The position numbers were made by a program, and so were the translations under genes. Shown here piece after piece: positions 1 through 64,000 of a stretch of 64,000 nt of DNA. Position 1 is the first letter of the stretch; each line of letters starts with the position of its first letter. The stretch is taken from positions 124,001 through 188,000 of the forward strand of contig NZ_VZOW01000001.1 of the NCBI RefSeq assembly GCF_008801835.1, in the 5' to 3' direction. The notes under the pieces are model-generated. The model worked only from the letters and a program-made list of their open reading frames with translations, was not told where the DNA came from and searched no databases. The stretch is from Cupriavidus pauculus. GTDB lineage: Bacteria > Pseudomonadota > Gammaproteobacteria > Burkholderiales > Burkholderiaceae.

Positions 1-433
1 GGGGCGGCCAAGCCACGGCGTACAGCAGCTTCATGCCCTGGCGATCCAGAACCTTGTCGGTGACGGGCTTCGACGCCTGCCACAGCTTGTACGATTCCGC
101 ATAGCTGGTGGCCAGGAACGGCACCGCATCGACGCCAAACACCGGGTTTTCGTTGGCCAGCAGCGACATCAGGATCTCGCCCATCTGCACCTGGCCAGTT
201 TGCACGCCGCGCTTGATCTCGTTGGCCTTGAGCAGCGAGCCGTTCGGATGGATGACGATCTTGAGCTTGCCGCCCGTGGCCTTTTCCACATCGTTGGCCA
301 TCTGCTGCAGGTTTTCCGTGTGCAGATTGGTGGCCGGATATCCGGTCGGCAGGTCCCACTTGGTATCCGCCCGTGCCGCCGTGGCGGCCAGCAGCAATGC
401 CGCCGCCGCGACTGCCGTTGCCTTGACTCGCAT
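1..433 (-). CDS. TRAP transporter substrate-binding protein, DctP family (3' end cut by window)
   Basis: Reading the minus strand from ATG at 433 gives about 144 residues before the window edge. There is a Sec signal peptide of about 22 residues (MRVKATAV start, Ala-rich core, cleavage after ARA) and then the start of a DctP fold: W-D-L-P, an N-L-H-T-E-N segment, and a G-G-K-L-K-I-V-I-H-P strand. DctP proteins bind small organic acids in the periplasm and hand them to DctQM permeases. An AGGAGA ribosome-binding site lies just upstream. The amidase at 566-1963 is upstream on the same strand with a 132-bp gap, so co-transcription is likely. No permease gene is visible because the window ends here. 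The family call is firm and the ligand is unknown. Confidence 0.85.
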   Translation of the reverse strand, partial: MRVKATAVAAAALLLAATAARADTKWDLPTGYPATNLHTENLQQMANDVEKATGGKLKIVIHPNGSLLKANEIKRGVQTGQVQMGEILMSLLANENPVFGVDAVPFLATSYAESYKLWQASKPVTDKVLDRQGMKLLYAVAWPP

Positions 434-565
434 CTCGATCTCTCCTGGTGTTTTGCGCGGGGCGCCTGGCCGTACGCGCGGGTTGGCACTACCTGGAACT
501 GCCGCCGCGCAGGTCGCGGATGTATGCGACATGGCGCGGTACTGCGGTCACGGCAAGGAGGTGGC

Positions 566-1963
566 TCAGCCCCCGCGCGGTGACGGTTGAACGATCGATT
601 CCAATGCAAGGGCCGTGCCCAATAGTTGCGCGTCGCGCATCGGCCCGTGCGAGAGCATCAGCCCGACCGGCAGTTCGTCGCTTGCCTGGCACGGCAGCGA
701 CACCGAGCAGCCGTCGAGAAAATTGAACACGGATGTATTGCGCAGCAGCAGCCCGTTGGTGCGCACGAACAGCGCGTCGTCTGCCACCAGCGGGGCGATC
801 GGCGGCGCCACCATCGGCACCGTGGGACACACCACCGCGTCGAACGGCGCCAGTCGCGCGGTCATGCGCGCAATCCAGTCCAGCCGCGCGCGATGCAAGG
901 CGATATAGTCGGCCGCGCTCATCTGCGCGCCGCGCTCGATGCGCATCAGCACGCGTGGGTCATAGCGATCACGATGCGTGGCAATCAGCGCTCGATGATG
1001 CGCGAAGGCTTCCGGTGCGGAAAAACCGCCCGCGGCATTGAGCGCGGCCAGTTCGTTCAGCTCCGGCATGTCCACGTGCTCGATGCGCACGCCTGCCGCC
1101 GACAGCCGACCCATGGCCCGGTCGAACGCGCGCGACACCGTCTCGTCGAGGTCGTCGAGCACAAGCTGGCGCGGAATCGCCAGCCGGATCGCGGCAGGCG
1201 CGGTCACGGCGGGGATCACCGCATCGTCGGCGATTACGCTGTCGACGGCAATGCAATCAGCCAGCGTGCGCGCCATCGCGCAAGCGGTGTCCAGCGTGTA
1301 CGACAGCGGGTAGGCGCCGGTAAGCGGCACGCGGCGCGCCGTGGGCTTGTAGCCCGTGATGCCGCACAGCGCAGCGGGAATGCGGATCGACCCGCCCGTA
1401 TCGCTGCCCAGCGCGGCGACGGCCGAACCGATGGCGACCGACACTGCCGCGCCGGACGACGATCCGCCCGGAATGCGTGCAACGGCTGCGTCGCACGGGT
1501 TCACCGGTGTACCGAAATGGGGATTGATGCCGACGCCCGAGAAGGCAAATTCGGTCATGTTGGTGCGGCCGACCAACGCCGCGCCGACCGCGCGTAGCCG
1601 CGCCACGACGGTGGCGTCCCCAGCGGCCGGTGCGGCGTCATGGCGCGCGGCCGACGCAGCGCGCGTGACTTCGCCGGCCACGTCGTACAGATCCTTGATC
1701 GAAACCGGCAGCCCGGCCAGCGGATGCAAAGGCTTGCCGGCAGCCGCGGCGGCATCGGCTGCGCGCGCCACCTGGCTGGCGGCCGCGAACGTCTGGTGCA
1801 GGTAGACCGCGCGTCCGGCTTCGCTTTGCGCGCGCGCCGCGGCGTGCGCGATCAGCCCGGCACGGTCGACCACGCCGGTGCGCAGCGCGGTGTGAAGCGA
1901 TTCCAGCGATTCCAGCGATTGGAGAGGTTGGGGCGATTCCGGTGATTCAGCGTGAGGCAGCAT
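566..1963 (-). CDS. Amidase signature family hydrolase
   Basis: A 465-residue amidase-signature enzyme that hydrolyses an amide (R-CO-NH2 to acid plus ammonia). The Ser-cisSer-Lys triad can be placed: Lys90 in the S-I-K-D motif, cis-Ser168 at the start of the G-G-S-S-S-G loop, and nucleophile Ser192 in D-T-G-G-S-I-R. Length fits the GatA/AtzF-like group. There is no GatB or GatC nearby, so it is probably a catabolic amidase and not the tRNA amidotransferase subunit. The TRAP binding protein downstream suggests uptake of an amide or the corresponding acid. The N-terminus carries a short E-S-L-E-S-L repeat encoded by three 9-bp units at 1897-1920. Substrate unknown. Confidence 0.85.
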   Translation of the reverse strand: MLPHAESPESPQPLQSLESLESLHTALRTGVVDRAGLIAHAAARAQSEAGRAVYLHQTFAAASQVARAADAAAAAGKPLHPLAGLPVSIKDLYDVAGEVTRAASAARHDAAPAAGDATVVARLRAVGAALVGRTNMTEFAFSGVGINPHFGTPVNPCDAAVARIPGGSSSGAAVSVAIGSAVAALGSDTGGSIRIPAALCGITGYKPTARRVPLTGAYPLSYTLDTACAMARTLADCIAVDSVIADDAVIPAVTAPAAIRLAIPRQLVLDDLDETVSRAFDRAMGRLSAAGVRIEHVDMPELNELAALNAAGGFSAPEAFAHHRALIATHRDRYDPRVLMRIERGAQMSAADYIALHRARLDWIARMTARLAPFDAVVCPTVPMVAPPIAPLVADDALFVRTNGLLLRNTSVFNFLDGCSVSLPCQASDELPVGLMLSHGPMRDAQLLGTALALESIVQPSPRGG

Positions 1964-2075
1964 GCGCGATTAACCATCTGAAGGGCGTCGCGGAACCGGA
2001 CCGCATTCACGCATTGCCTCGGTGAAATAAGGTATTCATGCTCATAATTCGCCGATAAACTGTCAAGCTGAAATT

Positions 2076-2094
2076 GCCCGAAGCCGCTTCGGGC
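2076..2094. other. Short hairpin in the leader between divergent genes
   Basis: GCCCGAA and TTCGGGC flank a five-base GCCGC loop, followed by CTTTC on the plus strand. It lies in the 186-bp space between the divergent amidase and winged-helix genes, about 55 bases before the latter's start. It could be a weak intrinsic terminator or attenuator in that leader. The T-tract is only three bases, so the role is unproven. Confidence 0.4.
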
Positions 2095-2149
2095 TTTCAC
2101 CTATCGCCATTCCTATCGTCACCCCCTCGTCTCAGCTACGGAGATTTCC

Positions 2150-2737
2150 ATGGCCCGCAAGCCCGCCCCGGTCCGCCAGCCAGACGCCGCATCCGACGCC
2201 GGCGCCGGCCGGGCCGCGCCGCTAGCGCGCGCCCCAGGCGTGAACATCGTCTCGTCCTCGCATCTGGTGTCCGTGCGCAGTCCGGAATTGTCCGAGTTCG
2301 AATTCGGCCTGAATACCGCCTACAACGCCTACAGCCGCTGGGTGGTGCGCTGCATGGGCGCGGCCGGCGTGCGCGACCTGACCTTCCTCGATGTGCTGGT
2401 GCTGCACCATGTGAACCATCGCGGGCGCGCCAAGCGGCTGGCCGATATCTGCTTCGTGCTCAACGTCGAGGACACACATCTGGTGACGTATTCGCTGAAG
2501 AAACTCGTCGGCCTGGACCTGGTGGCCGGCGAACGCGTCGGCAAGGAGGCCACCTACGCCACCACCGTCGCCGGCGCCGCCGCGTGCGCCAAATACCGGG
2601 AGATCCGCGAGCAGTGCCTGACCAGCAATTTCACCGAAGGCAGCGAAGAAAACGTCGAAATCGGCGAACTGGCACGCCTGCTGCGCGTGCTGACCGGCCT
2701 GTACGAGCAGGCCGCGCGCTCGGCAACGTCACTCTGA
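2150..2737 (+). CDS. Winged-helix (MarR-like) transcriptional regulator
   Basis: A 195-residue protein. Residues 1-40 are a low-complexity Ala/Pro/Arg tail. The rest reads as a MarR-like winged helix: a helical dimerisation start (about 45-75), a helix-turn-helix around L-A-D-I-C-F-V-L-N-V-E-D-T-H-L-V-T-Y-S-L-K-K-L, and a wing after D-L-V-A-G-E-R. It probably binds DNA as a dimer. It is transcribed away from the amidase/TRAP pair, an arrangement common for a local regulator, so it may control that pair. That link is inference. The start is chosen for the ATG at 2150 after GGAGATTTCC. Confidence 0.75.
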   Translation: MARKPAPVRQPDAASDAGAGRAAPLARAPGVNIVSSSHLVSVRSPELSEFEFGLNTAYNAYSRWVVRCMGAAGVRDLTFLDVLVLHHVNHRGRAKRLADICFVLNVEDTHLVTYSLKKLVGLDLVAGERVGKEATYATTVAGAAACAKYREIREQCLTSNFTEGSEENVEIGELARLLRVLTGLYEQAARSATSL

Positions 2738-2881
2738 AGGGCGCCGCAAGCCGGTCTGCGGCCACGCACGGCGGTCTGCGCCGGGCGCCGGATCCGCCAC
2801 CGGCGGGCGTTGGCGGCCGGTTTTCGCCTCGCCAATCTCCGCCGGTTCATTGCGCAATGCAAAAAGCGGGCCGCAACAAGG

Positions 2882-2887
2882 TACAAT
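2882..2887 (+). promoter_or_regulatory. Candidate -10 element for purL
   Basis: TACAAT matches the sigma-70 -10 consensus at five of six positions and lies about 90 bases before the purL ATG. I see no good -35 hexamer 16-18 bases upstream, so the call is tentative. The rest of the 236-bp gap (2738-2973) is GC-rich and shows no operator I recognise. Confidence 0.3.
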
Positions 2888-2973
2888 AGCGGCTTCCCGC
2901 CAGCCGGCATTCCATTCAGCAGTGTCGGCGGCCGCCTGCCCCGACCCTCCTTCGCCTCCTGACCGTACCGATC

Positions 2974-5900
2974 ATGGCGCATTTCTCGTGCTTCCCCGGC
3001 GCTTTGGCGCTTTCTGCCTTCCGTCAGCAACGCCTGCTTGCCGCTCTCCAACAAATCGACGCCGATATTGAATCCGTGCACGGCCAGTTCGTGCATTTTG
3101 TCGATTCGGACACGCCGCTTTCCGCCGAAGATCAGTCGCGCATCGGCGCCATGCTGACCTACGGCGCGCCGTTCCCGGCCCAGACCGAGGGCGACCGCTT
3201 CGTGGTGATCCCGCGTTTTGGCACGATCTCGCCGTGGGCCAGCAAGGCCACCGACATCGCCCACAACTGCGGCCTGACGCACGTGCATCGCATCGAGCGC
3301 GGCATCGAGATCACGGTGATCTGCAAGAAGGGCCTGCTGCGTGGCCGCAAGTCGCTCGACGCCGGTACGCGCGCCGCCGTGGCCGCGCACCTGTTCGATC
3401 GCATGACCGAAACCGTCGTCGCCTCGCGCGAGGAGGCGGCCGGCCTGTTCCAGGAGCTGCCTGCGAAGCCGCTGCAGTTCGTCGACATTTCGGCTGGCCG
3501 CAGCGCGCTGGTCGAGGCCAACACCGCGATGGGTCTGGCGCTGTCCGAGGACGAAATCGACTATCTGCTGGAGAATTACGGCAAGCTCGGCCGCAATCCC
3601 ACCGATGTCGAGCTGATGATGTTCGCGCAGGCCAACAGCGAGCATTGCCGCCACAAGATCTTCAATGCCACGTGGACCATCGACGGCGTTGCGCAGGACA
3701 AATCGCTGTTTGCGATGATCCGCAATACGCACCAGTTGAATCCGCAGGGCTCGATCGTCGCCTATTCGGACAATTCGGCCGTGATGGAAGGCGATGTCGC
3801 CGAGCGCTGGTTCCCGCGCGGCGCGGACCAGAAGTACGGTCGCCATGAAGCGCTGACCCACACGCTGATGAAGGTGGAAACCCATAACCACCCGACCGCG
3901 ATCTCGCCGTTCCCGGGCGCATCGACTGGCGCTGGCGGCGAAATCCGCGACGAAGGCGCGACCGGCCGCGGCGCGAAGCCCAAGGCTGGCCTGACGGGCT
4001 TTACGGTGTCCAACCTGATGCTGCCCGATGCGGTCGAAGCGTGGGAAAACGCGCGCGACGCGGCCCAGCCTGTGGCGCACCGCAATCCCGACGACAAGCC
4101 CCGCGTGACCGGCAAACCGGACCGCATCGCATCGCCGCTGCAGATCATGATCGAAGGGCCGCTCGGCGGCGCGGCGTTCAACAACGAGTTCGGCCGCGCC
4201 AACCTGGGCGGTTATTTCCGCGTCTACGAGCAGAACGTGGGCGGCACCGTGCGCGGCTATCACAAGCCGATCATGATCGCCGGCGGCATCGGCAATATCG
4301 ATGCGAACCACACCCACAAGAACCCGCTGCCCCCGGGCACGCTGCTGATCCAGCTGGGCGGACCCGGCATGCGCATCGGCATGGGCGGCGGCGCCGCCAG
4401 CTCGATGGCGACCGGCACCAACACGGCCGATCTCGATTTCGACTCCGTGCAGCGCGGCAACCCCGAAATGGAGCGCCGTGCGCAGGAAGTGATCAACGCC
4501 TGCTGGCAGCTTGGCGAAGACAACCCGATCCTGTCGATCCACGACGTCGGCGCTGGCGGTATTTCGAACGCCTTCCCGGAACTGGTGGATGGCGCCGGCC
4601 GCGGCGCGCGCTTCGACCTGCGCCAGGTGCATCTGGAAGAATCCGGCCTGTCGCCGGCGGAAATCTGGTGCAACGAGTCGCAAGAGCGCTACGTGCTGGC
4701 GATCGCCCCGAACGACCTGCCGCGCTTCCAGGCCATGTGCGAACGCGAGCGCTCGCCGTTCGCCGTAGTCGGCATCGCCACGGAAGAAAAGCAGTTGCAG
4801 CTGGTGGACGCCAGCGTGGACGCCGCGCTCAAGGAGCACTATCCGGTAGACATGCCGATGGACGTGCTGCTGGGCAAGCCGCCGCGCATGCACCGTGACG
4901 TGCAGCGCGTGGCGCAGGAACTGCCGCCGGTCGATGTCACCGGCATCTCGCTGGAACAGGCGGTGCGCGATGTGCTGCGTCATCCGACCGTGGCCAGCAA
5001 GTCGTTCCTGATCACGATCGGCGACCGGACCGTGGGCGGCATGAATGCGCGCGACCAGATGGTCGGACCGTGGCAGGTGCCGGTGGCCGACGTGGCGGTG
5101 ACCACGCTCGACTATAAGGGCCGCGCCGGCGAGGCAATGACGATGGGCGAGCGCACCCCGCTGGCCGTGATCGACGCGCCGGCTTCGGGACGCATGGCCG
5201 TTGGCGAGGCGCTGACGAACCTGGCCGCCGCGCCGGTAAAGAGCCTCGACAAGGTCAAGCTGTCGGCCAACTGGATGGCGGCCTGCGGCGTGGCCGGCGA
5301 AGACGCGAAACTGTACGACACGGTTCACGCGGTCGGCATGGAACTGTGCCCCGCGCTTGGCATCAGCATCCCGGTGGGCAAGGATTCGCTGTCGATGCGC
5401 ACCAAATGGAGCGATGCCGATGGCGACAAGGAAGTGGTCGCGCCGGTGTCGCTGATCATTTCGGCTTTCGCTGCCGTCGATGACGTCAACAAGACCCTGA
5501 CGCCGCAATTGCGCACCGACCTGGGCGACAGCGTGCTGATCGCCATCGATCTGGGCCGCGCCAAGAACCGCATGGGCGGCAGCATCCTTGCGCAGGTGTC
5601 GCAGCAGGTGGGCGATCGCGCGCCGGACGTCGACAATCCGGAAGACCTGAAGAATTTCTTCAACGTCATCCAGCGCCTGAACCGCGCAGGCAAGCTGCTG
5701 GCCTACCACGACCGCTCGGATGGCGGCCTGATGGCAGCGGTGGCCGAAATGGCGTTTGCCGGCCGTACCGGCGTGTCGCTGAACGTCGACATGCTGACGC
5801 TGGATCCGAACCAGGAACAGGACTACGGCGACGCCAAGAACTGGGCGCAACAGGTTGCCGAACTGCGCAACGACCGCACGCTGCGCGCGCTGTTCTCGGA

Positions 5901-7020
5901 AGAACTGGGTGCCGTGATCCAGGTGCGCACCGAGGAGCGCGACGCGGTGTTCGCGGTGCTGCGCGAGGCTGGGCTCTCGGCCTGCAGCCATGTGATCGGC
6001 AAGCCCAACGCCAACGACCAGATCGAGATCTATCGCGATGCCAAGAAGGTGTTCGGCGCCGCGCGGGCCGACCTGCAGCGCACCTGGAGCGAAGTGAGCT
6101 GGCGTATCGCGCGCCTGCGCGACAATCCGGACTGCGCGGACAGCGAGTACAACCTCTTGCTCGACGCCGCCGATCCCGGCATCAGCCCGGTGCTGACGTT
6201 CGATCCGGCGCAGGACATCGCCGCGCCGTTTATCGCCAGCGGCAGCCGTCCGCGCGTTGCCATCCTGCGCGAGCAGGGCGTCAATTCGCAGATCGAAATG
6301 GCCTACAGCATGGATCTGGCCGGCTTCGATACGGTCGACGTGCATATGAGCGACTTGATCGCCGGCCGCGCCAACCTGACCGATTTCAAGGGCTTTGTGG
6401 CCTGCGGCGGTTTCAGCTACGGCGACGTGCTGGGCGCGGGCGAGGGCTGGGCCAAGACGATCCTGTTCAATGGCCAGATGGCCGAGCAGTTCGCCGCGTT
6501 CTTCAACCGTCAGGACACCTTCGCGCTGGGCGTGTGCAATGGCTGCCAGATGCTGAGCAACCTGGCCCCGATCATTCCGGGCGCCGGCGCATGGCCGAAG
6601 TTCACGCGCAACCAGTCGGAACAGTACGAAGCGCGCTTCGTGACGGTGGAAGTGCAGCAGTCGCCGTCGATTTTCTTTGCCGGCATGGAAGGCAGCCGCA
6701 TCCCGATCGCCGTCGCGCACGGCGAGGGGTTTGCCGATTTCTCGCAGCAGGGCGATATCGGCAAGGTCGACGTGGCGCTTCGGTTCGTCGACAACCGCGG
6801 CGTGGTGACGCAGACGTATCCGCTCAACCCGAATGGATCGCCGCAGGGCATTACGTCGGTGACCACCGGCGATGGGCGCTTCACCGCGCTGATGCCGCAC
6901 CCGGAACGCGTGTTCCGAACCGCCACGATGAGCTGGGCGCCCGATGCGTGGAAGGACATTCCCGATGGCGGCAGCCCGTGGATGCGCATGTTCCGCAACG
7001 CGCGCAAGTGGGTCGGCTGA
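2974..7020 (+). CDS. purL: Phosphoribosylformylglycinamidine synthase (FGAM synthetase), single-chain
   Basis: This enzyme makes FGAM from FGAR, glutamine and ATP, the fourth step of de novo purine synthesis. At 1348 residues it is the large single-chain form: N-terminal and linker domains, two AIRS/PurM-like ATP-binding halves (H-S-E-H-C-R-H-K near 225, and the G-G-A-A-S-S-M glycine-rich region), and a C-terminal glutamine amidotransferase. The amidotransferase triad is visible: Cys1188 in G-V-C-N-G-C-Q, His1309 and Glu1311 in P-H-P-E-R. No inactivating change is seen. It is monocistronic, with a strong terminator 19 bases downstream. purT, another purine gene, lies at 55391-56593. Confidence 0.98.
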
Positions 7021-7038
7021 CAGGCCCACGCCGAGATG

Positions 7039-7071
7039 AAAAAATGCCCGCTGCAATGGCGGGCATTTTTT
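7039..7071 (+). terminator. Intrinsic terminator after purL
   Basis: A perfect 13-bp inverted repeat: AAAAAATGCCCGC pairs with GCGGGCATTTTTT across a seven-base loop. The A-tract and T-tract are both part of the stem, so it can act in both directions. It ends purL on the plus strand and may also stop transcripts from the minus-strand gene at 7144-7461. Confidence 0.93.
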
Positions 7072-7143
7072 CGTCCGGATGCGGAGGTGGGCGTGCGGCT
7101 TGCGCGGCTTGTGCCCACGGGTAGCGCCGTCGGCGCGGTTATC

Positions 7144-7461
7144 TCAAGCGGCGGGGTTCGGCTGCACCACGGGCCGGATCGGCTCGGCATGCTGGCGCGC
7201 GCTCCATGGCAGGTAGCGCGAGTACAGCAGCCGCAGGCGGTCCGAGCCCGGCGGCACCGGTACCTCGCCGCGCACTTCCATGAAGGCAATGGTGGCTTGC
7301 AGCAACTTGGACTGCGCGTACCGGTCGCGCGCGGGCAGGTGGGGGTGAAGCTGGCGCCAGCGCGAGCCGGTGCATTCGATGTGGGGCATCCCCAATGCGC
7401 AGTAGACGATGCCACTGGAGTAGAGGTGCCACATCTGCCAGTAGCCGCTCGTAACGCCCAT
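7144..7461 (-). CDS. Conserved hypothetical protein, 105 aa
   Basis: I do not recognise the family. The 105-residue product begins MGVTSGYWQMWHLYSSG and is rich in Trp, Tyr, His and Arg. It has no signal peptide or transmembrane helix, and its C-terminal 20 residues are rich in Pro. It lies between two intrinsic terminators (7039-7071 and 7608-7636), so it is its own transcription unit. On the minus strand GAGGAAATTTGAGTC precedes the ATG at 7461, an acceptable though slightly long ribosome-binding spacing. The bounded unit and start signal support a real gene. The function is unknown. Confidence 0.6.
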   Translation of the reverse strand: MGVTSGYWQMWHLYSSGIVYCALGMPHIECTGSRWRQLHPHLPARDRYAQSKLLQATIAFMEVRGEVPVPPGSDRLRLLYSRYLPWSARQHAEPIRPVVQPNPAA

Positions 7462-7607
7462 GACTCAAATTTCCTCGTTTTGCCGATTGGACACCGATGG
7501 CGCGGCGGCCCCGGACGATGGCTTCGATATTACCGAGAGCCACGCGCCGAGAAAACAAGGCAATAGTGTCGATGTGTGCCGAAGCCCGCACGATGGCAAA
7601 TGGGCAT

Positions 7608-7636
7608 AAAAAAACCGGCGCAGTGGCGCCGGTTTT
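7608..7636 (-). terminator. Intrinsic terminator of ppiC
   Basis: Perfect 11-bp stem (7611-7621 with 7626-7636) around an AGTG loop. Read on the minus strand it is followed by a run of seven T. It sits 20 bases past the ppiC stop. Confidence 0.92.
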
Positions 7637-7656
7637 CATGTCCAGTGCAACACCGC

Positions 7657-8451
7657 TTACTGGATTTTTGCCTTGTCCTTGATCGACTTCATCATCGCCT
7701 GGAATTGCTCGCGCTGCCAGGCCTGGTCGCCCATCAGCATCTGCTGCAACTGCGGCTTCACTTCCTCGAACGACGGGATCTTCGCGTCGCGCGTGTCCAC
7801 CAGCTCGATGATGTGCCAGCCAAACTGCGTCTTGACCGGCGTATCGGTCATCTGACCCTTCTTCAGGCCGGTCATCGCGGCCGAGAACTCGGGCACGTAG
7901 CTGCTGCTGTTGGCCCAGTCCAGGTCGCCGCCATTGGCTGCCGATCCGGTGTCCTTCGACGAAGCCTTGGCGACGTCCTCGAACTTGGCGCCGGCCTTGA
8001 TCTTGGCGATCAGCGCCTTGGCGTCGGCTTCCTTCTCCACGAGGATGTGGCGGGCATGGTATTCCTTGCCGTTGCCGAACTGCGACTTGATCTTGTCGTA
8101 TTGCTTGCGCAGTTCGTCGTCGTTGGCGCCGTGGGTGCGGACGTAGTCCTCGAATACCGCGCCGGCCAGCACATTCAGGCGTGCCTGTTCCAGTTGCTCC
8201 TGAATATCGGGGCGCTGCGTGATGCCACGCTTGTTGGCTTCCTGCAGCAGCAGTTCCCGGTCGATCAGCATGGTGCGGGCACGGTCGCGCAGTTCCGGCG
8301 AGGAGGGCTGGCCGGTTCCGGCAATCAGCTTGTCCACCTTGGCCGACGGGATGGGCTTGCCATTCACAACGGCGGCGTTCTGGGCGATTGCGGGCAGGCT
8401 GCCAGCAGCGAGCACAGCCGCCAGGCTGAACGAGAGGACGGTGGTCTTCAT
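7657..8451 (-). CDS. Parvulin-type peptidyl-prolyl cis-trans isomerase (SurA/PpiC-like), periplasmic
   Basis: A 264-residue periplasmic foldase. The signal peptide starts MKTTVLSFSLAAVLAAG and cleaves near AIA-Q. A SurA-type helical N-domain follows (D-R-E-L-L-L-Q-E-A). The parvulin rotamase domain (about 130-225) has H-A-R-H-I-L-V and ends W-H-I-I-E-L-V. The C-terminus is a long helix. The start is set at the ATG of this signal peptide; the frame stays open upstream but would run into bolA. bolA ends 4 bases upstream, so the two are co-transcribed. It catalyses X-Pro isomerisation in secreted or outer-membrane proteins. The family is certain; its exact client set is not. Confidence 0.92.
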   Translation of the reverse strand: MKTTVLSFSLAAVLAAGSLPAIAQNAAVVNGKPIPSAKVDKLIAGTGQPSSPELRDRARTMLIDRELLLQEANKRGITQRPDIQEQLEQARLNVLAGAVFEDYVRTHGANDDELRKQYDKIKSQFGNGKEYHARHILVEKEADAKALIAKIKAGAKFEDVAKASSKDTGSAANGGDLDWANSSSYVPEFSAAMTGLKKGQMTDTPVKTQFGWHIIELVDTRDAKIPSFEEVKPQLQQMLMGDQAWQREQFQAMMKSIKDKAKIQ

Positions 8452-8455
8452 GGAG

Positions 8456-8770
8456 TCAGATCTGAGAGTTGCGAGTAGCGTCGCGTGATGCTTCGCGGGA
8501 TTGATATTCTTGGTCGGTGTATGCGCTGACGGCCAGCGCATGGATTTGCGAGGGGAACAGTTCGCGCAGCGCATCATACACCATACGATGGCGCGTCACG
8601 CGCGAATGCCCGGCGAACCGCTCGCTGACGATCAGGACGTTGTAATGTCCCCCGCCCGACGCCGCTCCGGCGTGCCCGGCATGGGCCGCGCTGTCGTCGT
8701 GCACGTTCAGGTGTGTGGGGGCCAGCGCTGCGCGGAGCAGCGCCTCGATGGTGGCGGGATCGGCTGCCAT
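8456..8770 (-). CDS. BolA family protein
   Basis: A 104-residue BolA-fold protein with the conserved run H-Y-N-V-L-I-V-S-E-R-F-A-G-H-S-R-V-T-R-H-R-M-V-Y. BolA proteins act with monothiol glutaredoxins in iron-sulfur and iron trafficking and sometimes affect cell shape. A His-Gly-Ala-rich insert (about 27-43) sits before the core. The start is placed at 8770 (MAADPATIE). An ATG 15 bases upstream is also possible. It lies between yciB and ppiC, with a 4-bp gap to ppiC. Confidence 0.9.
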   Translation of the reverse strand: MAADPATIEALLRAALAPTHLNVHDDSAAHAGHAGAASGGGHYNVLIVSERFAGHSRVTRHRMVYDALRELFPSQIHALAVSAYTDQEYQSREASRDATRNSQI

Positions 8771-8812
8771 CCGGATTCCTTGCAAATGGGGTGAGGGCGG
8801 AAAGCCAGCCGG

Positions 8813-9367
8813 TCAGTCCGGACGGCCGTTCTGGGAAGGGGTTTCCTGGATATGGCGCGACAGCCAGATGCTTTGCGCCACGATGAACACCAGCATCAGG
8901 CCCATGCTGCCGAACAGCTTGAAGTTGACCCACGTGTCGGTGGAAAACTGATAGGCGACATACAGGTTCAGCGCGCCCATGGCAGCGAAGAACACGGCCC
9001 AGGCCGTGTTGAGCCGGCCCCACATCGGATCGGGCAGTGTTACCTGCTTTTCCATCATGGCGCGGATCAGATTCTTGCGCCAGCCGATCACCGAGCCGAT
9101 CAGCGTGACCGCGAACAGCCAGTACAGCACGGTCGGCTTCCATTTGATGAAGGTGTCGTTGTGCAGCACGATCGTCGCGCCGCCGAACACACCGATGATG
9201 GCCAGACTGACCCATTGCATCGGCTCGACCTTGCCGTGCCGGAAGCGCACCCAGGCGATTTGCAGCACCGTGGCGCCGATGGCGACGGCGGTTGCCGGAT
9301 AGATGCCGAACAGCTTGAAAGCGACGAAAAACAGGATGACCGGGAAGAGGTCGAAGAGAAATTTCAT
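8813..9367 (-). CDS. yciB: Inner membrane septation protein A (YciB)
   Basis: A 184-residue integral membrane protein with about five hydrophobic segments. It starts [23 protein letters not shown], the typical YciB (IspZ) N-terminus, and has [19 protein letters not shown] and W-V-N-F-K-L-F-G motifs. Family members are linked to intracellular septation and envelope biogenesis. It is followed by bolA and ppiC with short gaps, and the three are probably one transcript. Confidence 0.94.
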
Positions 9368-9461
9368 GCGGGCCAGGGCTGATAGGCAAGACCGGCCGAC
9401 GGCCGGGCTTGCTGGCGATCCGCGTGGCGGATCGGACGAGGCGTCCCGGGTGCGGGTGGCT

Positions 9462-9869
9462 TCACCCGCGGTCGGCCGGATCGCGATCGTCGAATTTTAG
9501 CGCAGCCGAGTTGATGCAATAGCGCAAACCGGTTGGCGCGGGGCCGTCCTCGAACACATGTCCCAGGTGGCTGCCGCATTCCTTGCAGCGCACTTCCACG
9601 CGCGTCATGCCGTGCGTATGGTCGACATGTTCGGAAATTACCTCGCCGTTGATGGGCCGGAAGTAGCTCGGCCAGCCGCATCCGGCGTCGAACTTGGTGG
9701 CCGATTCGAACAGCGGCGTGCCGCAGCCCACGCAATGGTAGATGCCCTGGTCCCAGTGGTCCCAGTAGCGGCCCGTGAAGGGGCGTTCGGTGGCCGCTTC
9801 GCGCGTCACACGGTATTCGATATCGGACAACTGCTCACGCCATTCGGCGTCGGTCTTGGTGGTGGTCAT
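9462..9869 (-). CDS. msrB: Peptide-methionine (R)-S-oxide reductase
   Basis: A 135-residue MsrB that reduces methionine-R-sulfoxide in oxidised proteins. The two zinc CXXC pairs are present (C-V-G-C and C-K-E-C), as are G-W-P-S-Y-F and the catalytic Cys in R-Y-C-I-N-S-A-A-L. No signal peptide, so cytosolic. It lies directly downstream of selO on the same strand (48-bp gap). SelO is a redox-linked AMPylase, so the pairing suggests a shared oxidative-stress role. Confidence 0.96.
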
Positions 9870-9917
9870 CTCGCTTCCTGTTTCGTGGTCGAGGGTGCAA
9901 GGCGGTTTGGGGTGCTG

Positions 9918-11480
9918 CTACGACGAGCAGCTGACTTCCAGCCCCGATGCCCAGTCTGGCGGCAAGGCCGCATAGTGCTCGGCTTCCGGTTGCTCGTCGA
10001 ATGGCCTGGACAGCACGGCGAGCAGACGGTCCACCTCGGAAAAATCCTTGTCGCGCGCCGCGCGGATCGCGGTTTCCGCCAAATGATTGCGGAGCACGTA
10101 TTTCGGGTTGACTTGCAGCATTGCAACCCTGCGCGCGGCGTCGTCCGATTGTTCGGCCAGCAGCCGGGCGCGATATTCGGCGGCCCACGCATCCCAGGCG
10201 GCACGATCGAGGAACAGGTCCCGCACCGGCGCATCGTGCGCGCCATCGCGCGAATCCACCTGCGCCAGGCCGCGCCAGAACAACGTGTAATCGACGCGAT
10301 TGGCGTGCAGCACGCGGAACAGGTCCGTCATCAGCGCCTCGTCCTGTTCGTGCGCGGCGCGCAGGCCAAGCTTGGCGCGATAGTGGCGGAAAAACGCCTC
10401 TGCGTAGCGATCGCGGAACGGATCGAGCGCTTCGCGCGCGGCCTCCACCGCGTCGTTCTTGGCGGCCTCGGCGTCGGCCGCCGACGCATCGCGCCACAGT
10501 GGCAGCAGCGCCTGCGCCAGGCAATGCAGGTTCCAGAACGCGATTTGCGGCTGCTGGCTATACGCGTAGCGGCCCTGCTGGTCGGAATGGTTGCAGATGT
10601 GATTGGCGTCGAAGGCGTCCAGGAAACCGAACGGGCCGTAGTCGATCGTGAGGCCAAGGATCGACATGTTGTCGGTGTTCATGACGCCATGGCAAAAACC
10701 CACCGCCTGCCAGTGCGCCACCATGTCCGCCGTCAGCAGCGAAACCTCGCGCAACAGCGCCTGGTATGGATTGGCCGCATCGCGGCATGCGGGATAGAAG
10801 TTGTCGATCACGAAATCGGCGAGCTGCCGGAGCGAGGCATGATCCTCGCGCGCCGCGAAATGCTCGAAATGGCCGAAGCGCAGGAAGCTCGGCGCCAGCC
10901 GCGTGACCACCGCGGACGTCTCGATGGTTTCGCGCCGCACCGGCGCATCGGAGCCGACGATCGACAACGCGCGCGTGGTCGGCACGCCCAGCGCATGCAT
11001 CGCTTCGGAGCACAGGTATTCGCGGATCGACGAGCGCAGCACGGCACGGCCATCGGCCATGCGCGAATAGGGTGTCAGTCCCGCGCCCTTGAGCTGGATT
11101 TCCCACGGGCCGTCGGGCATGGCCGCCTGGGCGAGGCGAATCGCGCGTCCATCGCCAAGCTGGCCGGCCCAGACGCCAAACTGGTGCCCGGAATAGACCG
11201 TGGCCAGCGGGTCGGCCCAATCGGGTACGAGGTTGCCGACGAACGTGTCGAGGAAGGCCGGGTCCCTGGAAGCGGCCTGCAGGCCCGGCTCATCCCAGCC
11301 CAGCAGCGCCGCGGCGGCGGGCGCCACGCTGACGAGGTACGGGGACGGCAGCGGCGTGGGCGCGAGGCGCGTAAAGAAACGCTCGCCAAGCGAGGCAATG
11401 CCGGGCGTCGTGTTGAACGGCACGGGAAAGGCTACGGGAGCGGCCGCGCGCGGCGGTGCGGTGTCGGATTCGGTGGGCAT
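9918..11480 (-). CDS. selO: SelO/YdiU family protein adenylyltransferase (pseudokinase fold)
   Basis: A 520-residue SelO. This family has a kinase fold that binds ATP upside down and transfers AMP to protein hydroxyl groups. Visible motifs: ATP-contact lysine in I-Q-L-K-G-A-G, the [12 protein letters not shown] helix, the [10 protein letters not shown] loop, metal-binding D-Y-G-P-F-G-F-L-D, and the conserved C-terminal Cys tail ending E-V-S-C-S-S. The ATG at 11480 ([10 protein letters not shown]) is chosen; the frame is open for 62 more codons upstream, but that stretch looks unlike the family. It is co-oriented with msrB. Function follows from the family; targets are unknown. Confidence 0.95.
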
Positions 11481-11904
11481 TGGGGGCGGCTGCCTGTGTC
11501 GTGGCCTGTGTTGCGGCTGCGTATTCGCGATCGAAAAGATGCGTCCGTGGGCTTGTCCCATTTGCGCGCGCGGGCGTGCAGTGCACGGCGCTAGGGGAAA
11601 ACGACATATTGAGACGCATCGGGGCTCGCAGTATTGTACTTGCACCGGTTTTCCCCTGTCGGCCAAGGGTTGTCCGCTGCTCGCAGACCAATCAAAAAGC
11701 GACGCATATGGTGGACATCAATCCCATGCATGGCAGGGCGCGCGTACGGTTCCCGAGAGAGGTCCGCTGCGCGTCAGTCCACCAACATCATCATCGACAA
11801 GTTCAGAGTTTTTTGAGTGCTGCAGCGTATGAGGGCGATCGGCCGAAAATAAGCACGGTTGTTCGCTTTTTCTTGATCGAGACAATCAGACGGGAGACCG
11901 CTTC
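11481..11904. other. Divergent promoter region between selO and the acyl-CoA ligase
   Basis: This 424-bp gap separates divergent genes and holds no convincing coding sequence. On the minus strand a TACAAT (plus-strand 11633-11638) could be a selO -10, but I find no good -35. Near 11640 it lies inside the quasi-palindrome AGTATTGTACT. A GGGAG ribosome-binding site precedes the ligase ATG at 11905. No operator is identified with confidence. Confidence 0.4.
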
Positions 11905-13527
11905 ATGGCATTGATGGGTCAAATGATGAGCGCGCCGCTGCTCATTTCCTCCATCATCAAGCACGCTGCACGCTACTACGGCAGCACGGAAATCGTCTCG
12001 CGGCGAACCGAAGGTGATCTGCATCGCTATACCTATCGGGACTGCGAGCTGCGCGCGCGCAAGCTGGCGCAGGCGCTGGGGGCGCTGGGCGTGCAGCAGG
12101 GCGACCGGGTGGGCACGCTGGCGTGGAATGGCTACCGTCACCTCGAGATCTACTACGGCGTGTCCGGCATGGGCGCGGTCTGCCATACCGTCAATCCGCG
12201 GCTGTTTCCCGAGCAGATCGCCTACATCGTCAATCACGCCGACGACCAGTACGTGTTCTTCGATGCCACGTTCCTGCCGCTGGTGGAAGGCGTGGCGCCG
12301 CATTGCCCGAACGTGAAGGGCTGGGTGATGATGAGCGACCGCGCGCACATGCCGGTCGATCCAAAGGTTCCGCTGCTCTGCTACGAGGATCTGATCGACG
12401 CGCAGGACGGCGACTACACGTGGCCCGATCTCGACGAGAACCAGGCGTCCAGCCTTTGCTATACGTCGGGTACCACGGGCAATCCGAAGGGCGCGCTGTA
12501 TTCGCACCGCTCGACGGTGCTGCATTCCTATGCGTCGGCGCTGCCCGATGCACTGGGCTGCTCGGCCAAGGACGTGATCCTGCCGGTGGTGCCGATGTTC
12601 CATGTCAACGCATGGGGTCTGCCTTATTCGGTGCCGCTGGTCGGCGCGAAGCTGGTGTTCCCGGGCGCCCGGCTCGACGGCGCATCGCTTTACGAATTGT
12701 TCGAGCAGGAAGGCGTAACGTTCTCCGCCGGCGTGCCGACGGTGTGGCTTGGCCTGCTGCAGTATGTGCAGTCGAACAAGCTCAAGTTCTCGACTTTCCG
12801 CCGCACCGTGATCGGCGGCTCCGCCGCGCCGCCGGCGATGATCCGCGCACTCGAGGCGCTGGACGTGGAAGTGATCCACGCCTGGGGCATGACCGAGATG
12901 TCGCCGCTGGGCACATCGTGCAAGCTGCTGGCGCGACACAAGGACCTGCCAGAGGATGCCCGCCACAAGATCCTGGAAAAACAGGGCCGCGTGATCTACG
13001 GCGTCGACATGAAGATCGTCGACGGCGAGGGCAACGAATTGCCCTGGGACGGCAAGGCGTTCGGCGATTTGCTGGTGCGCGGCCCGTGGGTCATCGACCA
13101 CTACTATCGCAACGACAACAATCCGCTGGTCGATGGCTGGTTCCCGACCGGGGACGTGGCCACGATCGACGAGGAAGGCTACATGCAGATCACGGACCGC
13201 AGCAAGGACGTGATCAAGTCGGGGGGCGAGTGGATTTCGTCGATCGACGTCGAGAACGTGGCCGCCGCGCATCCGGCGGTGCACATGGCCGCGTGCATTT
13301 CCGCCTATCACCCCAAATGGGACGAGCGCCCGCTGCTGGTGGTGGTCAAGCGCGCCAACATGGATGTCACGCGCGAGGAACTGCTGGCTTTCTTCGAGGG
13401 CAAGGTGGCCAAATGGTGGATTCCGGACGACGTGGCGTTCGTGACCGAGATTCCGCTGACCGCAACCGGCAAGATGCAGAAGCTGAAGCTGCGCGAACAG
13501 TTCAAGGACTACAGGCTGCCCGCCTGA
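11905..13527 (+). CDS. Acyl-CoA synthetase (AMP-forming), DmdB/medium- to long-chain type
   Basis: A 540-residue ANL-superfamily ligase that activates a carboxylic acid to acyl-CoA through an acyl-adenylate. The P-loop [11 protein letters not shown] is near residue 190. A5 is W-G-M-T-E-M-S, A7/A8 is W-F-P-T-G-D-V, then the [17 protein letters not shown] hinge, with the catalytic C-terminal Lys in T-A-T-G-K-M-Q-K. It most resembles the DmdB (methylthiopropionyl-CoA ligase) and fatty-acyl-CoA ligase group; the substrate cannot be fixed from sequence. The LIV-type ABC importer starts 142 bp downstream on the same strand, suggesting the imported acid is activated here. Confidence 0.93.
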
Positions 13528-13669
13528 AGCCGCACCGGCCTGCGTCGCAGCGGCGCCGGGCTGTCGCGGTGGTTCGATCCTGAAGAAATGACCGGATATG
13601 CTGCCGCCCGCGCGAGGAGGGCGTTGGCGGCTGCTATCGGCCAACCACAATAACGTGAAGGAGACAGGT

Positions 13670-14920
13670 ATGACGAAGTTGCGTCCGCTGGTAAACGGTG
13701 TGGCAGCAGTAGTTGCTCTGGGTTCCGTGCTGGTTTCGGGAGTGGCGGCGGCCGATACGGTGAAGATCGCCTTCATCGATCCGCTGTCGGGACTGATGGC
13801 CCCGGTCGGGCAGAACCAGCTCAAGAGCTGGCAATACGTGGCCGATGTCGCCAATCAGAAGAACTGGGCCGGCGCGCACAAGTTCGAGGTGGTGGGCTTC
13901 GACAACAAGCTCAGCCCGCAGGAAAGCCTGACGATCCTGAAGCAGGCGGTCGACCAGAACATCCGCTATATCGTCCAGGGCAACGGATCGTCGGTGGGGT
14001 TGGCACTTGAAGACGCGGTGGCCAAGCACAACGAGCGCAATCCGGGCAAGGAAATCGTCTACCTGAACTACGCGGCGGTGGACCCGGACATGACCAACAG
14101 CAAGTGCAATTACTGGCATTTCCGTCTCGACGCCAATTCGGATATGAAGATGGAGGCCCTGACCACGTTCCTGGCCAAGGATCCGGCGGTCAAGAAGGTC
14201 TACCTGATCAACCAGAACTATTCGTTCGGCCACCAGGTGGCGCGCGCGGCGAAGGATTACCTGAAGCGCAAGCGTCCCGACATCCAGATCGTCGGCGACG
14301 ACCTGCATCCGCTGGCGCAGGTGAAGGACTTCGCGCCGTACGCGGCCAAGATCAAGGCATCGGGCGCCGACACGGTGATCACCGGCAACTGGGGCAGCGA
14401 CCTCGCGCTGCTGATCAAGGCCGGCAAGGACGCCGGCCTGCCGGTCAACTACTACACCTACTACGCGGCTACCACCGGCGTGCCGACGGCGATGGGCGCG
14501 TCGGGCGCCGAACACGTCAAGTACGTCGGCTATTACAACCCGAACAATCCGACGTTCCGCGGCGGCGACATCGTCGAGGGCTTCAAGAAGAAGTACAACG
14601 ACGACTTCTACGTGATGGCCTCGTACACGGGCATCGCCATGCTGGCCAAGGCCATGAAGGAGACCGGCTCGACCGATCCGGTCAAGGTGGCCAAGGCGCT
14701 GGAAGGCATGAAGGTGGAGAGCATGAACGGCACCGTGGAGATGCGTAACACCGACCACCAGGCGCAGCAGCCGCTGGTCGTTGCGACGTGGACCAAGGTC
14801 AACGGCAAGGACATCAAGTTCGACCAGGAAAACACTGGTTATGGCTGGAAGACCGACGCCGCGCTCGACCAGTTCGTCGCGGCGCAGCCGACGTCGTGCC
14901 AGATGAAGCGGCCGAACTGA
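13670..14920 (+). CDS. LIV-type ABC transporter, periplasmic substrate-binding protein
   Basis: A 416-residue periplasmic binding protein of the LivJ/LivK fold. It has a signal peptide of about 25 residues ending near VAAA, then the type I PBP core: V-K-I-A-F-I-D-P-L-S-G, N-G-S-S-V-G-L-A-L, and I-T-G-N-W-G-S-D-L. The start at 13670 (MTKLRP) is preceded by GAAGGAGACAGGT. Homologues bind branched-chain amino acids, but many in this order bind aromatic or aliphatic acids. The acyl-CoA ligase upstream favours an acid. It is first in a five-gene cassette with both permeases and both ATPases. Confidence 0.93.
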   Translation: MTKLRPLVNGVAAVVALGSVLVSGVAAADTVKIAFIDPLSGLMAPVGQNQLKSWQYVADVANQKNWAGAHKFEVVGFDNKLSPQESLTILKQAVDQNIRYIVQGNGSSVGLALEDAVAKHNERNPGKEIVYLNYAAVDPDMTNSKCNYWHFRLDANSDMKMEALTTFLAKDPAVKKVYLINQNYSFGHQVARAAKDYLKRKRPDIQIVGDDLHPLAQVKDFAPYAAKIKASGADTVITGNWGSDLALLIKAGKDAGLPVNYYTYYAATTGVPTAMGASGAEHVKYVGYYNPNNPTFRGGDIVEGFKKKYNDDFYVMASYTGIAMLAKAMKETGSTDPVKVAKALEGMKVESMNGTVEMRNTDHQAQQPLVVATWTKVNGKDIKFDQENTGYGWKTDAALDQFVAAQPTSCQMKRPN

Positions 14921-14941
14921 CGCCCGGGCCACATGCGGTAC

Positions 14942-14967
14942 GGGGTTCCGCCTTGCGCCGGAACCCC
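14942..14967 (+). other. Intercistronic stem-loop between binding protein and permease
   Basis: GGGGTTCCG pairs perfectly with CGGAACCCC across an eight-base loop, without a following T-tract. Hairpins placed here in binding-protein operons can protect the upstream mRNA 3' end, or cause partial termination, so that binding protein outnumbers permease. That role is inferred from position. Confidence 0.55.
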
Positions 14968-15028
14968 TGACAATATGGCTTTTGCCGGGTCAGACGCCGG
15001 CGCCTGAATAAGGCCCTGAGGACTTGCC

Positions 15029-15976
15029 GTGGAATTCTTTGTCATATCGCTACTGAACGGCATCAGCTACGGCTTGCTGCTATTCATGCTGTCGTCGGGA
15101 CTTACGCTGATCTTCAGCATGATGGGCGTGCTCAACTTCGCGCACGCCAGCTTCTACATGCTGGGCGCCTACTTCGCCTATACGCTGGCCGGCAAGGTCG
15201 GCTTCTGGCCCGCACTGATCCTGGCGCCGCTGCTGGTGGCCGGGGCAGGCGCGCTGGTGGAACGCTTCGGGCTGCGCACGGTGCACAAGTACGGCCACGT
15301 GGCCGAGCTGCTGTTTACGTTTGGGCTCGCTTATCTGATCGAGGAGGGCGTCAAGCTGGTGTGGGGGCTGGCCGCCGTGCCGTATCGGATCCCTGCCGAA
15401 CTCGACGGCCCGCTCTTCACAGTGTTCACTTCGTCGTTCCCGAAGTACCGCGCCTTCATGATGCTGGTGTCGCTCGGCATGCTGTTGGCGATCTATCTGG
15501 TGCTGACGCGCACCCGCATCGGGCTGGTCATCCAGGCCGCGCTGACCCATCCCGAAATGGTCGAGGCGCTGGGCCACAACGTACCGCGCGTATTCATGAT
15601 GGTGTTTGGCGGCGGTGCGGCGCTTGCCGGGCTGGCCGGCGTGATCGGCGGCAACGCGTTCGTCACCGAGCCGTCGATGGCGGCCGCGGTGGGATCGATC
15701 GTCTTCGTGGTCGCCGTGGTCGGCGGCATGGGTTCACTGGTCGGCGCGTTTATCGCGTCGATCCTGATCGGCGTGCTGCAGACGTTCGCGATCACCGTTG
15801 ACGCATCGCTGGCCGGCCTGTTCGGCGCACTCGGCATGACGGTCACGGCCGCCACGCCATTCAGCTCGCTGTGGAACCTTACCGTGGCCCAGGTGGCACC
15901 GGTGCTGCCCTATCTGCTGATGGTGGTGATGCTGATTTTCCGCCCACGCGGGCTCATGGGCACCCGGGAGAGCTAG
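15029..15976 (+). CDS. LIV-type ABC transporter permease, LivH family
   Basis: A 315-residue integral membrane permease with about eight hydrophobic segments. It starts M-E-F-F-V-I-S-L-L-N-G-I-S-Y-G-L and carries the usual G-L-T-L-I-F-S-M-M-G-V-L-N-F-A-H motif. The cytoplasmic E-A-L-G-H-N loop likely docks the ATPases. It pairs with the LivM homologue 3 bp downstream. Confidence 0.94.
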   Translation: MEFFVISLLNGISYGLLLFMLSSGLTLIFSMMGVLNFAHASFYMLGAYFAYTLAGKVGFWPALILAPLLVAGAGALVERFGLRTVHKYGHVAELLFTFGLAYLIEEGVKLVWGLAAVPYRIPAELDGPLFTVFTSSFPKYRAFMMLVSLGMLLAIYLVLTRTRIGLVIQAALTHPEMVEALGHNVPRVFMMVFGGGAALAGLAGVIGGNAFVTEPSMAAAVGSIVFVVAVVGGMGSLVGAFIASILIGVLQTFAITVDASLAGLFGALGMTVTAATPFSSLWNLTVAQVAPVLPYLLMVVMLIFRPRGLMGTRES

Positions 15977-15979
15977 GCG

Positions 15980-17293
15980 ATGGAGTCGACGACGATGCAA
16001 CAAAGCCCGCAACCGGTTGTGACGGGACGCACCATGCGCTACCAGCCGATGAATCTGGCGCGCTGGATCATCTGGAGCGCCACGGCCCTGGTGATGCTGG
16101 TGATGCCGCTAATCTTCACGGGCGGTTTCGCCGTGACGCTGATGTCGCAGATGGGCATCATGATCATTTTCGCGCTGTCGTACAACATGCTGCTCGGGCA
16201 GACCGGCATGCTGTCCTTCGGGCACGCCGTGTATTCGGGCCTCGGCGCGTTCATCGCAGTGCACGTGCTGAACATGGTGGGCGCCGGCAAGGTCTGGCTG
16301 CCCGTGTCGATGCTGCCGCTGGTGGGCGGGCTGGCGGGCGCGTTCTTCGGCGTGGTGTTCGGTTACGTCACCACCAAGAAGTCCGGCACCACCTTCGCGA
16401 TGATCACCATGGGGATCGGCGAGATGGTCTTCGCCAGTTCGCTGATGTTCCCGGATTTCTTCGGCGGCGAAGGCGGCATTTCCACCAACCGCGTGGTTGG
16501 CGATCCGTTCCTGGGCATCACGTTCGGCCCGGGGCGCCAGGTGTACTACCTGATCGCGATCTGGTGCTTCCTGTCGATGGTGGCGATGTATGCCTGGACG
16601 CAGACGCCGCTCGGCCGCATTGCCAATGCCGTGCGCGACAATCCCGAGCGCGTCGAATTCATCGGCTACAACACCCAGCGCGTGCGATACCTGGTGCTGA
16701 TCCTGTCGGCATTCTTCGCCGGCATCGCAGGTGCGCTTTCCGCGATCAACTTCGAAATCGTCTCGGCAGAAAATGTCAGCGCGGTGCGTTCGGGCGGCGT
16801 GCTGCTGGCGGCCTTTATCGGCGGCGCGGGCGTGTTTTTCGGCCCGGTGATCGGCGCGATCGTCTTCACGCTGTTCGCGGTGGCGTTGTCGGATCTGACG
16901 AAGGCGTGGCTGCTGTACCTGGGCCTGTTCTTCGTGATGATGGTGATGTTCGTGCCCGGCGGTATCGCCAGCCTGCTGCTGATGCAGGTGCCGCTGCTGG
17001 CCAGGAAAAAACTGGGCCGCATGCTGCCATCGTATGCGCAGGCCGGCGCCGCGGGGCTGGTGCTGCTGGCCGCCACGATCCTGACCGTCGAAATGATCTA
17101 CAAGGTGCAGGTCGATAGCGCCAACGGGACCGCCATGACGCTGCTGGGCATTGGATTCGACGCCGCCACGCTGACCCCATGGATCGTGGCCGCGGCGTTG
17201 TGGGGCATCGGTTATGCCGCATGGCGATGGGCCGGCGCGAAGGTGCGTGCGCAACTGGACGCCATCCAGGCGGAAACGGGAGGCGTGGCATGA
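15980..17293 (+). CDS. LIV-type ABC transporter permease, LivM family
   Basis: A 437-residue permease with the LivM core: Y-N-M-L-L-G-Q-T-G-M-L-S-F-G-H, G-R-I-A-N-A-V-R-D-N-P-E-R-V-E-F-I-G-Y (EAA-like ATPase contact), and S-A-I-N-F-E-I-V. About 100 residues after the core hold two more hydrophobic segments (around 355-375 and 395-415), longer than a plain LivM. The stop overlaps the next start by ATGA, so translation is coupled to the first ATPase. Confidence 0.92.
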   Translation: MESTTMQQSPQPVVTGRTMRYQPMNLARWIIWSATALVMLVMPLIFTGGFAVTLMSQMGIMIIFALSYNMLLGQTGMLSFGHAVYSGLGAFIAVHVLNMVGAGKVWLPVSMLPLVGGLAGAFFGVVFGYVTTKKSGTTFAMITMGIGEMVFASSLMFPDFFGGEGGISTNRVVGDPFLGITFGPGRQVYYLIAIWCFLSMVAMYAWTQTPLGRIANAVRDNPERVEFIGYNTQRVRYLVLILSAFFAGIAGALSAINFEIVSAENVSAVRSGGVLLAAFIGGAGVFFGPVIGAIVFTLFAVALSDLTKAWLLYLGLFFVMMVMFVPGGIASLLLMQVPLLARKKLGRMLPSYAQAGAAGLVLLAATILTVEMIYKVQVDSANGTAMTLLGIGFDAATLTPWIVAAALWGIGYAAWRWAGAKVRAQLDAIQAETGGVA

Positions 17294-18066
17294 CGGCCGC
17301 ACTGGAATTGAACGACGTTCGCAAACGCTTCGGGCAGACCGAAATCATCCGTGGCGTCACGCTGTCGATTGGCAAGGGCGAGCGGCACGCGCTGATCGGG
17401 CCGAACGGCGCGGGAAAATCGACCACGTTCAACCTGATCTCGGGCCGCTTCGCGCCGACTTCGGGCACGGTCAAGCTTAACGGGCAAAGCATTGCCGGCA
17501 TGCGCCCGTTCGAGATCAACCGCATGGGGCTGTCGCGCAGCTTCCAGATCACGAACATCTTTCATCGCCTGAGCGTGTTCGAAAACCTGCGCTGCGCGGT
17601 GCTATGGTCGCTGGGCTACAAGTATTCGTTCTGGCATCGCCTGGCGGCGCTGCGCGATGCGCGCGAGCGCGCCGAGGAGGTGCTGGAACTGATCGGCATG
17701 CAGCATCGACGCCAAACGCAGGCCGGGCTGCTGACCTACGCGGAACAACGCGCGCTGGAAATCGGCATCACCATCGCCGGCGGCGCAGAGGTGATCCTGC
17801 TCGACGAACCCACGGCGGGCATGAGCCGGTCGGAATCGGATCACGCTGTCGAACTGATCCGCAAGGTGACGGTCGGCAAGACGCTGGTGATGGTGGAGCA
17901 TGACATGAGCGTGGTGTTCGGCCTGGCGGACCGCATCTCCGTGCTGGTCTACGGCGAGGTCATCGCCACCGATACGCCGCAGGCGATCCGCAACAACCGC
18001 AGCGTCAAGGAAGCTTATCTCGGCACTACGCTGGACGAGCCGGCCGTCGAAGGAGCGCACGCATGA
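17290..18066 (+). CDS. LIV-type ABC transporter ATP-binding protein, LivG family
   Basis: A 258-residue ABC ATPase with an intact Walker A (G-P-N-G-A-G-K-S-T-T), Walker B (V-I-L-L-D-E-P-T-A-G) and H-loop (V-E-H-D-M). The ABC signature is non-canonical: at the LSGGQ position it reads L-L-T-Y-A-E-Q-R, a form common in LivG-like proteins. The start is the ATG at 17290, overlapping the LivM stop; longer reading of the frame runs into LivM. The next ATPase overlaps its end by four bases. Confidence 0.94.
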   Translation: MTAALELNDVRKRFGQTEIIRGVTLSIGKGERHALIGPNGAGKSTTFNLISGRFAPTSGTVKLNGQSIAGMRPFEINRMGLSRSFQITNIFHRLSVFENLRCAVLWSLGYKYSFWHRLAALRDARERAEEVLELIGMQHRRQTQAGLLTYAEQRALEIGITIAGGAEVILLDEPTAGMSRSESDHAVELIRKVTVGKTLVMVEHDMSVVFGLADRISVLVYGEVIATDTPQAIRNNRSVKEAYLGTTLDEPAVEGAHA

Positions 18067-18776
18067 GCCAGCCCATGCTGGAAGTTTCCGGGCTGCATGC
18101 CTACTACGGCAAGAGCCACATCCTGCACGGCGTCGATGCGCACGTCGACACGGGCGAGATCGTGGCGCTGCTGGGACGCAATGGCGTCGGTCGCTCGACC
18201 ATGGCCAAGGCCATCCTGGGGATGGTGAAGGCCGAAGGGTCGGTACGGCTGCGCGGCGAAGAAATCCTCGGTCGCCGCACCTTCGAGATCGCCCATGCCG
18301 GCATCGGCTACGTCCCGGAGAACCGCGACATCTTCCCCACCCTGACCGTGCGCCAGAACCTGCTGCTCGGCGAAAAGCGCAATCCACGGCAGGCCAAGCC
18401 GCGCTGGAGCGTGGACGACATGTACCGCATGTTTCCACGGCTGAAGGAGCGCGAGCACACTGCCGCGGGCGTTCTGTCCGGTGGCGAGCAGCAGATGCTG
18501 ACGCTGTGCCGCACTCTGATGGGCGATCCCGATCTGATCCTGATCGACGAGCCGACCGAGGGCCTGGCGCCAATGATCGTGACGCTGGTGGGAGAATTCC
18601 TGAAGACCCTCAAGGAGCGGGGCGTGTCGGTGCTGCTGATCGAACAGAAGCTGGCGATTGCACTCGACATCTCGCAGCGTGTCTACGTGATGGGCCACGG
18701 GCACATCGTGTTTGAAGGATCGCCCGCCGAACTCAAAGCCAACACGCAAATCCGCAAGGAATGGCTCGAAGTCTGA
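18063..18776 (+). CDS. LIV-type ABC transporter ATP-binding protein, LivF family, with Arg in Walker A
   Basis: A 237-residue ABC ATPase, last gene of the importer cassette. It has L-S-G-G-E-Q-Q signature, Walker B D-L-I-L-I-D-E-P-T-E-G and H-loop-region L-L-I-E-Q-K. The Walker A reads G-R-N-G-V-G-R-S-T, with Arg44 where Lys is expected; the codon is CGC at 18192-18194. This may be a lineage trait of one subunit of a heteromeric pair, or reduce ATP hydrolysis at one site. The final stop is followed closely by a terminator that faces the other way. Confidence 0.93.
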   Translation: MSQPMLEVSGLHAYYGKSHILHGVDAHVDTGEIVALLGRNGVGRSTMAKAILGMVKAEGSVRLRGEEILGRRTFEIAHAGIGYVPENRDIFPTLTVRQNLLLGEKRNPRQAKPRWSVDDMYRMFPRLKEREHTAAGVLSGGEQQMLTLCRTLMGDPDLILIDEPTEGLAPMIVTLVGEFLKTLKERGVSVLLIEQKLAIALDISQRVYVMGHGHIVFEGSPAELKANTQIRKEWLEV

Positions 18777-18801
18777 TACCGGGCTGCAAGCCGCGCGCAT
18801 G

Positions 18802-18825
18802 AAAAAAGGCGCCCGTGCGGCGCCT
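18802..18825 (-). terminator. Intrinsic terminator of the lysP-like permease
   Basis: Seven-bp stem AGGCGCC/GGCGCCT with a five-base loop, followed on the minus strand by six T. It lies 60 bases past the permease stop and between convergent genes. Confidence 0.85.
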
Positions 18826-18884
18826 GTTCCCTGGACGCCTCGTCCTCAATCTGGATCGTGGCTTCCGCTGGCCTTCGGACCGGC

Positions 18885-20369
18885 TCAGTCCCTTTTCACG
18901 AGATCGAACGGCATGTCCTCGTAATCGATCAGTCGCGTGCCCTTCGCCAGTCGATAACCGAGCCACAACGCCAGGAACACCGGTACGCCGATATAGGTGG
19001 CCAGGATTTCCTGCCAGCGGCCCGGTATATCGCTGAAGGCCTGATAGTTCTGTCCGGCCACGATCACCAGGCAAAGCACGCCCGCAAAGATCGGGCCGAA
19101 AGGATACAGCGGCGACCGATAAGGCAGGTCGGTGACCTTGTAGCCTTGCGCGATCAGTCCCTTGCGGAACCGATAGTGACTGATGGCGATGCCGAACCAC
19201 GCGAAGAATCCCGTCATCGCCGAGGTGTTGAGCAGCCACAGATACACCGCCTTGTCGCCGAACAGCGAACTGAAAAAGCACAAGGCGCCGATGGCTGTGG
19301 TGAGCAGCAGCGCGTTGAACGGTACGCCGCTGCGCGTGAGCTTGCCGAATGCGCGTGGCGCGCGACCGCTGACGGCCAGGCCGTACAGGATGCGCGTGGA
19401 CACATACATGCTCGATGTGCCGGCCGACAACAACGCGGTCAACACCACGGCATTCATCAGGCCCGCCGCGAAAGCAAGGCCGGCGTGCCGGAACACCAGC
19501 GCGAACGGGCTGACGCCGACATCGGTTACGTCGTTGCGCAGCAGGCTGGGGTCGGTGTAGGGAATCAGCACACCGATGATCAGAATCGCCACCACGTAGA
19601 ACATCAGAATGCGCCAGAACGTTTGCCGGATGGCGCGCGGAATCGTCCGGGACGGATCGTCGGCCTCGCCAGCGGCCACGCCAACGGTCTCGGTGCCCTG
19701 AAAGGAGAAGCCCGCGATCATCGCCACGGCGAACATCCCGGGAAGCCCGCCGACGAAGGGCGCCTCGCCGACGCTGAAGTTGTGCCAGCCCGATTGCGGG
19801 CCGCCCTTGAGCACGCCAAAGATCATCAGCGTGCCAACGCCGAGGAACACGATAACCGTAATCACCTTGATCAGCGCGAACCAGTACTCGGCTTCGCCAA
19901 AGCCACGCACCGAAAATGCGTTGAGCACGAACATCAGGAAGAGGAACGCTGCGCTCCAGTACACGCCCGCCACGTCGGGGAACCAGTACTGCATGACCAG
20001 TTGCGCGGCGGTCAGCTCCACCGCGATCGTCACGGCAAGGCTGAACCAGTAGTTCCAGCCCAAGGCAAAGCCGAAACCTTCATCGACATACAGCGCGCTG
20101 TACGTCACGAACGAACCCGCCACGGGCATATGCACCGCCAGTTCTCCCAGACTGGTCATCAGGCAATACACCATCAGGCCGATCAGACAGTACGCCAACA
20201 ACGCGCCGCCGGGCCCCGACTGCGCGATCGACGCGCCGGACGCCACGAACAGGCCGGTGCCGATGGCGCCGCCCAGGGCAATCATCGTCAGGTGCCGGGC
20301 CTTGAGTTTTCGGTGCAGATCGTCGTGCTCGACGACGGGGTGCTGATGGGGATGTGGGTGGGATGGCAT
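18885..20369 (-). CDS. Amino acid permease, LysP/AAT (APC) family
   Basis: A 494-residue amino acid:proton symporter with about 12 transmembrane segments. The AAT-family first helix is clear: L-K-A-R-H-L-T-M-I-A-L-G-G-A-I-G-T-G-L-F. It also has the G-F-S-F-Q-G-T-E-T-V-G-V-A-A-G-E motif of helix 6 and Y-V-D-E-G-F-G-F-A-L-G-W-N-Y-W. The whole pattern is closest to the lysine-specific permease LysP. A His-rich N-terminus (P-H-P-H-P-H-Q-H-P) is unusual. It is a single gene, convergent with livF and divergent from fadB. Lysine specificity is a family guess. Confidence 0.9.
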   Translation of the reverse strand: MPSHPHPHQHPVVEHDDLHRKLKARHLTMIALGGAIGTGLFVASGASIAQSGPGGALLAYCLIGLMVYCLMTSLGELAVHMPVAGSFVTYSALYVDEGFGFALGWNYWFSLAVTIAVELTAAQLVMQYWFPDVAGVYWSAAFLFLMFVLNAFSVRGFGEAEYWFALIKVITVIVFLGVGTLMIFGVLKGGPQSGWHNFSVGEAPFVGGLPGMFAVAMIAGFSFQGTETVGVAAGEADDPSRTIPRAIRQTFWRILMFYVVAILIIGVLIPYTDPSLLRNDVTDVGVSPFALVFRHAGLAFAAGLMNAVVLTALLSAGTSSMYVSTRILYGLAVSGRAPRAFGKLTRSGVPFNALLLTTAIGALCFFSSLFGDKAVYLWLLNTSAMTGFFAWFGIAISHYRFRKGLIAQGYKVTDLPYRSPLYPFGPIFAGVLCLVIVAGQNYQAFSDIPGRWQEILATYIGVPVFLALWLGYRLAKGTRLIDYEDMPFDLVKRD

Positions 20370-20476
20370 CAGGGTCGCTGGATCGTCGGCGTGGTTGGCT
20401 CGCGCGAATGTGCCTTGTGGGCCGGAAGGGCGCGACGGCCTGCCGAAAAACGAAAAGGCGCGAGTCTACCGTGTCT

Positions 20477-20504
20477 TTTTTAGTGGATTGGAGGCCGGCG
20501 TCAA
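20477..20504 (-). promoter_or_regulatory. Candidate sigma-70 promoter for the lysP-like permease
   Basis: On the minus strand TTGACG (-35, five of six matches) is followed after 16 bases by TAAAAA (-10, four of six). This would give a leader of about 105 bases before the start at 20369. Confidence 0.4.
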
Positions 20505-20691
20505 AAAAAACGTTCTGGCGTCGCGATGGCCGGGCGAATGTGCGGCGTGCAGCATTCTGCAAGCGCACCAGCACCGCTGGTGTAGGGGTTCCCCCTTAGG
20601 GTTTCGCGGCGCGCGCGGGATCAACATGAACGCCGGAAAAGCCCGTCATGAAGAGCACGCATGACGCGATTTCCATGGCCGAAAAATGAAA

Positions 20692-20720
20692 TTGAACGAC
20701 CGTGCTATTTTGTGTATGCT
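20692..20720 (+). promoter_or_regulatory. Candidate sigma-70 promoter for the fadB-like gene
   Basis: TTGAAC and TATGCT, each four of six matches to consensus, are separated by 17 bases. The leader to the ATG at 20854 would be about 130 bases. Confidence 0.45.
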
Positions 20721-20853
20721 TGACCCGCTTTCAAGCCGGAGGGCTTGTGCGGCAAGGGATTGCGGGGCACAAACAGAACCCACCCGCATCCTGGCGGTAC
20801 CTACATTCGAGAATTCGAATCCCGAGACAAAAACTTCATCAAAGGAACGCGTT

Positions 20854-22935
20854 ATGACAGCGCAGTATCAGGTTCAGGACGGCGTAGCCGTTATCACGCT
20901 CGACAATCCCCCCGTCAACGGCCTCGGTCACAGTACCCGCCTGGGCATCGTCGAAGGCTTGACCCGTGCGCTGGATGATGCGGCCGTCAAGGCAGTGGTC
21001 ATCACCGGCGCCGGCAAGGCTTTTTCGGGCGGCGCCGACATCCGCGAATTCAACACGCCGAAGGCGACGCAGGAGCCGACGCTGCATTCGGTGATCCGCG
21101 CGCTGGAAGCCTCGACCAAGCCGGTCGTGGCGGCGATCCACTCGGTGGCCATGGGCGGCGGACTGGAACTGGCGCTGGGCTGCAACTATCGCGTGGCCGC
21201 CAAGGGCGCGCAGATCGCACTGCCCGAGGTCAAGCTCGGCCTGCTGCCGGGCGCCGGCGGCACGCAGCGCCTGCCGCGTCTGATCGGGCTGGAGCACGCG
21301 CTCAACATGATCGTGTCCGGCACCGCGATTCCGTCGGAAAAGTTTGCCGGCTCGAAGCTGTTCGACGAAGTAGTCGACGGCGACGTGCTGCCCGCCGCAG
21401 TCAAGTTTGCGCAGAGCGTGGCGGCTGCGCCCGGCCCGCACCCGAAGGTGCGCGACCTGAAGGTGCGCCACGAAAACCCGGAAGGCTTCCTGGCCTTTGC
21501 GCGCAATACCGTGGCCGCCGTGGCCAAGAATTTCCCGGCGCCGGCCAAGTGCGTGGACGCCGTGGCGGCCTCGCTCAAGCCGTTCGAGGCCGGCCTGAAG
21601 GAAGAACGCGAAGGCTTCATGTACCTGGTCGGCACGCCGGAATCGCGCGCGCTGCGCCATGCGTTCTTCGGTGAGCGCGCCGCCAGCAAAATTCCCGATG
21701 TGCCCGAAGGCACGCCGGTGCGCAAGATCGAGAAGGTGGCCGTGATCGGCGCCGGCACCATGGGCGGCGGCATCACCATGAACTTCCTGAACGCAGGCAT
21801 CCCGGTGACGATGCTGGAAACCAAGCAGGAAGCGCTCGACCGCGGCGTGGGCATCATCCGCAAGAACTACGAGAACAGCGCCAAGAAGGGCAAGCTGACG
21901 CAGGAAAAGGTCGAGCAGCGCATGGGCCTGCTGACCACCACGCTGTCCTATGACGATATCAAGGACGCCGACCTCGTCATCGAGGCCGTGTTCGAGGAAA
22001 TGGGCGTCAAGGAAACGGTGTTCAAGAAGCTGGACGAAGTGATGAAGGACGGTGCGATCCTGGCCTCCAACACGTCCACGCTGGACGTGAACAAGATTGC
22101 CTCGTTCACGCGCCGCCCGCAGGATGTGGTGGGCATGCACTTCTTCAGCCCTGCCAACGTGATGAAGCTGCTGGAAGTGGTGCGCGGCGAGAAGACCGCC
22201 AAGGACGTGCTGGCCACCGTCATGCAACTCGGCAAGAAGATCAAGAAGACGGCCGTGGTGTCGGGCGTCTGCGACGGCTTTATCGGCAACCGCATGATCG
22301 AGCAGTACAGCCGTCAGGCCGGGTATCTGCTGGACGAGGGCGCGCTGCCCGAACAGGTCGACAAGGCGATCGAGAAGTTCGGCTTTGCGATGGGCCCGTT
22401 CCGCATGGGCGATCTGGCCGGCAACGACATCGGCTGGGCCATCCGCAAGCGCCGCGCCGTGGACAAGCCGGACATCCAGTATTCGAAGACCGCCGACAAG
22501 CTTTGCGAACTCGGCCGCTTCGGCCAGAAGACCGGCGCCGGCTGGTACGACTACAAGGCGGGCGACCGCAAGCCGTACCCGAACCAGCAGGTCAACGACA
22601 TGATCGTCGAGCATTCCAAGGAACTCGGTATCACGCGCCGCAAGATTTCCGACGAGGAAATCGTCGAGCGCCTGGTGTTCGCGCTGGTCAATGAAGGCGC
22701 CAAGATTCTGGAAGAAGGCATCGCGTCGAAGGCTTCGGACATCGACATGGTTTACCTGACCGGCTACGGTTTCCCGCTGTTCCGCGGCGGCCCGATGCTT
22801 TACGCGGATCAGGTCGGCCTGTTCAACGTGGCCCAGTCGATGAAGCGCTACGCCAAGGGTTATCACGGCGAAGCCTGGCAGGTTGCCCCGCTGCTGCAAA
22901 AGCTGGCGGACGAAGGCAAAGGCTTCAACGGCTGA
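20854..22935 (+). CDS. Bifunctional enoyl-CoA hydratase / 3-hydroxyacyl-CoA dehydrogenase (FadB/FadJ-like)
   Basis: A 693-residue fusion that hydrates enoyl-CoA and oxidises 3-hydroxyacyl-CoA with NAD+. The crotonase domain (about 1-185) has F-S-G-G-A-D-I-R-E-F and M-G-G-G-L-E-L-A-L-G-C-N-Y-R, with the glutamate of L-P-E-V-K-L-G. The NAD-binding fold starts near residue 295 (V-I-G-A-G-T-M-G-G-G-I). The dehydrogenase has H-F-F-S-P-A-N-V-M-K-L-L-E-V. The start at 20854 follows AAAGGAACGCGTT; upstream in-frame sequence is not family-like. Thiolase and acyl-CoA dehydrogenase genes follow, giving a full beta-oxidation set. Confidence 0.96.
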   Translation: MTAQYQVQDGVAVITLDNPPVNGLGHSTRLGIVEGLTRALDDAAVKAVVITGAGKAFSGGADIREFNTPKATQEPTLHSVIRALEASTKPVVAAIHSVAMGGGLELALGCNYRVAAKGAQIALPEVKLGLLPGAGGTQRLPRLIGLEHALNMIVSGTAIPSEKFAGSKLFDEVVDGDVLPAAVKFAQSVAAAPGPHPKVRDLKVRHENPEGFLAFARNTVAAVAKNFPAPAKCVDAVAASLKPFEAGLKEEREGFMYLVGTPESRALRHAFFGERAASKIPDVPEGTPVRKIEKVAVIGAGTMGGGITMNFLNAGIPVTMLETKQEALDRGVGIIRKNYENSAKKGKLTQEKVEQRMGLLTTTLSYDDIKDADLVIEAVFEEMGVKETVFKKLDEVMKDGAILASNTSTLDVNKIASFTRRPQDVVGMHFFSPANVMKLLEVVRGEKTAKDVLATVMQLGKKIKKTAVVSGVCDGFIGNRMIEQYSRQAGYLLDEGALPEQVDKAIEKFGFAMGPFRMGDLAGNDIGWAIRKRRAVDKPDIQYSKTADKLCELGRFGQKTGAGWYDYKAGDRKPYPNQQVNDMIVEHSKELGITRRKISDEEIVERLVFALVNEGAKILEEGIASKASDIDMVYLTGYGFPLFRGGPMLYADQVGLFNVAQSMKRYAKGYHGEAWQVAPLLQKLADEGKGFNG

Positions 22936-22961
22936 TACCGACGACGTGAATCGGAAGGCAT

Positions 22962-22995
22962 AGGGAACAGGGAATAGGAAATAGGGATCAGGACC
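22962..22995 (+). repeat. Imperfect heptamer repeat (AGGGAAY-type) at the ribosome-binding site
   Basis: Five head-to-tail units of about seven bases: AGGGAAC, AGGGAAT, AGGAAAT, AGGGATC and AGGACC, ending directly at the ATG at 22996. The units themselves supply the Shine-Dalgarno sequence of the nicotinamidase-like gene. Copy-number change by slippage would shift this site's strength or spacing without altering the reading frame. Confidence 0.8.
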
Positions 22996-23664
22996 ATGGC
23001 CTACGGCGCGCAGGATTGCCTGCTGGTGATCGATGTTCAGAACGACTTCATGCCGGGCGGCGCGCTTGCCGTGCCGTGTGGCGATGAGGTGGTGAGCGTT
23101 GTGAACCGGCTGGCAAGCGCGTTCGAGCATGTGGTGCTGACGCAGGACTGGCATCCGGCGGGGCATGCGTCGTTTGCCGCCAGCCACGCCGGCGCAACGC
23201 CGTTCCAGACCATCATGCTGCCGTACGGCGAGCAGGTGCTGTGGCCCGAGCATTGCGTTCAGGACACGCACGGCGCGGCGTTGCATGCGGACCTGCATGT
23301 GCCGCATGCCCGGCTGTTGATCCGCAAGGGTCATCATGCCGGCGTCGACAGCTATAGCGCGTTCGTGGAAGCGGACAGGACCACCCGCACCGGATTGGCG
23401 GGATACCTGCGCGAACACGGCGTGCGCCGGGTGGTGTGCGTCGGACTGGCAACGGATTTCTGCGTGGCCTGGAGCGCGCTCGATGCGCGCGCCGCGGGCT
23501 TCGATGCGGTGGTGGTGGAGGACGCGTGCCGGGCGATCGATCTGGATGGATCGCTCGACCGGGCATGGCGAGCGCTCGCCGATGCCGGTGTCGAACGCAC
23601 GACATCTGAAGCGCTGCTGTCCGCTGCCGCCCGTCAGCACAATCCCTGGCTGCCCGAATCCTGA
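22996..23664 (+). CDS. Nicotinamidase-type cysteine hydrolase (isochorismatase fold, PncA-like)
   Basis: A 222-residue hydrolase, likely nicotinamide to nicotinate for NAD salvage. The catalytic triad is visible: Asp13 (I-D-V-Q-N-D-F), Lys111 (I-R-K-G-H) and Cys156 (T-D-F-C-V). The metal-binding pattern D-W-H-P-A-G-H (Asp51, His53, His57) and a W-P-E-H-C-V-Q segment are PncA hallmarks. It lies between fadB-like and thiolase genes, an odd partner for beta-oxidation except as an NAD supply gene. Translation starts from a heptamer-repeat region. Confidence 0.9.
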   Translation: MAYGAQDCLLVIDVQNDFMPGGALAVPCGDEVVSVVNRLASAFEHVVLTQDWHPAGHASFAASHAGATPFQTIMLPYGEQVLWPEHCVQDTHGAALHADLHVPHARLLIRKGHHAGVDSYSAFVEADRTTRTGLAGYLREHGVRRVVCVGLATDFCVAWSALDARAAGFDAVVVEDACRAIDLDGSLDRAWRALADAGVERTTSEALLSAAARQHNPWLPES

Positions 23665-23745
23665 AACCTTCACGCACGGCCGATACCGCATCCACCGAAT
23701 ATTTCTCGCAGTTAGCAGAGACACCAAGATACCGAGGAGCAACAC

Positions 23746-24924
23746 ATGAACGAAGCTGTCATCGTATCCACGGCCCGCACCGGGCTGGCCAAGAGCTGGA
23801 AGGGCGCCTTCAACATGACCCACGGCGCCACGCTGGGCGGCCATGCCGTGCAGCACGCGATTGCGCGCGCCAAGATCGAAGCGGGCGAAGTGGAAGACGT
23901 GCTGATGGGCTGTGCCAACCCTGAAGGCGCCACCGGCGCCAACATCGCGCGCCAGATCGCCCTGCGCGCCGGCTGCCCGGTGACCGTGCCCGGCGCCACC
24001 GTGAACCGCTTCTGCTCGTCCGGCCTGCAGACCATCGCCATGGCCGCGCAACGCGTGATCGCCGACGAAGGCGACATCTTCGTGGCCGGCGGCGTGGAAT
24101 CGATCTCGTGCGTGCAGCAGGAGATGAACCGCCACATGATCCAGGAAAGCTGGCTGAACAAGAACAAGCCGGAAATCTACTGGAGCATGCTGCAGACCGC
24201 CGAGAACGTCGCCAAGCGCTACAACATCCCGAAGGAGCGCCAGGACGAGTACGGCGTGCAGAGCCAGTTGCGCGCCGCAGCTGCCCAGGAAGCCGGCAAG
24301 TTCAAGGACGAGATCGTGCCGATCACGGTGCTGGCCGGCGTAGCCGACAAGGCAACCGGCCAACTGATGACGCGCGAAGTCACCATTGACGCCGACGAAG
24401 GCATCCGCGCCGACACCACGCTGGAAGGCGTCTCGAAGATCCGCACCGCAATGCCGGGCGGCGTGATCACGGCCGGGAACGCCTCGCAGTTCTCGGATGG
24501 CGCGTCGGCCGCCGTGGTGATGAACGCGCGCGTGGCGGCCGCCAAGGGCCTGCAGCCGCTGGGCGTGTTCCGCGGCTTTGCCGTGGCCGGTTGCGAGCCC
24601 GATGAAATGGGCATCGGCCCGGTGTTCGCGGTGCCCAAGCTGCTCAAGAAGACCGGCCTCAAGGTCGAGGACATCGGCCTGTGGGAACTGAACGAAGCGT
24701 TCGCCGTGCAGGTGCTGTACTGCGCCGACAAGCTGGGCATCCCGATGGATCGCCTGAACGTTAACGGCGGCGCGATCGCCGTGGGCCACCCGTATGGCGT
24801 GTCCGGCGCGCGTCTGGTCGGCCACGCGCTGATCGAAGGCAAGCGCCGCGGCGTCAAGTACGTCGTCGTGACGATGTGCATCGGCGGCGGCCAGGGTGCT
24901 GCCGGCCTGTTCGAAGTTCTGTAA
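23746..24924 (+). CDS. Acetyl-CoA acyltransferase / thiolase (FadA-like)
   Basis: A 392-residue thiolase that cleaves 3-ketoacyl-CoA to acetyl-CoA and a shortened acyl-CoA (or condenses two acetyl-CoA). The active residues are Cys90 (N-R-F-C-S-S-G), His348 (G-H-P-Y-G-V-S-G) and Cys378 (C-I-G-G-G-Q-G-A-A). It lies downstream of the fadB-like gene and probably works with it. A GAGGAGCAACAC site precedes the ATG. An intrinsic terminator follows 36 bases after the stop. Confidence 0.95.
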
Positions 24925-24960
24925 TGCCTGCCGGGCCTGCGCGGCCCGGTACACGCTTTT

Positions 24961-24996
24961 CACGCCTTTCCCGCACGCCGGGGAAGGCGTGATTTT
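24961..24996 (+). terminator. Intrinsic terminator after the thiolase gene
   Basis: A 13-bp stem (24961-24973 with 24979-24991, one G-U pair) closed by a five-base loop and followed by ATTTT. It separates the thiolase transcript from the acyl-CoA dehydrogenase gene, though read-through is possible because the T-run is short. Confidence 0.7.
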
Positions 24997-25052
24997 CCAT
25001 CCCTTGCGACGGCTGTCTGCCGCGCAGTTTTCAGCCCGGAGTCACTTCTCCC

Positions 25053-26912
25053 ATGTCGCTGATTCTCTCCCGCCGTGATCTCAATTTCGTCCTGTACGAA
25101 TGGCTGAAGGCCGAGTCACTGACGCAGATTCCCCGCTACGCAGATCATTCGCGCGAAACTTTCGACGCCGCGCTCGATACCTGCGAGAAAATCGCCACCG
25201 ATCTGTTCGCGCCACACAACAAGAAAAGCGACGCGCAGGAGCCGCATTTCGATGGCGAAACGGTCACCATCATTCCCGAAGTCAAGGTCGCGCTGAAGGC
25301 ATTCTGCGAGGCCGGCCTGATGGCGGCGGGGCAGGACTACGAGTACGGCGGCATGCAATTGCCGGTGACGCTGGAAAAAGCCGCATTCGCGTACTTCAAG
25401 GCCGCCAACGTCGGCACCAGCTCATATCCGTTTCTGACCATCGGCAATGCAAACCTGCTGCTGACCCACGGCACGCCGGCGCAGATCGATACCTTCGTGC
25501 GACCGGAACTGGAAGGGCGGTTCTTTGGCACGATGTGTCTCTCGGAGCCGCAGGCGGGTTCGTCGCTGTCCGACATCACCACGCGCGCCGATTACGAGGG
25601 CGAATCGCCGCTAGGCCAGCAATACCGGCTGCGTGGCAACAAGATGTGGATCTCGGCCGGCGAGCACGAATTGTCGGACAACATCGTGCATCTGGTGCTG
25701 GCCAAGATCCCCGGCCCGGATGGCAAGCTGATCCCTGGCGTGAAAGGCATCTCGCTGTTCATCGTGCCGAAATTCCTGGTCAACGAGGACGGGTCGCTCG
25801 GCGAGCATAACGATGTCGTATTGGCCGGCCTGAACCACAAGATGGGCTATCGCGGCACGACCAATTGCCTGCTGAACTTCGGCGAAGGCATGAAATACCG
25901 CCCGAACGGCAAGGCAGGCGCCATCGGTTATCTGGTGGGCGAGCCGCACAAGGGCCTGGCCTGCATGTTCCATATGATGAACGAGGCGCGCATCGGCGTC
26001 GGCCTGGGCGCCGTCGCGCTGGGCTATACCGGCTACCTGCATGCGCTCGATTACGCGCGCAATCGCCCGCAGGGCCGCCCGATGGGCCCGCAAGGCAAGG
26101 ATCCGGCGTCGCCGCAGGTCAAGCTGGTCGAACATGCCGATGTACGCCGCATGCTGCTGGCGCAAAAGAGCTATGTGGAAGGCGGACTGGCGCTGAATCT
26201 CTATTGCGCGCGGCTGGTGGACGACGAACACGCCGCCAAGGCGGCCGGGCAGGCCGATCGACAGCGCGAGCTTTCGCTGCTGCTCGATATCCTCACGCCG
26301 ATCGCCAAGAGCTGGCCGTCGCAGTGGTGCCTGGAAGCCAACAACCTGGCGATCCAGGTGCATGGCGGCTATGGCTACACACGCGAATATAACGTCGAGC
26401 AGTTCTATCGCGACAATCGCCTCAACCCGATCCATGAAGGCACGCATGGCATTCAGGGTCTGGACCTGCTGGGCCGCAAGGTCGTGATGCAGGATGGCGC
26501 CGCGTTCCAGCTGCTCGGCAAGCGGGTGCAGGCCACCTGCGAACAGGCGGCGAACAGCGGCGACGCCACGCTGGGCGAGCAGGCCCGCGCGCTCGGCGCG
26601 GCCACCGCGCGGCTGGCCGAAGTCACGCGCACCTTGTGGGCGGCCGGCGATCCGAACGTGACGCTGGCCAACGCATCGGTCTATCTCGAAGCGTTCGGCC
26701 ACGTCGTGGTGGCGTGGATCTGGCTCGAACAGGCGCTGGTGGCGCACGCCGCGATGGCGTCGGCCCAGGGCGACGAAGCCGACTTCTATCGCGGCAAGCT
26801 GGCGGCCACTGCGTATTTCTTCCGCTTCGAACTGCCCAGGATCTACCCGCAGCTCGATCTGCTGGCATCGCTCGATCGCACCACGCTCGACATGCAGGAC
26901 GCCTGGTTTTAA
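25053..26912 (+). CDS. Acyl-CoA dehydrogenase (large, DmdC/FadE5-like)
   Basis: A 619-residue FAD acyl-CoA dehydrogenase, larger than the usual ~380 because of N- and C-terminal extensions found in the DmdC (methylthiopropionyl-CoA dehydrogenase) and FadE5-like group. Visible: M-C-L-S-E-P-Q-A-G-S-S-L-S-D (FAD contact), W-I-S-A-G-E-H, Q-V-H-G-G-Y-G-Y-T-R-E-Y-N-V-E-Q-F-Y-R-D (C-terminal core). The N-terminus (M-S-L-I-L-S-R-R-D-L-N-F-V-L-Y-E-W-L) is typical. It introduces the alpha-beta double bond for the hydratase/dehydrogenase and thiolase upstream. Substrate length is not deducible. Confidence 0.94.
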   Translation: MSLILSRRDLNFVLYEWLKAESLTQIPRYADHSRETFDAALDTCEKIATDLFAPHNKKSDAQEPHFDGETVTIIPEVKVALKAFCEAGLMAAGQDYEYGGMQLPVTLEKAAFAYFKAANVGTSSYPFLTIGNANLLLTHGTPAQIDTFVRPELEGRFFGTMCLSEPQAGSSLSDITTRADYEGESPLGQQYRLRGNKMWISAGEHELSDNIVHLVLAKIPGPDGKLIPGVKGISLFIVPKFLVNEDGSLGEHNDVVLAGLNHKMGYRGTTNCLLNFGEGMKYRPNGKAGAIGYLVGEPHKGLACMFHMMNEARIGVGLGAVALGYTGYLHALDYARNRPQGRPMGPQGKDPASPQVKLVEHADVRRMLLAQKSYVEGGLALNLYCARLVDDEHAAKAAGQADRQRELSLLLDILTPIAKSWPSQWCLEANNLAIQVHGGYGYTREYNVEQFYRDNRLNPIHEGTHGIQGLDLLGRKVVMQDGAAFQLLGKRVQATCEQAANSGDATLGEQARALGAATARLAEVTRTLWAAGDPNVTLANASVYLEAFGHVVVAWIWLEQALVAHAAMASAQGDEADFYRGKLAATAYFFRFELPRIYPQLDLLASLDRTTLDMQDAWF

Positions 26913-26976
26913 CCGCTGAGCGCCAGCGCACTGCGCTGGGCGCTCCTGCGAGAACTATCAAGAAATGGGAGACAAC

Positions 26977-27759
26977 ATGCGAAGCATTCAACAACTGTTC
27001 GACCTCAAGGGCCGCACCGCGCTGATCACGGGCGGCTCGCGCGGCCTGGGCCTGCAGATTGCCGAGGCGCTGGGCGAGCAGGGCGCGCGTCTGGTGCTGT
27101 CGGCCCGCAAGGCTGACGAACTGCAATCGGCGCAGGCGCACCTGAAGGCGCGCGGCATCGAGGCCGAATGGATCGCCGCCGACGGCGCGCGCGACGAAGA
27201 CATCGCGCGGCTGGCCGACGAAACACTGGCCAAGCTCGGCCACGTCGACATCCTCGTCAACAACGCCGGCGCCACCTGGGGCGCGCCGGCCGAAGACCAT
27301 CCCATCGAAGCGTGGGACAAGGTGATGAACCTGAACATCCGCGGGCTGTTTCTGCTGTCGCAGAAGATCGGCAAGCTGTCGATGATCCCGCGCCGGCACG
27401 GCCGCATCATCAACGTGGCGTCGATTGCGGGCCTGTCGGGCAACCCGCCCGGATCGATGGACACCATTGCCTACAACACGTCCAAAGGCGCGGTGATCAA
27501 TTTCACGCGCACGCTGGCCGCGGAATGGGGCGAGCACAACATCACCGTGAACGCGCTGGCGCCGGGCTTTTTTCCGTCGAAGATGACCAAGGGATCGCTG
27601 GAGCGTCTTGGCGTGGAAAAGATGTGCGAAGGCGTGCCGCTGCGCCGGCTCGGCGACGACGAAGACCTGAAGGGCGCGGCGCTGCTGTTTGCCAGCGACG
27701 CCGGCAAGCACATCACCGGCCAGGTGCTGGCGGTGGATGGTGGCGTGAGCGCAGTCTGA
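26977..27759 (+). CDS. SDR family oxidoreductase (glucose/ribitol- or FabG-like)
   Basis: A 260-residue classical short-chain dehydrogenase. The coenzyme motif T-G-G-S-R-G-L-G lies near residue 20, N-N-A-G near 90, the catalytic Ser in V-A-S-I-A-G and Y-N-T-S-K. The C-terminal D-G-G-V-S-A-V is typical. Start: an ATG at 26965 is in frame, but its own bases supply GGGAG for the ATG at 26977, so 26977 is preferred. The Arg after G-G-S favours NADP(H). It sits 64 bp after the acyl-CoA dehydrogenase and may reduce or oxidise a 3-hydroxy/keto intermediate. Confidence 0.92.
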   Translation: MRSIQQLFDLKGRTALITGGSRGLGLQIAEALGEQGARLVLSARKADELQSAQAHLKARGIEAEWIAADGARDEDIARLADETLAKLGHVDILVNNAGATWGAPAEDHPIEAWDKVMNLNIRGLFLLSQKIGKLSMIPRRHGRIINVASIAGLSGNPPGSMDTIAYNTSKGAVINFTRTLAAEWGEHNITVNALAPGFFPSKMTKGSLERLGVEKMCEGVPLRRLGDDEDLKGAALLFASDAGKHITGQVLAVDGGVSAV

Positions 27760-27771
27760 CGATGCAGAGGC

Positions 27772-27803
27772 TTGCCGTGCGTCCATCGATGCGGACACGG
27801 CAA
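27772..27803. other. Bulged inverted repeat between SDR and thioesterase genes
   Basis: TTGCCGTG-CG-TCC pairs with GGACACGGCAA, leaving a two-base bulge and an eight-base loop. There is no T-tract. It may stabilise or process the polycistronic message. Confidence 0.5.
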
Positions 27804-27846
27804 CCGGGCGCATAATGCGGCCCACATATTTTCGTTGCCCCAGACC

Positions 27847-28278
27847 ATGACTCAACGCCAACTCAACATTCCCTTTCTTGCCGATCTCGGCGTGCTGTGC
27901 AACTACATGGAGGGCGGCCGCAGCGAGATCGAGCTCGACCTGCAGAAGCGTCACGAGAACAGCTGGGACATGGCGCACGGCGGCGTCCTCATGACGCTGC
28001 TCGATGTGGCCATGGCCATTGCCGGCCGTTCGACCGATGCCGAAGGCCGCGGCGTCGTGACGATCGAAATGAAGACCAGCTTCATGGCGCCCGGGCGCGG
28101 CAAGCTCAGGGCGCGCGGGGTTGCCGTGCACCGCACGTTGACGATGGTGTTCTGCGAAGGCGAGATCGTCGATGCCGACGACAAGATCGTGTCAAAGGCG
28201 TCGGGCACGTTCAAGTTCATCAACCGCAAGCCGCCCAAGCGCCAGATCGGTGCGGCCGATTCCGGCGCGGACGGCTGA
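27847..28278 (+). CDS. PaaI-type hotdog-fold thioesterase
   Basis: A 143-residue hotdog thioesterase. The core helix has H-E-N-S-W-D-M-A-H-G-G-V-L-M-T-L-L-D, the signature of PaaI/YdiI enzymes, where the Asn/Asp and the H-G-G turn form the active site. It likely hydrolyses an acyl-CoA formed by the neighbours. The start at 27847 (MTQRQ) follows a weak site; the frame is open 75 bases upstream into unrelated sequence. Confidence 0.9.
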   Translation: MTQRQLNIPFLADLGVLCNYMEGGRSEIELDLQKRHENSWDMAHGGVLMTLLDVAMAIAGRSTDAEGRGVVTIEMKTSFMAPGRGKLRARGVAVHRTLTMVFCEGEIVDADDKIVSKASGTFKFINRKPPKRQIGAADSGADG

Positions 28279-28344
28279 TCGACCGATCGCCGTCGCGCTG
28301 TTCCACTCCACACACGTACCTCCACAAGAGCGAAGGAAACGAAT

Positions 28345-29358
28345 ATGTCGAAGCAAACCTACAAGCGCATCGTCCTGGCCTCGCGCCCCACTGCTGCGGT
28401 CACGCCCGATAACTTCCGTCTGGAGGAAGTGCCCGTGCCCGAACTGGCCGATGGCCAGGTGATGGTCCGCAATCATTTCCTGTCGCTGGATCCGTACATG
28501 CGCGGCCGCATGGGCGAAGGCAAGTCGTATGCCGATCCGCAGCCGCTGAACGAGGTAATGATCGGCGGCACCGTCGGCGAAGTCATCGCCAGCAAGAATC
28601 CGAAGTGGAACGTTGGCGACAAGGTGGTCGGCATGTTTGGCTGGCAGGAAATCGGCGTGACCGATGGCGGCGGCATGCAGAAGGTCGATACCACCCACAT
28701 TCCGCTTTCGGCCTATCTGGGTTCGGTCGGCATGCCCGGCGTGACGGCGTGGTACGGCCTGAACAAGATCATCGCGCCGAAGGCGGGCGAAACCATCGTG
28801 GTAAGCGCGGCTTCCGGCGCCGTGGGCAGCGTGGTTGGCCAACTGGCCAAGCTGGCGGGCTGCTATGTGGTGGGTGTGGCCGGCGGGAAGGAAAAGTGCG
28901 ACTACGTGACCGGCGAACTGGGCTTCGACGCCTGCGTGGACTACAAGGCCGCCAAGGACGCCAAGGAACTCTATGCGATGGTCAAGGCGGTCACGCCCAA
29001 GGGTGTCGACGGCTATTTTGAAAACGTCGGCGGCGACATTCTCGATGTGGTGATGGCCCGCCTGAATCCGTTTGCCCGCATCGCCGTGTGCGGCTTGATC
29101 GCCGGCTACGACGGCCAGGATATGCCGATGCGCAACCCGCGCGCGATCCTCGTGTCGCGTTGCAAGATCGAAGGATTCATCGTTTCCGAGCACATGGACG
29201 TGTGGCCGCAGGCGCTCAAGGAGCTTGGCGGCTTCGTGGCGCAGGGCAAGCTCAAGTTCCGCGAAAGCATCGCCGAAGGCCTGGCCAGCGCGCCCGAAGC
29301 ATTCATGGGCCTGCTCAAGGGCAAGAATTTCGGCAAGCAACTGGTCAAGCTCGCCTGA
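28345..29358 (+). CDS. NADP-dependent oxidoreductase, zinc-free MDR (CurA/leukotriene B4 dehydrogenase type)
   Basis: A 337-residue medium-chain reductase without the zinc ligands of alcohol dehydrogenases. The N-terminus (R-I-V-L-A-S-R-P-T) and L-S-L-D-P-Y-M-R-G-R-M identify the LTD/CurA group that reduces the C=C bond of enones. The NADP fold is A-A-S-G-A-V-G-S-V-V-G-Q-L-A-K. GAAGGAAACGAAT precedes the ATG. It is in line with the hotdog thioesterase and a class II aldolase-like gene. Substrate is unknown. Confidence 0.93.
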   Translation: MSKQTYKRIVLASRPTAAVTPDNFRLEEVPVPELADGQVMVRNHFLSLDPYMRGRMGEGKSYADPQPLNEVMIGGTVGEVIASKNPKWNVGDKVVGMFGWQEIGVTDGGGMQKVDTTHIPLSAYLGSVGMPGVTAWYGLNKIIAPKAGETIVVSAASGAVGSVVGQLAKLAGCYVVGVAGGKEKCDYVTGELGFDACVDYKAAKDAKELYAMVKAVTPKGVDGYFENVGGDILDVVMARLNPFARIAVCGLIAGYDGQDMPMRNPRAILVSRCKIEGFIVSEHMDVWPQALKELGGFVAQGKLKFRESIAEGLASAPEAFMGLLKGKNFGKQLVKLA

Positions 29359-29418
29359 CCCGCGCGGCGCCGCGCGTATCGGCGCCACGACCTTCCCGCA
29401 AAAGAACCGGAGACAGCC

Positions 29419-30261
29419 ATGAACGCCCCCCAATCGCCAGCGGACAACGACGACATCGCCGCGGGCTTGTCCGAAGAGGTCAAGGCCCGCTACCGCAACC
29501 TGCCGCGACCACCGAGCTTCGACACCCCGGCGCAGGAGCGCCTGCATCGCAAGCAACGGCTGGCGGCGGCGTTCCGGCTGTTTTCGAAGTTCGGCTTCGA
29601 CGAAGGCGTGGCCGGCCATATCACGGCGCGCGACCCCGAGTTTGCCGACACGTTCTGGGTCAATCCGTTCGGCGTTCATTTCAGCCAGGTCAAGGTATCG
29701 AACCTGATCCGCTGCGATCACCACGGCAACGTGGTCGAGGGCGATTATCCGGTCAACGCCGCCGCGTTTGCGATTCATTCGCGAGTGCATCAGACGCGCA
29801 GCGACGCCGTCGCGGCCGCGCATTCGCACAGCACTTACGGACGCGCCTGGTCGACACTGGGCCGCAAGCTCGATCCGCTGACACAGGATGTCTGCGCGTT
29901 CTATAACGATCACGCGCTGTACGACGATTTTGGCGGTGTCGTGGTGGAACTGGACGAAGGCCAGCGCATTGCCAACGCGCTGGGCGCCAACAAGGCGGCA
30001 ATCCTGCAGAATCATGGCCTGCTGACGGTCGGCAAGACCGTGGACGAAGCCGCGTGGTGGTTCATCACGATGGAGCGCTCGTGCCAGGTGCAGATCCTGG
30101 CCGAATCGGCCGCGGCCCGCACGGGCGAGCCGCCGCGCACGATCAGCGACGCGGCGGCGCGCCAGGCGTACTCGATCGTCGGCACGGCGCAGGCCGGATG
30201 GTTCCAGTTCCAGCCGCTTTACGCGCGGATCGTTAAAGAACAGCCGGATCTGCTCGATTAA
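29419..30261 (+). CDS. Class II aldolase/adducin domain protein
   Basis: A 280-residue protein with the aldolase class II fold: G-V-A-G-H-I-T-A-R-D, the metal-binding A-A-H-S-H-S-T-Y-G and a third ligand in L-Q-N-H-G-L-L-T-V-G. Known members are sugar-phosphate aldolases or decarboxylases, but many (like this length class) remain uncharacterised. It lies between a CurA-like reductase and a GST-like gene. A different class II family member, otnC, is at 38746-39408. Confidence 0.9.
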   Translation: MNAPQSPADNDDIAAGLSEEVKARYRNLPRPPSFDTPAQERLHRKQRLAAAFRLFSKFGFDEGVAGHITARDPEFADTFWVNPFGVHFSQVKVSNLIRCDHHGNVVEGDYPVNAAAFAIHSRVHQTRSDAVAAAHSHSTYGRAWSTLGRKLDPLTQDVCAFYNDHALYDDFGGVVVELDEGQRIANALGANKAAILQNHGLLTVGKTVDEAAWWFITMERSCQVQILAESAAARTGEPPRTISDAAARQAYSIVGTAQAGWFQFQPLYARIVKEQPDLLD

Positions 30262-30296
30262 GAGGGTTGCACTCTCACTCGAAAAGGAAAGGCAGG

Positions 30297-31232
30297 ATGC
30301 CTGACATCATTCTTCACCAGTACGCCACGTCGCCGTTCTCGGAAAAAGTCCGCCTTGTACTGGGCGCCAAGGGCTTGTCCTGGAACGCGGTGGAAATCCC
30401 GCCGATCATGCCCAAGCCCGACGTGATCGCGCTGACCGGCGGCTATCGCCGCACGCCGGTGATGCAGATCGGCGCGGATATCTACTGCGATTCGGCGCTG
30501 ATCTGCGAAGTACTTGACCGGCTGGCACCGAATCCGCCGCTCTATCCTGCTTTGCAAGCGGCGCAGTCGCGCCTCGCGGCGGCGTGGATCGACAGCGCGC
30601 TGTTCACGGCAACGGTGGCGTACACCATGCAGCCGGCCGGTGTGCAGGCCATGCTGTCGCACCTGACACCGGCACAGATCCAGGCGTTCATGGCCGACCG
30701 CAAGGCGATGCGCGGCGATACCAACGCGTTGCGCATGCCGTTGCCCGAAGCGGCGGCCATGCTGCACGAAACCTTGGCGCGCTTGCAGGAACAGTTCGCG
30801 GCGGGCGTGCAGCATGTGGCCGGTCCGGAGCTGTCGATCGCGGATTTCTCGCTGTTCCATTGCATCTGGTTCATCCGCCGCGCCACGCCGCTGGCCGCGC
30901 TGCTCGATGGCTATCCGCTGGTCAAGACGTGGTTCGCGCGCATGCAGGCGTATGGGCACGGCAAGTTGCGCGTGATTCCGTCCGAATCGGCCGTGGCCGA
31001 AGCGTACAACCACGATCCGCTGCCGCATGACTCGACGATTCTGCCCGGCGGTGGCTTTGCCGCGGGCGACGCCGTGACGGTCACACCGACCGACTACGCG
31101 AAAGACCCGGTGTCCGGCCTGCTGCTGACGCTGAGCGAGCGCGTGGTCACGATCCGTCGCCAGGATCCGCGTGCTGGTGCGGTCAACGTGCATTTCCCGC
31201 GACAGAACTATCACGTCCAGGCCGCGGCCTGA
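30297..31232 (+). CDS. Glutathione S-transferase family protein with long C-terminal extension
   Basis: A 311-residue protein. Residues 1-80 are a thioredoxin-fold GST N-domain (Y-A-T-S-P-F-S-E-K-V-R, R-R-T-P-V-M-Q-I-G, D-S-A-L-I-C-E-V-L). Helical GST C-domain follows to about 225. About 85 further residues (from roughly K-L-R-V-I-P-S-E-S) look like beta strands and are not part of a standard GST of ~220. They end in Q-A-A-A. ATG 30297 has GGAAAGGCAGG upstream. It may bind glutathione conjugates of the epoxide or enone substrates of neighbouring genes. Confidence 0.87.
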   Translation: MPDIILHQYATSPFSEKVRLVLGAKGLSWNAVEIPPIMPKPDVIALTGGYRRTPVMQIGADIYCDSALICEVLDRLAPNPPLYPALQAAQSRLAAAWIDSALFTATVAYTMQPAGVQAMLSHLTPAQIQAFMADRKAMRGDTNALRMPLPEAAAMLHETLARLQEQFAAGVQHVAGPELSIADFSLFHCIWFIRRATPLAALLDGYPLVKTWFARMQAYGHGKLRVIPSESAVAEAYNHDPLPHDSTILPGGGFAAGDAVTVTPTDYAKDPVSGLLLTLSERVVTIRRQDPRAGAVNVHFPRQNYHVQAAA

Positions 31233-31276
31233 ACGCATTCATCCGATACAAAAAATCAGAGGCGGAGGAGACAACC

Positions 31277-32179
31277 ATGAAGCAGTTCGAAGGCAAGGTG
31301 GCCGTGATCACGGGCGGCGCGTCCGGATTCGGCAGGGAATTTGCACGAATCGGCGCGCAACTTGGCATGAAGCTGGTGCTGGCTGACGTCCAGGAGGATG
31401 CGCTCGACACCACCGTGGCCGAGTTCAAGGCCCAGGGCGTTCAGGTGATCGGCCTGCGCACCGACGTGTCGAAGGCCGAGCAGGTGCAGGCGCTGGCAGA
31501 CGCCACGATGACCGCGTTTGGCGAAGTCCATCTGCTGTTCAACAACGCCGGTGTGGGCGCCGGCGGCCTGCTCTGGGAAAACACCCAGAAGGACTGGGAC
31601 TGGGTGCTTGGTGTGAACCTGTATGGCGTGATCCACGGTGTGCGCATCTTCACGCCGCTGATGCTGGCCGCCGCGCAGAAGGATCCGTCGTTCCAGGGTC
31701 ATATCGTCAATACTGCGTCGATGGCGGGCCTGCTCAATCCGCCGGCCATGGGCGTGTACAACGTGTCGAAGCACGCGGTCGTGTCGCTGTCGGAATCGCT
31801 GTATCAGGATCTGAGCCTGGTCACCGAGCAGGTGCATTGCTCGGTGCTATGCCCGTACTTTGTGCCGACCGGCATCAGCCAGTCGCAACGCAACCGGCCC
31901 GCGGGTCTGTCCAACGACGCACCGCCCACGCGCTCGCAGATGGTGTCGCAGGCGCTGTCGGACAAGGCAGTCAATTCGGGCAAGGTGACTGCCGCCGATG
32001 TTGCACAGATGACGTTCGACGCCATTCGCGACGAAAGCTTCTATATTTATTCCCACCCACAGGCCCTGGCCACGGTTCGGCATCGCATGGAGGACATCGT
32101 CAACCAGCGCAATCCTGGCGATCCATTCGGCGACAAGCCGGAAGTCCGCGCCAGCCTGGTTGCCGCACTGCGCGGCTGA
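31277..32179 (+). CDS. SDR family oxidoreductase
   Basis: A 300-residue classical short-chain dehydrogenase. T-G-G-A-S-G-F-G is the coenzyme motif, N-N-A-G-V-G-A, catalytic Ser in T-A-S-M-A-G-L and Y-N-V-S-K. The segment D-L-S-L-V-T-E-Q and P-Y-F-V-P-T-G-I is typical of one large SDR subgroup common next to alpha/beta hydrolases. The Asp at the end of beta-2 (V-L-A-D-V) favours NAD(H). GGAGGAGACAACC precedes the start. The epoxide-hydrolase-type gene follows within 40 bp. Confidence 0.93.
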   Translation: MKQFEGKVAVITGGASGFGREFARIGAQLGMKLVLADVQEDALDTTVAEFKAQGVQVIGLRTDVSKAEQVQALADATMTAFGEVHLLFNNAGVGAGGLLWENTQKDWDWVLGVNLYGVIHGVRIFTPLMLAAAQKDPSFQGHIVNTASMAGLLNPPAMGVYNVSKHAVVSLSESLYQDLSLVTEQVHCSVLCPYFVPTGISQSQRNRPAGLSNDAPPTRSQMVSQALSDKAVNSGKVTAADVAQMTFDAIRDESFYIYSHPQALATVRHRMEDIVNQRNPGDPFGDKPEVRASLVAALRG

Positions 32180-32215
32180 CCTGGCCACTTTCTTGCATCG
32201 TCGATCGGGAGACCT

Positions 32216-33166
32216 GTGATGGCAGAGATAGCCAGGGAGACCATGATGACTGCACCCGCCGTGATTCATCACCTGCAATTCGCGAACCTGCCCAACGGCA
32301 CGCGATTGCATTACGGCAGTGCAGGGGAGCCGGGCAAGCCGCTGATGTTGTTCGTGCACGGCTTTCCGGAGTTCTGGTACGCATGGGAACATCAACTGGC
32401 CGAGTTCGGCCAGACGCATTTCGCGGTCGCGCCCGATCTGCGCGGCTTCAACCTGTCCAGCAAGCCGGCTGCGGTGGAGGCCTACAAGCCGAAGCAGCTG
32501 GTCGAGGATCTGGTGCAGTTCATCCGCGTGCTGGGCTACCAGCGCTGTACGATCGTCGCCCACGACTGGGGCGGCGCGATCTGCTGGAACCTGGCCGCGC
32601 AGTTCCCCGAACTGATCGACCGCTTCATCATCATCAACTCGCCGCATCCGTATGTGTTTGCGCGAGCGTTGTCATCCGATCCTGCGCAGCAGCAGGCGTC
32701 GGCGTACATGAACTGGCTGCGCAAGCCGGGCTCCGAACAAGCGCTGGCGGCCAACGACTTCGCGCTGCTGGAAAACATGCTGGCCGGCGGGGCAGACCGT
32801 CTGCCGACGTGGTTTGCCGGCGAAACCCGTGCGCGCTATCACGCCGCATGGTCCCAGGCGGGCGACGACGGTTCGCATCCGATGACGGGCGGCGTGAATT
32901 ATTACCGCGCGTCGCCGATGCATCCGCCCGCGCCCGGCGAGACCGCGCCCGACATTTCGCGGCTCGATCCGTCGATGTTCGTGGTGCGCGTGCCGACGCT
33001 GGTGATCTGGGGCGAAAACGACCGTGCATTGCCTAAATCGCTGGTAGACGGACTCGAAGAATTCGTGCCCGACATGCGACTCGAACGGATCCCCGAAGCC
33101 ACGCACTGGGTGATCCATGAACAGCCCGAACGGATCAACCTGCTGATCCGCAGCGCGCTGCCCTGA
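32216..33166 (+). CDS. Alpha/beta-hydrolase, epoxide hydrolase / haloalkane dehalogenase type
   Basis: A ~316-residue alpha/beta hydrolase. Oxyanion motif H-G-F-P-E-F-W-Y-A-W, nucleophile Asp in A-H-D-W-G-G-A, and catalytic His in A-T-H-W-V-I-H-E-Q. An aspartate nucleophile with H-G-F-P-E is the epoxide hydrolase pattern. The start is uncertain: GTG 32216, ATG 32219 or ATG 32243, the last preceded by its own AGGGAGACC. A strong terminator ends the long plus-strand run here. With the GST and reductases it suggests handling of epoxide- or enone-type compounds; this is inference. Confidence 0.9.
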   Translation: MMAEIARETMMTAPAVIHHLQFANLPNGTRLHYGSAGEPGKPLMLFVHGFPEFWYAWEHQLAEFGQTHFAVAPDLRGFNLSSKPAAVEAYKPKQLVEDLVQFIRVLGYQRCTIVAHDWGGAICWNLAAQFPELIDRFIIINSPHPYVFARALSSDPAQQQASAYMNWLRKPGSEQALAANDFALLENMLAGGADRLPTWFAGETRARYHAAWSQAGDDGSHPMTGGVNYYRASPMHPPAPGETAPDISRLDPSMFVVRVPTLVIWGENDRALPKSLVDGLEEFVPDMRLERIPEATHWVIHEQPERINLLIRSALP

Positions 33167-33190
33167 CGGGCCCAAGCGGGCCGTGCACAA

Positions 33191-33226
33191 GCCAATGGCG
33201 CCTTGACCGGGCGCCATTGGCGTTTT
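33191..33226 (+). terminator. Intrinsic terminator after the epoxide-hydrolase-type gene
   Basis: A perfect 12-bp stem GCCAATGGCGCC/GGCGCCATTGGC with a seven-base loop, then GTTTT. It closes the operon-like run and faces the macrodomain gene coming the other way. Confidence 0.88.
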
Positions 33227-33252
33227 GCGCGCGGCGCGCAGCCGATGCGGCT

Positions 33253-33774
33253 TCAGGTCAGGCGTTCGCGATAGAGCCGATAGTTCTGGTCGTCGAAGCA
33301 GACAAAGGTGACCTGTTCGATGGACGGCGCTTTGGCCAGCGCCTCGCGTACCGCGGCGATCGCAATGTCGACGGCGCGCTCGCGTGGAAAGCCGTAGATC
33401 CCGGTGCTGATGTTCGGGAACGCCAGCGTGCGCAGATTGTGCGCCGCAGCGATGCGTATGCTGTTGCGATAGGCGCTGGCCAGCAGCGCATCCTCGTTCT
33501 GGCCGCCGCCTTGCCACACCGGTCCCACCGCATGAATCACGTACGGCGCCGGCAGCCGGCCGCCCGTCGTGATGACCGCCTCGCCGGTCGGACAGCCGCC
33601 TTGCGCATCGCGGATGGCGCGGCAGGCTTCCATGATCGCCGGACCGCCCGCGCCGTGGATCGCGCCATCGACGCCACCGCCGCCCAGCAGCCCGCTATTG
33701 GCCGCATTGACGATCGCGTCGACTTCCATCCGCGTGATATCCCCGTGCACAACCTGCAAGTGTTCGCCTGTCAT
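33253..33774 (-). CDS. Macrodomain protein, O-acetyl-ADP-ribose deacetylase type (YmdB-like)
   Basis: A 173-residue single macrodomain. Motifs: [26 protein letters not shown], and [12 protein letters not shown]. These match MacroD-type deacetylases that remove ADP-ribose or deacetylate O-acetyl-ADP-ribose. CAGGAGACACC precedes the ATG at 33774. It is not beside a sirtuin or DarT-like toxin gene, so a toxin-antitoxin role is not supported. Confidence 0.95.
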
Positions 33775-33961
33775 GGTGTCTCCTGTTTTGATAGGACCAA
33801 CTGGTGGCTTGTGTCGTGTGTCGTGTGGCGTCTTCCAAGCATAGGCGGCGAACGTGCGGTTGGCAGCATGGCCGGTGATCGCGCAAAAGCTGCGACAGCG
33901 GTTGTCTTGAGGGTTATTTCGGAATGCTGCACGCCACAAACGCTGGCATGATACGGAAATC

Positions 33962-33973
33962 GAACGATCGTTC
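33962..33973. promoter_or_regulatory. Perfect 12-bp palindrome, possible operator
   Basis: GAACGATCGTTC is a perfect palindrome between the divergent macrodomain and esterase genes, followed six bases later by another GAAC. GAACG/CGTTC half-sites resemble those bound by TetR-type repressors. No such regulator is encoded next to it, so the binding protein is unknown. Confidence 0.35.
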
Positions 33974-34055
33974 ACTATTCGAACCCCATGGTTGTGGTAT
34001 GCCCCGGTCGGTCGCCGGTCTACCATTGACCGCCTGTCCGATTTCGACCGTCAAC

Positions 34056-35057
34056 ATGTCCGCTCAGCCTTCTCCGTCCACGCCCGGCTTGCCCGACCAG
34101 CCGCTCGACCCGCAGGTCGCGCAGCTGCTGGAGCTGATCGCGCGGGCCAAGCGGCCGGCCATCCATACGCTCGATCCGGCGGACGCGAAGATCGGATATG
34201 AAAAGAGCGCGCCGATTCTCGATATTTCGCCGGCTGCCGTGCACGGCGTCGAGAATTTCACCGTGACCGCGCGCGATGGCTATCCGATTCCGGTGCGGCT
34301 ATACGCGCCACGCGAGGCTAGCTGGGCCGATCCGCTGCCGTTGCTGATCTACTTTCATGGCGGCGGTTTTACGGTGGGCAGCATCGCATCTCATGACCCG
34401 TTGTGCCGCATGTTCTGCAACGGCGCACAGTGCCTGGTGCTGTCGGTCGATTATCGGCTCGGGCCGGACTGGAAATTTCCGACCGCGGCCAACGACGCAT
34501 TCGATGTCTTGCACTGGGCCTTCGAAGACGCCGCGCGGCTGGGCGCCGATCCGCAGCGGATCGCGCTGGGTGGCGACAGTGCGGGCGGCACGCTGGCCGC
34601 GGCCTGCGCCGTCGAAGCGCGCGACAAGGGTTTGAAGCCGGTGTTGCAGATGCTGATCTATCCCGGCACCAGCGCACGCCAGGACATGCCGTCGCACCGC
34701 GCGCTGGCCGATGGCTATCTGCTGACGTCCGACATGATCCAGTGGTTTTTTGCGCAGTATCTCGATCGCGACGCCAGCCGCGACGACTGGCGCTTCGCGC
34801 CGCTCGACGGCGGCGGCCGCGGGGCCGACGTGCGAAACGTGTGCCCGGCCTGGATCGCGGTGGCCGGCTATGACCCGTTGCATGACGAAGGCGTGGCGTA
34901 TGCCGCCAAGCTCGCGGCGGCCGGTGTCGACGTGGCGCTGGCCGACTATCCGACGATGATTCACGATTTTTTCAAGCTCGGCCGCTTTGTCGCCGCCGTA
35001 GCGGGCGCCCATGCCGATGCCGTCGCCGCGCTGAAGGGCGCGTTCGGCATGGCGTAG
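34056..35057 (+). CDS. Alpha/beta-hydrolase, hormone-sensitive-lipase (HSL) type esterase
   Basis: A 333-residue esterase of the HSL (family IV) group. Oxyanion H-G-G-G-F-T, nucleophile Ser in G-D-S-A-G-G, catalytic Asp in G-Y-D-P-L-H-D-E and His in M-I-H-D-F-F. All three catalytic residues are present. It likely hydrolyses short-chain carboxylic esters in the cytosol, as no signal peptide is seen. Start MSAQPSPS at 34056 is chosen; the frame is open 44 codons upstream but that stretch reads poorly. Confidence 0.9.
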   Translation: MSAQPSPSTPGLPDQPLDPQVAQLLELIARAKRPAIHTLDPADAKIGYEKSAPILDISPAAVHGVENFTVTARDGYPIPVRLYAPREASWADPLPLLIYFHGGGFTVGSIASHDPLCRMFCNGAQCLVLSVDYRLGPDWKFPTAANDAFDVLHWAFEDAARLGADPQRIALGGDSAGGTLAAACAVEARDKGLKPVLQMLIYPGTSARQDMPSHRALADGYLLTSDMIQWFFAQYLDRDASRDDWRFAPLDGGGRGADVRNVCPAWIAVAGYDPLHDEGVAYAAKLAAAGVDVALADYPTMIHDFFKLGRFVAAVAGAHADAVAALKGAFGMA

Positions 35058-35167
35058 GCGCCAGCAAGTTTTCGGTCCGACCCCGCACAAGAATCAGGGG
35101 CGGCCCGCAATGGTTTTATCGAAGTCGCAATAGCGCATTTTTGCAGCAGAAGAAGGAGACAAGACTT

Positions 35168-36151
35168 ATGCAACGCCGCCACTTTCTGGCCCGCGCGGGC
35201 CTGTTCGCCGCATCGGCCGCCATCGGTCTGGCCGCCATGCCGGCCCACGCCCAGGCGGACAAATTTCCCAATCGTCCGATCCGCCTGGTAATCGGCTACA
35301 CCGCGGGCGGGTCCACCGATATTCCGTTCCGCGTGCTCGCGGACAACGCCTCGAAGATCCTCGGTCAGCCGGTGATCGTCGAGAACAAGCCCGGCGCAGG
35401 CGGCGTGCTGCCCGCGCAGATGATGCAATCGACCGCACCGGACGGCTACACGCTCGCGCAGGTGGCCATGCCGGTGTATCGCCTGCCGTACACCACCAAG
35501 ATCAACTGGGATCCGGTCAAGGACCTGTCCTACGTGATCAACCTGGCCGGCTATTCTTTCGGCCTGGTGGTGCCGGCCGATTCGCCGATCAAGACGATGC
35601 AGGACTACATCGCCTATGCCAAGGCGAACCCGGGCAAGCTGACCTACGGCTCGCCGGGATCGATGACCACGCTGCACCTGACGATGGAAGAACTGGCGAT
35701 GCGCCAGGGCGTGCAGTTCTCGCATATTCCGTACAAGGGCAATTCGGAATCGATGCAGGCGCTGCTGGGCGGCCATGTGATGTCGGTGGCCGACACGCCG
35801 GCGTGGGCGCAGTACGTGGAATCGGGCAAGCTGCGCCTGCTGTCCACCTGGGGCGACAAGCGCTCGGCGCGCTTCCCCAATGTGCCGACGCTCAAGGAAC
35901 TGGGCATGGGCATCGTGCAAACCTCGCCGTTTGGCCTGGTGGCACCGAAGGGCACCGATCCGGCCATCGTCAAGAAGCTGCATGACGCATTCAAGCAGGC
36001 GATGGAAATGCCGAACTACCGCGAGTCGCTGGCCAAGTTCGACATGGAGCCGTACTACATGGGCAGCAGCCAGTACGCGGCGTTCGCGGCCGATACGGTC
36101 AAGCGCGAGCGCGCGATCATCGAAAAGCTGGGACTGGCCAAGGGTCAGTAA
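35168..36151 (+). CDS. Bug-type (TctC family) solute-binding protein with Tat-like signal
   Basis: A 327-residue periplasmic binding protein of the Bug family. The mature part starts D-K-F-P-N-R-P-I-R-L-V-I-G-Y-T-A-G-G-S-T-D-I. N-termini of this family clamp a carboxylate ligand with backbone contacts. The signal peptide, M-Q-R-R-H-F-L-A-R-A-G, has the twin-arginine R-R-x-F-L pattern, so Tat export is possible. Start at 35168, after AGAAGGAGACAAGACTT. No TctAB permease lies nearby, as is usual for these orphan proteins in Burkholderiales. A terminator follows. Confidence 0.92.
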   Translation: MQRRHFLARAGLFAASAAIGLAAMPAHAQADKFPNRPIRLVIGYTAGGSTDIPFRVLADNASKILGQPVIVENKPGAGGVLPAQMMQSTAPDGYTLAQVAMPVYRLPYTTKINWDPVKDLSYVINLAGYSFGLVVPADSPIKTMQDYIAYAKANPGKLTYGSPGSMTTLHLTMEELAMRQGVQFSHIPYKGNSESMQALLGGHVMSVADTPAWAQYVESGKLRLLSTWGDKRSARFPNVPTLKELGMGIVQTSPFGLVAPKGTDPAIVKKLHDAFKQAMEMPNYRESLAKFDMEPYYMGSSQYAAFAADTVKRERAIIEKLGLAKGQ

Positions 36152-36163
36152 GCATTGCAAGAC

Positions 36164-36195
36164 AACGGGGCGCTCGACACGGGCGCCCCGTTTTT
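36164..36195 (+). terminator. Intrinsic terminator after the Bug gene
   Basis: Nine-bp stem ACGGGGCGC/GCGCCCCGT with a nine-base loop, the right arm running into TTTTT. It separates the Bug gene from the thioesterase whose start lies 18 bases beyond. Confidence 0.85.
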
Positions 36196-36212
36196 CATTG
36201 GAGCCCCGACAG

Positions 36213-36650
36213 ATGGCCAAAGAGGATTTTCGTCACAGCGTGCCGTTGCGCGTACGCTGGGCCGAAGTCGATCCGCAATCGATCGTCTTCAACGCGCATT
36301 ACCTCACTTACTGCGATATCTGCGTGACCGAATACTGGCGCGCGGTAGGTATCCGCTATCCCGAAGACGTGCTGCACGCGCATGGTGTCGATATCTTCGT
36401 GGTGAAATCCACGCTCGAATACCACGCCTCGGCGCGCTTCGACGACATGCTGGAGATCCGGGGACGCATGGCGCGGCTTGGGCGCTCAAGCATGCTGTTC
36501 CGCGTGGAGATGTATCGCGGCGACGAGCATTTGATCACCGGCGAGATCGTCTACGTGTGCGCCGACCCGAAGACGCAGACGTCGGCGCCGATCCCCGCGC
36601 AGGTAAGGGAAACGATCGCCGCGTGGGAAGTGGTAAAGCCGGCGGCCTGA
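36213..36650 (+). CDS. Acyl-CoA thioesterase, YbgC / 4-hydroxybenzoyl-CoA thioesterase family
   Basis: A 145-residue hotdog protein. The signature is V-R-W-A-E-V-D-P-Q-S-I-V-F-N-A-H-Y-L-T-Y-C-D, with the catalytic Asp in the first strand-loop, then I-F-V-V-K-S-T-L-E-Y and A-R-F-D-D. It cleaves acyl-CoA to acid and CoA. The start at 36213 (MAKEDF) follows GGAGCCCCGACAG; the open frame further upstream overlaps the Bug gene. It is convergent with the tetronate operon. Confidence 0.92.
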   Translation: MAKEDFRHSVPLRVRWAEVDPQSIVFNAHYLTYCDICVTEYWRAVGIRYPEDVLHAHGVDIFVVKSTLEYHASARFDDMLEIRGRMARLGRSSMLFRVEMYRGDEHLITGEIVYVCADPKTQTSAPIPAQVRETIAAWEVVKPAA

Positions 36651-36673
36651 CCGGCGCGCCGGCAGGAAAGACC

Positions 36674-36701
36674 GCGGGCCGACAGATCGGCGTCGGCCCG
36701 C
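36674..36701. other. Perfect 10-bp hairpin between convergent genes
   Basis: GCGGGCCGAC and GTCGGCCCGC flank an eight-base loop. There is no T-tract on either side. Its place between the thioesterase and denD stops suggests a bidirectional 3'-end structure. Confidence 0.6.
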
Positions 36702-36718
36702 ATCCGCAGCAGAGCGCC

Positions 36719-37690
36719 TTACAGAGCGATGCCGGCGTCCTGGGCGTAGGCGCGAATCACGTCGTCGAAGCTCGCATCGCTCTCGAAGCCCAGCGCTTTC
36801 GCGCGCGTGACGTCCCACGCGGCTGGCCAGGTGCCGACGATGTTTTCCACGCGCGGCTCGCGCTGCCAGGACACGCGGTCGGCCACCGCATCGCCCGCGA
36901 CGCGCCGCAGCGCTTCCACCATCTGCGCCGCCGTCACCGATAGCCCCGGCAGATTGACCACGCGACGAGTGCCCAGGCGTGCGCCATCGAGTTCGATGCC
37001 GTTGACCAGCGCCTGGATCGCGCCGCGAGGCGACAGCAGCCACAACGCCGTGTCGGGCGCCACCGGACAGTTGGCCGCGATGCCGGAGAGCGGCTCGCGG
37101 ATGATGCCGCTGGCAAACGACGACGCGGCGGCATTCGGCTTGCCCGGACGCACGCTGATCGTGGGCAGCCGCAGCACACGCCCGTCGACAAAGCCGCGCC
37201 GGCTGTAGTCGGACAGCAGCAGTTCGCCGATCGCCTTCTGCACGCCATACGACGATTGCGGATTCAGCGCGGTGTCGTCCTGCACCACGGGCGGCAGCTC
37301 GCCGCCATAGACCGCGACGGAACTGGTGAACACCACGCGCGGCGCGTGCCCGATCCGGCGGCAGGTCTCCAGCAGCGCGCGCGACGCGTCGAGGTTCACG
37401 CGCATGCCGAGATCGAAATCGGCTTCGGCCTGGCCGCTGACGACGGCGGCTAGATGGAAGATGGCGCCCGTATCGCGATCGATCGCTTGCGCGAGCACGG
37501 CCGGATCGGACAGGTCGCCGGTTACCACGCGCACCCGCGCATCGTCGATCTGCGGCGCCACGACGTCGAGCAGTGTCAGGCGATCGATGGCGACGGCTTT
37601 GCCGTCGAGCTGCAATGCGCCGCGCTGCAGCAGCAGCCGCGCCAGTTGCAGGCCCAGGAAACCGGCGCCGCCGGTAATCAGAACATTCAT
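36719..37690 (-). CDS. denD: D-erythronate dehydrogenase
   Basis: A 323-residue extended SDR with N-terminal G-G-A-G-F-L-G-L-Q-L-A and catalytic Y-G-V-Q-K. DenD oxidises D-erythronate to 3-oxo-tetronate (2-dehydro naming in older texts) with NAD+. The assignment is made by its place at the end of an operon with otnI, otnC, otnK and ltnD. The start at 37690 is the ATG of the Rossmann motif, 20 bp after the otnI stop. Upstream in-frame sequence overlaps otnI. Confidence 0.92.
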   Translation of the reverse strand: MNVLITGGAGFLGLQLARLLLQRGALQLDGKAVAIDRLTLLDVVAPQIDDARVRVVTGDLSDPAVLAQAIDRDTGAIFHLAAVVSGQAEADFDLGMRVNLDASRALLETCRRIGHAPRVVFTSSVAVYGGELPPVVQDDTALNPQSSYGVQKAIGELLLSDYSRRGFVDGRVLRLPTISVRPGKPNAAASSFASGIIREPLSGIAANCPVAPDTALWLLSPRGAIQALVNGIELDGARLGTRRVVNLPGLSVTAAQMVEALRRVAGDAVADRVSWQREPRVENIVGTWPAAWDVTRAKALGFESDASFDDVIRAYAQDAGIAL

Positions 37691-37710
37691 GATGGCGGTA
37701 TTCCCTGTGT

Positions 37711-38493
37711 TTAGCGCTTCAGGTACGGCTTGAGCCAGCCCAGTCCTTCCGACGTGCCGGCGCGCGGGCGGTATTCGCAGCCGATCCAGCCCGTGTAGCC
37801 GAGTTGATCGATCACGTCGAACAGATACGGGTAATTCAGTTCGCCGATATCGGGTTCGTGTCGCTCGGGCACGCCGGCGATCTGGATATGACCGATGCCG
37901 GCGAAGTCGCGCGCCAGTTTCTTGGCGATATCGCCTTCCACGATCTGGCAGTGGTAGCAGTCGAACTGAACCTTCAGGTTTGCCGCGCCCACCTGCTGGC
38001 AGATGGTCTGGCCGTCGTCCTGCCGGTTCAGGAAGTAGCCCGGCATGTCGCGCGTGTTGATCGGCTCGATCAGCACGGTCAGGCCATGCGCGGCCGCCGA
38101 CGCTGCAGCATAGGCGAGGTTTTCCAGATACACGGCGCGACATTGCGCGCGGTCGGCGTCGGCCGCGACGATGCCTGCCATCACATGCACGCGGTCGTTG
38201 CCGATCACGGCGGCATATTCAAGCGCGCGGGCAAAGGCCGTGCGGAACTCGGTTTCGCGGCCGGGCAGTGCGGCGATGCCGCGCTCGCCGGCGGCCCAGT
38301 CTCCGGGCGGCGCGTTGAAGAGCGCCTGGGTCAGGCCGTTGTCGTCGAGCCGCTTGCGGATCTCGGCAGCGGGATGGTCGTACGGGAACAGGTACTCGAC
38401 GGCCTGGAAGCCGTCCCGGGCCGCGGCAGCAAACCGGTCCAGGAAATCGTGCTCCGTGTACATCATCGAGAGGTTCGCGGCAAAGCGCGGCAT
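37711..38493 (-). CDS. otnI: 2-oxo-tetronate isomerase (hydroxypyruvate isomerase family)
   Basis: A 260-residue TIM-barrel protein (AP endonuclease 2 / Hyi superfamily) with [22 protein letters not shown] and G-C-E-Y-R-P metal-site motifs. OtnI interconverts 2-oxo- and 3-oxo-tetronate, linking the threonate and erythronate branches. AAGGAGACCTGAC precedes the ATG. The gap to otnC (252 bp) is unusually long for this operon and contains a possible gene remnant. Confidence 0.92.
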
Positions 38494-38513
38494 GTCAGGT
38501 CTCCTTGCAACAC

Positions 38514-38697
38514 GTCTAACAGCGGATTCAGAAAAGGGCTCAGCGGTTGACCAGCTTCGCCGGCGTCAGCGATCGACAGCGCCGCGATGGCCACCGGCGT
38601 ATTGTGGGTGAGCGGCGCAGCAATGGCAAAGCCCGTGGCGCCCATCAGCGCTGTGCCCGAGGATGTTCGTGACGACAATCGCAGGGACGTCGGTCAT
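38514..38697 (-). pseudogene. Possible frameshifted hydrophobic-protein remnant inside the tetronate operon
   Basis: Minus-strand frame one from 38697 reads M-T-D-V-P-A-I-V-V-T-N-I-L-G-H-S-A and then turns polar and stops. One frame over, the following bases read L-M-G-A-T-G-F-A-I-A-A-P-L-T-H-N-T-P-V-A-I-A-A-L. Joined, the two give one membrane-like segment of about 55 residues. No ribosome-binding site is seen. This may be the decayed end of a transporter once in the operon, or chance. I do not recognise a family. Confidence 0.3.
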
Positions 38698-38745
38698 TGA
38701 ACGCCGCACATAATGGCTAGTCATGCGGGCGCAACGCGCTGTGCG

Positions 38746-39408
38746 TCACCACCTTGCCTTGAAGGTCTCGCGCAGTTCCTGCAGCGCGTCGGCATCGAGC
38801 GGCGCGGGCTTGTTCGCCAGCATCAGCCAGAGCTTGGCGGTTTCCTCTAGCTCCTCGAGCGCATAGGCGGCACGCGACACGCTGTCTTCCCACATCACCG
38901 GGCCGAGCCGCGCCAGCAGCACGCCACGCACCTCGTTGGCCAGTTGCGCCACGCGCGCGGCCACGGCGGGATCGCCGGGACGGTGATACGGAATCAGCGG
39001 GATATGTCCCACCTTCATCACGTAGTACGGTGTGATCGGCGGCAGAACGTCGTCGTCCTGCCAGACACCGGCCAGCGTCAGTGCGACGAGATGCGTTGAA
39101 TGCGTGTGGACCACGCCCTGCGCGGCGGGATTGTTGTCGTAGACACAGCGATGCAGTGCGAGCGTCTTCGACGGCTTGTCGCCCGACGCCCAACTGCCAT
39201 CCGTGGCCACCTTGGCCACGCGGGCGGGGTCGAGCGTACCGAGGCATGCGTCGGTTGGCGTGATCAGCCAGCCGTCGTCGAGCCGCGCGCTGATATTGCC
39301 GGCCGTGCCGACGGTATAGCCGCGCTGGTACAGGCTGGCGCCGACCCGGCAAATTTCCTCGCGCAGCGCGTTTTCCCGGCTGATTTGATGGGGCGTGACC
39401 TGGCTCAT
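38746..39408 (-). CDS. otnC: 3-oxo-tetronate 4-phosphate decarboxylase
   Basis: A 220-residue class II aldolase-fold enzyme with metal-binding H-T-H-S-T-H and the G-T-A-G-N-I-S-A-R N-terminal motif. It converts 3-oxo-tetronate 4-phosphate to dihydroxyacetone phosphate and CO2. The ATG at 39408 overlaps the otnK stop (ATGA), so the kinase and decarboxylase are translationally coupled. Confidence 0.93.
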   Translation of the reverse strand: MSQVTPHQISRENALREEICRVGASLYQRGYTVGTAGNISARLDDGWLITPTDACLGTLDPARVAKVATDGSWASGDKPSKTLALHRCVYDNNPAAQGVVHTHSTHLVALTLAGVWQDDDVLPPITPYYVMKVGHIPLIPYHRPGDPAVAARVAQLANEVRGVLLARLGPVMWEDSVSRAAYALEELEETAKLWLMLANKPAPLDADALQELRETFKARW

Positions 39409-40697
39409 TGCGCGCCTCCCAGCGCCCGCAGCGCCTCGTCGAAAAAGTTCTCTCCGCCGAAGTTGCCGGACTTCAGCGCCAGTGCCAACGGCTGCGCATC
39501 GAGCGTGATGGTGGCCGGCACGCCCGGCGCAATCTGCTTGCCGATGCGCAGCGCCTGCACGCCAAGCGCCTGCACCACGGCGCCCGACGTTTCGCCGCCG
39601 GCCACCACGAAGCGTCGCGTGCCGCGCGCCTTGAGGCCCGCTGCGATGCCGGCCAGCGCGTGCTCCACCAGCTCGCCGGCGCGCGCCACGCCCAGTTCGG
39701 CCTGCACGGCCTTCACCTGGTCTGGCTGCGCGGTGGCGTAGATCAGCACGGCCGCATCGTGATCGCGTGCGAAGGCCAGCGCCTCGTCGACCACCGCATC
39801 GCCGCGCGCCAGCCGCAGCGGGTCGATCCTCAGCGCGGGGCGTTGCTGCGCGATCCAGTGGGCGACCTGCGCGTTGGTGGCGCGCGATGCGCTGCCGGCC
39901 AGCACTACGCCGTGTCCGTCGACGGGCGGCACCAGTGCGGCGTCGCTGCGCGCCGGCAGCAAGCCAGCGCGACGAAAGTTCTCGGGCAGGCCCAGCGCAA
40001 TGCCCGAACCGCCGGTAATCAGCGGCAACGCTGCACAGGCTTCGCCCAGCGCCAGCAGATCGGCGTCCGAGATGGCGTCGGCAATGGCCAGACGCACGCC
40101 TTCGCCGCGCAGTGCGTCGATGCGCGCGCCGATTGCGCCCGTGCCCTGGGCCACCGTGTCGTAACGCAGCAGGCCCACTTTCGACGCGCTTTGCCGTTGC
40201 AAGACACGTACGAGGTTGGCATCGGTCATCGGGGTGAGCGGATGGTGTTCCATGCCCGACTGGTTCAGCAGCGCGTCGGCCACGAACAGGTGACCGCGAA
40301 AGATCGTGCGGCCGTTCTCGGGGAAGGCCGGACAGGCGATCGTGAAGTCGCTCCCCAGCGCATCGAGCAGCGCGTCCGATACGGGGCCGATGTTGCCCGC
40401 GTCGGTCGAATCGAAGGTCGAGCAGTACTTGAAGACGAACTGGCGGCAGCCTTGCTCGCGCAGCCAGCGTAACGCGGCCAGCGATTGCGCGACGGCATCG
40501 CGCGCGGGGATCGTGCGCGACTTCAGCGCGACGACGATGGCGTCGGCATCGGTATCGACATCGGCGCCCCTGGCCGACGCCGGCACGCCGATGGTCTGCA
40601 CGGTGCGCATGCCGTTGCGCACCAGCGTATTGGCCAGATCGGTCGCGCCGGTGAAATCGTCGGCGATGCAGCCAAGCAGCGGACGGTTGAGGGTCAT
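39405..40697 (-). CDS. otnK: 3-oxo-tetronate kinase (four-carbon acid sugar kinase, DUF1537)
   Basis: A 430-residue kinase. The N-domain has G-C-I-A-D-D-F-T-G-A-T-D-L-A-N-T-L (acid-sugar binding) and F-K-Y-C-S-T-F-D-S-T; the C-domain has the nucleotide-binding V-V-A-G-G-E-T-S-G-A-V. It phosphorylates 3-oxo-tetronate at O4. The ATG at 40697 (MTLNRP) is 4 bp from the ltnD stop. The frame stays open upstream into ltnD and was not used. Confidence 0.94.
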   Translation of the reverse strand: MTLNRPLLGCIADDFTGATDLANTLVRNGMRTVQTIGVPASARGADVDTDADAIVVALKSRTIPARDAVAQSLAALRWLREQGCRQFVFKYCSTFDSTDAGNIGPVSDALLDALGSDFTIACPAFPENGRTIFRGHLFVADALLNQSGMEHHPLTPMTDANLVRVLQRQSASKVGLLRYDTVAQGTGAIGARIDALRGEGVRLAIADAISDADLLALGEACAALPLITGGSGIALGLPENFRRAGLLPARSDAALVPPVDGHGVVLAGSASRATNAQVAHWIAQQRPALRIDPLRLARGDAVVDEALAFARDHDAAVLIYATAQPDQVKAVQAELGVARAGELVEHALAGIAAGLKARGTRRFVVAGGETSGAVVQALGVQALRIGKQIAPGVPATITLDAQPLALALKSGNFGGENFFDEALRALGGAQ

Positions 40698-40701
40698 CGG
40701 C

Positions 40702-41655
40702 TCACTCCCTGGACTTGTCGGCGGACTGGCGCGCGGACGGGTCGCCGGGCTGGTCGGTTGCGGCGGCTTTGCCCGTGGGAAGTGCGATACCGGGAAAGAT
40801 CTTGATGACGGCCGAATCGTCTTCGCCGCCATGGCCCGCGGTGGACGCCATCATGAACATCTGGTGCGCCGCGGCGGACAGCGGCAGCGGAAACTTGCTG
40901 GTGCGCGCGGTATCGAGCACCATGCCAAGATCCTTGACGAAGATGTCGACGGCCGACAGCGGTGTGTAATCGCCGGACAGGATGTGCGGCACGCGGTTTT
41001 CGAACATCCACGAGTTGCCGGCGCTGTGCGTGATCACGTCGTACAGCGCGTCGGGATCGACGCCTTCGCGCAGGCCCAGCGCCATGGCTTCGGCAGCAGC
41101 GGCGATATGCACGCCGGCCAGCAACTGGTTGATGATCTTGACCTTAGATCCGGCGCCATGCGCATCGCCCAATCGGTACACCTTGCCGGCAATCGCGGCC
41201 AGCACGTCCTCGGCCAATGCATAGGCTTCGGCCGGGCCGGACGTCATCATCGTCATCTCGCCACTGGCCGCGCGGGCCGCGCCGCCGGACACGGGCGCAT
41301 CGAGCATCAGCACACCGCGCTCGGCCAGCCGCCGGCCCAGCGATTCGGCAAAACCGGGCGGCACCGTGGCGCTGGCGATCACCAGCTTGCCAGGCGCCAT
41401 CGTCGTCGCGGCGCCTTGCGCGCCGAACAGCACCGCTTCGGTTTGCGCGGCATTGACCACCAGCGTGATCACCACATCGCAGCGTTCCCCCAATTCGGCC
41501 GGATCGGCGCAAGGCACGCCGCCCGCGTCGGCAAAGCGCTGCAGCACCGGCGCACGCAGATCGCAGGCATGGACCTTGAAGCCGGCGCGCAACAGCGAAT
41601 GCGCCACGCCATTGCCCATCGCGCCCAAGCCAATGACGCCAATGTTTCTGGACAT
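40702..41655 (-). CDS. ltnD: L-threonate dehydrogenase
   Basis: A 317-residue beta-hydroxyacid dehydrogenase. N-terminal I-G-V-I-G-L-G-A-M-G-N-G is the NAD site; D-A-P-V-S-G-G-A-A-R-A is the substrate site; catalytic Lys lies in K-I-I-N-Q-L. LtnD oxidises L-threonate to 2-oxo-tetronate, which otnI passes into the shared route. A Thr/Pro/Ser-rich tail of about 25 residues follows the family domain. It lies between the regulator and otnK. Confidence 0.92.
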   Translation of the reverse strand: MSRNIGVIGLGAMGNGVAHSLLRAGFKVHACDLRAPVLQRFADAGGVPCADPAELGERCDVVITLVVNAAQTEAVLFGAQGAATTMAPGKLVIASATVPPGFAESLGRRLAERGVLMLDAPVSGGAARAASGEMTMMTSGPAEAYALAEDVLAAIAGKVYRLGDAHGAGSKVKIINQLLAGVHIAAAAEAMALGLREGVDPDALYDVITHSAGNSWMFENRVPHILSGDYTPLSAVDIFVKDLGMVLDTARTSKFPLPLSAAAHQMFMMASTAGHGGEDDSAVIKIFPGIALPTGKAAATDQPGDPSARQSADKSRE

Positions 41656-41676
41656 GAATGTCTCCTGAATTCGGGA

Positions 41677-42429
41677 TTAATGCGCGGGGCCCGTCGGCGC
41701 CGCTCCGGTGGCCGATTCGTCCGTGCCAAGCTGCGAAAGGCGGCGCGCCGCGTTGTACATGTGGTTTTGCGCGGCATTGCGCGCGGCATCGGGATCGCCG
41801 GCACGAATTGCCGCGGCGATGGCCTGGTGTTCCTCGCGAACCTGCCGCGAGAAGTCTTCGCGCCGCGCCTCGTTGGTGCGCGTGACGCGCGTGGCGGTTT
41901 CCAGATACTGGCTCAGGAACGCGAGCGTCTTGAGGAAGTACGGATTGCCGGTGGCCTCGGCGATGGCGCGATGAAACGCCACGTCGGCGCTCACGCCGTC
42001 GCCGCCCGTCAGCACTTCGGTATCGATGCGGGCCAGCGCCGCATCGATATTGGCCATCGCGGCATCGGTGCGCCGCCGCGCGGCCTGCGCTGCGACTTCG
42101 GCCTCGATCGACCGGCGCAGCTCGACAATCTGCAGCACCGATTCCAGCGCATCGACGTCGGTGTAGTCGATCCGCAGCGGCCGGATGCCGGCCTGTTCGG
42201 TCACGAACACGCCGCTGCCCTGGCGCGATTCCACCAGTCCCTCATATTTGAGCCGCGCGATGGCCTCGCGGATCACCGTGCGGCTCACGCCGAATTCCTC
42301 GGACAGCACGGCTTCGGTCGGCAGCTTCGCACCGCGCGCAAACACGCCGCCCTGTATCTTTTCCAGCAGTTGCTCAGCCACGCTGTCGGTCAGCGCGCGC
42401 GCAGGAACTTTTTCGAACATCGCCATCAC
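41677..42429 (-). CDS. GntR family regulator, FCD (FadR/VanR) subgroup
   Basis: A 250-residue regulator. The N-terminal winged helix has G-A-K-L-P-T-E-A-V-L-S-E-E-F-G-V-S-R-T-V-I-R-E-A-I-A-R-L-K-Y-E-G-L-V. The C-terminal FCD domain carries D-V-A-F-H-R-A-I-A-E-A-T-G-N-P-Y-F and the later His residues that hold a metal. It is the first gene of the tetronate operon and probably represses it until a tetronate or an intermediate binds. Confidence 0.92.
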   Translation of the reverse strand: MMAMFEKVPARALTDSVAEQLLEKIQGGVFARGAKLPTEAVLSEEFGVSRTVIREAIARLKYEGLVESRQGSGVFVTEQAGIRPLRIDYTDVDALESVLQIVELRRSIEAEVAAQAARRRTDAAMANIDAALARIDTEVLTGGDGVSADVAFHRAIAEATGNPYFLKTLAFLSQYLETATRVTRTNEARREDFSRQVREEHQAIAAAIRAGDPDAARNAAQNHMYNAARRLSQLGTDESATGAAPTGPAH

Positions 42430-42445
42430 GTCATCCGGTAGTCAG

Positions 42446-42457
42446 GTCATCATACAA
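42446..42457 (-). promoter_or_regulatory. Candidate -10/operator just upstream of the GntR start
   Basis: Read on the minus strand the bases are TTGTATGATGAC. TATGAT within it matches the -10 consensus at five of six positions, and TTGTA-like half-sites occur in FCD-family operators. Only 17-28 bases separate it from the start, and no good -35 is visible. Autoregulation is suggested but not shown. Confidence 0.3.
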
Positions 42458-42627
42458 ATTTCACTGGCGGAGGGCAGACGGGTTATCCCTGCCCTGTTTC
42501 GCAGGTTGGCCGATAATCGCGCGATCTAGCCGGTGGGGCGATGGCGCGCGTTGCACGGCGCATTCGCGCATGTCCGACCTCGATTGCGCCGGTTCGCGTG
42601 GATTCGCCTCAATTTGCCCCATTTGGG

Positions 42628-42667
42628 TCGGTTCGCGCCAGTTCACGTCGGTTCACGCCAGTGCGCG
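42628..42667. repeat. Two tandem 20-bp units upstream of a GNAT gene
   Basis: TCGGTTCGCGCCAGTTCACG is followed at once by TCGGTTCACGCCAGTGCGCG, 17 of 20 identical, then by a partial third unit TCGGCG. It lies in the 285-bp gap between the GntR regulator and the GNAT gene. No further structure is seen in the rest of the gap. Confidence 0.75.
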
Positions 42668-42714
42668 TCGGCGTATGATTGCGCCTCTTTCGCAAACTCC
42701 TTTTGCTGACCACC

Positions 42715-43191
42715 ATGCCTGCATCGTCCGACAAAACGCCTGTCCAAACGCCGTCCACCGAGGCGCCAGCTTCCGCCGTACTGGTCTGTGACTGGGATAC
42801 CGCCCGCGAACGCGCGCGGGCCATTCGATACAGCGTGTTCGTCGAAGAGCAGGGCGTGCCGGTGGAACTGGAGTGGGACGATATGGACGCGCCGAGCTGG
42901 CACGCGCTGGCGTTTGCGCAGGATGGCACGCCGGTGGCCACCGGACGCCTGCTGCCTGACGGGCATATCGGCCGCATGGCCGTGCTCCGCGTCGCGCGCG
43001 GCACCGGCATGGGCGCCAGCGTGCTCGACGCCTTGATGGCCAAGGCCGTCGAGCTGGGCTACGGTGAGCTGATCCTCAACGCGCAGACCCACGCCGCGCC
43101 GTTCTATGCGCGCGTGGGCTTCGAGCAGGTGGGGGAAGAATTCGAGGAGGCCAGCATCCCGCACATCGAGATGCGCAAGCGCCTGGGCTGA
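42715..43191 (+). CDS. GNAT family N-acetyltransferase (ElaA/YjcF-like)
   Basis: A 158-residue GNAT protein. The order is R-Y-S-V-F-V-E-E-Q-G-V-P-V-E-L-E-W-D-D-M-D, then R-M-A-V-L-R-V-A-R-G-T-G-M-G-A-S-V-L (acetyl-CoA pyrophosphate loop), and H-A-A-P-F-Y-A-R-V-G-F. The N-terminal F-V-E-E-Q motif is characteristic of a group of small GNATs with unknown acceptors. ATG 42715 (MPASSD) is used; the frame extends 12 codons upstream without a ribosome-binding site. Confidence 0.9.
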   Translation: MPASSDKTPVQTPSTEAPASAVLVCDWDTARERARAIRYSVFVEEQGVPVELEWDDMDAPSWHALAFAQDGTPVATGRLLPDGHIGRMAVLRVARGTGMGASVLDALMAKAVELGYGELILNAQTHAAPFYARVGFEQVGEEFEEASIPHIEMRKRLG

Positions 43192-43212
43192 GGCCTATCG
43201 GCGGCGCGAATC

Positions 43213-44079
43213 TCAGCGCGGCGCGGGGATCGTGCCGGTATCGCGCGCCACGTTCAGGCGTCCTTGATACGAGACCTCGCCGGTCTGACCGTCGGCATCG
43301 AAGCTGCGTTCGACGAAATCGAAGCGGCCGTCGTGCTTGACGCGCAGAACCGTGCTGGCGCGCGTGCCGTAGCTTGGCGAGCGGATGAACGCCGACGACA
43401 GCAGCTTTTCCCAATCGGCGGCCACGCCGGTGTCGGGCAGTTCCCAGTCGGGCGCCTGGCGGTCGTCGGCCAGCATCTGCAGATAGGCTTCGGGACTCGA
43501 TCCCAGTTGCCCGCGATCCGCAGCCAGCACCTCGCACAACGCGCCCACGCGGCTGCGCACCTTGGGCCACGGCGTATCGAGCAGCGCGTTCGACAAGCCA
43601 TACAGGCCCGGCTTGAGCTTCTGCGGCTGGCGCGATTTCGAGCGGTTGCTGTACCACCACAGATCGTGCAGATCGCTGGCCAGCAGGTTGAAGCCGTTGT
43701 ACGCGCCGTGCGCGCCCGCCAGGGCGTGTAGATATTCATCGGGCGTCTGGTGGCCGCGCAGGAAATGGGCGACCAGTTCGCCGCGCGACCGCGCGTCGAT
43801 GCGTTTTTCCGACGGCGCGCGGTAGTTGGTCAGCGCGGCAAAGCGCGGGCCCGGCAGGTGCGCGCCGTGATGTCCGTGCTGCGCGTCGCCGCCCGCGACG
43901 CCCATCCACGTGCCGGCGTCGCCGATCACCTCGGCGAGGTCGCGACCGCCCAGCACCCCGGGCGCGTCCTGCCACCATTGCGCGGCCGCCGCGGGGCGGG
44001 CATAGAATTCGTCGCGGTTGCCGGCAACCACCAGGGCATAGTCCGGGTGAGATTGCCAGGCCACCAATATCAGGCACAT
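43213..44079 (-). CDS. NRDE (TANGO2) family protein
   Basis: A 288-residue protein that starts MCLILVAW and has the family's N-R-D-E-F motif (near residue 21), then G-G-R-D-L and W-M-G-V. TANGO2-like proteins carry an N-terminal-nucleophile-like fold and a role linked to heme trafficking has been proposed for homologues. Cys2 is a possible nucleophile after Met removal. The start at 44079 is set by this N-terminus. Confidence 0.92.
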   Translation of the reverse strand: MCLILVAWQSHPDYALVVAGNRDEFYARPAAAAQWWQDAPGVLGGRDLAEVIGDAGTWMGVAGGDAQHGHHGAHLPGPRFAALTNYRAPSEKRIDARSRGELVAHFLRGHQTPDEYLHALAGAHGAYNGFNLLASDLHDLWWYSNRSKSRQPQKLKPGLYGLSNALLDTPWPKVRSRVGALCEVLAADRGQLGSSPEAYLQMLADDRQAPDWELPDTGVAADWEKLLSSAFIRSPSYGTRASTVLRVKHDGRFDFVERSFDADGQTGEVSYQGRLNVARDTGTIPAPR

Positions 44080-44125
44080 ATCGCTTCCTTTGCTGCGCGT
44101 TGCTGCTTGCGGATCATCGTGCGGC

Positions 44126-44416
44126 TCACAGCGCGTCCAGGTCGACAAAACGCTCGGACAGCCGCTCGCCGCTGATCCACTGCGCCAGCCCGCTCTGGCG
44201 CCACAACCCGTCCAGCGTGGCGTCGAACGCTGGCGGCACATCGGCGTAACACTCCATCCACGTCTGCAGGCCGGCGCGGGTTTCCGGCCTGCGCATCAGC
44301 GTACCACCAATTCCCGTGGCCTCGGCCACGGTTTCCATCCAGCGGTGCCAGTGCGGCAGCGCAGCGCTGGCACGCTCGTCCGGCACCTTGAAATAGACGT
44401 AGAGATGATCGCTCAT
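44126..44416 (-). CDS. DUF4936-type small protein
   Basis: A 96-residue protein starting MSDHLYVYFKVPDERA. It has H-W-H-R-W-M-E-T, G-T-L-M-R-R-P-E-T and W-M-E-C-Y motifs, a ferredoxin-like pattern that I match to DUF4936. It lies 19 bp after ygfZ on the same strand, and this pairing is seen in related bacteria, suggesting a shared role. No function is known. The start at 44416 is the ATG of the conserved N-terminus; upstream frame overlaps ygfZ. Confidence 0.75.
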   Translation of the reverse strand: MSDHLYVYFKVPDERASAALPHWHRWMETVAEATGIGGTLMRRPETRAGLQTWMECYADVPPAFDATLDGLWRQSGLAQWISGERLSERFVDLDAL

Positions 44417-44435
44417 GACGTGATTCCCGTGGCGT

Positions 44436-45446
44436 TCAGCCGGCGGCTTGCGCCTCGTTTGGCAGTGGCACTTCGTACGGCAGCGCACGCGTGGCCAGCG
44501 CCGGACCATCGGCGCGGCCCAGATGCAGCGCACCGGCGGCCGCATCGATCTTCAGTTCCGCCAGGCCGTCCCAGCCGCCCTGCGGCGCGGCGGCGGCATT
44601 GACGATCATGCCGCACGGCTGTTCGGGATCCTCGGGGCGAAACACCTCGGCGGCCGCGGCAGGCACATCGCCATCGCCATGCACGCGCCACATGCGACGC
44701 TTGAGCGTGCCGCGGTACTGGCTGCGCGCCACCACTTCCTGGCCCGGATAGCAGCCCTTGCGGAAATTGACGCCGCCGACCAGTTCGAAATTGATCATCT
44801 GCGGCACGAACTGTTCTTGCGTGGCGGCGGCGATGCGCGGAATGCCCGCGCCGATTTCCAGCCAATCCCAGAATGCCGGCGCGGCGCCGGCCAGCGCCTG
44901 GGCCAGCCGTGCGTGAAGCGCATCGGCCTGATCGGCGGCGGCGACGATCTGCCAGCGCGGCTCGCCTTCGGCGTCGGCCAGCCGGATTACCGTCACGCCG
45001 TCGGCATGGGCCGTGGCCAGCGGGGCGTGCGGCGCGGGCAGGCCGGCCTGCGCCAGCGCGGCTTCGGCGCCCGCACCGGCCACGCCCAGCACGCGATGCG
45101 TGGCGGACAGGTCCGACAGCTTTGCCTTGGCGCGCAGCACGAACATCGTCAGACGCTTCTGGATTGCCGGCTGGATATCGGCGGACAACTGCAGCACGAT
45201 GCCCTCGGCGTCGCGCCACATCAGGAAACTGGCCAACAGGCGGCCCTTGGGCGAACAGTAGCCGGCCAGGCGCGCGGCGTCCGCGGTCAGATCTTCGACG
45301 CCATTGGTGAGCTGACTGTGCAGGAAGGTGGCGGCGTCGTCGCCAGCCACGCGGATCAGGCCGAGGCCGGCGGGCGCGGACACAATGCCGGCGCTGTGCA
45401 GCGATGCGAGGCTGTCGGCGAGGGTCGGGAAATCAGTGGCGGACAT
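44436..45446 (-). CDS. ygfZ: Folate-binding protein YgfZ (iron-sulfur cluster protein maturation)
   Basis: A 336-residue GcvT-like folate-binding protein with the YgfZ signature K-G-C-Y-P-G-Q-E-V-V-A-R (around 230-240), whose Cys is needed for function. YgfZ helps make or repair iron-sulfur clusters in MiaB-like enzymes. Start at 45446 (MSATDFPTL). It is divergent from mltG across a 218-bp gap. Confidence 0.95.
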   Translation of the reverse strand: MSATDFPTLADSLASLHSAGIVSAPAGLGLIRVAGDDAATFLHSQLTNGVEDLTADAARLAGYCSPKGRLLASFLMWRDAEGIVLQLSADIQPAIQKRLTMFVLRAKAKLSDLSATHRVLGVAGAGAEAALAQAGLPAPHAPLATAHADGVTVIRLADAEGEPRWQIVAAADQADALHARLAQALAGAAPAFWDWLEIGAGIPRIAAATQEQFVPQMINFELVGGVNFRKGCYPGQEVVARSQYRGTLKRRMWRVHGDGDVPAAAAEVFRPEDPEQPCGMIVNAAAAPQGGWDGLAELKIDAAAGALHLGRADGPALATRALPYEVPLPNEAQAAG

Positions 45447-45664
45447 GCAGGCGGTCCTGAAAGGCGGTGAAAGATACAGATGAATGGGGGCGATCGGGCG
45501 TCGATACAAGGCATCGCGACGATGCATGGTGTAACGCTTCTCGCGTAGTGGCACATCGGCCACAAGGCTCCCGGTATTATATGGGGCTGTCGCCATTCCG
45601 ACCGGCCGCCCCGCTGATCCCGACCCGCCGGCGGGGACATGGCGGCCAGTCCTTGCCATCGCAC

Positions 45665-46663
45665 ATGAAACGTCTGTTCCTGCGCCTGCTTGGCGTCCTG
45701 CTGGTCTTTGCCATCGCCGCCGCCGGCGGTTTTGCATGGTGGGCCAATCAGCCGCTGGTCCTTGCCACGTCGCCCGTGGAAGTCATCGTCAAGCCCAATT
45801 CGGGCGTGGCCAGCGTGGGCCGCCAAATCCAGCGGGGCGGCGTGCCCATTGATTCGCAACTGTTTCAGCTGCTGGCGCGCATCACCGGCCATGGCGCCGA
45901 TCTCAAGGCGGGCGGCTATCAGTTCGAAACCGGCGTGACGCCGCTGGGCGTGATCGACAAGCTGGCCAAGGGCGAGGTCACGCACTATGTGGTCACCGTG
46001 ATCGAAGGCTGGGAATTCCGCAAGATGCGTGCGGCCGTGGATGCCAATCCGGCGCTCAAGCACGATACGCAGGGCATGTCGGATGCCGATCTGATGAAGG
46101 CGATTGGCGCATCGGAAACCTCGCCGGAAGGGCTGTTTTTTCCCGATACCTATCTGTTTGCGCGCGGCAGCAGCGATATCGAGCTGTACAAGCACGCCTA
46201 TCGCGCCATGCAGCGGCGCCTGAACGACGCCTGGAACGCACGCGCGCCGGACCTGCCGTACCGGTCGCCGTACGAGGCGCTGGTAATGGCGTCGATCGTC
46301 GAGAAGGAGACCGGCCAGGCGGCCGAACGGCCGATGATTGCCGCCGTGTTCGCCAATCGGCTGCGCAAGAACATGATGCTGCAGACCGATCCGACCGTGA
46401 TCTACGGCATCGGTCCGTCGTTCGACGGCAATCTGCGCAAGAAGGATCTGCTGACCGACACCCCGTACAATACGTACACTCGCACCGGCCTGCCGCCGAC
46501 GCCGATCGCGCTGCCGGGCCTGGCCTCGCTGGCCGCAGCCACCGCGCCGGCGCCAACCGACGCGCTGTATTTTGTGGCGCGCGGCGACGGCAGCAGCCAT
46601 TTTTCCAATTCACTTCCCGAACATAACCGCGCGGTCGACAAATACCAGCGCGGCAAGCCATAA
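45665..46663 (+). CDS. mltG: Endolytic murein transglycosylase
   Basis: A 332-residue inner-membrane enzyme that cuts nascent glycan chains. The N-terminal anchor is [20 protein letters not shown]; a LysM-like domain is followed by the YceG catalytic domain with catalytic Glu in A-S-I-V-E-K-E-T-G and N-R-L, and [10 protein letters not shown]. The ATG at 45665 opens the anchor; upstream in-frame sequence is unrelated. tmk starts 4 bp downstream. Confidence 0.96.
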
Positions 46664-46667
46664 CTTC

Positions 46668-47270
46668 ATGCGCGGCAAATTCATCACCTTCGAAGGCATC
46701 GACGGCGCGGGCAAAAGCACCCATATCGAATGGGTGGCCGAGCGCCTGCGCGCACGCGCACCGGTCGTGACCACGCGCGAGCCGGGCGGCACTCCGCTGG
46801 GCGAGGACCTGCGCAACCTGTTGCTGCATCGCAAGATGCATCTGGAAACCGAGGCGCTGCTGATGTTCGCGGCCCGCCGCGAACACATCGCCGAAGTCAT
46901 CGAACCGGCCCTGGCGCGCGGCGACTGGGTCATCTCGGACCGCTTTACCGATGCCACCTTCGCCTATCAGGGCGGAGGTCGTGGCCTGCCGTGCGAGCGC
47001 CTGGAAGTCCTGGAGCAGTGGGTGCAGGGCGGTCTGCAGCCGGATCTGACATTGTTGTTCGACGTGCCGCTGGAAACCGCCGCCGAGCGCCTGGCCGGAG
47101 CGCGCACGCCAGACAAGTTCGAAGCGGAGTCGCGCGCCTTCTTTTCGCGCACGCGCGCCGAATACCTGCGTCGCGCGGCGCAGGCGCCACATCGCTTCCG
47201 AGTGATCGACGCCACGCGGTCGATCGACGCAATTCGTCAAAAACTTGATGAAATCGTCTCAACTCTTTGA
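46668..47270 (+). CDS. tmk: Thymidylate kinase
   Basis: A 200-residue dTMP kinase. P-loop [11 protein letters not shown], the T-R-E-P-G-G-T-P motif, and [15 protein letters not shown]. It converts dTMP to dTDP. The ATG at 46668 is 4 bp past the mltG stop, so translation is probably coupled. The start is fixed by the conserved [10 protein letters not shown]. Confidence 0.97.
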
Positions 47271-47356
47271 TTTTTATGGTTTATATCGTCACCGTGATGT
47301 CGCCGGCAGTTACTGCGAAAACACATGAGAAAGTGGCGATAACTTACTGAATCCGC

Positions 47357-48388
47357 ATGCTTTATCCCTGGCAACGAAAAGACTGGCAAGAGCTGGCTGC
47401 GCTACGCGGCAGGCTGCCCCATGCATTGCTGGTGCACGGGCAGCAAGGCATCGGCAAGCGCGATCTGGCGTTGCATTTCGCCCAGGGTTTGCTGTGCGAA
47501 ACGCCCCTGGCTGACGGGCAGCCGTGCAATGGCTGCAGCGCATGCCACTGGTTTGGGCAAGGCAACCATCCGGACTTCACCGTGGTGCGGCCGGAGGCGC
47601 TGGAGACCGGCGCGGGCGGCGATGCGGACAGCGACGCCGAGAGTGGCAGCAAGAAAAAGGCGCCCAGCAAGATCATCCGCATGGAGCAGGTGCGAGCGCT
47701 GATCGAGGCGGTAGGCGTCGGCACCCACCGCGCCGGATTGCGCGTTGTCGTGGTGTATCCGCTCGATGCGTTGCAGACCGAAGGCGCCAATGCCCTGCTC
47801 AAGACGCTGGAAGAGCCGCCGCCGTCGACCGTTTTCCTGCTGGTGACCGACCGTATCGACCGCGTACTGCCGACGATCCTGTCGCGCTGCCGCCAGTTTT
47901 CCGTGACGCGCCCGACGGCCGATGAGGCGCTGGCCTGGCTGCGCAGCCAGGGCGTGGCCGATGTCGAGGCGCAACTGGCGCTGGCGGGCGGTTCGCCGCT
48001 GACCGCGATGCACGCCGCCGAAGCCGAGGAACAGCCGCTGCAGCGCTGGCTGGTCGGTCAGCTCGGCAACGGCGCCGCGTTCGATGCGTTCGCCGCCGCC
48101 GAACAATTGCAGAAGCTGCCCGTGCCGGCGATCCTCGGCACGCTGCAGCGCTGGACCTACGATCTGTTGGCGCTCTGCCTGGGCACCGGCGTGGCGCGGT
48201 ATTTCCCCAAGGAACACGCCGCGCTTGAACGTTGCGCCCGCGCTACCGACGCGCATCGGCTGCAGGCGTTCGCGGGCCGGCTGGTCAATCATCGCCGCAG
48301 CGAAAACCATCCGCTGGCGGCCCGGCTCGTGATGGAATCGGTATTTCTCGACTATCGGCAATTGTTCGGGTCCGGCGCTGCAAAGTGA
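47357..48388 (+). CDS. holB: DNA polymerase III subunit delta'
   Basis: A 343-residue clamp-loader subunit. It has H-G-Q-Q-G-I-G-K (P-loop-like), the C-N-G-C-S-A-C zinc motif, an acidic/lysine-rich insert (D-A-D-S-D-A-E-S-G-S-K-K-K) and S-R-C near I-L-S-R-C-R-Q-F. With tau and delta it opens the beta clamp at the replication fork. It follows tmk after 86 bp. Confidence 0.95.
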   Translation: MLYPWQRKDWQELAALRGRLPHALLVHGQQGIGKRDLALHFAQGLLCETPLADGQPCNGCSACHWFGQGNHPDFTVVRPEALETGAGGDADSDAESGSKKKAPSKIIRMEQVRALIEAVGVGTHRAGLRVVVVYPLDALQTEGANALLKTLEEPPPSTVFLLVTDRIDRVLPTILSRCRQFSVTRPTADEALAWLRSQGVADVEAQLALAGGSPLTAMHAAEAEEQPLQRWLVGQLGNGAAFDAFAAAEQLQKLPVPAILGTLQRWTYDLLALCLGTGVARYFPKEHAALERCARATDAHRLQAFAGRLVNHRRSENHPLAARLVMESVFLDYRQLFGSGAAK

Positions 48389-48502
48389 TGGCGCGGGGCG
48401 ACAAAGCCATAGGCATTGTGATACGCACGTGGTAAAAATCGAGCGACGCAGTTCCACGATAAATAGCCCGCGCAAAGCGGGCATGCAGCAAGGGGTCAAA
48501 CA

Positions 48503-48934
48503 ATGAATGCACCAGTCACGATGCCGCCACGCGCGGCAACGGCTGCGCCTGGGAATCCGCCTGCCGCCAGCGGCGGCGCGGCAGCTCCGGGCGCGCCGCA
48601 GCGTCCCAATGTGCTGTCGCTGTCGATCAAGGACCAGGCCGGGCTCTACGGCGCCTACATGCCATTCCTGACGCACGGCGGCATCTTTGTACCGTCGAAC
48701 CGCCCGTTCCGGCTTGGCGAACAGGTTTTTCTGGTGCTTTCATTGCTGGATCGGCCGCAGAAATACCAGATCCAGGGCACCGTGGCATGGATCACGCCTG
48801 TCGGCACGCCGCTCAAGACGCCCGGCGTGGGCGTGCACCTGCCCGATGACGACAACGGCCGCGCCCTGAAGCGCGCGGTCGAGGAACTGTTGGGCAAGAC
48901 CGTCGAATCGGGGCGTCCCACGCAGACTTTGTAA
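48503..48934 (+). CDS. pilZ: Type IV pilus assembly protein PilZ
   Basis: A 143-residue single PilZ-domain protein. The N-terminal 35 residues are Ala/Pro/Gly-rich and disordered-looking. The core has L-S-L-S-I-K-D, G-G-I-F-V-P-S-N-R-P-F-R-L-G, and the W-I-T-P-V-G segment. PilZ works with the PilB motor and FimX to assemble type IV pili and often does not bind c-di-GMP; the R-x-x-x-R motif of c-di-GMP binders is not seen here. It lies between holB and the GNAT/tatD genes. Confidence 0.92.
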   Translation: MNAPVTMPPRAATAAPGNPPAASGGAAAPGAPQRPNVLSLSIKDQAGLYGAYMPFLTHGGIFVPSNRPFRLGEQVFLVLSLLDRPQKYQIQGTVAWITPVGTPLKTPGVGVHLPDDDNGRALKRAVEELLGKTVESGRPTQTL

Positions 48935-48943
48935 CCTAATAAA

Positions 48944-48977
48944 TTGCGCGAAGACTATCGCGCAAATACATGTATTT
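48944..48977. other. Hairpin plus palindrome abutting the GNAT start codon
   Basis: TTGCGCGA pairs with TCGCGCAA over a six-base loop (48944-48965). The perfect palindrome AAATACATGTATTT (48964-48977) directly adjoins the ATG at 48978. This is where a ribosome-binding site should be, and no AGGA-like sequence is visible. It could be an operator, a pilZ 3' structure, or control of start access. Confidence 0.6.
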
Positions 48978-49487
48978 ATGAGTAATTCTGGTTTCACCGT
49001 GCGCCTTGCCACGCGTCAGGATCTGCCTGGTATCGTCGACATCTATAACAGCACGGTGCCGTCGCGCATGGTGACGGCCGACACCGCGCCGGTCACCGTG
49101 CAGTCGCGTGAAGCATGGTTCGACGCCCACCAGCCCGAGCGCCGCCCGCTATGGGTGTGTACGGCCGCCGACAGCCGGATGGCCGGTTGGGTCAGTTTTT
49201 CCGATTTCTATGGCCGTCCCGCCTACGGCGCCACCGCCGAGGTGTCGATCTATCTGCACGAAGCGTTTCGCGGCCAGGGGCTGGGCCGGTATCTGCTGGA
49301 ACAGGCTATCGCCCATGCGCCCAAGGTCGGCGTCAATACGCTGCTGGGCTTCATCTTCGGCCACAATGCGCCAAGCCTGGCGCTTTTCGAGCGGCATGGT
49401 TTCGTGCGTTGGGGCGACCTGCCGCGCGTAGCCGTGCTCGATGGCATTGAACGCGATCTCGTGATCGTCGGCCGTCGCCTGGACTGA
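48978..49487 (+). CDS. GNAT family N-acetyltransferase (phosphinothricin acetyltransferase-like)
   Basis: A 169-residue GNAT. It has R-L-A-T-R-Q-D-L-P-G-I-V-D-I-Y-N-S-T, the acetyl-CoA loop F-R-G-Q-G-L-G-R-Y-L-L, and G-F-I-F-G-H-N-A-P-S-L-A-L-F-E-R-H-G-F-V-R-W-G. The order resembles PAT/YncA enzymes that acetylate free amino acids or small amines. No substrate can be named. The start has no clear ribosome-binding site, which is unusual. Confidence 0.9.
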   Translation: MSNSGFTVRLATRQDLPGIVDIYNSTVPSRMVTADTAPVTVQSREAWFDAHQPERRPLWVCTAADSRMAGWVSFSDFYGRPAYGATAEVSIYLHEAFRGQGLGRYLLEQAIAHAPKVGVNTLLGFIFGHNAPSLALFERHGFVRWGDLPRVAVLDGIERDLVIVGRRLD

Positions 49488-49529
49488 CGCGGCGCGACAC
49501 CGTCCGCGTCCAAAAAACCGAGAATCCCG

Positions 49530-50327
49530 ATGTTTGTCGATTCCCATTGCCATATCGATTTTCCCGAGCTGGCGCAGCGTCTGCCGCAACTGCTCGAAAA
49601 CATGAAGACCAACCAGGTCACCCATGCGCTGTGCATCTCGGTGACGCTGGAGGATTTCCCGCGTGTGCTGGCGCTGGCCGAGCAGCATCCCAACCTGTAT
49701 GCGTCGGTGGGCGTGCATCCCGATTACGAGGAAGATGCCGAAGAGCCTACGCTGGAACGGCTGGTGACGCTGTCCGCGCATCCGCGCGTGGTCGGCACCG
49801 GCGAAACCGGCCTCGATTACTACCGCCTGAACGGCCGCAGCATCGACGAGATGGAATGGCAGCGCGAGCGCTTTCGCACCCATATCCGCGCGGCGCGGCA
49901 GACCGGCAAGCCGCTGATCATCCATACGCGGTCGTCGGCGGACGATACGCTGCGACTGATGCGCGAGGAAAACGCGCGCGAAGCGGGTGGCGTGATGCAT
50001 TGCTTCACCGAGACATGGGACATCGCCCGGCAGGCGCTGGACGAGGGCTTTTATATCTCGTTTTCGGGCATCGTCACGTTCAAGAGCGCGGCCGACCTGC
50101 AGGAAACTGCGAAGAAGGTGCCGCTGGACCGCATGCTGATCGAGACCGATTCGCCGTACCTGGCGCCCGTGCCGTATCGCGGCAAGACTAATGAGCCGGC
50201 ATGGGTGCGTCATGTCGGCGAATTCATCGCCGGCCTGCGCGGTGTGCCCGTGGCAACCGTCGCGGAACAGACGACCGAAAATTTTTTCCGTTTGTTCAAG
50301 CACATAGATAGGAATGCTCATGCTTGA
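49530..50327 (+). CDS. TatD family metal-dependent hydrolase
   Basis: A 265-residue TIM-barrel hydrolase with N-terminal H-x-H in D-S-H-C-H-I-D-F. The family's G-E-T-G-L-D-Y-Y, I-I-H-T-R and M-H-C-F-T-E metal residues are present, as is L-I-E-T-D-S-P-Y-L-A-P. TatD enzymes act as 3'-5' DNases or deacylases. Its last codons overlap the ankyrin gene. Confidence 0.93.
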   Translation: MFVDSHCHIDFPELAQRLPQLLENMKTNQVTHALCISVTLEDFPRVLALAEQHPNLYASVGVHPDYEEDAEEPTLERLVTLSAHPRVVGTGETGLDYYRLNGRSIDEMEWQRERFRTHIRAARQTGKPLIIHTRSSADDTLRLMREENAREAGGVMHCFTETWDIARQALDEGFYISFSGIVTFKSAADLQETAKKVPLDRMLIETDSPYLAPVPYRGKTNEPAWVRHVGEFIAGLRGVPVATVAEQTTENFFRLFKHIDRNAHA

Positions 50328-51057
50328 TATCAAGATTCGACGACTCGCCGCAGCGATGGCACTGGTCGGCTGCGGCGCGCTGGCGGGTTGCGCGCTGGTG
50401 CACGCCGCGCCGGCCGACGATATGCGCAAGGCGGTGGAATTCGACGACGGCAATACGGTGCAAAAGCTGCTGGCCAAGGGTGTCGATCCAAACCTGGTCG
50501 ATAACCGCGGCAATCCAATGCTGGTGGTGGCGCTGCGCGAGAAATCGACCAAGGCGGCCACGGCGCTGATCAAGGCGAAAAATATCGACTTCGACAAGAC
50601 CAATCCGGCCGGCGAGAACGCGCTGATGATGGCCAGCCTGCAAGGCGAGCTAGACATGGTCAAGCTGATGGTCGACGGCATGGAAGCCGAGGTCAACAAG
50701 AAGGGCTGGGCGCCGCTGCACTATGCGGCCACCAACGGCCACAACGATGTGGTGAAGTATCTGGTCGACCACGCCGCCTATATCGATGCGGAAAGTCCCA
50801 ACGGCACCACGCCGCTGATGATGGCGGCGCGCGGCGGCCATATCGAGACCGTCAAGCTGCTGTTGGACGAGGGCGCCGACATGCGCCTGAAAAACCAGCA
50901 GGGCATGACCGTGATCGACTTTGCCGACCAGTACAACCAGAAAGAAATTGCCGATGGCCTGAAGTCGCGCTGGCAAAAGCTCTACGGCAACCTGCCGGTG
51001 CCTGCCCCGAAGCCCAAGCCATGGACGCCTGACGGCCAGCAGCCGAAGGCCAACTGA
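50320..51057 (+). CDS. Ankyrin-repeat protein, exported or lipoprotein
   Basis: A 245-residue protein with a signal peptide (I-R-R-L-A-A-A-M-A-L-V-G-C-G-A-L-A-G-C) that carries an L-A-G-C lipobox, with A-L-V-H-A a possible alternative cleavage site. About four to five ankyrin repeats follow: N-P-M-L-V-V-A-L, E-N-A-L-M-M-A-S, W-A-P-L-H-Y-A-A, T-T-P-L-M-M-A-A. A Pro/Lys-rich tail ends it. It probably scaffolds a periplasmic partner. ATG 50320 follows TAGGAATGCTC; ATG 50314 is the alternative. Start overlaps the tatD stop. Confidence 0.88.
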   Translation: MLDIKIRRLAAAMALVGCGALAGCALVHAAPADDMRKAVEFDDGNTVQKLLAKGVDPNLVDNRGNPMLVVALREKSTKAATALIKAKNIDFDKTNPAGENALMMASLQGELDMVKLMVDGMEAEVNKKGWAPLHYAATNGHNDVVKYLVDHAAYIDAESPNGTTPLMMAARGGHIETVKLLLDEGADMRLKNQQGMTVIDFADQYNQKEIADGLKSRWQKLYGNLPVPAPKPKPWTPDGQQPKAN

Positions 51058-51058
51058 G

Positions 51059-52123
51059 TCAGGGAAAATCGCGCTCGCTGATCATCGCCGAGCGCGATTT
51101 GCCTTCCGGCACCGTCTGCAGCGTGAGGATGGTACGTCCGAAACTGGTGCCGCCGTTCTCCTTCGCTTGCGCCAGTTCGAAGCGCTCCGAGCGAAAAATC
51201 TCCCCCGTATCGAGGCTTTGATAACGGATGTCGTAGCTGCCCGGCGAGATGTTCTCCATCGTGAACGACGATCCGCCGCGCACGAAGCTCGTCCGCACCG
51301 GCAGCGGCGTATTGCCGTCGAGGGCCACCAGCTTGACCAGCACGTCCGACAGACTGCGCGCGTTGTCGACCGTCAGCGTCGACAGGCCACGGTCGTTCAG
51401 CACCGGATAGCCCGACAGATATCCAGAATGCGCCGGCCATGGCAGGCCGCGCGGTGTCAGCGCGGGCCGCTGATACTTGCCGGTGCGCGCGGCCGCGCCC
51501 GTCTCTGACGCGGCGGCCCGTGGCGCTGCCGTGGCGCCGCTTGCCTGTGCGGATTTGATGATTTGCGACGCGCGGTGCTCGGGCGTGGCTTCGCTCGCGC
51601 CAGACCAGTCGCCCAGCAGGATCACGATCACCGCGCCAACCGCCGCGTACAGCGCGAACGAGCCGTACCTGGGCAACGGCATCGCCGGACCGTCGTTGCG
51701 GTCCTGACGATCGGGACGGGGACGGCGGGCCTTGCGGCGTCGCGGCGGCGCATCCCAGTCGGGTTCGGCCTCGGGCTCGGGCGCGGGCTGCGGTGCCGGC
51801 CGGGCGGCAGGCCGTGGCGGCGGCTGCGTGGCCCGACGCTGCGCCTGCGCCGCAGCCGCCGCTCGCTGGGCCTGGGCGCGCCGCTGCTTCTGTTCCGCCT
51901 CGCGCTTTTCCTGTGCGGCAATCCACTGATCATGCTCAGCGCGCCGCGCCGGATCGCGCAGCACTTCGTAGGCCGCGTTCAGCAGTCGCATGATGCGATT
52001 GGCTTCGTCGCTGTCGGCATGGCGATCGGGATGGTACTTCTGGCTCAATGACTTGTACGCGGCCCGAATCACTTCCGGGGGCGCATCGCGTGAAACCTTG
52101 AGGTTGTCGTAATGGGTATGCAT
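51059..52123 (-). CDS. J-domain protein with a predicted transmembrane helix
   Basis: A 354-residue protein. The J domain is at 4-67 with the H-P-D motif at 31-33. A charged Gln/Arg/Ala helix (68-100, likely coiled) and a Pro/Arg-rich linker (100-150) follow. A hydrophobic segment at about 154-171 (A-V-G-A-V-I-V-I-L-L) looks membrane-spanning. The rest (172-354) is Ser/Gly-rich and beta-rich. The J domain would recruit DnaK at the membrane. Start at 52123 is the conserved Y-D-N-L-K-V N-terminus. It is convergent with the ankyrin gene, one base apart. Confidence 0.87.
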   Translation of the reverse strand: MHTHYDNLKVSRDAPPEVIRAAYKSLSQKYHPDRHADSDEANRIMRLLNAAYEVLRDPARRAEHDQWIAAQEKREAEQKQRRAQAQRAAAAAQAQRRATQPPPRPAARPAPQPAPEPEAEPDWDAPPRRRKARRPRPDRQDRNDGPAMPLPRYGSFALYAAVGAVIVILLGDWSGASEATPEHRASQIIKSAQASGATAAPRAAASETGAAARTGKYQRPALTPRGLPWPAHSGYLSGYPVLNDRGLSTLTVDNARSLSDVLVKLVALDGNTPLPVRTSFVRGGSSFTMENISPGSYDIRYQSLDTGEIFRSERFELAQAKENGGTSFGRTILTLQTVPEGKSRSAMISERDFP

Positions 52124-52576
52124 CAAGCGGAAAGGACGCAATATCGGTGGTCGACAACAAATAACGGCAATACGGCCGCTTTTTTCAAGTCCGCAGCGCC
52201 GGGCGCAGCTGCGCCGCACGTTGCCGATTGTTGATGCCGGCCCGCCGGCCGGTCTGCGGGCTGGCGAACAAAGCGAGCACGTTCGGCGCAACATGGCGTT
52301 ACCACGCCGAACCGCGGCCGAAGCCAGCGGTGTTGTATTTTGGCGCATGACGATGGGATGGCCCGGACTTTTGGCATGCTGTCCGTCGGCGCGCGAAAGC
52401 GCGGCGAAGCGGGTTGGATCGCGGGTCGGATCGGCTTCGTGTCAGAAAACGCTAAAGAAATCCGGTTGCCTGCCGATAATGGCGGCCAACAAGAAGTATC
52501 AGAGAAGGGGCCTGCCAAGAGCCCCGCTCACGGGATGCGCGAAGCGCGCTTCGCACCCATTGATAGGGGCAAGTAC
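52124..52576. other. Divergent intergenic region, J-domain and HD-GYP genes
   Basis: A 453-bp gap with no supported gene. A frame that runs from 52340 into the HD-GYP gene is open but has no family-like sequence and no ribosome-binding site. No promoter is clear on either strand. Confidence 0.5.
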
Positions 52577-53764
52577 ATGCTGAGAAGAATCAAGGCAGAG
52601 CAACTGCAGATAGGCATGTTTGTGGCAAGGCTGGGCGGACCATGGATGAACCATCCGTTCTGGCGCTCGCGCTTTCTGGTCACCAGCGACGAGCAGGTGG
52701 AGCAGATCCAGGCGGCCAACGTGCAGGATGTCTGGATCGACATATTGAAGGGACGCAATCTGCCGACTCCGGCCGCACCGGAGATGATGGAGGCCGATGT
52801 CGACGACGCCCCCGAATGCAGCTTCGAAGAAGAACTGGAGCGCGCGCGTGAGCTGATCAAGTCGGGCCGCGCGCTGATCGGCAACCTGTTCAACGACGTG
52901 CGCATGGGCCGTGCCCTGGAAACCCATGGCGCGCTGCTGCTGGTGGATTCGGCATCGGCGTCGCTGTCGCGCCATTCCCAGGCGCTGCTGGCGATGGCGC
53001 GGCTCAAGGCCAAGGACGACTACACCTATCTCCATTCGTTTTCGGTCTGCGCGCTGATGATCGCGGTCGGACGCAACCTCAAGCTGCCCGATGGCGAAGT
53101 ACGCGAGCTGGGGCTGGCCGGCCTGGTGCACGACATCGGCAAGCTCACGCTGCCCGAATCGCTGCTGATGAAGGCCGGCGACCTGACGCCCGCGCAGGAA
53201 GAGCAGATGCGCCGCCACCCGTCGGCCGGCTATCGGATCCTCAACGAGGCGCGCCTGTACACCAACATTCCGCTCGATGTCTGCGTGCACCACCATGAGC
53301 GGGTGGACGGCCGCGGCTATCCGTTCGGTCTGCTGGAGCACGAAATCAGCATCCACGCAAAGATCGCGGCAATTTGCGATACGTACGATTCGCTGACCTC
53401 GCCGCGACCCAATCATCTGGCGTGGTCGCCGGCGCGCGCGATGGAATACATCGCCGTGCGGGTGGACACGTTGTTCGATCGCCGCGTGTTCAAGGCGTTT
53501 ACGCGCACGGTCGGCATCTATCCGCTGGGCACCGTGCTGCGCCTGCGCTCGGGACGCCTTGCCGTGGTCTGCGGCCAGAACGACAACGAAGCGCTGCGCC
53601 CGCGCGTCATGGCGTTCTATTCCGTGGCGGAGTCGCGGCCGCTGCCGCCCGAAGTGCTGGATCTCACGCAGAGCGAGGACACCGTCATCGCTTTCGAGGA
53701 CGCGCGCCAGTGGGGCTTCACCGACGAGCAACTGATGGCGATGTACGCACCGCACGCCAAATGA
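52577..53764 (+). CDS. HD-GYP domain cyclic-di-GMP phosphodiesterase with N-terminal DUF3391
   Basis: A 395-residue protein. Residues 1-130 contain a DUF3391-type domain (I-K-A-E-Q-L-Q-I-G-M-F-V at the start). The HD-GYP domain spans about 140-330: H153, H185-D186 (V-H-D-I-G-K), H-H-E-R-V-D-G-R-G-Y-P (239-249). These are the residues expected for c-di-GMP hydrolysis to GMP. No transmembrane segment is present, so it is cytosolic. The ATG at 52577 is chosen for the conserved domain start. Confidence 0.93.
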   Translation: MLRRIKAEQLQIGMFVARLGGPWMNHPFWRSRFLVTSDEQVEQIQAANVQDVWIDILKGRNLPTPAAPEMMEADVDDAPECSFEEELERARELIKSGRALIGNLFNDVRMGRALETHGALLLVDSASASLSRHSQALLAMARLKAKDDYTYLHSFSVCALMIAVGRNLKLPDGEVRELGLAGLVHDIGKLTLPESLLMKAGDLTPAQEEQMRRHPSAGYRILNEARLYTNIPLDVCVHHHERVDGRGYPFGLLEHEISIHAKIAAICDTYDSLTSPRPNHLAWSPARAMEYIAVRVDTLFDRRVFKAFTRTVGIYPLGTVLRLRSGRLAVVCGQNDNEALRPRVMAFYSVAESRPLPPEVLDLTQSEDTVIAFEDARQWGFTDEQLMAMYAPHAK

Positions 53765-53937
53765 CGGCGCGGCGGCCGCCTGTGCGCGCGCCGCGCGCCG
53801 CGGGCGGCCATGCCGATCGCCTGAGACGATTCTGAAAAATCGGGGAAATGCCAGAATCCGCCGCCGCAAATGATGGCAGCAAGGCGCGCGGCGGGTAGAC
53901 TTGCGGCTTGTCTGGCTGAATCCATGCATCATCCCCC

Positions 53938-55278
53938 ATGAATTTCGACGCTCTGCTTGAGCTTTTCGAGCAACGCATTCCGGCCCATCCGTGGGCCCAG
54001 GTATCGCTGTATGTGCTGGCGCTGGTGCTGATCGCGGGCATCGCGCAGTGGCTGGTCGCGCGCGTCGTGGGACGCCTGGTCTACCGCGTGCTGAGCCTGT
54101 CCGGCAATGCCGACTGGGCCACCGCGCTGCTGCGCCACCGCACCTACCGCCGGCTGGGCTACGCGGTGTTCCTGGCCGTGATCACGGTCGGCGTAAGCCA
54201 GGTGCCCAACCTCGGCAAGTTTTCGATCCTGATCGAGCGGCTGGCGCACGCGGGCACCTGGATCAGCGTGTTCCTGATGCTTTCCGGCGTGCTCGGTGCC
54301 TGGCAGAGCGTCTTTGCCAACAGCCGCCGCGCGCAGACGCGCTCGATCAAGGGTTATGTGCAGATCGCCCAGCTTGCGCTGTGGCTGGTCTGCGCCGTGC
54401 TGGTGCTGTCGATCCTGATCGACCGTTCGCCGCTGTGGATGCTGTCCGGTATCGGTGCGCTGTCGGCGGTGCTGCTGCTGGTCTTCAAGGACACGCTGCT
54501 GTCGTTGGTGGCCAGCACGCAACTGACGTCGAACGATATGCTGCGTATCGGCGACTGGATCGAGATGCCGCAATCCAACGCCGATGGCTTTGTGATGGAC
54601 ATTGCGCTGCACACGGTCAAGGTCAAGAACTGGGACAATACCGTCACCACGGTGCCCACCTACAAGCTGTTCTCGGAGAGCTATCGCAACTACCGTCACA
54701 TGTTCGAGTCCGGCGCGCGCCGTATCAAGCGCACGCTGCGTATCGACGCCACGACGGTGCGGTTCCTGGACGACGCCGAGGTCAAGGCGCTGATGCGCTT
54801 TCGGCTGCTGCACGACTATCTCGAGGTCAAGCAGCAGGAAGTGGAACAGACCAATCGGGCGCTGCTGGGCGAAAACACCGACCCCGTCAATCGCCGCCGA
54901 TTAACCAATGTCGGCACGTTCCGCGCCTATGGCATCGCGTTCCTGCGCGCCCATCCCGATATCCACCAGGACCTGCTGCTCAATCTGCGCATGATGGAGC
55001 CCGACTCGCAGGGCATTCCGATCGAGGTCTACTGTTTCAGCACACGCACGGGCTGGATGGATTACGAGCGCATTCAGGGCGATATCTTCGATCACCTGCT
55101 GTCGATCCTGCCCGAGCTGGGATTGCGGCTCTATCAGGCGCCGTCCGGCGCCGATCTGAGCGGCTTGCGCGATCATTCGCCGCAGGGCGCTCATGCGGCG
55201 CTGGCTGCTGCGGCCGCCGATCCGGGCGCGCGCGACCCGGTCGGCGCGCATACGGACCGCGCGGACCGGGTAGCGTGA
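53938..55278 (+). CDS. MscS family mechanosensitive ion channel (YbdG-like)
   Basis: A 446-residue membrane protein with about five N-terminal hydrophobic segments, then the MscS core: D-M-L-R-I-G-D-W-I-E-M-P near 205 and W-D-N-T-V-T-T-V-P-T-Y (beta domain), followed by a soluble C-terminal region to 415. It resembles the medium-size MscS subgroup (YbdG-like) that opens on osmotic downshift. The last 30 residues are Asp/Ala-rich. It is convergent with purT. Confidence 0.9.
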   Translation: MNFDALLELFEQRIPAHPWAQVSLYVLALVLIAGIAQWLVARVVGRLVYRVLSLSGNADWATALLRHRTYRRLGYAVFLAVITVGVSQVPNLGKFSILIERLAHAGTWISVFLMLSGVLGAWQSVFANSRRAQTRSIKGYVQIAQLALWLVCAVLVLSILIDRSPLWMLSGIGALSAVLLLVFKDTLLSLVASTQLTSNDMLRIGDWIEMPQSNADGFVMDIALHTVKVKNWDNTVTTVPTYKLFSESYRNYRHMFESGARRIKRTLRIDATTVRFLDDAEVKALMRFRLLHDYLEVKQQEVEQTNRALLGENTDPVNRRRLTNVGTFRAYGIAFLRAHPDIHQDLLLNLRMMEPDSQGIPIEVYCFSTRTGWMDYERIQGDIFDHLLSILPELGLRLYQAPSGADLSGLRDHSPQGAHAALAAAAADPGARDPVGAHTDRADRVA

Positions 55279-55390
55279 TGGTTGGCGGTGTCAGCGGACG
55301 GCGACACGACTAATTGCGGCACGCCGGACTGCTGCGACACCGCGGACTGCAATACCGCGGCTGGCCCTGCGATGGTCTGCGGTGCTACGG

Positions 55391-56593
55391 CTAGGCCTTG
55401 CGCGGCTTGACCTTGCCAGCGGCTTCCTTGGCGCGTGCGCGTGCGGTCTCGACGTCGTCGGCGTAAGCCAGCGCCACGCCCATGCGGCGCTTGGTGAACG
55501 ATTCGGGCTTGCCGAACAGTCGCAGTTCCGTCTGGGGAACGCGCAGTGCGTCGTCCACCCCGTCGAAGACGATGCCTTCGGCGTCCACGCCGCCGTAGAT
55601 CACGGCGCTGGCGCCCGGTGCGCGCAGGGCAGTGCTGACCGGCAGGCCCAGGATTGCGCGCGCATGCAGTTCGAATTCGTTCTGCGACTGGGTGATCATG
55701 GTGACCATGCCGGTGTCGTGCGGACGCGGGCTGACTTCGCTGAACCAGACCTGTTCACCCTTGACGAACAGCTCCACGCCGAACAGGCCCTGGCCACCCA
55801 GATCGGCAGTCACGGCGCGCGCGATATGCTGGGCGGTCTGTAGGGCCTTGGGATGCATAGGGTGGGGCTGCCAGCTTTCGACGTAGTCGCCCGCTACCTG
55901 GACGTGACCGATCGGCTCGCAGAAATGTGTTTCCACCTCGCCATTGGCGCCCGGCGCGCGCACGGTCAGCAACGTGATCTCGTAGTCGAAGTCGATAAAG
56001 CCTTCGACAATGATGCGGCCGTGGCTGACACGGCCACCCGCCATAGCGTAGTCCCATGCCGCCTTGACGTCGGCCGGGCCGTCGATCTTGCTCTGGCCCT
56101 TGCCCGAGCTGCTCATCACGGGTTTGACCACGCACGGATACCCGATGCCGCCGTCGATCGCGGCCTGCAGTTCTTCCAGCGAATCGCAGAACTTGTAGGG
56201 GCTGGTCGGCAGGTTCAGGGTCTCGGCGGCAAGGCGGCGAATGCCTTCGCGATCCATCGTCAGGCGCGCGGCGCGCGCCGTGGGAATCACGCGGACCACG
56301 CCGGCGGCTTCCAGCGCTTCGAGCATCGGCGTCGCGATCGCTTCGATTTCCGGCACAACCAGATCGGGCCGTTCGGCTTCGATCAGCGCCTTCAACTGCT
56401 CGCCGTCACTCATGGTGATCGTGCGCGCGTGATGCGCCACCTGCTGGCCGGGCGCGTTTTCATAGCGGTCGACGGCGATGGTTTCCACGCCCAGCCGCTG
56501 CAGTGCGATCAGCACTTCCTTGCCTAGCTCGCCGGAGCCCAGCAGCATGACTTTGGTGGCGGACGGGGAGAGGGGAGTTCCAAGAGTGGTCAT
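55391..56593 (-). CDS. purT: Formate-dependent phosphoribosylglycinamide formyltransferase (GAR transformylase 2)
   Basis: A 400-residue ATP-grasp enzyme that formylates GAR using formate and ATP, an alternative to PurN. N-terminal [15 protein letters not shown]-grasp part [28 protein letters not shown]. The start at 56593 (MTTLGTP) is preferred over an upstream ATG in the same frame. A Lys/Arg/Ala tail ends it. It works in the same pathway as purL. Confidence 0.96.
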
Positions 56594-56766
56594 GGGGCGG
56601 CTCGGGCAGGGAAAGAAAAAACGCGATTGTATACGGCCCGCGGCCGCGCCGGACAGGTGGGGCCACAAAACGAAATTGCCCCGCCGATCGCTCGGTTGGG
56701 GGCATCCTCGGGCAGACGGCAGACGGGGGCAACGGATCGACGCATCGGGGCGTCAGGGCATCAACC

Positions 56767-56810
56767 CGTCGGATCGTCAGACCGTCGCATGGCGATCCAG
56801 CGATCCGACG
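56767..56810. other. Inverted repeat between TonB receptor and purT
   Basis: CGTCGGATCG (56767-56776) is a perfect reverse complement of CGATCCGACG (56801-56810), with a 24-base spacer. The gap is 235 bp. Without a T-tract this is not a standard terminator, though it may act as a 3'-end structure for the receptor mRNA. Confidence 0.55.
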
Positions 56811-56828
56811 TCCCGAAAATCCGGTGCT

Positions 56829-58997
56829 TCAGTACGAGATCTTTGCGCTCAGGCTGATGGCGCGGGGATCGGCGGGCTGGATGTAGTTGGCGTACTGGAA
56901 GCCCCAGTAGCGCTTGTTGGTCAGGTTGGTCACGGCCGCGCGCAGCGTCAGGTACTTGCCGGCAACGCGCGTGTTGTACGTGGCGCCGAGGTTGAACACC
57001 GTGTATCCGCCCAGCGTCAGGTCGCCCTCGGGGCGCACCTTGGTAGTGCCCGTGTACTTGCCGTCGATGCCGAGTTTGAGGCCCGGCACAAAAGGCACGC
57101 GGTACGCAACACGGCCTGTCAGGATGAAGTTGGGTGCGCCGGCGACGCGATTGCCGACGTTGAATTCGCCTTCGCTGTAGTAGCTGTCGAGGTACATCGC
57201 GCTGCCGCCCACTTCCCATTGCGACCCGATGCGCGCGGCGCCAGCCAGTTCGGCGCCCTGGTAGATCGACTGGCCATCCTGGACGAACACGTTCTGCGAG
57301 TTGACATACTCCGCGCGACGTTCGATGCGGAACAATGCAGCCGTTCCGTTCCAGTTGCCTTGCTCGGTCTTTGCGCCCAGTTCGTACTGGCGGCTCTTGG
57401 CCGGCGTCAGCGCGGCGCCCGAGTTGGCATAGAACGTCGATACCACGCCGCCGCCATCGAACGATTCCACATAGCTCGCGTACAGGGTGGTGCTCGGCAG
57501 CGGCTTGAACATGATGGCCGCCGTCGGCGTCAACAGGCCGTTCTTGGTGTATTGCGTGTCGCCGCCGGTGCTGCCCGGCACGCCATAGCCGTTCTGCTCG
57601 TAGTTCGTCACGCGCAGGCCCGCCAGTACGGACCAGCGCTCGGTCAACTGGATCGTGTCGCTGACGAAAGCGGCCTTCTGCGTGGTGTCGCTGGCGCGGT
57701 ACTTGTTGAATGCGGTAGCGCTGTAATAGACGCCGGTGTACGGCGCAAACAGATTGCCGCTGGCCAGCGGCGTGTTGACAAAGTTGCTGCTGTAGCGATC
57801 GATCTGTTCCTGCCAGCTCAGGCCCGCCACCAGTTCATGCTTGAACGGACCGGTGCGGAACTTGCCTTCGACCATCGTCGTCCAGTTGCTGAACTGCTGG
57901 CTTTCGGCGCCGTCGTAGCGCAGATCGGTGTAGTCGCCGGCCGCATTCGACAGGAACAGCGTCGATTCATTGCGGCTGCGCGATTGCTTGCTGAAGCTGT
58001 AGAGCGTGCTGACCGTCCAGTCGTCGTTGAGCTTGTAGCGCAGTCCGGTCTGATACACCTGCAGGTTCGAATAGAAATGGGTGTCCGATCCGCCGTACCG
58101 GCCGCCGCGGCCACTGATCACGCTGGGCAGCTGGCCGTTGGGCGCAATGCCACCGACATAGAACGATGGCGTGCCGCCCCAGCTGTTGCGGTCCTGATAA
58201 ATGCCGTCGAACGTCCAGGTCAGATCGCGCGTGATGCGCGCATCGAGGCCGAGCGACACAGAATTCCGATTCAGCCCCACCGCGTTGGACGGCTTGCCTT
58301 CCTCGTGCGTCAGGTTCAGCCGATAGCCGAACATGTTGTCCGGGCCGGCGCGGCCGCCCACGTCCACATGCTCGGACCAGACGTGCGACGAGCGGAAGCC
58401 TAGTTCCGCGCTGGCGGTAAATGTGTCGGTCGGCTTCCGGGTCACGTAGTTGATCGTGCCGCCGGGATTGCCAAAGCCGTACATAAAGCCCGATGCGCCC
58501 TTGAGCAGCTCCACCTGTTCGAGTTGCTCGTATGGCAGCGTCAGGCCGTAGCTGATGAACGGCATGCCGTTCATCTTGAACGCATTGCGCCAGTCCAACT
58601 GCAGGCCGCGCACCGTGGTGTAGGCCGCCCAGGCATTGGTCGCGTTGCTGTTGTCCGAGACCGACGCATCGGTAAAGAACACGTCACCCAGCTTGGCCAC
58701 CTGGCGGTCGGCGAGGTCGTCGCTGGTGAACACGGCGGTCGAGAATGGCGTGTCCAGTTGCGATTTGCTGCCAAGCGCACCGCCCGACGTTTTCTTGTCG
58801 AGCGGCTGGCCGATCTCGATATCCTGCTTCGCGCTGACGGTCACGGCGGGCAACGCCGCCTCGGTGGCCGTCTGGGCGTACGCGGTGGCGCACAGCGGAA
58901 ATCCGGCGACGACGGCGAGGCGGGCAAATGCGGCGAGGGGACGGATGCGCGAAGGCGCTTGCGGTCGGCGCAGGGCCGACGACGAAGTGGACATCAT
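56829..58997 (-). CDS. TonB-dependent siderophore receptor
   Basis: A 722-residue outer-membrane receptor. A signal peptide of about 40 residues ends near A-Y-A-Q, then the plug domain (S-K-S-Q-L-D-T-P-F-S-T and V-E-L-L-K-G-A-S-G-F-M-Y-G-F-G-N-P-G-G-T-I-N-Y-V-T-R-K-P). The beta barrel ends in the aromatic C-terminus I-S-Y. The plug pattern is that of ferrisiderophore receptors of the FhuE/FpvA type. The start is one of two adjacent ATGs (58997 or 58994). A Fur-box-like palindrome lies 35 bases upstream. No siderophore synthesis genes are near. Confidence 0.93.
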   Translation of the reverse strand: MMSTSSSALRRPQAPSRIRPLAAFARLAVVAGFPLCATAYAQTATEAALPAVTVSAKQDIEIGQPLDKKTSGGALGSKSQLDTPFSTAVFTSDDLADRQVAKLGDVFFTDASVSDNSNATNAWAAYTTVRGLQLDWRNAFKMNGMPFISYGLTLPYEQLEQVELLKGASGFMYGFGNPGGTINYVTRKPTDTFTASAELGFRSSHVWSEHVDVGGRAGPDNMFGYRLNLTHEEGKPSNAVGLNRNSVSLGLDARITRDLTWTFDGIYQDRNSWGGTPSFYVGGIAPNGQLPSVISGRGGRYGGSDTHFYSNLQVYQTGLRYKLNDDWTVSTLYSFSKQSRSRNESTLFLSNAAGDYTDLRYDGAESQQFSNWTTMVEGKFRTGPFKHELVAGLSWQEQIDRYSSNFVNTPLASGNLFAPYTGVYYSATAFNKYRASDTTQKAAFVSDTIQLTERWSVLAGLRVTNYEQNGYGVPGSTGGDTQYTKNGLLTPTAAIMFKPLPSTTLYASYVESFDGGGVVSTFYANSGAALTPAKSRQYELGAKTEQGNWNGTAALFRIERRAEYVNSQNVFVQDGQSIYQGAELAGAARIGSQWEVGGSAMYLDSYYSEGEFNVGNRVAGAPNFILTGRVAYRVPFVPGLKLGIDGKYTGTTKVRPEGDLTLGGYTVFNLGATYNTRVAGKYLTLRAAVTNLTNKRYWGFQYANYIQPADPRAISLSAKISY

Positions 58998-59031
58998 GGT
59001 ACGGTGGCTCGTAGATGTAAATGTAAACACG

Positions 59032-59050
59032 AATGCGAACGACTCGCATT
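59032..59050 (-). promoter_or_regulatory. Fur-box-like 19-bp palindrome upstream of the TonB receptor
   Basis: Read on the plus strand the bases are AATGCGAACGACTCGCATT; AATGCGA and TCGCATT are perfect inverted repeats. Compared with the AATGAGAATCATTCTCATT-type Fur box it matches about 15 of 19 positions. It lies 35 bases before the receptor start, where Fur would block transcription in iron-rich cells. The rest of the 308-bp gap (58998-59305) shows a 7-bp hairpin at 59254-59277 and no gene. Confidence 0.65.
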
Positions 59051-59305
59051 ACGTAATCAGTGCGCATTATGCCCATCGGACAATTGATGCGTCAAGGAAA
59101 GCCTCACGGCGGCATGGCTCTTGTGTCGCTTTTCCGTTGAACAGGACCAGGCCCGAACCGTTGCAGGCGGCGAGTCAAGCGAGCTTTTGCCGAGGAAAAT
59201 CGCTGATCCGGGTCGATCTGTCGCGATGTGGTGGGCGAACCCGTGGGCGATCCGATGGCCGGATCCGGTGGGCCATCTGGGCGCGGTGTCGTTCCGCCAC
59301 GCGCG

Positions 59306-60229
59306 CTATCGCAGCCCGAGAAGCGACTCCAGGTTATGCGCGACCGCGACCAGACGTGGGCCAACGGTCCGGCGCAACGCCTCGAACGCTCCCGATCGCG
59401 CGCGGACGCCGGTGTTGATGACGAACCACTGCGAGTCCACCGGCTTGCAGAGCGGCACGGCAAACGCAAATACGTCGTGTCGCCATTCGGCGCGATTCGA
59501 GCAGAAGCCGACCGTTTCCAGATCTTCGCGCGCCTGCGCCAGACCGGGCGCGGCGCGGCGAAACGCGTCGCCATCCTGCAGACGCAGCCGGTTGAGCACC
59601 GGGTCGCGCAGGGCGGCCGGCACGCGGCACAGCCATGCCTTGCCGATGGCGGTGGTCAGCATCGGCAGCGCGGCGCCGATATCGGGCGGGACCACGAGGT
59701 TGTCGGTCGATCGCGCGGTTTCCACGTAGATCATCTGCGTGCGGTCGCGGATGCCCAGCGACACGGCGCCGCCCACTTCGTCGGCCAGCGCCTTCATCAG
59801 CGGGCGCGCCGCCTGCCGGATCTGCATGCTGGCCAGCAGCGGATAGCCGGGCGCCAGCACCGGCGCGCCGAGCCGGTATTTGCCCAGCGCCGCCTCGTGA
59901 CGGAGATAGCCCAGCACGCACAGCGTATGGGTCAGCCGCGCCACGGTCGACTTCGACAGCCCGGTGCGTTGTACGAAGTCCTTGTTGCCCAGCAGCGCGT
60001 CGCCGGGCCGGTATGCCAGCAGGATGTCGATGCCGCTGGCCAGCGTCGTGGCGAACTGGCGATCCTTCGGAGGCGCGTCGGCCGGTGCGTTCCGGTTGCC
60101 TGCGTCGATCGCACCCGCCGTGACGCCGGAGGCGCCCGACCATCCCGATCCGGCCCCAATCGCTGCGTCGGCGGGACCAGCGGGATCGACGGGATCGGCC
60201 GGTCCGCCCGGAACGGTACGGCGCGTCAT
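59306..60229 (-). CDS. IclR family transcriptional regulator (downstream paralogue)
   Basis: A 307-residue regulator. The first 70 residues are a Pro/Gly/Ala-rich extension. The winged helix lies near 75-130 (N-K-D-F-V-Q-R-T-G-L-S-K-S-T-V-A-R-L-T-H-T-L), followed by the IclR effector domain (R-P-L-M-K-A-L-A-D-E-V-G-G-A-V-S-L-G). It is a clear paralogue of the next IclR gene: the same R-P-L-M-K-A-L-A-D, G-G-x-V-S-L-G and P-D-I-G-A-x-L-P-M-L motifs align without gaps. Its ATG overlaps the upstream gene's stop by ATGA. It probably senses an aromatic or acyl acid. Confidence 0.92.
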   Translation of the reverse strand: MTRRTVPGGPADPVDPAGPADAAIGAGSGWSGASGVTAGAIDAGNRNAPADAPPKDRQFATTLASGIDILLAYRPGDALLGNKDFVQRTGLSKSTVARLTHTLCVLGYLRHEAALGKYRLGAPVLAPGYPLLASMQIRQAARPLMKALADEVGGAVSLGIRDRTQMIYVETARSTDNLVVPPDIGAALPMLTTAIGKAWLCRVPAALRDPVLNRLRLQDGDAFRRAAPGLAQAREDLETVGFCSNRAEWRHDVFAFAVPLCKPVDSQWFVINTGVRARSGAFEALRRTVGPRLVAVAHNLESLLGLR

Positions 60230-61047
60230 GTCAGCAGCGCCTCGACGTCTTCCACCAGCGCGATCAGCCGTGGGCCCATTTCGCGTTCGAGCTTGCGCGG
60301 CGACATGCGCGCAATCGGCACGCCGCAATTGAACACCAGGATTTCGCCGTCGATCGCCCGGCGCATCGGCACGGCCACGGCATGCACGTCGCGCAGCCAG
60401 TCGCCGGCCGACCGCGTGAAGCCAAGCGCGGCAAGATCGTTCACGGCGCTGGCGATGGCCTCGGCATGGCGCTGCCAGTCGCCGGGATCGGCCTCGCGCA
60501 AGGCGTCGACCACGGCGGCACGCACGTCCGCCGGCGCCTGCGCCAGCCAGGCGCGGCCCATTGCGGACGACAGCATCGGTAGCGATGCGCCGATATCGGG
60601 CCGGAACGCGATCGCATCGTGCCCGCGGCTGGTTTCCACATAGACCATGCGCAGCCGGTCGCGCAGCCCCAGCGAGACCGATCCCCCGACGCGGTCGGCC
60701 AGCGCCTTCATCAACGGCCGGGCCACCTGGCGAATGCGCAGGCTGGCCAGCAGCGGATAGCCCAGCGACAGCGCGGTCGATCCCAGCCGGTAACGGCGCA
60801 GGCGCGTGTCATACAGCAGCAGCCCGCGCGCCGCCAGCGTGTACGTCAGCCGGCTGATGGTGGCCTTCGACAGCTGCGTGCGTTCGGCCAATTCCTTGTT
60901 GCTCAGCGCGGCGTCGCCCACGCCAAAGCACTGCAGCAGCGCCAGCCCGTGGGCCAGCGTCGTGGCGAAGGCGGGGTCGGGGTGGCGCGGGCGCGGCTTG
61001 CGCGGCCCATCAGGCGCATCAGGCGAATGAGACGGCAACGTGGTCAT
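60226..61047 (-). CDS. IclR family transcriptional regulator (upstream paralogue)
   Basis: A 273-residue regulator. Winged helix N-K-E-L-A-E-R-T-Q-L-S-K-A-T-I-S-R-L-T-Y-T-L near 50-75, then the effector domain to the C-terminus. An N-terminal Pro/Arg-rich stretch of about 20 residues precedes it. It is transcribed away from the acyl-CoA dehydrogenase gene at 61235, leaving a 187-bp divergent promoter region, so it likely controls that operon and itself. The downstream gene encodes a paralogue. Confidence 0.93.
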   Translation of the reverse strand: MTTLPSHSPDAPDGPRKPRPRHPDPAFATTLAHGLALLQCFGVGDAALSNKELAERTQLSKATISRLTYTLAARGLLLYDTRLRRYRLGSTALSLGYPLLASLRIRQVARPLMKALADRVGGSVSLGLRDRLRMVYVETSRGHDAIAFRPDIGASLPMLSSAMGRAWLAQAPADVRAAVVDALREADPGDWQRHAEAIASAVNDLAALGFTRSAGDWLRDVHAVAVPMRRAIDGEILVFNCGVPIARMSPRKLEREMGPRLIALVEDVEALLT

Positions 61048-61234
61048 TGGCGACGATCTTACCGAAGCGGCCGCCTTTTATCCCGGCCGATGTTCAAGAT
61101 AGCGAAACAAGCGTGCCGGTATTTCGAAGCCAGGCGTACGCTCGGGCCCATCAAAAAAACGCATTGAACCGCTGGCGCGCGGCCGGCGCGATCCGGCAAC
61201 GACGACAACATCCACCCCTCAGGAGCGAGACAAG

Positions 61235-62392
61235 ATGATCCGAGACGCAGAATCCTTCCAGGCATTCCTGCACACGCTGCGCAGCTTCGTGCGCGAACAG
61301 CTGGTTCCGCGTGAAGCGGAAGTGGCGCAACGCGACGAGGTGCCGCAGGATCTCGTCGACGCGATGGCGGCGCAGGGCATGTTCGGCTATTCGATTCCCG
61401 AAGCGTACGGCGGCGCCGGCATGACCACCGAGGAACTGGTGCTGGCGGCCATCGAGCTGTCGCAATGCTCGGTCGCGTTCCGCGCCCGCGTGGGCACCAA
61501 TACCGGGATCGGATCGGAGGCCCTGGTGGCGGACGGCACGGCCGAGCAGAAGCGCACCTGGCTGCCGTTGCTGGCCAGCGGCGCCGTCACCGGCGCGTTT
61601 GCGCTGACCGAGCCCGATGCCGGGTCCGATGCCACCGCGTTAGTCACATCGGCCCGGCGCGACGGCGATCACTATGTGCTCAACGGCACCAAGTGCTTCA
61701 TCACCAACGCGCCGATCGCCGGGCTGTTTACCGTGATGGCGCGTACCGATCCGGCGCGCGCCGGCGCGGGCGGCATCTCGGCGTTTATCGTGCCGCGCGA
61801 CACGCCCGGGCTCACCACCGGGCAGCCGTATCAGAAGATGGGCCAGGCCGGGTCGCCGGTGTCCGAGGTGCATTTCGACAATTGCCGCGTGCCGGCCGCC
61901 AACCTGATCGGCGGCGAGGAAGGGCAGGGCTTTCGCACCGCGATGAAGGTGCTTAACAAGCAGCGCATCCATCTGGCTGCGCTGTGCACGGGACCGGCGA
62001 TCCGTATGCTCGACGACGCCGTGCGCTTCGTCACGCAGCGCAAGCAGTTTGGCCAGCCGCTGGCCGATTTCCAGCTCGTGCAGGCGATGATCGCCGACTG
62101 CCAGACCGATATCCACGCCGCACGCGCGTTGATCATGGAAACCGCGCGCAAGCGGGACCAGGGGCAGGACGTGACGATGGAAGCGTCGATCTGCAAGTAC
62201 TTCGCTTCCGAGATGTGCGGCCGCGTGGCGGACCGCTGCGTGCAGCTGTTTGGCGGCTACGGCTACATCGCCGACTACGGCATCGAGCGCTTCTATCGCG
62301 ACGTCCGCCTGTTCCGCCTGTACGAAGGCACCAGCCAGATCCATCAACTCAACATCGCCAAGCGCACCTTTGCGCAGGCGGGCGGCCGCTGA
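61235..62392 (+). CDS. Acyl-CoA dehydrogenase family protein
   Basis: A 385-residue FAD enzyme of usual length. F-A-L-T-E-P-D-A-G-S-D-A is the FAD/substrate motif, T-K-C-F-I-T-N-A-P and the C-terminal Q-L-F-G-G-Y-G-Y-I-A-D-Y-G-I-E-R-F-Y-R-D-V-R with catalytic-region Glu in L-Y-E-G-T-S-Q-I. A CAGGAGCGAGACAAG site precedes the ATG. It heads an operon with a Bug protein and a CaiB-type CoA transferase. Confidence 0.95.
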   Translation: MIRDAESFQAFLHTLRSFVREQLVPREAEVAQRDEVPQDLVDAMAAQGMFGYSIPEAYGGAGMTTEELVLAAIELSQCSVAFRARVGTNTGIGSEALVADGTAEQKRTWLPLLASGAVTGAFALTEPDAGSDATALVTSARRDGDHYVLNGTKCFITNAPIAGLFTVMARTDPARAGAGGISAFIVPRDTPGLTTGQPYQKMGQAGSPVSEVHFDNCRVPAANLIGGEEGQGFRTAMKVLNKQRIHLAALCTGPAIRMLDDAVRFVTQRKQFGQPLADFQLVQAMIADCQTDIHAARALIMETARKRDQGQDVTMEASICKYFASEMCGRVADRCVQLFGGYGYIADYGIERFYRDVRLFRLYEGTSQIHQLNIAKRTFAQAGGR

Positions 62393-62426
62393 CGCGCCGC
62401 GGCACCCAGACAACGAGGAGACACCC

Positions 62427-63401
62427 ATGTTCAAGCCCCTGCTGGCAGCCGCCGCGCTGCTGGGCGGCGTGGCGGCGCTGCCCGCGCACGCCGCCGATGC
62501 CGCATATCCGAGCAAAGTCATCCGGCTGGTGGTGCCGTTCGCACCGGGCGGATCCACCGACATCGTGGCGCGGCTGATCGCCGAGCCGCTGCGCGAAGAG
62601 CTGGGGCAAACCGTAATCGTCGACAACCGTCCCGGCGCGGGCGGCAATATCGGCGGCGATATCGTCGCCAAGGCGGCGCCGGATGGCTACACGCTGCTGA
62701 TGGCCGCGGCAGGCCAGATCGTGATCAATCCGAGCCTCTACGCGAAGATGAGCTACGACCCGGCGCGCGATCTGGCTCCCGTGACGATGATCGCGCGCGA
62801 TCACAACCTGATGGCGGTCAATGCGTCGCTGCCGGTGAAGAACGTGAAGGAGTTCATCGCCTATGCCAAGGCGCACCCGAACGACGTCACGTTCGGATCG
62901 CCCGGCAACGGCAGCCCGGCGCAACTGGCCGGCGCGTTGCTGAACCAGACCGCCGGCATTCGCATGCAGCACGTGCCATACAAGGGCAGCGGCCCGGCCG
63001 TGGCGGACCTGATCGCCGGACATATCACACTGATGATCGACAACATGCCGGCGTTGTGGCCGCACGTGCAGTCCGGCAAGCTGCGCGCGCTGGCCGTGAC
63101 CAGCGACAAGCGCGCCTCGGGCGCACCGGACGTGCCAACGGCCGAGGAAGCCGGGCTCAAGGGTTATACGGTGACGGCGTGGAAGGGCATGATGGCGCCG
63201 GCCAACACGCCGCGCCCGATCATCGACAAGCTCAACCACGCGGTCGTCAAGGTGCTGGCGCGGCCCGATATCCGCAAGCGGCTGATCGAGCAGGGCGCCG
63301 AGCCGGTCGGCAATACGCCGGAACAGTTCGCGCAGCAGATCAAGGCCGATGGCGCGTGGTGGGGCGCGCTGGTCAAATCTACCGGCACCACGCTGGACTA
63401 A
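62427..63401 (+). CDS. Bug-type (TctC family) solute-binding protein
   Basis: A 324-residue periplasmic binding protein. Its signal peptide (M-F-K-P-L-L-A-A-A-A-L-L-G) cleaves near A-H-A-A. The mature N-terminus Y-P-S-K-V-I-R-L-V-V-P-F-A-P-G-G-S-T-D-I-V-A-R is the family hallmark. It lies 34 bp after the acyl-CoA dehydrogenase and 19 bp before the CoA transferase, so it may bind the free acid that these enzymes use. No TctAB permease is visible. Confidence 0.94.
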   Translation: MFKPLLAAAALLGGVAALPAHAADAAYPSKVIRLVVPFAPGGSTDIVARLIAEPLREELGQTVIVDNRPGAGGNIGGDIVAKAAPDGYTLLMAAAGQIVINPSLYAKMSYDPARDLAPVTMIARDHNLMAVNASLPVKNVKEFIAYAKAHPNDVTFGSPGNGSPAQLAGALLNQTAGIRMQHVPYKGSGPAVADLIAGHITLMIDNMPALWPHVQSGKLRALAVTSDKRASGAPDVPTAEEAGLKGYTVTAWKGMMAPANTPRPIIDKLNHAVVKVLARPDIRKRLIEQGAEPVGNTPEQFAQQIKADGAWWGALVKSTGTTLD

Positions 63402-63420
63402 TCGACAGGACCGCGACGAT

Positions 63421-64000
63421 ATGCAAGGCAATACCCAAGGCCCGCTGGCTGGCGTGCGCATTCTCGACATGGCCACCGTCATCGCCGCACCGTTTTCCGG
63501 CACGCTGTGTGCCGACATGGGCGCCGATGTGGTCAAGCTGGAACTGCCCGACGGCAGCGATCCGCTGCGCGGCCTGTCCCCGGTCAAGGACGACCTGGCG
63601 CTGTACTGGAAGGTCACCAACCGCGGCAAGCGCGGTATCACGCTCGACGTGCGCAAACCGGCCGGGCGCGAACTGTTCCTGCGGCTGCTGCCCGATTTCG
63701 ATGTGCTGATCGAGAACTTCCGCACCGGCACGCTGGACCGCTGGGGCCTGGACCTCGCCACGCTGCAACGCGCCAATCCGCGCCTGACGGTGCTGCGGCT
63801 GACCGGTTTCGGGCAGACCGGGCCCTATGCGCAGCGCGCCGGATTTGCGCGCATCTTCGAGGCCATGAGCGGCTTTACGAACCTGACCGGCGATGCCGAC
63901 GGCCCGCCGTTGCACATGAACTATCCGATCGGCGATATGGTGGCGGGCCTGTTCGGCGCGTTCGCGATCGCCTGCGCGATGGCCGAACGCCGCCGGCCGG
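63421..64000 (+). CDS. CaiB/BaiF (family III) CoA transferase, 3' end cut by window
   Basis: The first 193 residues of a CoA transferase (full length usually about 400). V-R-I-L-D-M-A-T-V-I-A-A-P-F is the N-terminal motif, with L-E-L-P-D-G-S-D-P and N-R-G-K-R-G-I-T-L-D. Asp172 in Y-P-I-G-D-M-V-A-G matches the catalytic Asp. It would move CoA between an acyl-CoA and the free acid. It follows the Bug gene closely and probably forms the third gene of the operon. Confidence 0.92.
   Translation, partial: MQGNTQGPLAGVRILDMATVIAAPFSGTLCADMGADVVKLELPDGSDPLRGLSPVKDDLALYWKVTNRGKRGITLDVRKPAGRELFLRLLPDFDVLIENFRTGTLDRWGLDLATLQRANPRLTVLRLTGFGQTGPYAQRAGFARIFEAMSGFTNLTGDADGPPLHMNYPIGDMVAGLFGAFAIACAMAERRRP

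Follow-up and report, generated by a model that had tools for sequence, protein, structure and literature searches.

Does an arginine at the Walker A lysine position of a LivF-type ATPase leave a LivG/LivF pair with one impaired nucleotide site, or is it a variant tolerated within a lineage? The question is raised by a gene of Cupriavidus pauculus found at positions 18063-18776 (plus strand) of the window, i.e. the whole stretch of 64,000 nucleotides analysed here, and the original prediction, made from the DNA letters, had offered both answers.

The LivF/LivG pair and its transporter genes

The open reading frame is uninterrupted and encodes a LivF-type ABC ATPase of 237 aa, for which the closest solved structure by sequence is 1JI0 (E = 1.7e-54). 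Its P-loop (GRNGVGRST) is read directly as G38-R-N-G-V-G-R44-S-T, codon 44 (18192-18194, plus strand) being CGC, and the predicted arginine is indeed encoded. When the genome's 12 top-ranking LivF matches are compared, the window gene alone has Arg and the other 11 have Lys. The start of livF overlaps the stop of the upstream gene (ATGA), which codes for the partner, a LivG-type ABC ATPase (17290-18066, plus strand). According to its sequence and to the pair alignment, this protein has the normal Walker A that had been announced for it (GPNGAGKST), and residues K43, Q86, D172, E173 and H204 are present.

The further claim that all other motifs were intact does not hold. Alignment to LptB, by which the Q-loop and switch positions of LivF were fixed, places Glu86 (codon at 18318-18320, in YVPENRD) against the Q-loop Gln of LptB and Gln195 (codon at 18645-18647, in LLIEQKL) against its switch His. 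The signature of the partner LivG (17731-17751, LTYAEQR, located by alignment) reads LTYAEQ and not LSGGQ, Ala151 occupying the place of the second Gly. The signature of LivF itself, LSGGEQQ (18474-18494; like the preceding features, on the plus strand), is canonical in both the sequence and the pair alignment. Given the standard head-to-tail geometry of ABC dimers, the Walker A of LivF should face the signature of LivG, which would bring R44 opposite the degenerate LTYAEQR, and LSGGEQQ should complete the ATP site of LivG. A sequence search with the LivH permease gave no solved relative, hence no structure of a HAAT complex for comparison.

Upstream of the ATPases, and on the same strand, lie genes for a periplasmic substrate-binding protein of the HAAT type (13670-14920; PRK15404 profile), with its start taken at an internal ATG of the ORF 13598-14920, a LivH-type permease (15029-15976; UrtB/LivH profiles) and a LivM-type permease (15980-17293; UrtC/LivM profiles), all three matching their profiles below curated cut-offs. 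The gene set expected of a HAAT-type pair, in which LivG and LivF are neighbours and are accompanied by two permeases and a binding protein, is present (genes 13670-18776). By NCBIfam profile both ATPases belong to the Liv/Urt class, but neither reaches the curated cut-offs for LivF, LivG, UrtE and UrtD. LivF is assigned neither to the E. coli-type LivF equivalog (NF008626; 182 bits, curated cut-off 441) nor to the urea transporter protein UrtE (TIGR03410; 221 bits, curated cut-off 285.8).

Distribution and origins of Arg44

Relatives were gathered under strict E-value limits from overlapping genome samples at three ranks (order, 300 genomes; class, 369; phylum, 398), and extra loci came from the best 80 of a longer list of matches in named records, so that the sampling is uneven. 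More pairs were added by querying genome samples, again overlapping, with the LivG protein and a second LivF. After removal of identical copies, 284 LivF/LivG pairs were reduced to 240 distinct ones; four loci yielded no pair (L010, L011, L012 and L119). Hereafter, R1 denotes the Arg pairs at least 53% identical to the window LivF (lowest member, 54.9%), R2 the other 26 Arg pairs, and K the 69 Lys pairs; R2 and all K pairs are less than 50% identical to the window LivF.

Across the 240 pairs, residue 44 is Arg in 171 (145 R1 and 26 R2) and Lys in 69. Scored in this LivF alignment, Arg is anything but rare and scattered: it occupies the position in all 145 pairs that reach at least 53% identity, and Lys in none of them. 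The codon used in R1 is CGC in 102 pairs, CGT in 28, CGA in 8, CGG in 6 and AGG in 1, and the dN/dS of LivF measured against eight Cupriavidus orthologues is 0.06-0.12. Because Arg is invariant despite this codon turnover and dN/dS is low, the Arg44 change is old and maintained by purifying selection. A sequencing error, a frameshift or a pseudogene, in favour of which nothing was found, can be set aside with near certainty, as 145 distinct pairs carry Arg, the ORF is whole and dN/dS is low.

The lineage-variant half of the original prediction is borne out to the extent that Arg is fixed in R1. The Burkholderiales, whose homologues it had proposed to align, are too narrow a frame: the R1 records comprise 71 named Betaproteobacteria and 1 named member of the Gammaproteobacteria, and 12 of the 145 pairs, all from the remaining genomes, belong to other classes of the phylum, which rules out an R1 restricted to Burkholderiales. 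The 26 R2 pairs all come from the window's own class, about half of the matches from one LivF search having been examined, and 47 of the 69 K pairs come from classes other than that of the window.

The relationship between the two Arg groups was assessed by building a tree from 105 of the 240 distinct pairs (41 R1, 18 R2 and 46 K), with residue 44 and the LivG signature columns blanked; the method was a quick one, and the tree contains long branches among some K rows. The sampled R1 and R2 form two separate groups, with SH-aLRT values of 100 and 98. On this tree two changes suffice for residue 44, and the fourth position of the LivG signature needs three, the two extra ones being single K rows. 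An AU test was run on 69 of these rows, namely 20 from R1, 12 from R2 and, after exclusion of nine K rows with long branches, 37 from K. It rejects the gathering of all Arg rows into one clade (p = 2.2e-7) and thereby rules out a single origin of Arg. The data support two separate K-to-R changes in LivF.

When the DNA of 150 genomes was scanned for GRNG-x-GR[ST] encoded with CGN codons, 16 of them gave a total of 20 matches; the corresponding Lys pattern occurred in 114. Four of the 20 matches belong to R1, all beside an LTYAEQ LivG, and eight to R2, all beside a LivG with the Gly; four lie in another ABC ATPase (four genomes of one genus) and four match no ABC ATPase, so that the pattern detected no LivF-type Arg outside R1 and R2 in these 150 genomes. 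The 12 LivF cases are not new evidence for the pairing, since the window and already sampled genomes are included among them. The other ATPase (loci L319-L322, minus strand, around position 1500) carries GRNGAGRS and is 27-29% identical to LivF at the three of four loci where a long match exists, the fourth giving a short match only; it is possibly a third appearance of a Walker A Arg.

Composition of the two ATP sites

The residue that should face R44 is altered throughout R1: position 4 of the LivG signature (residue 151) is Ala in 131 of the 145 pairs, Ser in 14 and Gly in none. The same position is Gly in 67 of the 69 K pairs and in all 26 R2 pairs. In K pairs, 52 columns of the two proteins reach 97% conservation; R1 has lost three of them, namely LivF K44, LivG G151 and LivG P166, the first two being the residues that should face each other. 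At a 95% threshold, five of 58 conserved columns are lost (the additional ones being LivF L161 and LivG A19). The sole loss in R2, whichever threshold is applied, is K44. R1 is nevertheless set apart from the K pairs by 23 distinguishing columns, 12 in LivF and 11 in LivG. As the combination of Arg44 with loss of the signature Gly arose on one branch only, which these 23 columns separate from the K pairs, it is one event (n = 1) and not repeated covariation. Moreover, a strict coupling of the two changes as a general rule is ruled out by R2, in which Arg coexists with the Gly in 26 of 26 pairs; Arg therefore does not require loss of the signature Gly.

R2 has changes of its own. The D-loop Ala176 of LivG is replaced by Gln in 26/26 pairs (1/69 K pairs), and Pro164 of LivF, after the Walker B Asp-Glu, by Ile in 26/26 (0/69 K pairs); loci L227, L256 and L173 are examples carrying both. 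The lone K pair with Gln176 bears an R2-like YGRKR signature, for which reason the LivG change may have preceded Arg in the R2 lineage. A separate observation concerns L007 and L008, paralogues from the window's own genome with Lys-type pairs: the aligned position 4 of their LivG signature is Val or Glu, which may reflect misalignment or further degenerate sites.

LivG K43, Q86, D172, E173 and H204 are invariant in the 240 pairs, as are S139, G140 and G141 of the LivF signature and the catalytic Walker B Glu of LivF, E163, which is hence kept in all 171 Arg pairs. R1 LivF shows no variation at the A-loop Tyr15, the Walker A glycines or Walker B, and, residue 44 aside, its only deviation at the tabulated Walker A residues is one T46S. 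The Q-loop position of LivF is Glu in 236 of 240 pairs and its switch position is other than His in 238, which makes Glu86 and Gln195 usual for the LivF class sampled here. The Walker A and facing-signature changes of R1 thus come on top of a LivF site that was already non-standard across the sampled pairs, the LivG site having stayed standard.

Our preferred reading, to which we assign a probability of about 0.6, is that LivF and LivG form the ATPase heterodimer of an importer of the HAAT type, in which one nucleotide site is consensus and hydrolysing and the other degenerate. Hydrolysis would take place at the consensus site, to which LivG contributes its Walker A Lys, its Q-loop, its Walker B Asp/Glu and its switch His, and LivF its LSGGEQ. 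The degenerate site would consist of the Walker A Arg, Q-loop Glu and switch Gln of LivF together with the L[TS]Y[AS]xQ of LivG. From these motifs we infer ATP occupancy and a lack of turnover at the LivF site, which would probably hold ATP or shape the dimer without a useful turnover rate. The predicted single impaired site is thus reinforced on one side, by a LivG signature that should complete the same composite site but lacks its second Gly and by the unchanged key residues of the other site, and weakened on another, by the R2 pairs that have Arg with this Gly intact. Of the features associated with degenerate sites, an altered facing signature is found in 145/145 R1 pairs (Ala or Ser at LivG 151, with the geometry assumed to be standard), and an altered Walker B Glu, which is frequent but not required, is absent, E163 being invariant. 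The retention of this Glu and the positive charge that Arg preserves count against a degenerate site.

These last two features are what one would expect if Arg were a tolerated variant that binds the phosphates as Lys does, in which case the LivF site would still bind and hydrolyse ATP and the LivG change would be unrelated drift. The invariant Walker B Asp/Glu of LivF, the near-complete retention of the other Walker A residues in R1 and the union of Arg with the signature Gly in all R2 pairs agree with such tolerance; it is harder to reconcile with the total lack of Lys among 145 pairs of at least 53% identity, and with a signature Gly that is kept in 67 of 69 K pairs but missing from every R1 pair when few other conserved columns have changed. 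In human ABCG8, furthermore, Arg111 belongs to a site dispensable for transport (PMC8403869). We regard a merely tolerated variant as unlikely, though well short of negligible.

A more drastic possibility is that Arg abolishes ATP binding at the LivF site, as proposed for ABCG8, and that the importer cycles on a single bound ATP. The Arg-bearing P-loop of ABCG8 is described as displaced and its ATP binding as markedly decreased (PMC8403869), but Tyr15, the Walker A glycines and the Walker B of LivF are invariant in R1, on which grounds the LivF site may still hold nucleotide; we consider complete loss of binding improbable.

Known degenerate sites and the genomic setting

Degenerate sites, including one with a Walker A Arg, are already known, and the heterodimer proposed here most resembles nucleotide-binding site 1 (NBS1) of human ABCG5/ABCG8, where a Walker A Arg in one NBD (Arg111 of ABCG8, in GSSGCGRAS) and a degenerate signature in the partner (ISTGE of ABCG5) meet in one composite site; scrambling that site leaves sterol export unimpaired (PMC7756502, PMC8403869, PMC7756269). 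According to PMC8403869, no other degenerate site of a mammalian ABC transporter has this Arg, and a review reports signature changes in all human degenerate sites (PMC7756269). ABCG5/ABCG8, however, is an exporter of another subfamily, and its ABCG5 signature lacks the first Gly of LSGGQ, whereas R1 LivG lacks both (Tyr, then Ala or Ser). The likeness of R44 and LTYAEQ to this arrangement is one of pattern, not of family, and would be convergent.

Closer relatives, the Liv and Urt pairs of the HAAT class (LivF/LivG and UrtE/UrtD), share with the window the gene set and the LSGGEQ, Q-loop Glu and switch Gln of LivF, the latter two also seen in 1JI0, but the 69 K pairs have a LivF Walker A Lys and 67 of them retain the second signature Gly of LivG. 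RbsA and NupO of B. subtilis are likewise described as bacterial importers with one degenerate ATP site that lacks the Walker A Lys, although they are fused tandem NBDs of another importer class (PMC11466899). TAP, TM287/288 and Pdr5 combine one consensus with one degenerate site and show signature changes; in this group the Walker B Glu is often altered, unlike in LivF, and Pdr5 has Cys in Walker A (PMC7756269 for all but TM287/288).

In the literature searched, to which most subscription journals do not belong, we found no description of a LivF with Arg in Walker A, nor of a bacterial importer in which such a site is fixed throughout a clade and Arg has arisen twice. We give about even odds to the broader proposition that a whole HAAT clade, situated beside acyl-CoA ligase and beta-oxidation genes in most sampled Burkholderiales loci, runs on one catalytic site, that it reached the ABCG8/ABCG5 solution independently, and that a second HAAT clade adopted Arg again, there with the D-loop Ala to Gln change in LivG. 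The degenerate ATP sites in the publications examined are mostly those of exporters. Here, one class of bacterial importers offers a natural series on the same scaffold, Lys with Gly, Arg with Gly (R2) and Arg with Ala or Ser (R1), from which one may ask which change silences the site and what purpose a silenced site serves. The series also provides a bacterial counterpart to the Arg of ABCG8, one that may lend itself more readily to purification.

Downstream of the transporter, within window positions 20848-26912, profile searches identified a FadB/FadJ-like protein, which stays below the curated cut-offs, and a thiolase, which exceeds that of PRK07108. After their genes comes an ORF resembling acyl-CoA dehydrogenases, a label given on its sequence only. 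An acyl-CoA ligase gene (11905-13527, plus strand) lies 5' of the binding-protein gene in the same direction. In many Burkholderiales loci the transporter occurs together with matches to the downstream genes. Each of the 55 named loci that span 16 kb or more contains a binding-protein match; 44 contain a ligase match (in 42 of them encoded on the same strand and at least 40% identical), and 46 a beta-oxidation gene. The 15 more distant R1 loci include 11 with a binding protein, 2 with a ligase (1 of these on the same strand) and 2 with a beta-oxidation gene. Owing to this scarcity, the acyl-CoA link belongs to the nearer Burkholderiales R1 and not to the whole clade; there, the adjoining acyl-CoA genes suggest that the substrate is a carboxylic acid activated by CoA.

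A transposon study of beta-proteobacteria reports that the ABC transporter with tags RS12600-20 is needed for pimelate in Ralstonia, that the tag of a pimeloyl-CoA ligase, RS12625, comes next, and that C. basilensis has a homologous transporter (PMC12543098). That these are five genes with a neighbouring ligase is read from the tag numbers in that source, and the pimelate transporter is only a lead as a counterpart of the window operon, to which the tags could not be matched. The window ligase scores 1072 bits against PRK07008, above the curated cut-off of 822 for 3-(methylthio)propionyl-CoA ligase, and also passes two broader models of long-chain acyl-CoA ligases; these matches may bear on the substrate of the importer.
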